Source: Anaerolineae bacterium
GTDB lineage: Bacteria; Chloroflexota; Anaerolineae; Epilineales; Epilineaceae
DNA length: 35,488 nt
Assembly (NCBI GenBank): GCA_029262755.1
Contig: JAJCYU010000010.1
Span: 1 to 35,488, forward strand
Direction: 5' to 3'
A program made the position numbers and the translations under genes. This document shows, in pieces, positions 1 to 35,488 of this stretch. The number at the start of each line of letters is the position of its first letter. Position 1 is the stretch's first letter. The notes under the pieces were generated by a model, which was not told the DNA's origin, did not search any database, and saw nothing but the letters and a program-made list of their open reading frames with translations.

Positions 1-1511
1 AGGACGCGCTTTTCCAGGTGGTACTTGAGGACGGAGGCACGCGGATCGTGCCCAACACCGGCGATGTCGTGCGCGTCCAGCCGGTCGGGGCGGGATCGGC
101 AATGCAACTTACCGTTCCCGTGCTCGACGTGAACCTGGACAAGGAGACCGACGTGATTGCCGGTCGGACGGAGCCGGGCGGCCACCTCGAGATTCGTGTC
201 GTAGATATGTTCCGTGACCAGGGCAACGGGAACGGACCGCAGAACAACGACGAACCGGAGATCGCCGCCGACGGCACCTGGACGGCGCAGTTCCAGGTCG
301 GCGGTGGTGGTGGCGGTGGTGGCCAAGGCAACGGACAAGGCCCGACCCAAGGCAACCGGGACGTCGTTCCGGGAACCCGCGTCACGGCCGATTACCGCGT
401 GCCGATCGGTCACATCGTGCGCCGCCAACGCTTCGAGCCCCTGCTGAACGTACAGGCGGGCGGCGCGGATGTTTGCGGTTTCGTCGGTGAGCCCCGTCAG
501 GCCGTCTCGGCGGAGCTCGAGGCATCGGGCAGCATCGCTGCGCGGGCCAACGGCATCGCCGGCTACAACTCGGCCTTCGACCTCCGTCTGCAGCGCGATG
601 GCGAGTCGGTGCTCAACAGCCCGTCGAACATCGTGCGCGCGATGTTGGGAGGCGTGTCCGCCCAGGTGGAGATCCCCGACGTTAGCGTGAACGTGAATTG
701 GAACAACGGCAGCATCCAGGGGACGGGCCCGGCCGGAACGCTTGGACAGGTGCTTTGGCCCGCGCGCGACTGCCTGGATCCGCAGCGCAATGCGCGCAAC
801 TTCCAGGTCAACCAGCAGGGGAACTTCCAGAGCGGAATTCAAGGCGGCCTGCGTCAGCCGGGCGATGGCTTCGAGATCGCGTTCTTCACCGCAGACGGAC
901 ACCGCCACTACCGCCACATCTACCGCTCGCTCGCGCAGATCTACGTACGCACCGACCACGTCGTCGGCCGCGCGATCTCCGGGCAGCCGGTAGCAATCAC
1001 GGTACTGGATGCTGCGGGTGCGGAGAAGGGCTCTGCGCAGACGATCGCGAGCACGGACGGTCGCTTCGGTGTCGACGTGAAGAACAGTGGCGCCAAGACG
1101 ACCATCGTTCCGGGCGACACGGTGCGGCTGGTTGCCAGCGGCGAGACGGTAGAGATTGCGGTCGAGGAGCTCACCTTCGACTGGAGTCCCGGCAACGATG
1201 TGGCCGGGCAAGCGGAGCCGGGTCGCGACGTCGAGCTCGTCATGCAGCTCACCGACGGACGGATCATCGACGTCGATCTCCAAGCCGGTTCGGACGGCCG
1301 ACTCCGTTACGGAGCGGCGGATGTTCCACCGCGGGCGACCTGGTCGATGAACGACGTCGTCGGCGTTCGACTCATCGTCACGCTCGACAACGAACACCAG
1401 ATCTTGGCCGAAGCGGGAGACGTGAGCAGCATCCCGCTGGATCCGCCGGTGGACACGCAGGAACCGACCACCGGAGCGGCAACGATCTTCATGCCGTATT
1501 CTCGCAGGTAG
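1..1511 (+). CDS. Secreted Ig-like repeat protein with Gly-rich insert, C-terminal part (5' end outside window)
   Basis: The frame is open from base 3 and a GTG at 18 is only an internal codon, because the protein aligns without a break to the last ~500 residues of the next gene (1799-5590), including the part before base 18. Function is unknown. It consists of beta-rich repeats of the bacterial Ig/carboxypeptidase-regulatory type (recurrent 'V-G-x-x-x-P-G-x-x-V' and 'D-G-x-F' elements), presumably extracellular. A Gly-rich loop lies at about 299-345, and two conserved cysteines (near 472 and 772) also occur in the paralogue and could form a disulfide. It ends in the tail IFMPYSRR, the kind of terminus shared by three other secreted proteins here. 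A GC-rich hairpin follows the stop. The N-terminal half and signal peptide must lie upstream of the window. Confidence 0.85.
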   Translation, partial: DALFQVVLEDGGTRIVPNTGDVVRVQPVGAGSAMQLTVPVLDVNLDKETDVIAGRTEPGGHLEIRVVDMFRDQGNGNGPQNNDEPEIAADGTWTAQFQVGGGGGGGGQGNGQGPTQGNRDVVPGTRVTADYRVPIGHIVRRQRFEPLLNVQAGGADVCGFVGEPRQAVSAELEASGSIAARANGIAGYNSAFDLRLQRDGESVLNSPSNIVRAMLGGVSAQVEIPDVSVNVNWNNGSIQGTGPAGTLGQVLWPARDCLDPQRNARNFQVNQQGNFQSGIQGGLRQPGDGFEIAFFTADGHRHYRHIYRSLAQIYVRTDHVVGRAISGQPVAITVLDAAGAEKGSAQTIASTDGRFGVDVKNSGAKTTIVPGDTVRLVASGETVEIAVEELTFDWSPGNDVAGQAEPGRDVELVMQLTDGRIIDVDLQAGSDGRLRYGAADVPPRATWSMNDVVGVRLIVTLDNEHQILAEAGDVSSIPLDPPVDTQEPTTGAATIFMPYSRR

Positions 1512-1547
1512 CCTCGCGGCCGAAACGGTGTTGTAGACGGCGAAGAG

Positions 1548-1578
1548 GAGGGGGCTGGGCATTGCGTCCAGCCCCCTC
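1548..1578 (+). terminator. GC-rich hairpin terminator after the first repeat protein
   Basis: An 11-bp perfect stem (1548-1558 with 1568-1578) encloses a 9-nt loop, 37 nt after the stop codon at 1509-1511. No T tract follows, so intrinsic termination is plausible but not certain. Confidence 0.7.
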
Positions 1579-1798
1579 ACCGCCGCAGAGTTAGGGTGTG
1601 TTGGGGGGATTTGCACGGGATTGGGGTACTCATTGGACGTTTGCGCGCCACGCGGCGCGCATTCGTACGTGTATGCCGATTCCGCGCAGCTTGCAGCAAT
1701 TCTTGGACGGTACCCGCAGCGCCGGCCGCCCCGCGCCGGTTCGCGGTCTGGATTACCCCACAATCGGATCGACAACCAACGAGGTGGAGGTCAGCGCA
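1579..1798. other. Intergenic leader between the tandem paralogues
   Basis: About 220 bp separate the terminator hairpin from the ATG of the second paralogue. It contains a GC hairpin (GCGCGCC at 1643-1649 pairing with GGCGCGC at 1654-1660). The reading frame of the downstream gene stays open back to 1598, but that stretch does not resemble the signal peptide or the repeats. A promoter for the second gene is expected here; I could not identify a convincing -35/-10 pair. Confidence 0.4.
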
Positions 1799-4700
1799 AT
1801 GTCATACTTTCGCAGAGTGAAGTACCTGGTACTCGGGAGTGTCGCGATCTTGGTGATCGCGGCCGCCGCGCAATCGGCGATTTTCGCCCAGGATGAGCCT
1901 GAACAGGCCATGAACGTTGAGGCGGCCATGTGGAGCGACACAGTGGTGTGGCATACCACGCCTTCGACCGTCGTCCGCGTGGAGATGCGGGAGGGTGACA
2001 CCGTTCGAGGACGGAGCCCACAGCGCGTTTCCGACGATACCGGGCGTGTCGAGATGCCGCTGCGACCTGCCTTCGGCGGCGGCGGTCCGGGCGGCCCGGG
2101 AGGGCCGGGCGGCGGTGGCTTCGGCCCCGTCGGCGTGACACCGGGCCTCGACCTGGTCCTGATGCCGGAGGGTGCGGACGAGGTCAAGGTCACCATTCCC
2201 AATCTGGCGGCGGGAATCGACATTGCCAACGACACGGTCATCGGTACCGCCCCGGCCGGCGGCCAGCTGCTTGTCCAACTGATTGAGGGCCCCGGCGTGA
2301 CGAGTCCGGTCACCCAGACCGCGATGGCCGGTGGCGATGGCAGCTACTCGGTCGATCTCTCCGGCTTGGCGGATGCCCAGCCCGGGCATGCGGGTGGCGT
2401 CTCCTGGACCGACGAATTCGACAATACCTTTCACGCGTTCTTCGCAGCGCTCACCGTCGACGTGACCATCGGTACCCGTCAGGTTTCCGGCATCGCATCG
2501 CCGGGCGACACGGTCGCCATTTCGTTGGCAGCCGAGGACGGCACGGCCAAGGGAAGTTCAAGCACCCAGTTGATCGGCGACTACGAGTATGCGTTGCCGC
2601 AGGGCTTCCAGGGCCAGCAGCAATTCGGCCCGGTCTCGGTCGGGGATGAGATCAGCGTAACCCAAGTCAGCGCGATCCCCGGCGCAACGCTCACGGTCTC
2701 CGGGCGCATCGACGCGATCATGATCGACAACGTCTCTCCGCCGGATCGCCTGGTTCAGGGCACAGCCGCTGCAGGCGCGAGCGTAGAGGTTGAGGCCTTC
2801 TCACCCTTCGACGGCGCCGTCTTCTCGGCATCGACGGTCGCGGACGACAGCGGTATGTTCCTTGTCGAGCTCCCCGGGGCCAACGGCATGGGCCCGGGAT
2901 GGCGCCTACGCGCGACCCACCACGTGGCGCCGGGTCTGCGCGTGCGCGCCGTGGAATCCATCGAGCAAGTCCGCGTCGGCGTCCACCAGCAGGTCGTGCA
3001 GGGTGTCGCCGATCCCGGCTCGACGATCACGGTGACCTTGCGAGCACAGGACGGCACGGAGAAGGCCGTCGATTCCGACAACGTCGGCAACAACGGCAAC
3101 TTCGGCGTGGCCTTCACGGGTCCGAACGGTCTCCAGATAGGCGATCGTGTCGAGGTGGCCTTCGTGGCCGGCGACCCGGTCATCGTCAACGTGGAGGCCA
3201 TTTCGGCTCGCACGAACCACCAGGCGGATCGCATCACGGGTGAGGCGCCCAATGGTGCACAGGTGATCCTGACCCAAGGCAATGGCGGCAACCAGGTGCA
3301 GGTCACCGCTCCGGTCAAGATCGATGGCTCCTACGAGGCGACCTTCAGCGGCGTCCGCGATATCGAGCCGCCGATGAACGGTCAGATGGTCGCACGCCTA
3401 CTCTCCGGCCACGAGCTCTTCACGACGTGGGCCGCGGTCCGCATGACCACCGAGCTCGGCGACGCGTTCCTGTCGGGGAACGGGCCTCCCAACCGAGACG
3501 TTGCCGTTCAACTCGTGGATGCGGATGGCACGACGGTTGTCGCGAGCGGAACGGACAGCGTAGGCGGCGGTGGCGGCGGCGGCTTCGGTCCCGGCGGCGG
3601 CTTTGGTGGCGGTGGCGGCGGCGGCAACTGGTTCATCCAGTTTGCCGACGATGCCGGTGACCCCGTTGACGTGCGCGCTTTCGATATCATCCGCGCGACG
3701 GTCGGTGATGATGTGTTCGATATCACCGTGCCGCAGCTACGCGGCGTTGCGTTCGTGCAGGACGATCTGATCAACGGCGAAACCACCGGTGCGCGCGACG
3801 TGGATGTCTCCATCTTCCGCCCGCTGCTCTCCGATACCGCGGAGATGACCGTGACGTCCGACGATACGGGCTCCTTCGCGGCGGACTTCGCCGAGAACTT
3901 CGACCTCCAATACAACGATGTGCTCACCTTCTCGACGCGCGAGCAAGACCACAACATCAACAGCCAGAACTTCGTTCCGGGCCTGCGCCTCAATTTGGAC
4001 AGTGGCGAGTTGGCCGGTTCTTGGCGCCCGAACCAGCAGGTGATCGTGCAATTGCGCGACCCGGCCGGCGGCAGCCGTTTCCAGACCATCACCACGACGG
4101 ATGCCGAGGCGGTATTCAACGTCACCTTTGAGGAGAACGGCCGGCGCTTGCTGCCCAATGAGGGCGACATGGTGCGCATGCAGCCGGTCGGCGCAGGCGA
4201 AGCGCTCGAGCTGATCATTCCGGAACTTGAGGTCAACATGGACAAGGAAACCGACGCCGTGAGTGGCCGAACGGAGCCGGGTGGCCACTTGGAGCTGTTC
4301 ATCACAAACCTGTATCAGCGCGCGCCCCAGGGCGGCGGTGGTCCCGGCGGTGGTGGCGGCGGCGGCGGTTTCGCCAACCTCGAGCCGGAGATCAACCCCG
4401 ATGGAACGTGGACGGCCGTCTTCGAGAACCCCTACGACGTGATCCCGGGCACCTCGATCACGACGGCCTATCGGGTTCCGGTCGGGCATATCGTGTTCCA
4501 GCAGCGCTTCGAGCCGATGCTGAACGTTCAGCTCGGCGGCGCGAATGCCTGTGGTGTCGTCCACGAGCCGCGCGCCGCAGCGTCGGCCGCGCTTTCGAGT
4601 GCCGGCTCCGTGCTTGCATCGGCATCGGGCAACGCGGGCTTCAATTCCCAGTTCAGCTTTCTGATGCGCAACACGGCAGGCGAGGCCGCCCTCAGCGTCG

Positions 4701-5590
4701 CCGGCCAGACCGTGAACGGTGTTATGGGCGATGAGAACGCCGCGATCACGCTGCCGGACTTTACGATCAACGTGAACTGGCAGACCGGGCAGATGCAGGG
4801 TACCGGGCCGGCCGGCGCCATCGGCACGATCAAGTGGCCGGCGGGTGATTGCTTGAACCCCGGCGGTCCGACGCGCTTCTTCCAGGTCAACCAGCAGGGT
4901 ACGTTCCAGACCTTTATTCAGGGTGGCCTACGCCAGCCGGGCGACGGCTTCGAGATCGCCTTCTTCACCGACGACGGACACCGGGTCTACCGGCAGATCT
5001 TCCGCTCGCTTGGCCAGGTATACGTACACACCAACCACGTCGTTGGGCGCGCGATCGCCGGGCAGCCGGTGGTGGTTACCGTGGTCGATGGTGCGGGCGC
5101 AACGAAGGGTACCGCGACGACCGTCGCCAACACGGACGGCCGTTTCGGCGTCCGCGTGATGACGGGGGGCGGTGCGGCCGTGACGATCCTGCCCGGTGAT
5201 ACCGTGCGGATCGAGGCCAGCGGCGAGACGGCGGAGGTACCGGTCGAGGAGCTGAACTTCGACTGGAGCCCCGGCAACGACATCGCCGGGCAGGCCGATC
5301 CCAACCAGGACGTCGAGATCGTGATGCAGCTCGACGACGGCCGCATCATCGATGTGGATCGCACGGCTGGTAGCGATGGTCGCGTGCGCTACGGTGCGAG
5401 CGATGTCCCGCCCCGCGCGACGTGGTCGATGGCCGACGTGGTGGGCGTGCGTATGATCATCACGCTCAACAGCCAGCACCAGATTTTGGCGGAGGCGGGC
5501 GACGTGTCGTCCATCTCCTTGGATCCCCCGGTAGACATCGAGGATCCGGCGGAGGACGGCACCATCTACATGCCGTACGCTACGCGCTAG
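1799..5590 (+). CDS. Large secreted Ig-like repeat protein with Gly-rich loops
   Basis: 1263 residues from the ATG at 1799, chosen because GGAGG (1786-1790) sits 8 nt upstream and the protein then opens with a classical signal peptide (basic MSYFRRVK, then a ~20-residue Ala/Ile/Val core, cleavage near residue 30). The rest is a chain of about ten ~100-residue beta repeats of the Ig/carboxypeptidase-regulatory kind. Three poly-Gly inserts lie at about residues 95-108, 588-611 and 844-857. A conserved Cys pair lies near residues 917 and 1018. The last ~500 residues are a close paralogue of the gene before it. The tail is IYMPYATR. No enzyme motif is visible; a surface, adhesive or sheath role is inference only. 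Confidence 0.85.
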   Translation: MSYFRRVKYLVLGSVAILVIAAAAQSAIFAQDEPEQAMNVEAAMWSDTVVWHTTPSTVVRVEMREGDTVRGRSPQRVSDDTGRVEMPLRPAFGGGGPGGPGGPGGGGFGPVGVTPGLDLVLMPEGADEVKVTIPNLAAGIDIANDTVIGTAPAGGQLLVQLIEGPGVTSPVTQTAMAGGDGSYSVDLSGLADAQPGHAGGVSWTDEFDNTFHAFFAALTVDVTIGTRQVSGIASPGDTVAISLAAEDGTAKGSSSTQLIGDYEYALPQGFQGQQQFGPVSVGDEISVTQVSAIPGATLTVSGRIDAIMIDNVSPPDRLVQGTAAAGASVEVEAFSPFDGAVFSASTVADDSGMFLVELPGANGMGPGWRLRATHHVAPGLRVRAVESIEQVRVGVHQQVVQGVADPGSTITVTLRAQDGTEKAVDSDNVGNNGNFGVAFTGPNGLQIGDRVEVAFVAGDPVIVNVEAISARTNHQADRITGEAPNGAQVILTQGNGGNQVQVTAPVKIDGSYEATFSGVRDIEPPMNGQMVARLLSGHELFTTWAAVRMTTELGDAFLSGNGPPNRDVAVQLVDADGTTVVASGTDSVGGGGGGGFGPGGGFGGGGGGGNWFIQFADDAGDPVDVRAFDIIRATVGDDVFDITVPQLRGVAFVQDDLINGETTGARDVDVSIFRPLLSDTAEMTVTSDDTGSFAADFAENFDLQYNDVLTFSTREQDHNINSQNFVPGLRLNLDSGELAGSWRPNQQVIVQLRDPAGGSRFQTITTTDAEAVFNVTFEENGRRLLPNEGDMVRMQPVGAGEALELIIPELEVNMDKETDAVSGRTEPGGHLELFITNLYQRAPQGGGGPGGGGGGGGFANLEPEINPDGTWTAVFENPYDVIPGTSITTAYRVPVGHIVFQQRFEPMLNVQLGGANACGVVHEPRAAASAALSSAGSVLASASGNAGFNSQFSFLMRNTAGEAALSVAGQTVNGVMGDENAAITLPDFTINVNWQTGQMQGTGPAGAIGTIKWPAGDCLNPGGPTRFFQVNQQGTFQTFIQGGLRQPGDGFEIAFFTDDGHRVYRQIFRSLGQVYVHTNHVVGRAIAGQPVVVTVVDGAGATKGTATTVANTDGRFGVRVMTGGGAAVTILPGDTVRIEASGETAEVPVEELNFDWSPGNDIAGQADPNQDVEIVMQLDDGRIIDVDRTAGSDGRVRYGASDVPPRATWSMADVVGVRMIITLNSQHQILAEAGDVSSISLDPPVDIEDPAEDGTIYMPYATR

Positions 5591-5620
5591 GCGCGCAGGC
5601 GTAGCCGCAGGTTGAACAGA

Positions 5621-5651
5621 CGAGGGGCCGGGCGATTCGCCCGGCCCCTCG
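5621..5651. terminator. Bidirectional terminator hairpin
   Basis: A perfect 14-bp stem (5621-5634 with 5638-5651) and a 3-nt loop lie between two convergent genes ending at 5590 (+) and 5708 (-). It can serve both strands. Confidence 0.8.
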
Positions 5652-5707
5652 TACGATTGGTTGACGAGCCCTTCGGGCTGCCGCAAACGCTCCGGCGAAG
5701 CGTTTGC

Positions 5708-7123
5708 CTACGGGAAGATCCCGAGCTCCTCGTAACAGCGTACGATCTTGTTGATCGCGCTGATGAAGGCGGCCGTGCGCAGGTTGGGACAGCCGTCGTT
5801 CGTCAGATAGATGTTGCGGATCTGCTGGTAGGAGTCGACCATGATGTCTTCGAGGCCGCTCTCGACTAGGTCCTCTTCCGTGGCGCCATGGGCGAGCAAA
5901 TCGGCCTCTTGCTCGGTGAAACGACGCGACCCGCCCGACTCGATCGCCTGCAGCAGCCCACGGTAGGCGCGCTCCTCGAAGCGCTTTTCCAAGCGGCCGA
6001 AGCGTACGTGCGACAGGTTTTTCAGCCACTCAAAGTACGAGACGACCACACCGCCGGCGTTCAAGTAGGCATCCGGGATCACAAGCTTGCCGGCGGCATC
6101 CAGGATCTGGCTGCCGTCGAAGGTGGTGGGCCCGTTCGCGGCTTCGGCGATGATGCGCGCCTTGATCCGAGGTGCGTTCTCGGCCGTGATCTGATTCTCG
6201 AGCGCAGCGGGAACGAGCACGTCGCATTCCAGCTCCAGCGCATCGAGGCTGTTGGCGATAAAGGTCGCGTTCGGGAAACCGGTGATCGATCCGGTGGCCT
6301 CGCGATGGGCGATCAGCGCAGGAATGTCGAGGCCGTCCTCGTTGTGGATTGCACCGTCCCATTCGGCGATGGCGACGATCTTCGCTCCCGCCTCATGCAG
6401 GAAGCGCGCGGCGTAGGATCCGACGTTGCCGAATCCTTGGATCACCACGGTCTTGCCGACGACCCCAGGCTCCAATCCGAGCTTGGCCATGTCGTCCGCA
6501 TACGAGCATGCCTCTCGAATCCCGTAGAAGACGCCGCGCCCCGTGGCCTCGGTTCGGCCGCGAATGCCGCCCTGCGCGATGGGCTTGCCTGTCACACAGC
6601 CGAGCGCGTCCACCATGCCGGAATTCATCGCCATAAACGTGTCCGCGATCCAGGACATCTCCGCTGCGCCCGTGCCGTAATCCGGAGCTGGGACGTCGAT
6701 GCCCGGGCCGATGAAGTTCTTTTTCGCGAGCTCGAAGGTGTAGCGGCGCGTGATGCGCTCCAACTCCGCTTGGGAGTAGTTGGCGCGGTTGATCTTGATA
6801 CCACCCTTGGCTCCGCCAAAAGGGACGTCGACGATCGCGCACTTGTAGGTCATCAAGGCCGAGAGGGCCATGACCTCGTCCTGGTTGACGCCTATGCTGT
6901 AGCGGATCCCGCCCTTGGTTGGCTGCTTGTGGTGGCTGTGTTCGGCCCGCCACGCTTCGATGATCTCGATCGAACCATCATCACGCTTCAGCGGAAAGAT
7001 CATCTTGTACACGCCGTTGCAGCGTTGGATGACCTCGAGCAGCAGGTCATTGTGATCGGTCAAGGCCGCGGCCGTATCGAAGTACCGGTTGACCTGTTCA
7101 GAGAAGCTGATGGACTGCGCCAT
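5708..7123 (-). CDS. gdhA: Glutamate dehydrogenase (Glu/Leu/Phe/Val dehydrogenase family)
   Basis: 471 residues. It catalyses the reversible oxidative deamination of glutamate to 2-oxoglutarate and ammonia with NAD(P), in the cytoplasm. Family landmarks are all present: K70 in PTKGGIR, K94 in MTYKC, the catalytic K106 in FGGAKGG, the catalytic D148 in APDYGTG, and the Rossmann loop GFGNVG at 230-235 followed by an acidic residue in IAEWDG. ATG 7123 is chosen over an upstream in-frame start because the family N-terminus begins about there and GGAG precedes it. A promoter is visible upstream (7170-7199). NAD or NADP preference cannot be settled by eye. It is slightly longer than the common 410-450 residues, through the N- and C-terminal ends. 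Confidence 0.95.
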
Positions 7124-7169
7124 CGTGCGGCTCCATGGGCGTTTTCGAGAAAGGGATTGGTGCCGCGGG

Positions 7170-7199
7170 ATGCTAACACCTGCCAACGGCTACCGCCAA
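7170..7199 (-). promoter_or_regulatory. Sigma70-type promoter of glutamate dehydrogenase
   Basis: Read on the minus strand: -35 TTGGCG (7194-7199), an 18-nt spacer, -10 TAGCAT (7170-7175). It lies about 47 nt upstream of the ATG and downstream of the hairpin at 7225-7253. Confidence 0.6.
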
Positions 7200-7224
7200 G
7201 CACGCGTGGTCCTACCACAGCAAC

Positions 7225-7253
7225 GGAGCCCGAGCATCACGTGCTCGGGCTCC
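7225..7253 (-). terminator. Hairpin terminator after the YceI-like gene
   Basis: A 12-bp perfect stem (7225-7236 with 7242-7253) and a 5-nt loop lie 65 nt beyond the stop of the YceI-like lipoprotein gene and before the promoter of glutamate dehydrogenase, so the two minus-strand genes are probably separate units. A second small hairpin (GTGGT/ACCAC, 7206-7218) follows. Confidence 0.7.
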
Positions 7254-7317
7254 ATACAGCTACTTGGTACCGTCTGCGAGCCATCGGACAAGGTGCCGCG
7301 CCCCGCCTTTCTTCGCG

Positions 7318-8136
7318 CTAGCGCTGGCCGGCCAGATCGATGGCGATCACGACTTCGTCGCGGACCAGATCGTCCGGCTTACCCTCGTACGCCATGTTCC
7401 ACCGTTGACGGTCGACCGAGAACGTTGCCGTGCCCGCTACGGAAGCGTCATCCACCGTAACAACGGCAGGGAACGTGATCTCGTGCGAGATGCCCGCGAT
7501 CGTCAGGTCGCCCGTAATGGTGTGCGTTGCGTCGCCCTCGCCGCCTTCGACGATGTTCGAGGAAACGAAGGTCGCCTGCGGATACGCTTCCGCGTTGAAG
7601 AACTCGTCCGAGCGCATATGGGTCTCGAACCGTTCCGTAAACGAATTGCGCGAGTCAGCATCGCAGAAGAGCGAGGCCGCCTCGACCGCAAACGAAAGCG
7701 TGGCGGTATCGGCTGTACCCGCGCCGGGAGCGATACCGCCGGTCCACTCTTGGAACACGCACGTGTGTGAGCCGGTGACCTTGCTGCCCGTGAACGAAAT
7801 CTCACCGCTAAGATCGATTACCTCGCCGGACATCGGCTGGCCCATGTCGGCCTCTACGTCGCCTTCCATGGCGCCGTCGTCCTCAGCAGCCTCGGCAGCG
7901 TCCTCTTCGCCCATCGTACCGCCGTGGGCCTCGTCCACACCGTCTTCGTCCTGCGGCTGCGCCATCGACTCCGCCGGGGCGTTCACGTTGTCGATCGGAT
8001 CACTCATCGTTGCGGAGGGGACGTCATCGGCTGGATTCGCGGCGCAGGCCGTCGAGGTCATGAGGAGTGCGGCGAGCAGCGCGCCGAGCAAGAGGCTCGT
8101 TCGTCGCGAACTCGAAGGGGTCGCTTGTGCTGTCAT
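7318..8136 (-). CDS. YceI-family lipoprotein with acidic linker
   Basis: 272 residues from ATG 8136, preceded by CAGGAG (8145-8150) at 8 nt. The N-terminus is a lipoprotein signal with candidate lipid-acceptor C31 (TSTAC; position -3 is Ser, so the lipobox is imperfect). An acidic, Ala/Gly/Met-rich linker of about 65 residues follows, then a YceI-like beta-barrel domain from about residue 100 to the end (e.g. FTGSKVTGSHTC, THTITGDLTIAGISHEI, WNMAYEGK). YceI proteins bind isoprenoid-type lipids in a barrel; the exact ligand and role are not known here. Two Cys in the domain (in SHTC and LFCD) may pair. It is divergently transcribed from the rhamnose epimerase. Confidence 0.88.
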   Translation of the reverse strand: MTAQATPSSSRRTSLLLGALLAALLMTSTACAANPADDVPSATMSDPIDNVNAPAESMAQPQDEDGVDEAHGGTMGEEDAAEAAEDDGAMEGDVEADMGQPMSGEVIDLSGEISFTGSKVTGSHTCVFQEWTGGIAPGAGTADTATLSFAVEAASLFCDADSRNSFTERFETHMRSDEFFNAEAYPQATFVSSNIVEGGEGDATHTITGDLTIAGISHEITFPAVVTVDDASVAGTATFSVDRQRWNMAYEGKPDDLVRDEVVIAIDLAGQR

Positions 8137-8288
8137 GTGCAAAGCTCCTGAAGTTTGGACGGGGTGCGCGGCGCAGCCGTCACGATATGATCCGGGGGAG
8201 GATGCCGGTCGAATGTGAGGGGAAGGTGTGAAAACGGTCATCCGGTTGTAATGTCGCACGGGCGGTCGCTTGGGGACGCGGCCTCCCC

Positions 8289-8294
8289 TACAAT
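8289..8294 (+). promoter_or_regulatory. -10 box TACAAT, leaderless arrangement
   Basis: TACAAT ends 8 nt before the ATG of the epimerase gene at 8303, which puts the expected transcription start at or within 2 nt of the start codon. No Shine-Dalgarno sequence is present, and no good -35 was found at 16-18 nt. Confidence 0.5.
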
Positions 8295-8302
8295 CCTCGA
8301 CC

Positions 8303-8896
8303 ATGAATGCACGAACCCTTGACGGCCTGACCGTCCTCGCGACCGACCTGCCCGATGTTCTCATCCTGGAACCGCGTGTCTTTGGCGATGCGCGGGGCTA
8401 CTTCCTCGAGACCTATCGCGCTCCGCGCTACGCTGAGGCGGGGCTGCCGGGGCCTTTCGTCCAGGACAATCTCTCTCGCTCTACGCGTGGTGTGCTGCGC
8501 GGACTGCACCTTCAGAATCCGCGCCCGCAAGGCAAGCTCGTCTCGGTCGTTGCCGGCGCAGTCTGGGATGTGGCGGTCGATTTGCGTGCCGGGTCGCCGC
8601 ATTTCGGACGCTGGGCGGGGGTTGAGCTTACGGCGGAAAACCATAGGCAGTTCTGGGTGCCGCCAGGCTTCGGCCACGGCTTTGTCGTCGTGAGCGACGA
8701 CGCCGTGTTCAGCTACAAGTGCACGGACATCTACGATCAAGCCGCCGAGATCGGCGTTCGGTGGGACGACCCGGACCTCGCGATCGATTGGCCGTTGGAC
8801 GCGGCCGATGTCCAGGTGTCCGACAAGGACGGATCGTTGCCATGGTTGCGCGACATCCCCCGCGATCGCCTCGTGCCGTATGTCCCACAAGGCTGA
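8303..8896 (+). CDS. rfbC: dTDP-4-dehydrorhamnose 3,5-epimerase
   Basis: 197 residues, normal length for RmlC. It epimerises dTDP-4-keto-6-deoxy-glucose at C3 and C5 in dTDP-L-rhamnose synthesis, supplying rhamnose for envelope glycans. The cupin landmarks are present: RGYFLETY near 31-38, catalytic H69 in RGLHLQNP, K78, PPGFGHGF near 120-127, and Y138 in FSYKC. The ATG at 8303 gives the family N-terminus and follows a -10 box so closely that the message may be leaderless. The other rhamnose genes (rmlA, B, D) are not in the window. The stop overlaps the start of the next gene by 17 nt, so the two are probably co-translated. Confidence 0.95.
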   Translation: MNARTLDGLTVLATDLPDVLILEPRVFGDARGYFLETYRAPRYAEAGLPGPFVQDNLSRSTRGVLRGLHLQNPRPQGKLVSVVAGAVWDVAVDLRAGSPHFGRWAGVELTAENHRQFWVPPGFGHGFVVVSDDAVFSYKCTDIYDQAAEIGVRWDDPDLAIDWPLDAADVQVSDKDGSLPWLRDIPRDRLVPYVPQG

Positions 8897-9857
8897 GGCC
8901 GACGCAACGGAGTCGATCGCGCCGCAGAAGCGCGCTGCGACCGCCTCCCTGGACCGCGCGCGCGTCATTCTCGAGTGCACGCCGCCACTGGTGCGTCACC
9001 GGGAGAAGGCGCTTGCGATCCTTGAGCACGCACTGCGTGGCTACACGCGCTACGACGCCCTGAGCGTGCCCGATATTCAGGATGGTGGTGAGTTCGGTCG
9101 CACCGTACAACGCGTCGGCAATCTCGAATTCGGGCGATGGCTCCAGGATCGCGTCCAGAAGCCGCTTTGCCTCTACAAAGTAGCCGTAGCCTCCGACGCG
9201 GCCGGCATGGATGCGTGGCTGTCGGAGGCGGCGACGATGGGTGTATCCGATGTGGTGCTCGTGGGCGGCGACTCCAGCGCGAAAGACCTGCCGGAAGGCC
9301 ATTTGGCGGTGGGACCCGCATCCAAGATTGCGCGGCGTGCCGGATTCCGTTGCGGTGGGGTGATCATTCCCACGCGGAGACGCGAATTCGCCAGCCGTCC
9401 CGCCAGTCGCGACGAGCTGCCGCGCCTGCAGGACAAGATTCACAATTGGGGCGTTAGCTTCTTCACCACCCAACTGCTCTACGAAGGCGAGTGGATGAGC
9501 TGCCTTCTGCTGGACATGGCGCGCCAACTACCGAAGGAAGACTTCCCGAAGATATTTCTGACCTTCTCCCCCTTCGTGTGCGAGGAGGACCTCGACTTCG
9601 CGATGCGCGCCCTCGGCGTCTACGTGCCGAGCGATGTCGAGCGCACACTGCGCGGAGCGCGCAACATGGCGGAAGCGTCGATCGCCCAGCTGACGTTGGT
9701 CTGGGAACGCCTCTCGACCTTCGCCGGCGAGATCGGAATTCCCGCTGACCGATTGGGCGTCAACGTCGAGTACCTCAACACGCGCAACCCGCGCAACGTA
9801 CGGGTGGCCTTCGAGTTGGCCGAGGAATTCGGTCGCTTGATGGGCGTCAAGGCGTAG
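8880..9857 (+). CDS. Methylenetetrahydrofolate reductase-like TIM-barrel protein
   Basis: 325 residues. The start ATG at 8880 lies inside the 3' end of the epimerase gene (17-nt overlap). The pattern resembles the MTHFR/FAD-linked oxidoreductase barrel: an early ECTPP (about 32-36, like the FExxPP of MTHFR), VLVGGDSS in the place of the LRGDPP strand, CGGVIIP, then LQDKIHNWGVSFFTTQLLY, which matches the 'K-x-x-G-x-x-F-x-x-T-Q-x' strand of MTHFR, followed by IFLTFSPF. It may be a flavin- or folate-binding enzyme, but the canonical substrate residues are not all there, and true MTHFR activity is unproven. Its coupling with a sugar epimerase has no obvious metabolic reason. Confidence 0.65.
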   Translation: MSHKAEADATESIAPQKRAATASLDRARVILECTPPLVRHREKALAILEHALRGYTRYDALSVPDIQDGGEFGRTVQRVGNLEFGRWLQDRVQKPLCLYKVAVASDAAGMDAWLSEAATMGVSDVVLVGGDSSAKDLPEGHLAVGPASKIARRAGFRCGGVIIPTRRREFASRPASRDELPRLQDKIHNWGVSFFTTQLLYEGEWMSCLLLDMARQLPKEDFPKIFLTFSPFVCEEDLDFAMRALGVYVPSDVERTLRGARNMAEASIAQLTLVWERLSTFAGEIGIPADRLGVNVEYLNTRNPRNVRVAFELAEEFGRLMGVKA

Positions 9858-9907
9858 TACGACCGAGCGCACCAGAACGGGCCCCTTCCGATACCCGGCG
9901 GCACAAC

Positions 9908-10381
9908 CTAGGTCCGCGGCGTGAAGCCCGTCCGGTTTCCAGCTTCGCGGGCCACGTGATCGGCGAAGGCACGGTCGCCGCTCGCCAGCGGCACCCCGTC
10001 CCACTCGGTGGGCGCGAGCCATCGAATCGCGGCATGCTCCAACGCGACCGGTTCTCCTGTGACGGAAACCGAGACGAAGTGGAGTCGATAGGCACCATCG
10101 GCGGTGTCGTAGACGAATCGCTCCGGGCCATACGCATCCATGGCAACCCCGAGCTCTTCCTCGAGTTCGCGTGCCATCGCCTCGGGCCGTGACTCACCGG
10201 GTGTGACCTTGCCACCGGGGAACTCCCACAATCCGGCCAATTGGACGCCTGCCTGGCGTTGACAGACCAGGTATCGACCGTCGCGCTCAATCACGGCAGC
10301 CACGACGTCGATCGTCACGGTCGGGCCGTCGGGAGCGCCGGAAGCAAAAGTGCTGCCGCGGTCCCCGGTGCCGTCCCCCAT
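9908..10381 (-). CDS. Nudix hydrolase, MutT/8-oxo-dGTP diphosphatase type
   Basis: 157 residues. A complete Nudix box (G-x5-E-x7-RE-x2-EE-x-G) spans about residues 57-79, with G57, E63, R71, E72 and the E75/E76 metal ligands. The preceding VVAAVIERDGRYLVCQR and LWEFPGG are typical of MutT-like enzymes, which hydrolyse oxidised or other nucleoside triphosphates; CoA- or sugar-nucleotide substrates are possible alternatives. The ATG at 10381 lies only 2 nt after the stop of the propeller gene, so it depends on that transcript. Residues 1-20 are a poorly conserved lead. It converges on the MTHFR-like gene across about 50 bp with no clear terminator. Confidence 0.88.
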   Translation of the reverse strand: MGDGTGDRGSTFASGAPDGPTVTIDVVAAVIERDGRYLVCQRQAGVQLAGLWEFPGGKVTPGESRPEAMARELEEELGVAMDAYGPERFVYDTADGAYRLHFVSVSVTGEPVALEHAAIRWLAPTEWDGVPLASGDRAFADHVAREAGNRTGFTPRT

Positions 10382-10383
10382 TC

Positions 10384-13300
10384 CTAGCGACCCCGCACGA
10401 CGAACGGCAGCATCGCACGGCAGCGCGGATCGTCCGCAGCGCAGTCGCGCGCGGCAAGGGTCGGTGTCGGGCTCGGTGCAACCGGCGTCGGCTCGATGGG
10501 CGTGGCGCTTGGGGGTGTCGGGATCCCACGGGTCGGGGTTGCGGTGGGCGTCGTACTCGTCGCCGGCGCCGTCGTCGGCGTTGCGGACACCCGGGGCGTC
10601 GCGGACGCAATCGGCGTGGCCGTGGCAGGTTCCGGCGGCTTGTCGAGATAGCGCGCGGCACCGCGATCCCACGTTCCGACCCACATGGCGCCGCCCTCGC
10701 CACCGGCCGCCCCACCGCCGCCCTCTGGCGCATCGAGCTCGGGCTCCAAGGCAAGGATCGTAATCTGGTTGGTCGGGAGCCCGGTGTTGGCGGGTATCAG
10801 TTCATGCCACGACTCCCCGTCCCACAACTTGATGCCGCCAAGCGCGGGAATCGAGCCTTGGTTGAAGCGATGGGTGCCGGCCCACACGCGGCCCCGTGCG
10901 TCCAACGCTAGGCTGCTGACGAGCCCCTCATCTTCCCAGCTTTCATGGGCCCAGCCAACCGGAATGCACTGATCGATCGGGCACCAGTTGACGACCGCGT
11001 CGGCGCCGCGGCCCGATGGCCAGTGAACCGTCCGAGGCGAGCCGTCCCATCCACCCGCCCAGATCCGATCGTTGGCCCGATCGGCCAGCACGCTGTAGAA
11101 GACACCCCAATCGCCGGCTGCGGTGAGCCGGGAACGGCTGTCGCGCTTGGTCCACGATTGCCAAGCCTCGCCGTCATAGCGCGAGATCCCACCGCCGGCA
11201 TTGACGATCTCGTCCGGTTGCCCCGGTCGTTGTACGCGCCGCTCGACGGGCAGGTGGGCGCTCCACATATCGCCCTTGAGGGGATCGACGGAGAGATCCG
11301 CCACACCGTTGCCTGCCGGCATGTTGATGCTGATCTGATGTACCTCCCAACCGCCTGTTGCCGGATCGTGCACGGCCATGCCGATACCGGATGCGATCAG
11401 GTCGCTGACGCCGAGCCAAACACGTCCGGCCAAATCCACCTCCACGGTGGCGACGTCGAACTGCTCGAGGGGGCTGTCCGCCGGCTGATACACCCGCCAC
11501 GCCCCCGTCTCCGGGTCCCTGCCGCCGACGCCGCCCTCGAACCAGCAGTCGACGAGGGGCTCGCAACTGCCGTCGAGTCCCGCTGCCTGAAACCGGTCCT
11601 TGAAGGCTCCTGCCCAAACGCCACCGTCGCCGCGCACCGCAATCTGACTCGCGCGGTCGCCCGCTGGACCACGGGAGAGCCGTATGATCGGGGCGTCCAG
11701 CGGCGCGTTTCGCACCAGGGGCGGTGCTACTTCCAGCCAGGGCCCAAGCCCGGATCGCTCAGGGATGTAGCTCTCGACCCGATAGAGCGTCGCATCATCC
11801 CCAACGCGAATCCAACGTTCGGGACCAGGCAGCGCGGCTTCGAAGGCCGCCATGTCTGGCAGGTTTACCTGCAGCCGCTCCAAGGAAGCACCGGAAGCGC
11901 GCGTTGTCCGTGCGACGATGCCTTGGGGGATGAAGGCGCGCTCATGGACCCACGTGCCTGTGTCATGCTCTAGTCGTGCGAGGCCGCGGCGGGCTGTAGC
12001 GAACCAGGTGGTGTTGCGCGCCGTGTCATGCGCAATGCCCTTGATTTGGTTGCTTGGCAGACCGCGCTCCGCCGTACGACGCGTATTCCAGGTAGGCGTT
12101 ATCAGGTCGGAGGCCATCAGCCGCAGCCCATCGCCGTCGCCGCGCAGCTCGTCCGTGGTGCCGAGCGCAATCGAAACGGCCTGGGATACGTCCAGCGCCG
12201 AAACGAGCAATGGCGTGGCACCGGGAACATTGTCGATGTCGTAATGCTGCCATTCGTCGTCGCTGTTCCAGGGCGTAAGGCTGGAAGACGAGTCACCGAA
12301 CGTGCCCTTCGTGTCGAGACGAGCCAGGCCAAGCCCCTGGTCAAGCCCCTGGCCTTGTGCGGCCCAGACACGCCCCTGTGCGTCCAATGAGACCGCGCGC
12401 ACGACGTTGCCCCGCAAGCCGGCTTGCTCGGGATCGCGCGGGCGCGTGTAGAAGGCCTGTCCGGACTCGCAACTCAAGGTCTGGGTATAGCCGCTCAGCA
12501 TCAAGATGCCGCGTCCGAAGGTGCCCGCCCACACCCGGCCTTCACGTCCTGCGGCCAAGTCCAGGATGTTCTCGCTGTAGCAACTCGTGTCGGCATCGCG
12601 CGTCGGCCGCCACGAGCGCCAGACGTCATCTCGCATCGCGGCAATACCACCGCCGCCGAGCATCCAATAGCTTGGATCTTCCAAACACGGCGTCTCGCTG
12701 CAGGACGCCGTGTCCCACAGGAAGTACGGACGCGTTGCAACCCAAAGGACGCCGTCCTCCGCGATCACGAGGTCGGTGACGTTGTCGGATGGCACGCCCT
12801 CGAAGCGCAATTCCAAGTCCGGATCGGAGGGCGCAGGATCCTTCACCACAGCCGGCGCATGATCCGACCACGTGCCGTCCACGGGGTAATAGCGCGCAAC
12901 GCCGCCTGGCGTGAACGCACCGGGTGGACCGCCACGGTCTTCGAGCGGATGCGCACGGGCGGGGTCCCAGATTTGCTCGAAACCCACCCACACGGAGCCG
13001 TCTGCCGCGAGCGCAACCGCGCTAACGCTCGAAGCGGGCATGCCGGGCGAGGTCTGCGGGTGCAGTACGTCGCGCACGCGCTCTGCGTCCGTGTCGAAGC
13101 GAACGAGGCCGGCGGCCGTGGCCAGCCAAAGATTGCCGTCCGCGCCCAGCGCGAGCCCGCGGATGTCGTTGCTCGGCAATCCGTCCTGTGGCGAAAGCCA
13201 CTGCCGCGACGCGCGCTCGCCGGCGTGCCAACGGACGAGGCCGCCGCCCACCGTCGCGGACCAGATCGCCTCGCCGTCGCGGACAATAGACGCCACGCGA

Positions 13301-13524
13301 TCGCCGTTGCCGACCGACGTCCATGTACCGGTGAGCGGGGACGTCGGCGGACCCGACTGCATCGCGTCGGCGAGGCCCGCTGCACGGAGAATCGCGGGTG
13401 GCGCACCGAGTTCACGCGCGAATCGTGGAGCCGCGGATGTGAACAAAGTGAGGGCCGTCGCGCTGCCCGCCAGGAGCAAGCCTGCGATCCAAATCGCGCG
13501 CAATCCGTGCGTGTAGGCGGCCAT
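10384..13524 (-). CDS. Secreted or membrane-anchored two-component-regulator-type beta-propeller protein
   Basis: 1046 residues from ATG 13524. A signal/TM segment lies at about residues 10-30, then about a dozen propeller blades of the Reg_prop type with the repeated pattern 'hxxLAxDxxGxxWxGT' (e.g. IRGLALGADGNLWLAT, VSSLALDARGRVWAGT), enough for two seven-bladed propellers. No kinase, cyclase or DNA-binding domain follows. Instead a Thr-Pro-rich linker of about 60 residues leads to the end RAMLPFVVRGR, matching the tail of the other giants. The start is uncertain: GTG 13668 (GGAG 5 nt upstream) would add 48 cytoplasmic residues, and the frame is open to 13812. A sensing or surface role is inferred from Reg_prop families. 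It shares a transcript with the Nudix gene. Confidence 0.85.
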   Translation of the reverse strand: MAAYTHGLRAIWIAGLLLAGSATALTLFTSAAPRFARELGAPPAILRAAGLADAMQSGPPTSPLTGTWTSVGNGDRVASIVRDGEAIWSATVGGGLVRWHAGERASRQWLSPQDGLPSNDIRGLALGADGNLWLATAAGLVRFDTDAERVRDVLHPQTSPGMPASSVSAVALAADGSVWVGFEQIWDPARAHPLEDRGGPPGAFTPGGVARYYPVDGTWSDHAPAVVKDPAPSDPDLELRFEGVPSDNVTDLVIAEDGVLWVATRPYFLWDTASCSETPCLEDPSYWMLGGGGIAAMRDDVWRSWRPTRDADTSCYSENILDLAAGREGRVWAGTFGRGILMLSGYTQTLSCESGQAFYTRPRDPEQAGLRGNVVRAVSLDAQGRVWAAQGQGLDQGLGLARLDTKGTFGDSSSSLTPWNSDDEWQHYDIDNVPGATPLLVSALDVSQAVSIALGTTDELRGDGDGLRLMASDLITPTWNTRRTAERGLPSNQIKGIAHDTARNTTWFATARRGLARLEHDTGTWVHERAFIPQGIVARTTRASGASLERLQVNLPDMAAFEAALPGPERWIRVGDDATLYRVESYIPERSGLGPWLEVAPPLVRNAPLDAPIIRLSRGPAGDRASQIAVRGDGGVWAGAFKDRFQAAGLDGSCEPLVDCWFEGGVGGRDPETGAWRVYQPADSPLEQFDVATVEVDLAGRVWLGVSDLIASGIGMAVHDPATGGWEVHQISINMPAGNGVADLSVDPLKGDMWSAHLPVERRVQRPGQPDEIVNAGGGISRYDGEAWQSWTKRDSRSRLTAAGDWGVFYSVLADRANDRIWAGGWDGSPRTVHWPSGRGADAVVNWCPIDQCIPVGWAHESWEDEGLVSSLALDARGRVWAGTHRFNQGSIPALGGIKLWDGESWHELIPANTGLPTNQITILALEPELDAPEGGGGAAGGEGGAMWVGTWDRGAARYLDKPPEPATATPIASATPRVSATPTTAPATSTTPTATPTRGIPTPPSATPIEPTPVAPSPTPTLAARDCAADDPRCRAMLPFVVRGR

Positions 13525-13908
13525 CGACCTTCGGCGAGACGATTCGTCGCCGTGTGGCCGGGCGGAATCGCTGGCTACGGTCACGTCCGCGCTTGCGACG
13601 CGGACCGTTCCCGGCTCAATCGTGGGGAGCGACGGCTGGGGCCCTGCCGCGGATTGCGGTGGCGTCACGGTGCTCCGGCCTTTGGTTGGGGGAGAGCCGG
13701 CATTTGGCCGGTACCGGGGAGGATCGCGCAAGGCTAGCCGATCGGCGGAAGCGCGACAAAGCATTGAGGCGCCACTACAGAGGTCGTTGCGGGCTGAATT
13801 CGCGATACGCACGCTCCGGTGTCGCTCGGCTCCACAACCATTCCGCCGGCTTCCTTGCGCCAGAGCAATCCGCGCGAGGGCGCCGTCGAATTTCTGGTTG
13901 TCAGCGCG
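13525..13908 (-). other. 384-bp gap upstream of the propeller gene
   Basis: No separate gene is convincing. The propeller frame stays open on the minus strand to 13812, so part of it may code for an N-terminal extension. A weak minus-strand promoter can be drawn (TTGTCG, 17 nt, TAGCCT, around 13735-13763), suggesting that the propeller and Nudix genes can be transcribed apart from the glycosyltransferase genes upstream. Confidence 0.35.
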
Positions 13909-15687
13909 CTACTCTGCTCCGGAACCCGTGTCGTAGGCCGCCCAGCGGACCGGAAGCCACATTCGGGCGTACTCATGCTCCGTGCGGCGGTGCCAGCTCT
14001 CATCGGCTTTCTCGCTCAAGTAGTCCGGATCAAAGGGAAACCGTGGTTTCGGCCGTTCAAGGAACCATACCGTCGGCGCATGGTCGGCCAGGGCGCGCAG
14101 ACGCCTAGCCGCATCCTGTTCGGCTTCGCCGTAGCGCGGAATGCCAAGCCAGGTCTGCGTGCCGCCCGCGCGGCGATACTCGTAGGCGAAGGCGAATTGG
14201 ATCAACGGATCGTGCACGACGATAACGTCTGGTGCCGTGACCTCGCGGGCGAAGAAGTGTGCGGCTGCCCGCACATCGTCCTTGACATAATCCTCGCCGT
14301 GAAACTGGCGGGTGAGTTGCCGCGCTATGCTCCGCGATGCCGGCAATCCGATCCCAAGGGCCAACATGGCGCCGATCAGTATCGGCAATCGAGATGGCGC
14401 GGGCACGAAAGAGGACGCCCCAAGCGGGTTCGGGACCGGGGATGCCTGCGCCTCGGTAGAGCGACGTCGAGACGCGAACGTGCGGGTGCCCATACGGCCC
14501 AAGGCAGGGGCGAGCTGCGGGGGCAGCGAGAGGTTCCACAGCGCACCGATCCCCGCACCGGCGAGCAGGACGAAACCGGGGAACGCGACGAGCAGGTGGC
14601 GTGGCCCGTTGTAGATGGGGCGTAGCGACGAGAGCGCCGCGATCAGAACCAAGGGGAGCACGAGCATCGTCGTCGCCAGCGACGCGGCGCGACGCGCGGG
14701 TGGGTGCGCCCACACGGCCACGAGGCCCACCACCGCAAGCGCGACAAGCGGCCAGGAATCCGAGATCGAGTGGCGCAGCGTCGGCGATATGCCCACCGCG
14801 AAGGCATCCATAGCATGGCGCGCGATGGTCGCCCACGATACCGCTTCGAAGTCGATCTGCACGGGAGCCCGGAAGTACGACCATGCGCGGGGAGCCAGGG
14901 GCACGGCGAGCAGGGCGGCGACGGCTAGCAGCGCGGCCGACCGACGCAACCGTCGCGCCGTTGTTGCCGTCCCCGCCCGTCTCGCCACGGATTCGTCGTC
15001 CGCCGCAACACGGATCTCCCGTGCTGCGCTGTCCGGCCCAAGCCACGTCGAGGCGGCCAACCAAGAAACGTGGGCCGCGAGAGCCAGCAGCGCGAAGGCG
15101 TGGCTCGCGATCGAGATGCCCCACAGTCCGGTCCACGCCAGCCACCATCCTGTCCGCCGGCTGTCGGCCCGATCGGCCACATGGGCCAGCGCCCATGTCG
15201 TCGCCAGGATCGCCGCGATGAGGAGCGAATAGTTGCGCATCTCCTGGCTGTACCAGACGTGAATCGGCGACACCGTGAGCACGAGCGCCGCGCCGATGCC
15301 CGCTCGTCGCCCGAACCATGCGCGTCCCGCGCGCCACGCCAACGGCACACTCAACGCGCCGAGCAGCGCGCCGAGCCAGCGCAGCGCGAAGAGCCCTTCG
15401 CCGGCGAAGTGTCGTACGAGTGCCAGCAGGAGAAAATAGCCGGGCGGCGTCAGATCGCGAGTTGTTACACCGTCCACGACGATCGTATTAGCCAGAATGT
15501 CGCGCCAAGGCAGCGCCGCGCGGTACACGCTCAGGCCCTCGTCGCTCCAAAGCGATTGCGCCTCGATGCGGTATAGGCGGAGCGCGAAGGCAAGCGCGGT
15601 GAGCAACGCGATGAGCAGGGTCGCTGTCCATGTGACGTCCGGTCGACCCTCCTGGCGGGCGATCGCGGACGTTCGGGCGCCGCTCAC
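13909..15687 (-). CDS. GT-C family membrane glycosyltransferase (ArnT/PMT-like, RgtA/B/C/D domain)
   Basis: 592 residues, multi-spanning membrane protein. The first TM segment (about 20-37) is followed by LWSDEG with D49 and E50, the acidic motif in the first extracytoplasmic loop that GT-C enzymes use for catalysis. A second conserved region (TPPGYFLLLALVRHF, then SPIHVWYSQEMRNYSL) is typical of the PF13231-like glycosyltransferase group. These enzymes transfer sugars from polyprenyl-phosphate donors to lipid or protein acceptors outside the membrane; donor and acceptor are unknown. The GTG start at 15687 overlaps the TGA of the upstream gene (GTGA), so translation is coupled. The C-terminal ~150 residues are soluble, after the last TM segment near residue 430. 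Confidence 0.85.
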   Translation of the reverse strand: MSGARTSAIARQEGRPDVTWTATLLIALLTALAFALRLYRIEAQSLWSDEGLSVYRAALPWRDILANTIVVDGVTTRDLTPPGYFLLLALVRHFAGEGLFALRWLGALLGALSVPLAWRAGRAWFGRRAGIGAALVLTVSPIHVWYSQEMRNYSLLIAAILATTWALAHVADRADSRRTGWWLAWTGLWGISIASHAFALLALAAHVSWLAASTWLGPDSAAREIRVAADDESVARRAGTATTARRLRRSAALLAVAALLAVPLAPRAWSYFRAPVQIDFEAVSWATIARHAMDAFAVGISPTLRHSISDSWPLVALAVVGLVAVWAHPPARRAASLATTMLVLPLVLIAALSSLRPIYNGPRHLLVAFPGFVLLAGAGIGALWNLSLPPQLAPALGRMGTRTFASRRRSTEAQASPVPNPLGASSFVPAPSRLPILIGAMLALGIGLPASRSIARQLTRQFHGEDYVKDDVRAAAHFFAREVTAPDVIVVHDPLIQFAFAYEYRRAGGTQTWLGIPRYGEAEQDAARRLRALADHAPTVWFLERPKPRFPFDPDYLSEKADESWHRRTEHEYARMWLPVRWAAYDTGSGAE

Positions 15688-18275
15688 GGCTTGCGACCCG
15701 CTACGGCGGCCGCTGACGCGCTCGCGGAATTTGGGCGCGTAGAGACGGGTTGTAGCCCCGATACGAGGGACGACCTGGGTTCAAGCAGGGGGAATGCGCC
15801 GGCCCGCCCCCCCGCAGTCCCGGTTCGATTGCGTCCCGACTCGCAGGAAGCAATCTCCACGGTTGCAGGTAGCCGGACTGCGTCGAGCACCGGAGATTCC
15901 GCGTCCACGACGACGTCCGCGCGCACGCCGTCCGACAGCCGGTACATGCCGGTGACGAGCGCGTATGCCCCGGGCGCAAGCGCCCCATCCAACGTGAGGG
16001 TTCTGCGATCGAGAACCTGCTCGAACGGAGACCACAGGGACGTCGGGTATGGGGCGCCGTTGGCATCGTGAACGGAGCCGTCCGCTTGGGCGAGCGGCGC
16101 CGCCGGTGCGCCGGGCCATCGGCGCAGATGCAGCAAGACCTGCAGATCGAGGGGAGGCGCTGCATTGCCCGCTCTCCAGAGCAGACGCACCTCGATCTCG
16201 CTTCCCGCGCAGACCGGGCCCTCCGGCAGCGCATAGCCTACGAGCGTGATCGCATCATCGCAGCCCTCGGCCGTCTCGGATCGCTCCACGACGCCCCGTG
16301 CTCCACGGCGTGCTCCCACGTCGTTGCCGCCGCGGTCGTCCGCGCAGGTTGCGCGCAGCGGTGTCATATCCAACCCCGGCGGATCGTCGAAGACGGTAAG
16401 TCCGGCTTCGATGGGTCGCTGTGTCCAGCCCAGTGCATCCGGTTCGACCTTGACACGGGTCACGAATCCCGCGCCGACGGCGTTGCCCGCGGTGTCCGTC
16501 GCGGGCAGTCGGTCGAGGGTCGCGGGGTCGAAGAGGCCGACGGCCACGTCGTATACGGCCGGTGCGCGCACGTCCTCGCCGATCTGGACGTCGACGGTCT
16601 CGCAGAAAGCGGCGCCGGGTTCCCACGCGCGTGTCGATGCGTTGCCGTCGGCGGGCACGGAGTGGTAGCTTGCGACGAGCGCGTCGTCGGGACCGACCAA
16701 GTGCACGAGCACATGGACGTCCTTCGGGGTCCTGCGCAGGGGGCGCCAACAGACGGCCACGCGCCAAGCCGAGTCTACGGAGACACGCGATGTCTCCGGG
16801 CGAACGCTCAGCAGCTCCGCCACATCCCCGATCCGCCAGCCGACGGGATCCGGCAGTGTCTCAGTTTGTTGGGCGGAAAGCGTTGTCGGTGGCAGGAGAG
16901 CCGGACGGATCGCGCTCGATGGCGCGGAAATGGACCACATAGCCAACGCGGTCGCCGCGAGCAGCGCCAGGCGCGCTCGGGGCAGCACTGCGTGCAGACC
17001 GAGCGCAAGCAACACCGAGATCGAACCCGCGGCCGGAAAGAGCAGGCGGCCCCAATGGGCGCGCACCACCTGCATCCAGCCCACCAACGCTACGAGGACC
17101 GCGACGGCGAATGCCGCGAGCATGAGGACGGTGCGGACTCGTGGATCGCGTAGCCAGGCCGCGGCGCGCGTGAGCAGTCCTTGCGAATCAGCTTGCATCC
17201 AGCCTGAGCGAATCGAACGCCACCCGCCGTAGACCAGCCCCATCCCCGCCAAGAGACACACGGCGAAGACGACGCGATACACGGGGTCCGGCCAGCGGAT
17301 CGTGCCCCAACCAAAGGCCGCCCAATAGCTGAGAAAGAGCAGCCACGGTTCACCGTCTTCAACGAGCTTCGCGAGATCGGCCGGCACCTCGCGCGCCCAC
17401 GGCATGGCCAGATGCAGTTCGCTGCCGATAAAGGTGCCGTAGCCGAGCAGGTTGCGCGCGTACCACCAGCCACCCACGAGGCCAGCCGCAGCCAAGACGA
17501 TCGCCCCAAGACGCAACGCCGAGCGCAAGGGGGCCGTGAGGCCGGTGGACAGCGCCGCTAGCGCGACGATCGGTACGAGGGCAAGGGCACTGCTCTTGGT
17601 CAGAAGCGCCGCGCCGAGGGCAAGGCCGCACAGCAACGCGTTGCGGTCGCCCGGCGCTCGTAGCAAGACCGCGGCGCGCCACAGCGCTACCGTGCACGCG
17701 GCGGCGGCGGTTGTGTCGTTGCTCGCGGCGCCGGATAGGAACGCGAATTGGGGCGTGAAGGCCAAGACGGCAGCGGCGGCAAGCGCGACGTCCAGGCGAT
17801 GAGGCACGATGGTGGCGTCGAGTTGATACGTCGCCCAGTCTGCCACGACGGCCATGAGCGCCGCGATGAGACGCGCCGCCAGGAGCCCGCGCATCAGAGG
17901 CGAGCCGAAGGGGGCGTCCCACGGTCCGTGCAAGGCGTAGTTGTGGTTGCGCGCCTCAAGCCCGACGCCGCCCCAGCGCCCCGGATTCTCAACGAATGCG
18001 GTGTCCATGTCCGAGGTAGAGAAGGGCGCGGATGCGATCGCCGCGAGCACGTAGTACAGCGGCGGTTGGCTGGCTTCTTGGTTGACCCAGGTCTCCAGCA
18101 TGTCAACGGTTGGAGGAGGCAGCCGCTGCTCCGTCTTAAGCCATGTGACATAGCCAAGATGCCAAGGCTCATCCGGCGCTTCCCATGCCGGGGTCAGCCA
18201 CGCGAATGTGAGTGCAAGGGCGCTTTGGACGAGCAAGACGAAGAACAGCCCGCGCCGCGCCCCGGCGTCACTCAC
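15684..18275 (-). CDS. DUF2142/GT-C-like integral membrane protein with soluble C-terminal domain
   Basis: 863 residues from GTG 18275, which overlaps the TGA of the HD gene by 4 nt. TM1 (about 10-28) leads to WEAPDEPWHLGY with D35, E36 and H39, the first-loop acidic motif of DUF2142 and related GT-C transferases. About ten further hydrophobic segments run to around residue 480. The last ~350 residues form an extracytoplasmic beta-rich region with several Cys, probably two related beta-sandwich domains (each has a 'V-x-V-L-x-H-L' strand followed by '...LAQ.DG' or 'VAS...' and a 'PG.Y.l..Gly/Val.y' ending). The role is probably polyprenyl-linked sugar transfer to an envelope glycan; substrates are unknown. 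It may act together with the GT-C protein encoded directly downstream. Confidence 0.8.
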   Translation of the reverse strand: MSDAGARRGLFFVLLVQSALALTFAWLTPAWEAPDEPWHLGYVTWLKTEQRLPPPTVDMLETWVNQEASQPPLYYVLAAIASAPFSTSDMDTAFVENPGRWGGVGLEARNHNYALHGPWDAPFGSPLMRGLLAARLIAALMAVVADWATYQLDATIVPHRLDVALAAAAVLAFTPQFAFLSGAASNDTTAAAACTVALWRAAVLLRAPGDRNALLCGLALGAALLTKSSALALVPIVALAALSTGLTAPLRSALRLGAIVLAAAGLVGGWWYARNLLGYGTFIGSELHLAMPWAREVPADLAKLVEDGEPWLLFLSYWAAFGWGTIRWPDPVYRVVFAVCLLAGMGLVYGGWRSIRSGWMQADSQGLLTRAAAWLRDPRVRTVLMLAAFAVAVLVALVGWMQVVRAHWGRLLFPAAGSISVLLALGLHAVLPRARLALLAATALAMWSISAPSSAIRPALLPPTTLSAQQTETLPDPVGWRIGDVAELLSVRPETSRVSVDSAWRVAVCWRPLRRTPKDVHVLVHLVGPDDALVASYHSVPADGNASTRAWEPGAAFCETVDVQIGEDVRAPAVYDVAVGLFDPATLDRLPATDTAGNAVGAGFVTRVKVEPDALGWTQRPIEAGLTVFDDPPGLDMTPLRATCADDRGGNDVGARRGARGVVERSETAEGCDDAITLVGYALPEGPVCAGSEIEVRLLWRAGNAAPPLDLQVLLHLRRWPGAPAAPLAQADGSVHDANGAPYPTSLWSPFEQVLDRRTLTLDGALAPGAYALVTGMYRLSDGVRADVVVDAESPVLDAVRLPATVEIASCESGRNRTGTAGGRAGAFPLLEPRSSLVSGLQPVSTRPNSASASAAAVAGRKP

Positions 18276-19069
18276 GCGCCGATACCGTCCCCAGACACGC
18301 CCTCTGCACCGGGCGCGTCGTCCATCGGACCCGGCCGATCTCCTTGGATGTCGCTCTGCGGTGCCGACTCGAGAAAGCCCCGCTGTTCGGCTACGTCGAT
18401 CAGCGCCGTCGTCACCGCTCCGAGGCTCCCTGAGCCCCGTGCTACATCGCGGTTGGCCAGACGTACGCGGTCGGCCGTGACGCCATAGTGGCGCCACTGG
18501 CTGCCGGCCGTGAGCAGGTTGTGCAACAAAGGCTGAATCCGGTCCACGGCGCCGGCAAAGCGAGCCTCCGGACTCTCCTTGGCCTCAAACTCGTCCCAGA
18601 GCGCGCGCAGCTCAGCGCCTTGATCGGCGGGCAAGAGGCCGAAGATGCGCTCGGCGGCCGCCGTCTCCCTGGCTTCCTTGTCCTGGTAGCCGACCGTGTC
18701 GTACAAGAAGGTGTCGCCGGCATCGATCTCGACGAGGTCGTGCACGAGCAACATGCGCAGCACGCGGCCGGCATCGAGCGAAGAGCCTTGCGCATCCGAG
18801 GCGTCGTTCGGCGCTCCCTCTGCTGCCGCGCCGCTGCCATGCGCGCCGGCATGTTCGAGTAGCACCATCGCCATCAAGGCCTGATGCCACGAATGCTCGG
18901 CGCTGTTCTCGCGACGGGAACCGTCCACGAGCAAGTTCCGTCGCTGGATCGACTTCAGCCGATCGATCTCCACCACGAAGCGCAGTTGATCCCGCAATCG
19001 AGGGTCCTCGACGAGGAGCTGGAGCACTTCATCCACGTCGGGTGCGTGGAGCCGCGGCTCAGCCTTCAC
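18272..19069 (-). CDS. HD-domain phosphohydrolase (YfbR/HDDC2-like nucleotidase)
   Basis: 265 residues. The HD signature is complete: R43/R44 and H59 in RRENSAEHSWH, H110-D111 in LVHDLVEID, and the distal D176 in AGAVDRIQP. This pattern is that of the YfbR/HDDC2 group, which dephosphorylates 5'-deoxynucleotides. Between helix segments there is an unusual low-complexity insert (about residues 75-98, Gly/Ala/Ser/Asp-rich), and the last ~30 residues are also low complexity. The start is GTG 19069, overlapping the end of the formiminotransferase gene by 11 nt; the end overlaps the next gene by 4 nt. The substrate is not determined by sequence. Confidence 0.85.
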   Translation of the reverse strand: MKAEPRLHAPDVDEVLQLLVEDPRLRDQLRFVVEIDRLKSIQRRNLLVDGSRRENSAEHSWHQALMAMVLLEHAGAHGSGAAAEGAPNDASDAQGSSLDAGRVLRMLLVHDLVEIDAGDTFLYDTVGYQDKEARETAAAERIFGLLPADQGAELRALWDEFEAKESPEARFAGAVDRIQPLLHNLLTAGSQWRHYGVTADRVRLANRDVARGSGSLGAVTTALIDVAEQRGFLESAPQSDIQGDRPGPMDDAPGAEGVSGDGIGA

Positions 19070-20759
19070 GCTTGATCGCCTGCTCGACGAGGGCGACGAT
19101 CTCCGACTCCATGCGCTCCGCGGTCGCTAGGATCGCGTGTCCTTCCGCGAGCGCGTTCTCCGCCCAGGTGCGATCGCGTAGGCCCGGCGTGTTGATCTGG
19201 ACGTTGAGCCACGCTCCGCGTACCGCGGTACGTGCGCAGAGCGCGCCGACACCCGCATCCGATAGCGACGATGGAAGCCCGCTGCGCGCCATGGCGTCCG
19301 CGACGTCCATCGAGGCGAGGGCTTCGCGCATGACTGCCAGCGGCACTTCCGTGGCGCCCTTGATACCGGCTTCGATCGCAAGGCTTCGCGCTTCCTGTTC
19401 GGCGTCGGTTCCCTTAGGTAGGCGATAGGCGGCCATCAGGGTGTCGAAGGAGCGCGTGTCCTCATCGACGAGTCGCAGCAGCGTCGTCGCGTGTCCCATG
19501 CCCCGTTCGGCCCATTCAGAATACGTCTGCCACAGCTCGTCCCAGCCCCGCTTGTGTGCGGAGAGGTTGGCAACCATCGTGGCCATCGCGGCGCCGAATG
19601 CACCCACGGCGGCCGCGACGGAACCGCCACCTGGAGTGGGCGTCTCGCCCGCCGCCGTGGTGGTGAAGTCCGCGACGCTCAAATCGATCAACCGGCTCAT
19701 GGCAGGGTCGCGCAGCCGCCACTCGATAATGCGCTCGGCCGGGTCGAAGGGCGCAAGCTCGTCCAAGCCCATCGAGCGGACCGCGATGCGCACCAATTCC
19801 TCATCAGGCACACCGAGACTGCGCTCCTGGCGCGTGAGGAAGTAGCGACCGGCCTCCACCATTGCGGCGAGGGGCACCATGCCGACCAGTTCCGAGCCCG
19901 TGACCCGCATACCCCGGGCCGCGGCGCGCTCCCTGCCTGCTTCAAAGGCCTCATGGAGGGGCGTGCGCTGCAAATCCGTCAGGTTCAACGACACCTGGGC
20001 GATCCCGTATTCCTCGATGAACCACCCAATGCCCTTGACACCTTGTAGCAGGCCGGCCTCGCGCACGGCCTCACCCGCAGTATCGCGCACGATGTCGCCG
20101 GATGCGCCATTCGTGCGCACAACCCGCCCGGCTTCGCGCAAGTCGAAGGCGACGGCGTTGGCACGGCGTGTGGAGGTCGTGTTGAGGTTGAGGTTGTACG
20201 CGACCAAGAACGGTCGTGCTCCGATCACGGTCGCGCCTGCTGTTGGGTGCGGACGGGCGGGGCCGAAGTCGGGGAGCCACTCGGGATCAGCGAGCTTGTC
20301 GGCCAGCCCCTCGAACTCGCCTGCGCGGATCACGGACAGATTGCGTCGCTTGGGCTGGGTCGCAGCCTCTTCGTAGAGGAAGACCGGGATCTCGAGCTCC
20401 TGTCCGACACGCTCCCCGAGTCGGTGAGCCAGCTGGGCGACTTCCGCCATCGTGATGCCGCGAATCGGGACGAGCGGGCAGACATCCGTAGCACCCATGC
20501 GCGGGTGCTCGCCCGCGTGCCGGCGCATATCGATGGTGCGGCTCGCCTCCGCAATGCCCTGAAACGCGGCTTCCACGATGGCTTCCGGCGCGCCGACGAT
20601 CGTCACCACGGTGCGGTGGGTCGCGCGCCCCGGATCGACATTGAGCAGCGTAATGCCGTCGACGGCGGCCATGGCCGAGGTGATACGGCTGATGGCCGCG
20701 GCATCGCGGCCCTCGCTGAAATTGGGCACGCATTCCACAAGAGCGTGGTTTTGGGGCAT
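19059..20759 (-). CDS. ftcd: Bifunctional glutamate formimidoyltransferase / formimidoyl-THF cyclodeaminase
   Basis: 566 residues, a fusion of both enzymes as in animal FTCD; many bacteria keep them separate. The N-terminal transferase opens with LVECVPNFSEGRD and has the catalytic H81 in RRHAGEHPRMGATD. The cyclodeaminase begins near residue 365 (TPTPGGGSVAA). Together they move the formimino group of formiminoglutamate (from histidine breakdown) to tetrahydrofolate and release ammonia to give 5,10-methenyl-THF. ATG 20759 matches the family start; GGAG lies 9 nt upstream. A promoter is visible at 20808-20836. No other histidine-degradation gene is in the window. It heads the overlapping HD/GT-C run. 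Confidence 0.95.
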   Translation of the reverse strand: MPQNHALVECVPNFSEGRDAAAISRITSAMAAVDGITLLNVDPGRATHRTVVTIVGAPEAIVEAAFQGIAEASRTIDMRRHAGEHPRMGATDVCPLVPIRGITMAEVAQLAHRLGERVGQELEIPVFLYEEAATQPKRRNLSVIRAGEFEGLADKLADPEWLPDFGPARPHPTAGATVIGARPFLVAYNLNLNTTSTRRANAVAFDLREAGRVVRTNGASGDIVRDTAGEAVREAGLLQGVKGIGWFIEEYGIAQVSLNLTDLQRTPLHEAFEAGRERAAARGMRVTGSELVGMVPLAAMVEAGRYFLTRQERSLGVPDEELVRIAVRSMGLDELAPFDPAERIIEWRLRDPAMSRLIDLSVADFTTTAAGETPTPGGGSVAAAVGAFGAAMATMVANLSAHKRGWDELWQTYSEWAERGMGHATTLLRLVDEDTRSFDTLMAAYRLPKGTDAEQEARSLAIEAGIKGATEVPLAVMREALASMDVADAMARSGLPSSLSDAGVGALCARTAVRGAWLNVQINTPGLRDRTWAENALAEGHAILATAERMESEIVALVEQAIKREG

Positions 20760-20807
20760 GAAGGGGGGCTCCACGGGGGATACGAATAACACGGTTCGAT
20801 CGCGCGA

Positions 20808-20836
20808 ATGCTAGGCAGCCGGCGTACGACGGGCAA
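20808..20836 (-). promoter_or_regulatory. Sigma70-type promoter of the formiminotransferase operon
   Basis: On the minus strand: -35 TTGCCC (20831-20836), a 17-nt spacer, -10 TAGCAT (20808-20813). It lies about 49 nt upstream of the ATG at 20759. The same -10 sequence is seen in front of glutamate dehydrogenase. Confidence 0.6.
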
Positions 20837-20868
20837 GGTTCCCACTGCGTGATGATCCGTGCCGCCGC

Positions 20869-20874
20869 TACAAT
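20869..20874 (+). promoter_or_regulatory. -10 box TACAAT for the selenoprotein thioredoxin
   Basis: TACAAT, identical to the box before rfbC, lies about 67 nt upstream of the ATG at 20942 and in the opposite direction to the formiminotransferase promoter. No convincing -35 is seen. Confidence 0.45.
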
Positions 20875-20941
20875 CTCCCGCGGACCCGTCTGATTGGACC
20901 AACACCTATTGCGCAGACACGTACTCAGGGAGTCGAACCTC

Positions 20942-21586
20942 ATGCGAAGACAGTGGATGATATTCGGGCTCGCGGCGCTACTCGGCGCCTGCGGTAGCCC
21001 CCAGGCCCCGGAGTCGGCGAACGCGCCCGACCCCGTGGTTGTGGAAGAAGCCGCGGAAGCGGCCGACGGCATGGCGGAGATGGCCGTTGACGCAGCTGCG
21101 GAAGCGGCGGATGCAGCGGAAGCCGCCGGCGAAGCCGCTGCCGACGCAGCGGACGCGGCAGCGGCTGCCGTAGACGCAGCAGAGGACGCGGACGACGCAG
21201 CGGAGGCCGCGGCCGACGACGCGGACGGCGAAGACGGCATGGCCTCGGAGTCCGATGCGGCTCCGATGGGCTTTACTGCCACCGATCCTTCGACCGTCGT
21301 TCTGGCATCGGGCGGCCCGCAGTTTGTGAAGTTCTACGCCGAGTGGTGACCGACCTGCAACGCAATGCTGCCCGTCGTGCACGGGCTTGAAGAGCAGTTC
21401 GGCGACCAGATCCAGTTTACGTACATCGATATCGATGATCCGGCGAGCGCTGAGATCAAGAGCGCGCTTGGGTACGCCCATCAGCCCGAGTACTACTTGC
21501 TCGATGGGGAGGGCAACCAAGTAGGGGATTGGTCCGGTTTCGTCCAGGAAGACGTCCTGGCCGCGGCCTTCAACAGCGTGCAGTAA
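20942..21586 (+). CDS. Lipoprotein thioredoxin, predicted selenoprotein (in-frame TGA = Sec136)
   Basis: 214 residues if TGA at 21347-21349 is read as selenocysteine. ATG 20942 is chosen because AGGGAG (20927-20932) precedes it at 9 nt and it begins a lipoprotein signal with C17 (LLGAC). A ~75-residue Ala/Asp/Glu-rich linker follows, then a thioredoxin fold: VKFYAEW, the TGA, then PTC (motif W-U-P-T-C, Sec136 and Cys139), LPVVHGLEEQFG, YIDIDDP, and the conserved Pro in AHQPEYYLLDGEGN. Coding continues in the same frame for 79 codons after the TGA with clear thioredoxin sequence, so the TGA is not the natural end. A SECIS-like hairpin lies at 21370-21386. Likely role: extracytoplasmic thiol-disulfide exchange. 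A nonsense mutation or sequencing error (TGC or TGT to TGA) is the alternative. Confidence 0.85.
21370..21386 (+). promoter_or_regulatory. Bacterial SECIS-like hairpin
   Basis: A perfect 6-bp stem GCCCGT/ACGGGC with the 5-nt loop CGTGC lies 20 nt after the TGA; the apical loop begins 26 nt after it. The stem length, the distance (16-37 nt in the known bacterial consensus) and a G within the first two loop bases all fit. It overlaps codons for LPVVHG. Confidence 0.7.
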
Positions 21587-21620
21587 GTCCCGCGATTGTT
21601 CGGGGCACGGGTCCGAATCA

Positions 21621-21656
21621 GCAAACGGGGGGTCGCTTCGGCGGCCCCTCGTTTGC
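21621..21656. terminator. Strong hairpin terminator with UUCG loop
   Basis: A 16-bp stem (two G-U pairs) capped by TTCG is followed by GTTCGTTTT. It lies 34 nt after the selenoprotein stop and serves as a bidirectional terminator towards the convergent permease gene. Confidence 0.88.
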
Positions 21657-21714
21657 GTTCGTTTTCCGGGCCGCGCGCGACGGCCGAATTGGTGAGATTG
21701 TTGACGGTCGAGCC

Positions 21715-23148
21715 CTAACCGGCAGAGCTCGCTGCCAGGAATCGTGCGTCCTCCTCCCGCGCCACCCGCTGACCCTCTTCGATATCAACCCGGCTAAGCA
21801 CGGCCATGCCGCCCAGGAAGAACACGATGAGCGCAAAGATCGCGTTGCGGGGGTCGCCCGTCGTTTGGCGCACGAATGCGAACACAAGCGGGCCGAGGAT
21901 GCCTGCGAACTTCGCACTGACGCTAAAGAATCCGAAGAACTCCGACGAGCGCGCGGCGGGGGCCATCGAGGAGAACACGGAGCGGCTGATCGCCTGCGTG
22001 CCGCCTTGGACGGTGGCGATCAAGAAGGCCATCACCCAAAACTGCCAGGCGTACTGAAGGAAGTACGCGCCGACGGAGATCGCGGCGTAGACGCTTAGCC
22101 CGAGGTAGAGTGAACGCTTCGCACCGATCCGTTGAGCGAGCAAGCCGAAGGCGAACGCAAAGGGGATACCCGCGAATTGGGTAAGGACCAGCGCGCCGAT
22201 CAGGTCACCCTGGCCAAGTCCGAGCGAGCGGCCGTAGATCGTCGCCATCTTGACGATCGTGCCGATCCCGTCCGCGTAGAGCCAGAACGCGGCCAAGAAG
22301 AGCAGCAGCTGGCGGTACTCCTTCAACGTGCGAAAGGTATCCGCAAGCCTTGTGAACCCGGCGGTGAGCGGGTTGGGCCGCGCCGCGTGATTGGAAGGGA
22401 CTTCGTCGGCCTCTAGGGCGCGCGGTGGTTCCGGCACGAGGCGGAACAACGGCAGCGAGAACAGCGCCCACCACACCGCAACCGATACAAGCGCCCACTG
22501 TGTCGCGCTCGTCTGGCTCGCGAAACCGAAGCGCTCGGGCGCGAGAATCCACCCTAGGTTCAGCAAGAGCAGAAGTCCGCCGCCCATGTAGCCCAGCGCG
22601 TAGCCGGAGGACGAGAGTTGGTCCGCGCGATCCTTCGCAGTCACGTGCGGCAAGAGCGCATCGTAGAAGACGTTGGCTCCCGCGAAGCCGACGAACGCCA
22701 CGATGAAGGCAGCGGACGCGAACAGCCAATCGCCGCGCTCAACCATGAACAAGGACGCGGTAGCGATCACGCCGAGCACGACGAAGAAGCCGAGAAAGCG
22801 CTTCTTGGCGCCCATGAAGTCGGCTACGGCCCCCAAGATCGGCGCAAGAATCGCCACGATCGCGAGGCCGATGGACTGGGTGTAGGACCAGTACAGGTCG
22901 GCGTTGTTGACGCCCGCGCCATCCAGGAGGTTCACTCCGGCGAAATCACGGTAGAAGATGGGGAATACCGCGGCCAGAATGACCGTCGCGAACGCGGAGT
23001 TCGCCCAGTCATATGCGGCCCATGCACGGGCTTGGCGCGAGCCGAGGCCCAGCGTGTCGAGCAACGAGGCGCCGCGCGATTGCATCGCATCGGCAGCGGC
23101 CTCCTTGTCCGGGCTCGTTTCCGTCGGTGTTGGTTGGGGCGGGGACAT
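21715..23148 (-). CDS. MFS permease of the UMF1 / Atg22-like family
   Basis: 477 residues, about twelve TM segments. The hallmark AYDWANSAFATV (about 45-56) at the first TM segment, GAVADFMGAKKR in the first MFS loop, FYDALLPHVT and GYALGYMGGG identify the vacuole-effluxer-Atg22-like/UMF1 group. Substrate is unknown; eukaryotic Atg22 exports amino acids from the vacuole, which does not settle the bacterial function. ATG 23148 is chosen because AAGGA precedes it; an in-frame ATG at 23184 would add 12 residues. The N-terminal ~30 residues are Pro/Thr/Ala-rich and non-conserved. Transcribed divergently from the PqqB-like gene. Confidence 0.88.
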   Translation of the reverse strand: MSPPQPTPTETSPDKEAAADAMQSRGASLLDTLGLGSRQARAWAAYDWANSAFATVILAAVFPIFYRDFAGVNLLDGAGVNNADLYWSYTQSIGLAIVAILAPILGAVADFMGAKKRFLGFFVVLGVIATASLFMVERGDWLFASAAFIVAFVGFAGANVFYDALLPHVTAKDRADQLSSSGYALGYMGGGLLLLLNLGWILAPERFGFASQTSATQWALVSVAVWWALFSLPLFRLVPEPPRALEADEVPSNHAARPNPLTAGFTRLADTFRTLKEYRQLLLFLAAFWLYADGIGTIVKMATIYGRSLGLGQGDLIGALVLTQFAGIPFAFAFGLLAQRIGAKRSLYLGLSVYAAISVGAYFLQYAWQFWVMAFLIATVQGGTQAISRSVFSSMAPAARSSEFFGFFSVSAKFAGILGPLVFAFVRQTTGDPRNAIFALIVFFLGGMAVLSRVDIEEGQRVAREEDARFLAASSAG

Positions 23149-23331
23149 CGGCTTTTCCTTGCGGGATGTGCGGCTTTCAACCATCGTGGAGAATGCTTGC
23201 TCCTCGTCTACCGCGCCAGAGACCGCGTAGCACGGTGCTGCCGGAGACGAAGGCGGTACCGGTTGGGGGGCCGGCGCATCACGTCGCTCAAACCTTCCCC
23301 GTAGCCGCGTCCGTATGACGATGAGGTTCCC

Positions 23332-24282
23332 ATGGCCAAGCCCCACCGGTCGAACGAAACTGCCGCTCTGCACGTGCTCGGCATCGCCCAGGACGCCGGT
23401 GTGCCGCACATCGGCTGCGACGGACCGTGTTGTGCGGAGGCTTGGACGGACCCCGCACTCCACCGACGTGCCGCCTGCGCAGCGATCGTGATCCGGGATT
23501 CCGGAAATGGCTTGGTCCTGCGACGATGGCTGATCGATGCGACACCGGACATTCGCTGGCAGTTGCGCGCCCTTGACCTTGCGGCGCCCGCGAATCCGGA
23601 CATGCCCGGGCCGGGACTAGACGGCATCTTGCTCACACACGCTCACCTGGGCCACGTGGGCGGTCTTGGCCAGCTCGGACGCGAAGCCCTCGGCGCAAGC
23701 GCAGTGCCGGTGTTCGCGATGCCCCGCCTTTTCGAAGCACTGCGCTCGAACGCTCCTTGGTCGCGCCTGCTCGAGGACGGCCGCATCGTCCTGGAACCGC
23801 TCTACGCGGGCAGGGCGGTCCAGCTTTCGGACTCGGTGCGGTTGACACCGGTTCCCGTGCTCCACCGTACCGCGCTTTCCGAGACGGTTGCCTTCTGCGT
23901 GGAAGGGGATCAGGCGCAGGTATTGTGGCTTCCCGATGTGGATCGATGGGAGCCGGCGCCAGGGGCCGATGGCTCAGGCGCGGCGCCGGCAACGGTATTC
24001 GACCTGAGCGCATGGACGGAAACCGTCGACCGCGCCTATGTCGATGGCTCCTTCTTCGATGAGCAAGAGCTGCCCGGCCGCGATCGGGCGACGGTTCCGC
24101 ACCCCACGATGCGGGATACGCTCGCGCTCGCGTCCGCGTGGCCCTCCCAGAGGCGACGCCGCCTCCGCTTCATCCACCTCAACCACACCAATCCCGCGCT
24201 CCGACCGGAGTCCGAGGCCCGGGCCGAGCTTCGAGCGGCCGGCGTCGACGTCGCCGACGAGGGGGAGGTCATGCCGTTGTAG
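23332..24282 (+). CDS. PqqB-like metallo-beta-lactamase-fold hydrolase
   Basis: 316 residues. It begins with LHVLGIAQDAGVPHIGC and a Cys cluster (C29, C33, C34 in GCDGPCC), the N-terminal mark of PqqB and its relatives. The metal motif is HAHLGH (103-108): the Asp of the usual HxHxDH is Gly107, as I recall for this PqqB-like branch. VPVFAMPR and a late HLNHTNP follow the family pattern. PqqB proper helps to oxidise the PQQ precursor; no pqqA, C, D or E is nearby, so PQQ synthesis is not implied, and a general hydrolase or oxygenase is equally possible. GAGG lies 5 nt before ATG 23332. Confidence 0.82.
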   Translation: MAKPHRSNETAALHVLGIAQDAGVPHIGCDGPCCAEAWTDPALHRRAACAAIVIRDSGNGLVLRRWLIDATPDIRWQLRALDLAAPANPDMPGPGLDGILLTHAHLGHVGGLGQLGREALGASAVPVFAMPRLFEALRSNAPWSRLLEDGRIVLEPLYAGRAVQLSDSVRLTPVPVLHRTALSETVAFCVEGDQAQVLWLPDVDRWEPAPGADGSGAAPATVFDLSAWTETVDRAYVDGSFFDEQELPGRDRATVPHPTMRDTLALASAWPSQRRRRLRFIHLNHTNPALRPESEARAELRAAGVDVADEGEVMPL

Positions 24283-24295
24283 CCGGACGCTTGAA

Positions 24296-24310
24296 CCGGC
24301 TTGCAGCCGG
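24296..24310 (+). terminator. Possible weak hairpin after the PqqB-like gene
   Basis: CCGGCT/AGCCGG (6 bp, loop TGC) starts 13 nt after the stop and is nested inside a wider TTGAAC/GTTCAA inverted repeat. No T tract follows. It may end the transcript before the malate dehydrogenase promoter. Confidence 0.4.
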
Positions 24311-24334
24311 CCGGCGCGTGCAGCCGTTCAACCG

Positions 24335-24363
24335 TTGACCGTACCGGGCATCGGTCCTATCCT
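24335..24363 (+). promoter_or_regulatory. Sigma70 promoter of malate dehydrogenase
   Basis: -35 TTGACC (24335-24340), a 17-nt spacer, -10 TATCCT (24358-24363). The leader to the GTG start at 24402 is about 31 nt and carries CAGGAG (24389-24394). Confidence 0.75.
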
Positions 24364-24401
24364 CGGCGCTCCCGAAGCATTCGAACGTCAGGAGCGCGCA
24401 C

Positions 24402-25385
24402 GTGACCACCCCGATCCGAGTCGCTGTCACCGGAGCGGCAGGCAATATCGGCTACGCCATGCTGTTTCGCATCGCGAACGGCGATCTCTTCGGGCCGGAT
24501 CAACCGGTCAGCCTACAGCTCATCGAGATTCCGCCGGCGTTGCCCGCCTTGGAAGGGGTGGCGATGGAGCTCGACGACTGTGCCTTTCCCCTGCTCGACG
24601 AGGTCGTGCTGACCGACGACGCGAACCGCGGTTTCAAAGACGCCAATTGGTGCCTGCTCGTGGGGGCTCGTCCGCGTGGCAAGGGCATGCTTCGAAAAGA
24701 TCTCTTGCAGGCCAACGGCCCGATCTTCACCGGGCAGGGTCGCGCGATCAACGATCATGCGGCCGACGACGTGCGCGTGGTGGTCGTGGGCAACCCGGCC
24801 AACACCAACTGCTTGATCGCGATGAACAACGCGCCGGACGTGCCGGATGAGCGCTTCACGGCCATGACCCGGCTCGATCACAACCGTGCAAGCAGCCAGT
24901 TGGCGCGCAAGGCCGGGGTGCCGGTTTCTTCCGTTCGGCGCGTGACGATCTGGGGCAATCACAGCTCCACCCAATATCCGGACGCTTCCCATGCCCTGCT
25001 CGGCGACAAACCAGCACCGGAGGTCATCAACGACGAGTCATGGATGCGCGAGACCTTCATCCCCACGGTGCAGGAGCGCGGCGCGGCCATCATCCAGGCG
25101 CGTGGTCAGTCCAGCGCGGCGAGCGCGGCCAATGCCTGCATCGATCATGTCCGCTCGTGGCATCACGGCACTGCGGAAGGGGATTGGACGAGCATGGCGA
25201 TTCCCAGCACCGGCGACTACGACACGCCTACCGGCGTGATCTTCAGCTACCCGGTGGTCGTGGCCGATGGACGCTACGAGGTCGTGCGTGGGCTTAGCCT
25301 TTCCGACTTTGATCGGGAACGCATCGCCGCGACGGGCACGGAACTGAGCGAGGAACGCAGCGCGGTGGAAGACCTGCTCGGTTGA
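24402..25385 (+). CDS. mdh: NAD-dependent malate dehydrogenase
   Basis: 327 residues, GTG start with CAGGAG 7 nt upstream. It oxidises malate to oxaloacetate in the TCA cycle, in the cytoplasm. The sequence is of the cytosolic/chloroplast-like MDH type: [12 protein letters not shown] (NAD loop, residues 10-21), [11 protein letters not shown] with the substrate arginines, [20 protein letters not shown] with the catalytic Asp and Arg, and [11 protein letters not shown] with the catalytic His. All key residues are intact. Own promoter at 24335-24363 and a strong terminator at 25520-25551, so probably a single-gene unit. Confidence 0.97.
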
Positions 25386-25671
25386 TCCGTTGACGTCGGG
25401 GGCGATGGCTACCTATGCCACGCGTCGAATTCTCGATTCGGCCGAAGCACCGGCTCCAGCCTTCGTGATGACCCGACTCGACATAAGACTGCGTCAACGA
25501 CAAGAAACGTACAGTACAAGAGAGCGGGCGCCCCATCGGGCGCCCGCTCTCCTGTCGTTTTAGCAATCGTTCGGTACGCGGCTGACTTCATCAGACCGAG
25601 CGGTACGATCCAAGATCGGTGTGACCGCGCGTGTTAGGGAATTAACGAGCCCTTATCGCGACTTCGGATGT
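25386..25671. other. Intergenic region between mdh and the PPC-repeat gene
   Basis: 286 bp between convergent genes. It holds a strong terminator (25520-25551) and a promoter-like pair on the plus strand (TTGACG 25390-25395, 18 nt, TATGCC 25414-25419) which would give a transcript of about 130 nt ending at that terminator. No protein-coding sequence is supported. Confidence 0.35.
25520..25551. terminator. Strong hairpin terminator after mdh
   Basis: A 14-bp perfect GC-rich stem (25520-25533 with 25538-25551), a 4-nt loop, then CTGTCGTTTTA. It lies 134 nt after the mdh stop and faces the convergent repeat-protein gene from the other side. Confidence 0.85.
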
Positions 25672-28587
25672 CTACGAGCGCTCCGTCCAAGGGATGAAGA
25701 TCTCGTGATCGCCGCCGGTGTCGGGGGTCGGCTCGATCGGAGGTGGCGCTCGGGTCGGCGTCGGGCTAGGCACGGGACTTGGCGTCGGCTCCGGCGAGGC
25801 ATCGGGGTCGAAGGGAGCCGCGCCGAACGATAGCCCGAGCTCATAGCTGCCGATCGCAGAGTCCTGGCTTAGGGTATGCAGATAGTAGTCCCCGGGAATC
25901 AACAGCGCGTTGACCTCCGCCGGCAGACCGATCGATATGGGTCCCTGGCCCTCGAGTAGAGCGCGCCTGTGGTTCAGCAGCTCTACGTAGGGCCGAAACA
26001 GTCCGGCCGAGGCTGTCGCCGTCAGGGTGCCCATCTGGGCCACGGTGACGCGATAGACATCGACTGGTGGCGCGGCCGCCGCCGGCACGCCGACCCCGCC
26101 GGGGACTTCGGGCCAAGTACAATCGCCCGACTCCAGGGCTCCTTGCGCGGTGGCGTTCTTGTCGATGGGCATCACCATGCACGACGTGGTGTCCGCCGCG
26201 GGCGTGAAGACCATCTGCAGCTGATAGTCTCCCGTGAACTGGGTGTCGGAGACGGACTCCACCTGCAGTTCGTACTCCGCGGCCGTCGTGAAGAAGCCGA
26301 GGGACGCGGTCGAATCCAGGAAGTTCTGATCGTAGTCGTCCCCTACGAGCGCGCCCGTTGCGGGGTTGAACAACCGCAATCGCGGGAAGAAGGAGCCGGA
26401 AGAAACCTGAATGCCCAAGGTCCCCCGGGAAGGCGCCGTGACCCGGTACCGGTCGACCGGCGACCAGACGGCGCGCAGTGGATCGAGGTCATTGGCCGTG
26501 CACTCGAATCCGTCGAGCTCCGTGTCGAGCGCGGTGCCGGATTGCAATACGTTGACGGCGCACTCCGTCGGTGCCGGCCGCGGGCTAAAGGCCGTGGTGA
26601 GCTGGTACGGTCCGTACTCGCCGGCAATGGCGTTGGTCGGGAGCACCAGATAGTCGCCGGCGGGCAGCACGGCTCGGATCTCCGAGTTGACGTCTCCCCC
26701 GGCGGGATCCACGTCATCGTTCAGCGTGGCCTTCGCGGCGATGTTGAGGGCTGCGTTGGGGAAGGGGCCCGCGATGAGTACCAAGAACGTGTCGATGTCG
26801 GTCGAGCGCATCGAGATCAAGACCTCGCCCCGCTCGTCCAAGTGAAGCAAGAACGGATCGACCGGATCCGGGGAACCGCCGAAGTAGTACTCGCTGAGCG
26901 TGCAGTCCGCCGCGGTCAATTCCTCCGCGGACGTCCCGTTTAGCGGGAGTTGCCGCACGTTGCACGCGGCCACACGGGACGCGAAGCTGAGCGACAGCGT
27001 GTAGTCCCCTAGGTTCTCGACGGATTGGATCCCCAGCCGATAGGCGCCCGGTGGCAGGCTCAACGAGACCGGCGGCGACTCCGCCTGACCGATGAAGACC
27101 TGGTTGTTGCGGTCCATGAGCCACAAGACCGGCTGCCAGCCGACAGCGTCCACGTTGACGTCCAACGTGCCGTCTTGCGGGATCACGATGTCGAAGAGAT
27201 CCATGGGCATACGGACGATGATTCCGTTGTTCAGATAGCCGTCGAAGCAGTCCGCGTCATTCAACGTGCCTGCCGTCGTGCTGTTGGCTTCGACGAGCGT
27301 GGCATCGCAGGCGGCGCCGACAGGAGCGAAGCTCGTGTCGACGGTGATGGCACCGGTGCCGCGCTTTGCGCCAAGCACCAGGAGACGGTAGCGACCCGCC
27401 GGCACCGGCAACGCGAACGAGGTAGTGCCGGGCGCCTGGTCCTCCGTGTCGTTGATGTCGCTCGAAAGCGTTACGTTGTCGGCATTGATCAGCGCGTGAC
27501 GCGGCTCGAGCGCCGTGCTGGTCACGCTGCCGGACAGCATGCCCGCCTCGGGCAGCACGATTTCGTAGACGAGTGCCGGGTTGTCGAGCATCACCAGGGG
27601 CAACCAGTCGTATACGCGGCAGCCGCCAGCGGGAACGTCGCGTGTCGAGCCCGCACCGGGATCGAGCGCCAAGGCTTCGCAAGCGGGCTCGGACACGGGA
27701 CGAATCGTGGGCTCAACCTGGTAGTCGCCGCCGACATCCGCCGCATCGGACAAGGACGTCACCAAGATCACGTAGCTGCCGGCCGGCAGCGTCGTGTCGA
27801 TCGACGCAGGGCCACCGTCGACGCTAAAGCCGTCGGTGATGGGCGCATATCCGGCATCGTGCACGGAAACGTACATGTCGAACGCGGCCTGGACCTGGAG
27901 GCTGACCTCGCTGCGCTCTGGCAACGTCATACGATATTGGTCGACGAAGGAAACGACGGTCGTGTTGGTGACCTGACCCCAGCGGCAATCCGGCACGGCC
28001 AAGCTCTCGGTAAAGGACTCGCCCGCGGGCAACGGCACCTGCTCACAGTTGGTTTCGGTTTGCGCAATGGCCGCTTGGGAGGTCGTGCCCGTTGGGCGTT
28101 CCTGGCCGTAGGCCCGCTGTGCAGCGGTGCGGCGTGCTCGCGAAGCCGCAACGATCGGGTCTTGCGGAGCCAAGTTCACGCCGGCCTCGCTCTTGGAAGG
28201 CCGAAGAGACGACGCGGACGCAGGCGCCCGTCCTGGCGAAGCCGCAAGTGACCCGCCTTCCGCGATTGCCGGCTGGCGTCCATGAACGGACGGGCCCGCA
28301 CCGGAGGATGACAAGACGACGGGCACGCGCACCGTCGGCTGTCGTGACAGCACAGAGGCGGCGCTGTTCTGGGGCGCCGTGGCGAGCAGAAAGGGAGCCA
28401 TGGCCAGCGAAGCGGCGATGGCACGCCAAGCATGGCGCGTTAACCGAGACGCGGGCCGGACGAGGGCGGGTAGAGTCGGGGGCGTGGCCGATAGCCCGCA
28501 ATCCGGGTCGACCGTTGCTTCGGGCACTTGCGTGCGCGAGGCACGTAGCAAGGCTCGGACGATCTTGCGCTGGGGAGCGAAGCGCAT
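25672..28587 (-). CDS. Secreted protein with six PPC-like beta-sandwich repeats
   Basis: 971 residues from ATG 28587 (AGGAGGG 6 nt upstream). A basic N-terminus is followed by a hydrophobic export segment at about 55-75; the long basic lead (50 residues) is unusual. From about residue 185 six repeats of ~120-130 residues follow, each starting with a Cys, having a second Cys about 20-25 residues on, then 'D-x-[FY]-x-[VI]-x-x-P-x-x-G-x-L' and ending 'LPAG-x-Y-x-L...G-x-Y-x-L'. This is the pattern of bacterial pre-peptidase C-terminal (PPC) domains. No catalytic domain is present. A Pro-Thr linker leads to EIFIPWTERS, matching the tails of the other secreted giants. Probably cell-surface; ligand unknown. 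Confidence 0.85.
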   Translation of the reverse strand: MRFAPQRKIVRALLRASRTQVPEATVDPDCGLSATPPTLPALVRPASRLTRHAWRAIAASLAMAPFLLATAPQNSAASVLSRQPTVRVPVVLSSSGAGPSVHGRQPAIAEGGSLAASPGRAPASASSLRPSKSEAGVNLAPQDPIVAASRARRTAAQRAYGQERPTGTTSQAAIAQTETNCEQVPLPAGESFTESLAVPDCRWGQVTNTTVVSFVDQYRMTLPERSEVSLQVQAAFDMYVSVHDAGYAPITDGFSVDGGPASIDTTLPAGSYVILVTSLSDAADVGGDYQVEPTIRPVSEPACEALALDPGAGSTRDVPAGGCRVYDWLPLVMLDNPALVYEIVLPEAGMLSGSVTSTALEPRHALINADNVTLSSDINDTEDQAPGTTSFALPVPAGRYRLLVLGAKRGTGAITVDTSFAPVGAACDATLVEANSTTAGTLNDADCFDGYLNNGIIVRMPMDLFDIVIPQDGTLDVNVDAVGWQPVLWLMDRNNQVFIGQAESPPVSLSLPPGAYRLGIQSVENLGDYTLSLSFASRVAACNVRQLPLNGTSAEELTAADCTLSEYYFGGSPDPVDPFLLHLDERGEVLISMRSTDIDTFLVLIAGPFPNAALNIAAKATLNDDVDPAGGDVNSEIRAVLPAGDYLVLPTNAIAGEYGPYQLTTAFSPRPAPTECAVNVLQSGTALDTELDGFECTANDLDPLRAVWSPVDRYRVTAPSRGTLGIQVSSGSFFPRLRLFNPATGALVGDDYDQNFLDSTASLGFFTTAAEYELQVESVSDTQFTGDYQLQMVFTPAADTTSCMVMPIDKNATAQGALESGDCTWPEVPGGVGVPAAAAPPVDVYRVTVAQMGTLTATASAGLFRPYVELLNHRRALLEGQGPISIGLPAEVNALLIPGDYYLHTLSQDSAIGSYELGLSFGAAPFDPDASPEPTPSPVPSPTPTRAPPPIEPTPDTGGDHEIFIPWTERS

Positions 28588-28685
28588 GGGGGTCCCTCCT
28601 GGGTTGGGCCGCACGCGCGTGGTGCGCTAGCGGACGGGGGCGCACGTCGGGCCGCGAGCCGGCGCGACGGATGGGTACGGTTGAA

Positions 28686-28745
28686 CTCGGGACGATTAGG
28701 CTCGGGACGATTAGGCTCGGGACGATGAGGCTCGGGACAACGAAG
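28686..28745. repeat. Four tandem 15-bp repeats
   Basis: Units begin at 28686, 28701, 28716 and 28731. The first two (CTCGGGACGATTAGG) are identical, the third has one change and the fourth is degenerate. They sit in the 209-bp divergent gap between the PPC-repeat gene and truC. They could be a variable-number repeat or direct-repeat operator sites. Confidence 0.85.
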
Positions 28746-28796
28746 CCGCGCCGCGCACAGAACCTACAACACGCAGAGGTCGATCTCCTGGACGCT

Positions 28797-29528
28797 ATGA
28801 TCTCGTTCATGGTGCCAGCCGTCCAGGAAGACACGCCTCCGCCGCACATCCCGATCTTGTTCCACGACGACTTTGCATTGGTCGTGGACAAGCCGGGCGG
28901 AATGCTCGTGCATCGATCGCGCGAGGCGGCCCGTTCTCGCTATCTGTTGCAGACCGTACGCGATCAGACCGGCCGGTACTTGTACCCCGTGCACCGGATC
29001 GATCGTGCGGCCTCCGGCGCGTTGGCCTTCGGCTTGAGCAAAGAATCCGCGGCAGCCCTACAAGCCGCGCTACAGGCCGCCGATGCGCACAAGGAATACC
29101 GGGTACTGGTCCGCGGCGCCATTGCAGAGGAAGGCACGTCGGAGCGGCCGCTCACGAATCGCAAGACGGGCGTCCGCCAAGAAGCCTGCTCTCACTGGCG
29201 CAGGATCGCCCTGATCGATACGGACCACGGCCCACTGTCGTGGGTGGCAGTGCGGATTACGACCGGACGACGCCATCAGATTCGTCGGCACATGGCCGCC
29301 ATGGCGCACCAGGTGGTCGGAGATACGACCTACGGCAAAGGCCGCCTCAATCGAGCCTTCCGCGCGGAGTTCGGCTTGCCACGGATGGTGCTGCACGCGG
29401 CCTTGCTCGACCTCGCGCATCCCTCCGGCGTCGGTCGGCTGCGCGCTCGCGCCCCGCTCGCGGCGGACCTGCGCACGTTCCTGCGACGGATCCCGGGGGT
29501 CGACGACGCGAAGTTGGACGCACCGTAG
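28797..29528 (+). CDS. truC: tRNA pseudouridine(65) synthase TruC-like (RluA family)
   Basis: 243 residues from ATG 28797 (ATG 28809 is an alternative; neither has a strong ribosome-binding site). Motifs: LVVDKPGGMLVHRS (29-41), TVRDQTGRYLYPVHRIDR with catalytic D69, SGALAFGLS, TGRRHQIRRHMA and GLPRMVLHAALLDLAHP. Several of these match TruC rather than RluA/C/D. TruC isomerises U65 in the T-stem of some tRNAs. The frame is open far upstream (to 28092) but that part crosses the repeat protein's 5' end on the other strand and has no family similarity. A possible -10, TACAAC, is at 28765-28770. Confidence 0.88.
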   Translation: MISFMVPAVQEDTPPPHIPILFHDDFALVVDKPGGMLVHRSREAARSRYLLQTVRDQTGRYLYPVHRIDRAASGALAFGLSKESAAALQAALQAADAHKEYRVLVRGAIAEEGTSERPLTNRKTGVRQEACSHWRRIALIDTDHGPLSWVAVRITTGRRHQIRRHMAAMAHQVVGDTTYGKGRLNRAFRAEFGLPRMVLHAALLDLAHPSGVGRLRARAPLAADLRTFLRRIPGVDDAKLDAP

Positions 29529-30035
29529 TCGCGGACCGCACCGCTAGGACGCGGCAATTCGAGGTTCGGCAGCCAATCAAGCGCGGTACGCCGGCTACGT
29601 GCACCCTCGGCGCAAGAATCCCAGCGTATCCCTCGGCCGCACATTGCGTCTCAACCCCTGACGGACTGCCTTCCCAAGGAAGTGCGTTCCGGCGAACAAC
29701 CCGGCACCGCGAGTACCGCTCGATGTACGGATCGAACGGCCGCTCAAGATTGTCGGCCTGGTGCTTGAACCTTGGATCGATTTGGAACGTGGCCACGGTC
29801 GCAACGCGACCTGATGCAAAAGCAGCGTGCGTCGCCGTGGCCCGGACGGGCTTCTCGTGTCCCGTCTGGGCCACGGCGATCGTGCATTTTGCACGCCAAG
29901 GCGGTCGACCAATCCGGCGAAGCGAGCGTGAAGGAATCCTCTGTCGCTTGGGATAGCGCGAGGAATCAGCCGCGAGGGATTCCTCGAGCGGACGGCGGAC
30001 GGCGGACGGCCGATGCGCGAGCCGCGAACGACGGC
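29529..30035. other. 507-bp region without a supported gene
   Basis: Between truC (+) and the adaptor gene (-). Open frames exist on both strands, the best being minus-strand 29595-29912 (105 codons, TTG start, ending LGFLRRGCT), but none shows a recognisable family or ribosome-binding site. The region contains a long hairpin (29832-29879), a small hairpin (29881-29895), an inverted repeat (GGAATCC near 29935 with GGATTCC near 29978) and three GGACGGC units (29990-30010). It could be a decayed gene or a non-coding RNA. Confidence 0.5.
29832..29879. repeat. 19-bp inverted repeat / long hairpin
   Basis: Bases 29832-29850 pair with 29861-29879 with a single G-T pair and a 10-nt loop. On the minus strand the stem is followed after about 10 nt by CTTTTG, so it might be a terminator of something transcribed leftward. 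It does not flank any recognisable gene. Confidence 0.75.
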
Positions 30036-31283
30036 TCAGTCGCGCTCGTCGTGGATCGTCACGGAGGCGGTCATGTTCCAGCGCAAGCGCGGATCGCTGT
30101 CCTCCGGTTCAACCACGACCCGGTACGTGATGTCGCCAAGCTTGTTCGTGCCGTAGCCGTCGATGGCAACGACACGTCCGGAAAGCGCCACGTCGTCCAG
30201 TGCGTCGATCTCGATCGTCACGCGATCACCAATCGCGACATGCACGACGCTCAGTTCGGAGAGATCGTCCGTTTCGATGCGCCAGTCTGAGGTGTCCGCG
30301 ACGCGCACCACGACCGTTCCCGGTGGCACGTACTCGTGCGGTCGAACATCGAGCGTCGCGACGACTCCGTCGAAGGGCGCTCTCAACACGGCACGGTCCA
30401 TGCGCACGCGTGCGGTCTCGAGCACCGCGCGTGCGCCGTCGATGCGTGCTTTCGCCGCGGCGATCTCCGCGGCGGTCGCGCCGCGGCGGAGACGTGCCAG
30501 CCGGGCCTCGGATTCGCGCACCCCGGCGCTGGCCGCTTCGCGTTGGCCCGCGGCGCTCTGCACGCCGGCCTGGGCGACCCGCACGTCCTCGACGCGCGCA
30601 CCGTTGCGAAGGTCGGCCAGCTGAATCTCCGCGATGCGGACATCCTCGTACAGACGTCCGATCTCGGCTTCCGCGCCGTCGCAATCGGCTTGATCGGCCA
30701 GCTTCTTCTCCACGCGACCACAGATGGCATCGCGACGGGCTTGTGCGCCCCAAAGCAGATTGCGTACGGAAGCCGCGCGCCGTTCCGCGATGTCGATATC
30801 TTCGTTGCTGGCACCCGCCGAGACCCGATCGCGCGAAGCGCCGGCCGATGCGAGGGCGCCGGCCGCGCTCATCACACCGGCGCGTGCCGCGTCGACCGCG
30901 GCTTCCGCGGCCGCGATGTCCTCCGAGGTCGCTCCCCGCACGAGGTCTTCCATCGCGAGCTCCGCGGCTTCCAGTTCCGTCTCGGCCCGTACGACCTCAG
31001 CCGCCTCGGCGGAGCCGTCTACACGCGCAAGCACGGCGCCGGCAGACACCTCGTCGCCCGAGGACACGGGCAGGCCCACGATCTGGCCTCCTTGGCTGAA
31101 CGAGAGGCTAGCGTGGCGCACCGGAACGACCACGCCATCGGCGACGACGTCATTGACGGCCAGGACAGGGGGCAGCACCGTCGCGTTGCTCGGATCCGCG
31201 GGATCGCCGCCGCCACCGCAGGCGGCCACGACCGAGCCCGCGGCAAGGAGCAAGACTACGCGTAGTCCCGAATCGATCTTCAT
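30036..31283 (-). CDS. Efflux transporter periplasmic-adaptor-type lipoprotein (HlyD/MFP family)
   Basis: 415 residues. A lipoprotein signal ends at C22 (VVAAC). A biotinyl-lipoyl-like hairpin half (GQIVGLPVSSGDEVSAGAVLARV, 66-88) leads into a long alpha-helical coiled-coil hairpin (about 92-290), then the second lipoyl half (LRAPFDGVV) and beta-barrel (ETDDLSEL...GDRVTIEIDAL). The coiled coil has four copies of a 'GA-x-x-E-[DE]-[IV]-x-x-A' unit at residues 117, 157, 228 and 268, and two cysteines (C188, C201) at its tip. Adaptors of this kind link an inner-membrane pump to the envelope; in organisms without an outer membrane they serve MacB-type ABC permeases. It is paired with the ATPase gene upstream but has its own promoter. 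No permease is in the window. Confidence 0.88.
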   Translation of the reverse strand: MKIDSGLRVVLLLAAGSVVAACGGGGDPADPSNATVLPPVLAVNDVVADGVVVPVRHASLSFSQGGQIVGLPVSSGDEVSAGAVLARVDGSAEAAEVVRAETELEAAELAMEDLVRGATSEDIAAAEAAVDAARAGVMSAAGALASAGASRDRVSAGASNEDIDIAERRAASVRNLLWGAQARRDAICGRVEKKLADQADCDGAEAEIGRLYEDVRIAEIQLADLRNGARVEDVRVAQAGVQSAAGQREAASAGVRESEARLARLRRGATAAEIAAAKARIDGARAVLETARVRMDRAVLRAPFDGVVATLDVRPHEYVPPGTVVVRVADTSDWRIETDDLSELSVVHVAIGDRVTIEIDALDDVALSGRVVAIDGYGTNKLGDITYRVVVEPEDSDPRLRWNMTASVTIHDERD

Positions 31284-31414
31284 GTGCGGACCATCCCGAA
31301 AGGCGGTGACATCCGGCCCGCTTAGCGCGGTCGATGTCCGGTTGGGTGCGGGTTGCGCCCGGGGGAGGGCATAGGCATGAGGATCACGCTACGCGCGCGG
31401 GGTCGCACGATCAC

Positions 31415-31443
31415 ATAATACTACAGTAACCGAAACGGGTGAA
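31415..31443 (-). promoter_or_regulatory. Sigma70-type promoter of the adaptor lipoprotein gene
   Basis: On the minus strand: -35 TTCACC (31438-31443), a 17-nt spacer, -10 TATTAT (31415-31420), in a locally AT-rich patch. The leader to the ATG at 31283 would be about 125 nt. Confidence 0.6.
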
Positions 31444-31485
31444 CCGTCGAGTTCCCAAGGTTTCTCTAGGGAACCGCAGGGAATC

Positions 31486-32241
31486 TCAACCCAGCGGCTG
31501 CGCGAGCTCAGGGGCGGGCACGGCAACTCCGTGGCGTCGTTGCTCCACGATCAGGCCGTCGGCAATCACCAGCGTCCGCGCAACGCGCGCGGCCAGATCG
31601 TCATCGTGCGTCACCACGACGATGGTCTTGCCATCCGCCACCAATTCCTCGAAGAGGGTCTCGACGTCTTCCGCCGTGCGTGAATCGAGGTTGCCGGTGG
31701 GCTCGTCTGCAAGGAGGATCGGCGGGTCGTTGGCCAGGGAGCGGGCGATGGCGGCGCGTTGCTGCTGGCCACCCGAGATGGCCGACGGTAGCTTGTGCGC
31801 CTGGTCGGCCATGTCGACGCGTTCCAGGAGCGCCATCGCCCGCCCAGGCCGCTCTTTGCTCGGCCACGTATTGCAGAAGTCCATGGGCAGCATGACGTTC
31901 TCGATGACGGTCAGCGTGGGAAGGAGTTGGAAGAATTGGAACACGATCCCAAGCGATCGTCCGCGCCAGGCGGCAAGCTTTCCCTCACGCAGCGCATGCA
32001 CCCCGGTTCCGGCGACAACAACCTCGCCCTCCGTCGGTCGATCGATGCCGGCGATCATGTTGATGAGCGTCGACTTGCCGCTGCCGGACTTGCCGATCAC
32101 GGCCACGAACTCACCCGGCGCGACCCGAAGGTCTACACCGCGAAGGGCGTGGAACACGCCGGCTTCGCTTTCGAAGGTCTTGATCACGCCGCGCATCTCG
32201 ATCAAGGTGTCCGAAGGCGCATTCGCCGTTTCGCTGCGCAT
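31486..32241 (-). CDS. ABC transporter ATP-binding protein (MacB/LolD type)
   Basis: 251 residues, ATG 32241 with CAGGAG 7 nt upstream. Walker [10 protein letters not shown] (50-58), Q-loop at [11 protein letters not shown], signature ISGGQQQR (155-162), Walker B ILLADEP (175-181) with GNLDS, and the H-loop VVVTHDDDL. The sequence type ([31 protein letters not shown]) is that of the MacB/LolD/FtsE-like exporters that act with a FtsX-domain permease and often an HlyD-type adaptor. The permease is not found on either side, although the adaptor gene lies 202 bp downstream. The last ~20 residues are a non-conserved extension. Confidence 0.93.
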
Positions 32242-32291
32242 CGATCGCTCCTGGGTCCACGGCCGCTCGATTCGCAGCGGCGGCGGCCCGG

Positions 32292-32297
32292 ATCATA
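32292..32297 (-). promoter_or_regulatory. -10 box TATGAT for the ABC ATPase gene
   Basis: TATGAT on the minus strand, about 50 nt before the ATG at 32241. The -35 region is poor. It forms a divergent pair with the box at 32335-32340. Confidence 0.5.
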
Positions 32298-32334
32298 GCA
32301 GCGCGCCGCGGGTCCTCGACGTGCCGGCGCGTGC

Positions 32335-32340
32335 TAGAAT
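32335..32340 (+). promoter_or_regulatory. Extended -10 box (TGC-TAGAAT), leaderless arrangement
   Basis: TAGAAT preceded by TG at the extended -10 position (32332-32333), only 6 nt before the ATG at 32347. The expected transcript start coincides with the start codon, and no Shine-Dalgarno is present. Confidence 0.55.
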
Positions 32341-32346
32341 CGCGCC

Positions 32347-32721
32347 ATGCACCTGGATCGCGCCGCTTTCGAGCGCCTCGTCGACGACGTCATGAACGAC
32401 CTGCCGGACTCGATCAGCCGTCACGTGAGCAACGTCATCGTGGTGGTCGCGAACTGGCCGACGCGCGCACAGCGTCGCGACGCGGGGCTCGCCGATGGAG
32501 AAGAGCTTCTGGGTCTGTACGAGGGCACGCCGCTCACCGCCCGCGATAGCGCCTACGATCTGGCCGCACCCGATCGGATCACGATCTTTCGCGGCCCGCT
32601 CATTGCAGCATGTCGGCATCAGGAGGAGCTTCGCGCGGAGGTCCGGCGTACGGTGCTCCATGAGCTCGCCCACCACTTCGGCATCGACGACGATCGGCTC
32701 GAGGCACTGGGCGCTTATTAA
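32347..32721 (+). CDS. Small zincin-like metallopeptidase-family protein
   Basis: 124 residues. The zinc motif HELAH (105-109, H105, E106, H109) lies in [16 protein letters not shown], with the third ligand probably the Asp just after. The early [13 protein letters not shown] and YEGTPL plus ITIFRGPL match the minimal gluzincin/'metallopeptidase family' (PF06262-like) of Actinobacteria, Proteobacteria and Chloroflexi. Its substrate is unknown; it is often a cytoplasmic stand-alone protein. The TAA overlaps the ATG of folP by one base (TAATG), so the two are translationally coupled. Likely leaderless. Confidence 0.9.
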
Positions 32722-33806
32722 TGGACGATACGCCACCCAAACATCCGGCTACGCCGGAAACGACGCCGGAAACGGATTCGGAACCGCGAAGGGAACCGCG
32801 GCCGAAACCGCGGCTGAAACCGAGGCCGGAACCGAGGCCATCGACACCGTGTGATCCGTCGCCGCTGCCGCCGCCGCCTGCGCAGCTTTCGGTCCGATCG
32901 ATGACGCTACGTGGTCGCAGCGTTGTCTGGGGCAGGCGTACGATCGTGATGAGCGTCATCAACGCCACACCGGACTCTTTTTCGGGCGATGGCCTCATGG
33001 TGCGGCGTCGGCCCGCGGACGTCGTGGACGCCGCGCTGCGGCGCGCAGAGGAAGCGTTGGCGGCGGGCGCGGATTGGTTGGACGTGGGCGGCGAGTCGAC
33101 CCGTCCCGGCGCCGAGCGCGTCGACGTCGACGAGGAACGCGCCCGGGTCGTGCCTGTCATGCGCGCGCTCCGATCCCGAGTGGATGTACCGATCTCCATC
33201 GATACCTCGCGAGCAGCCGTCGCGGAAGCCGCGCTGGACGCCGGGGCCGATCTCGTGAACGACGTCTGGGCCCTTCGGGCAGACCCAGCCATGGCACCGC
33301 TGATCGCGCGCCGCGGTGTTCCGGTAATCCTCATGCACAACCGTGCCGCCCCGCAGGGGGTAGAGGAGCGCAAGACGCTCGGCGGCCGCTACATCGACGT
33401 GGAGTATGACGACCTGGTCGCAGAGGTTTCGTCTGCGTTGCTCGCCTTCGTCGCTGCGGCAAAGGAGGCAGGCATCGCGGACACCCAGATCGTGCTCGAC
33501 CCGGGCCTCGGATTCGGCAAGACCGTGGGCCAGAACCTGGCGCTACTCGATTCCACGGATGAACTGCGCTCGCTCGGCTTTCCGCTGCTCGTCGGCACGT
33601 CGCGCAAGAGCTTCATCGGCTACACGCTCGACCTGCCGCCCGACGACAGGGTCGAGGGCACGGCGGCCACCGTCGCCATCGCGATCGCCCGCGGCGCGGA
33701 CATCGTGCGGGTGCACGACACGCGCGCGATGGTGCGCGTGGCGCGCATGACCGACGCCATCGTGCGTCGCCTCGCGCAGGAAGCCTCGGCCGGCGCTTCG
33801 CGCTAA
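32721..33806 (+). CDS. folP: Dihydropteroate synthase with low-complexity N-terminal extension
   Basis: 361 residues; the enzyme condenses 6-hydroxymethyl-dihydropterin pyrophosphate with p-aminobenzoate in folate synthesis. Core motifs: SVINATPDSFSGDG (78-91), GGESTRPGA, ISIDTS, VNDVWA, LMHN, LDPGLGFGK and GTSRKSFI. The usual length is ~270-290; here about 60-70 extra N-terminal residues are Pro/Glu/Arg-rich, encoded by imperfect repeats rich in GGAACCG/GAAACCG. ATG 32721 is chosen for its TAATG coupling with the zincin gene; ATG 32901 (residue 61) would give a normal-length enzyme and is a real alternative, though without a ribosome-binding site. The stop overlaps the convergent ligase stop by 4 nt. 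Confidence 0.93.
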   Translation: MDDTPPKHPATPETTPETDSEPRREPRPKPRLKPRPEPRPSTPCDPSPLPPPPAQLSVRSMTLRGRSVVWGRRTIVMSVINATPDSFSGDGLMVRRRPADVVDAALRRAEEALAAGADWLDVGGESTRPGAERVDVDEERARVVPVMRALRSRVDVPISIDTSRAAVAEAALDAGADLVNDVWALRADPAMAPLIARRGVPVILMHNRAAPQGVEERKTLGGRYIDVEYDDLVAEVSSALLAFVAAAKEAGIADTQIVLDPGLGFGKTVGQNLALLDSTDELRSLGFPLLVGTSRKSFIGYTLDLPPDDRVEGTAATVAIAIARGADIVRVHDTRAMVRVARMTDAIVRRLAQEASAGASR

Positions 33807-35362
33807 CCGAGCTCGCGCAAGCGGAAACGCTGGATCTTGCCCGTAGCCGTTTTGGGCAACTCGTCGACGAACACTACCCAGCGCGGCCGCTTGTAGGCCG
33901 CGATCTTCTCGCCGCACCAGCCGATCAAATCGCGCTCGAGATCGGGGCTCGCCGCGTGGCCCGTCTTTAGGGTCACATAGGCCTTCGGCTTCACGAGATC
34001 CGCCGCGTCCGTCGCCCCGACCACCGCGCATTCGATGACGGCTGGGTGTCCGATCAGAGCACTCTCAACTTCCATCGGCGAAACCCAAATCCCGCCGACC
34101 TTGAGCATGTCGTCGGAGCGGCCCTCGTGGTGGTAGTAGCCGTCCTCGTCCTTGCGGTATTTGTCGCCCGTAAACAGCCACGGTCCGAGGAAGGTCTCCT
34201 GGCTCTTGGCGTATTGATGCAGGTAGAACAGCGCCGCGCTCTCGCCCTTCAACAGCAGATTGCCGACCTCGCCGTCCGGCACGTCCGCGCCGGCGTCGTC
34301 CACGATGCGAACCTCATAGCCGTCGAAGGGCTTGCCGCTCGAACCCGGCCGGATGTCGTCGGGGCGGTTGGACAAGAAGATGTGGTAGTTCTCCGTCGAG
34401 CCGATGCCGTCGATGATGTCCAGACCTGTCGCGCTCTTCCAGGCATGCCAGATGGGCGCCGGCAGGGCTTCGCCTGCGCTCACGCACAGACGCAGGCTCG
34501 AGAGGTCGTAGGCATCTTCGAGGCCGTCGATCGCGAGGATCATGGAGTAGCCGGTCGGCGCGTTGTACAGGATGGTCGGACGATAGGTGCTTACCGTGCC
34601 CAACACGTTGTTTGGATCACGCGGTGCGCCGGCCATCAGCACGACGGAGGCACCCACATACCAAGGGAAGATCAGGTTGCCGCCGGTTCCGAAGGTGAAG
34701 AAGAGCTTGGCCGCGGCAAAGGTCCGGTCGTCTTCGCGCAGACCGAGCACGTTCTTGCCCCAGTTGTGCGCGGTGAGCGGCAGATCCTTGTGTGCGTGCA
34801 GGATTCCCTTCGGCTCGCCCGTCGTGCCGCTCGAATAGTTGAGGCAACAGAAGTCGTCCCGCTGCGTGGGCGCGGCGTCCAAGTCCGTCGCCTGGCCTTC
34901 GATCCACGCACGGTACGCAGTAGTACCGTCGGGCGCATCACCGATGACGATGATTCGCTCCAACCAGCGCATCTGGTCTCGCGCGGGCAGGACGCGGTCC
35001 AAAAGGGCCGCGTGCACGATGAGAATCCGTGCGCGGCTGTCCTCGAGCATGTAGGCGTATTCGGCGGGCGTGAGCAGGGTGTTCAAGCTGGCCACGACCG
35101 CGCCGATCTTCAGACAGCCGAAGTAGCTCGTCACAAACTCCGGTACGTCCAGACACAAGAGCGCCACGCTCTCACCCGGCCGGACGCCTTCCGAGACCAG
35201 GGCGTTGCCGACTTGATTGACCTCGGCGGACACCTCGGCGAAGGTCATCGTCCTCGTGTCGCTGAAGAGGGCTTCCTTGTCCGCTCGCTGGGCGAGGTTG
35301 TCTTCCAGGATCGAGACCGCGTTGTAATACAGCGGCAGGTCGGCGGCACGCAATGCGCTCAT
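33803..35362 (-). CDS. Benzoate-CoA-ligase-like AMP-dependent acyl-CoA synthetase
   Basis: 519 residues from ATG 35362 (GAGGAG 7 nt upstream). ANL superfamily: P-loop NYSSGTTGEPKGILHAH (about 172-188), YNAPTGYSMIL, CVSAGEALPAPIWHAW, IDGIGSTENYHIFLSN, LFTGDKYRKDEDGYYHHEGR with the hinge Asp/Arg, and the C-terminal catalytic Lys in KTATGKIQR. The GEALP-x-x-IW, 'G-S-T-E-x-x-H-I-F-[LI]-S-N' and 'DDMLKVGGIWVSP' stretches are those of benzoate/4-hydroxybenzoate-CoA ligases, which activate aromatic acids with ATP and CoA. No other aromatic-degradation gene is in view, so the true substrate could differ. The upstream 126 bp to the window edge hold no clear gene. Confidence 0.92.
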   Translation of the reverse strand: MSALRAADLPLYYNAVSILEDNLAQRADKEALFSDTRTMTFAEVSAEVNQVGNALVSEGVRPGESVALLCLDVPEFVTSYFGCLKIGAVVASLNTLLTPAEYAYMLEDSRARILIVHAALLDRVLPARDQMRWLERIIVIGDAPDGTTAYRAWIEGQATDLDAAPTQRDDFCCLNYSSGTTGEPKGILHAHKDLPLTAHNWGKNVLGLREDDRTFAAAKLFFTFGTGGNLIFPWYVGASVVLMAGAPRDPNNVLGTVSTYRPTILYNAPTGYSMILAIDGLEDAYDLSSLRLCVSAGEALPAPIWHAWKSATGLDIIDGIGSTENYHIFLSNRPDDIRPGSSGKPFDGYEVRIVDDAGADVPDGEVGNLLLKGESAALFYLHQYAKSQETFLGPWLFTGDKYRKDEDGYYHHEGRSDDMLKVGGIWVSPMEVESALIGHPAVIECAVVGATDAADLVKPKAYVTLKTGHAASPDLERDLIGWCGEKIAAYKRPRWVVFVDELPKTATGKIQRFRLRELG

Positions 35363-35488
35363 CTCTAGTCTCCTCGCACGGTCGATATCGTTGCGGGTTG
35401 GGCGCCGTTGGCACGGTGTTCGGCTACGTCTCGGCGTTCGCGACACCGGCCGCGCTCGCGACACTCTCCGTGCCCACAACGTCCGGTC

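Follow-up and report, generated by a model that had tools for sequence, protein, structure and literature searches.

A predicted membrane-tethered selenocysteine thioredoxin of Anaerolineae, with relatives that carry two active-site UGA codons

Thioredoxins of the DsbE/ResA/TlpA type belong to the AhpC-TSA/Redoxin-type branch. Thioredoxins that contain selenocysteine (Sec) in a UxxC active site (Pfam PF00085) are already among the known selenoproteins in a 2026 inventory (PMC13188914), and a Global Ocean Sampling selenoprotein, Trx-like 3, has been weakly tied to cd02950 (PMC2398784). The inventory assigns active sites with two Sec residues, UxxU, to proteins of the Prx-like, MerA-like and FmdB-like kinds; in a literature search limited to open papers, we found no UxxU entry for PF00085 in its accessible part (PMC13188914).

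The locus described here lies in a 35,488-nt stretch of DNA, hereafter the window. Its plus strand carries a complete open reading frame of 214 residues (20942..21586), which starts with the ATG at 20942, 9 nt downstream of a Shine-Dalgarno-like GGGAG (20928..20932), and ends with the TAA at 21584-21586, with exactly one in-frame TGA in between. A preliminary description had placed this single TGA at the first redox Cys of a lipoprotein thioredoxin frame, and had noted a terminator after the gene; indeed, the TGA is codon 136 (21347..21349), and a terminator-like hairpin with a T-rich tail is present at 21621..21656 on the same strand. Translated through the TGA, the product reads FYAEWUPTCNAM, and both the sequence and the homologues assign Sec136 to the first active-site position (W-U-P-T-C) and Cys139 (TGC, 21356..21358) to the resolving position of UxxC. 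The gene is on its own, flanked on either side by an opposite-strand gene: one for a formiminotransferase-cyclodeaminase, the other for an MFS transporter. Elsewhere in the window (13909-18497), two neighbouring minus-strand genes encode PMT_2-type glycosyltransferase domains.

The frame opens with a start of the lipoprotein-signal type, MRRQWMIFGLAALLGAC..., in which the signal peptide MRRQWMIFGLAALLGA-C17 (20942..20992), judged by eye, ends in the lipobox L-G-A-C, whose cysteine, C17, is presumed to carry the lipid. Lipobox-type N-termini are common among the homologues, in line with the lipoprotein-type start proposed in the preliminary description: a strict automatic filter passes 45 of 71 UxxC and 15 of 19 UxxU homologues, while missing some true signals, that of the window protein among them. 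A related UxxC branch (L114, L117, L120, L121, L123, L124 and L127) has N-terminal transmembrane segments in place of the lipobox, and a Cys-form extracytoplasmic thioredoxin encoded as a paralogue in the host genome (L107, G000:C258; FHADWCHVCQEV) has a membrane segment there. Residues 18-109 (20993..21268) form a low-complexity stalk with 40 Ala, 15 Asp and 12 Glu among its 92 residues. The Ala/Asp-rich stalk described earlier thus stands for the window sequence; across the family, what is shared is a low-complexity linker of varying composition.

The stalk leads into a thioredoxin domain (residues 110-214, 21269..21583), identified by three approaches. Read through the TGA, residues 120-209 match Pfam Thioredoxin (PF00085; 2.3e-10, 40.8 bits against a cut-off of 23.5). 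An AlphaFold model, with Cys replacing Sec, adopts the thioredoxin fold (pLDDT 95.1, pTM 0.88), and the best PDB matches of this model in Foldseek are thioredoxins (TM up to 0.86). U136 and C139 open the active-site helix H28-32 of the domain model, and Pro182 of a Q-P pair (21485..21487), an invariant column of the alignment (P73 of A1), is presumed to adjoin the active site in the cis geometry inferred from the thioredoxin family. The protein, with its lipoprotein signal, scores 38.9 bits against a cut-off of 96.8 for the cytoplasmic TrxA equivalog TIGR01068, and falls below the DsbE/ResA models TIGR00385 (24.3 against 123 bits) and NF002854 (14 against 170). The family assignment bears on whether the protein could be peroxidase-like, with Sec reducing peroxides rather than disulfides. 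Sec is frequent in peroxidatic chemistry and the window protein has a weak similarity to Redoxin, but the best family above its cut-off is Thioredoxin rather than Prx or AhpC-TSA, the fold matches thioredoxins, and the WUxxC motif lacks the PxxxTxxU peroxiredoxin signature given in PMC13188914. We therefore regard a peroxidase as unlikely, and favour a thioredoxin.

Does the TGA encode Sec? The host assembly contains selA (3.2e-152), selB (9.9e-103), selD (5.4e-110) and a tRNA-Sec with the anticodon TCA, and the host SelD is Sec-coded itself (L017:1501-2436, G000:C109), with a TGA in its active-site loop, SSCAGUASKMGP. A genome-wide reassignment that makes TGA a Trp or Gly codon, known from codes 4 and 25, would also account for the one internal TGA of the frame at 20942-21586. 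Yet none of the other 15 window frames that were checked has an internal TGA, five of the 15 end in TGA, and TGG codons are many; TGA is a normal stop there, and reassignment fits poorly with a redox position where Cys and TGA replace each other, and with the Sec insertion element (SECIS) described below. It was rejected, and its probability is close to nil.

We then consider the homologues. With stops read through, 298 genomes of the same class were searched; homologues turned up in 250, and we examined 115 domains, comprising 71 distinct UxxC, 19 UxxU and 25 CxxC forms. The 24 closest matches in this search carry TGA at the same active-site column, and every in-frame TGA in the aligned domain, across about 90 homologues, is placed on the first active-site Cys or on the first and the second together. 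The nearest subfamily has Cys forms in assemblies named as Anaerolineae or Anaerolineales; the host is accordingly a member of Chloroflexota, as the preliminary description had held probable, and most likely of Anaerolineae. A sample of 201 genomes from across the phylum yielded no strong match (E up to 1e-12) beyond the class. A contig scan with a single-protein query gave no match; an alignment-based contig scan used a Cys-containing peptide pattern, which can return Cys forms only, so that its counts are uninformative on the frequency of Sec. Since the host assembly is fragmented (428 contigs, 84% complete), the TGA might be thought a misread TGC or TGT, or a nonsense mutation in a decaying gene. 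However, independent genomes of the class bear TGA at exactly this codon, which makes sequencing error untenable, the sequence downstream of the TGA stays open and conserved in the homologues, and the SECIS is under selection. Decay or error was rejected on the same-codon TGA and is, in our estimate, highly improbable. A further reading is that the UGA acts mainly as a selenium-dependent switch, and that a truncated, stalk-only lipoprotein made in the absence of selenium has a role of its own. The 135-residue truncated product would still be an intact lipoprotein, and to our knowledge termination in bacteria always competes with Sec insertion. But the stalk is low in complexity and unconserved between homologues, while it is the domain after the UGA that is conserved, and we consider such a switch very unlikely. 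Decoding of the UGA as Sec for the sake of the full-length thioredoxin remains our preferred reading.

The distribution of selA follows that of the TGA forms. selA was found in 250 of the 298 class genomes, and its share across this sample is very high. Among the matches listed, TGA forms occur in 81 genomes, 79 of which contain selA; for genomes with Cys forms only, the figure is 16 of 29 (Fisher p 1.9e-7, uncorrected for relatedness and computed on incomplete assemblies). The two genomes with a TGA form and no detected selA, G247 (91% complete) and G047 (81%), possibly lack it through incomplete assembly.

Downstream of the UGA, the window gene carries a SECIS upper stem-loop (21370..21386, plus strand), supported by pairing, covariation and a held-out model. 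The hairpin, GCCCGU-CGUGC-ACGGGC, has a 6-bp stem and a CGUGC loop that begins 26 nt after the UGA, within a 60-nt stretch whose minimum free energy is -22.2. This geometry is within the bacterial SECIS (bSECIS) rules given in PMC13188914: a loop of 3-9 nt with G in the first two loop positions, a spacing of 16-37 nt and a stem of 4-16 bp. At the exact offset, at least five of the six pairs form in 88 of 90 TGA genes, compared with 27.9 expected under synonymous recoding and with 7 of 25 Cys genes (p 1.7e-13), and GU occupies loop positions 2 and 3 in all 90. The stem covaries at pair 4 (C-G/U-A/G-C), pair 5 (A-U/G-C) and pair 6 (U-A/C-G), with a covariation score of 0.587 against 0.245 when shuffled and at most 0.134 when slid; paired cells amount to 97%, against at most 47% when slid. 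It is this position-specific stem that separates TGA from Cys forms, which the folding energy of the 60-nt stretch fails to do (Mann-Whitney p 0.25). When 42 other genes, the window gene left out, were used to train a covariance model, the window copy scored 61.3 bits (E 2.7e-18) and nothing else in the window or the genome came close, although part of this score reflects coding-sequence similarity. Scanning the whole host genome with the SECIS model gave no second convincing match, the next one (E 0.008, L197) being in no credible selenoprotein frame, and Rfam returned no SECIS match, just chance microRNA models.

Translated, the hairpin is the conserved peptide P-[IV]-V-[HN]-G-L that follows the active site, so that part of the protein conservation is probably an imprint of the SECIS. 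A Cys orthologue in a genome in which no selA was found (L195:5238-5285, G287) has UGC in place of the UGA and retains a recognisable hairpin with broken pairing (34.6 bits). Judged from its sequence, this degenerate hairpin is likely a fossil of an earlier Sec state, left by a Sec-to-Cys reversion. Taken together, the proposal of the preliminary description that the TGA encodes Sec finds support in the host genes it had suggested looking for, selA, selB, selD and tRNA-Sec, all present; in the association with selA; in the conserved SECIS; and in the exchange of Cys and TGA at that column among homologues, which are not decayed elsewhere. We conclude that the window gene very probably encodes a Sec-decoded, membrane-anchored extracytoplasmic thioredoxin.

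Neither the SECIS hairpin nor the UxxU forms figured in the preliminary description. In 19 relatives (L048-L066, e.g. L052, L054 and L056), UGA occupies both active-site positions, nine bases apart, and one SECIS-like hairpin follows both, at a distance of about 26 nt from the first UGA and 17 nt from the second. The three UxxU proteins that were scanned all match PF00085. Their phylogeny was read from a tree of 95 columns and 136 rows with weak deep forks, which we used only for change counts and for a few strongly supported groups. Fourteen of the 19 cluster together with support (SH-aLRT 97), L048 pairs with a UxxC protein as its sister (99), and another mixed group contains a further three. 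Because UxxU is spread over separate groups, it arose more than once, at least three times on this tree. In these relatives a single hairpin would thus read two UGAs, creating a potential diselenide site.

What might such a protein do? In the mechanism that we propose, SelB bound to the hairpin would deliver Sec-tRNA-Sec to UGA136, and the product would leave the cytoplasm, receive a lipid at Cys17 and be kept at a distance from the membrane by its long Ala/Asp/Glu stalk. Sec136 would then attack disulfides, or oxidised thiols, of extracytoplasmic proteins, and Cys139 would resolve the mixed selenosulfide. The resulting Se-S bond would be re-reduced, most plausibly by cytoplasmic electrons passed through the host DsbD. 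The host genome encodes a full DsbD (L173), and from its presence we put this electron route at perhaps even chances.

Gene neighbourhood revealed no common partner of the window gene, and its neighbours are uninformative on the substrate. P-type metal ATPases adjoin L177, a member of the host genome's own family, and L132, where a Cys-form thioredoxin is followed by a cytochrome c and two metal-transporting ATPases (L132:3989-8301), an arrangement common to several Anaerolineales. One UxxU thioredoxin is clustered with two cytochromes c, a heavy-metal P-type ATPase and a DsbA-like (Thioredoxin_4) protein (L193:1825-7295), and a UxxC thioredoxin gene is followed, at a distance of a few kb, by soxY and soxZ genes (L179:8977-9814). 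These neighbourhoods fit with the keeping of extracytoplasmic thiols in the reduced state and, being varied, indicate no single pathway. They also raise a refinement of our reading, in which the protein, instead of reducing disulfides in general, is dedicated to a specialised extracytoplasmic process: copper or cytochrome maturation, or sulfur oxidation by Sox. The metal ATPases beside L177 and L132, the cytochrome c, metal ATPase and DsbA-like protein beside the UxxU form of L193, and SoxYZ beside L179 speak for it, but the window gene has no such neighbours, the contexts differ among relatives, and some common neighbours reflect species relatedness. We hold this refinement to be possible, if rather doubtful, and retain general disulfide reduction as the working reading.

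For the class as a whole, we think it fairly probable that Anaerolineae possess class-restricted, tethered extracytoplasmic Sec-thioredoxins in which one SECIS can decode two UGAs and diselenide UxxU sites have originated repeatedly, the window gene being a UxxC member. Standard annotation would cut such genes at the stalk, and a redox family that is widespread in a large environmental class would go unseen. Three questions could be put to the series that nature provides in the UxxC, UxxU and CxxC homologues and their matched SECIS states: why selenium persists at an extracytoplasmic thiol-disulfide site, how one SECIS serves a pair of UGAs, and by what path Sec gives way to Cys upon loss of selA.

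How, then, does this family compare with known systems? The preliminary description held that thioredoxin-like selenoproteins are known and that the lipoprotein form is new; to this novelty, which stands, are added the class restriction of the family, the match between SECIS and selA states across it, and the UxxU branches, the family being large and apparently uncatalogued. Like DsbE/ResA/TlpA-type proteins, the window protein would be a membrane-anchored extracytoplasmic thioredoxin fold, presumably reduced by DsbD or CcdA, but it has Sec where they have Cys, and its similarity to them is far below the family cut-offs. With the known Sec-thioredoxin, as presented in the inventory, it shares the Pfam Thioredoxin domain, UxxC with Sec as the nucleophile and a bSECIS inside the coding region; it differs in its predicted export as a long-stalked lipoprotein, in a score short of the NCBIfam TrxA cut-off, and in belonging to a family that is restricted to one class in our phylum sample and that includes UxxU forms. 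Among the Global Ocean Sampling selenoproteins, its description resembles that of Trx-like 1 and Trx-like 3, both thioredoxin-like and UxxC (PMC2398784). Finally, the UxxU forms resemble Prx-like 2 and the Prx-like thiol:disulfide oxidoreductase in that their thioredoxin-like fold carries a pair of Sec residues two apart (PMC2398784; PMC13188914), whereas those Prx-like UxxU proteins are related to AhpC-TSA or SelP-N and the UxxU forms described here match PF00085, alongside a window protein that is itself UxxC.
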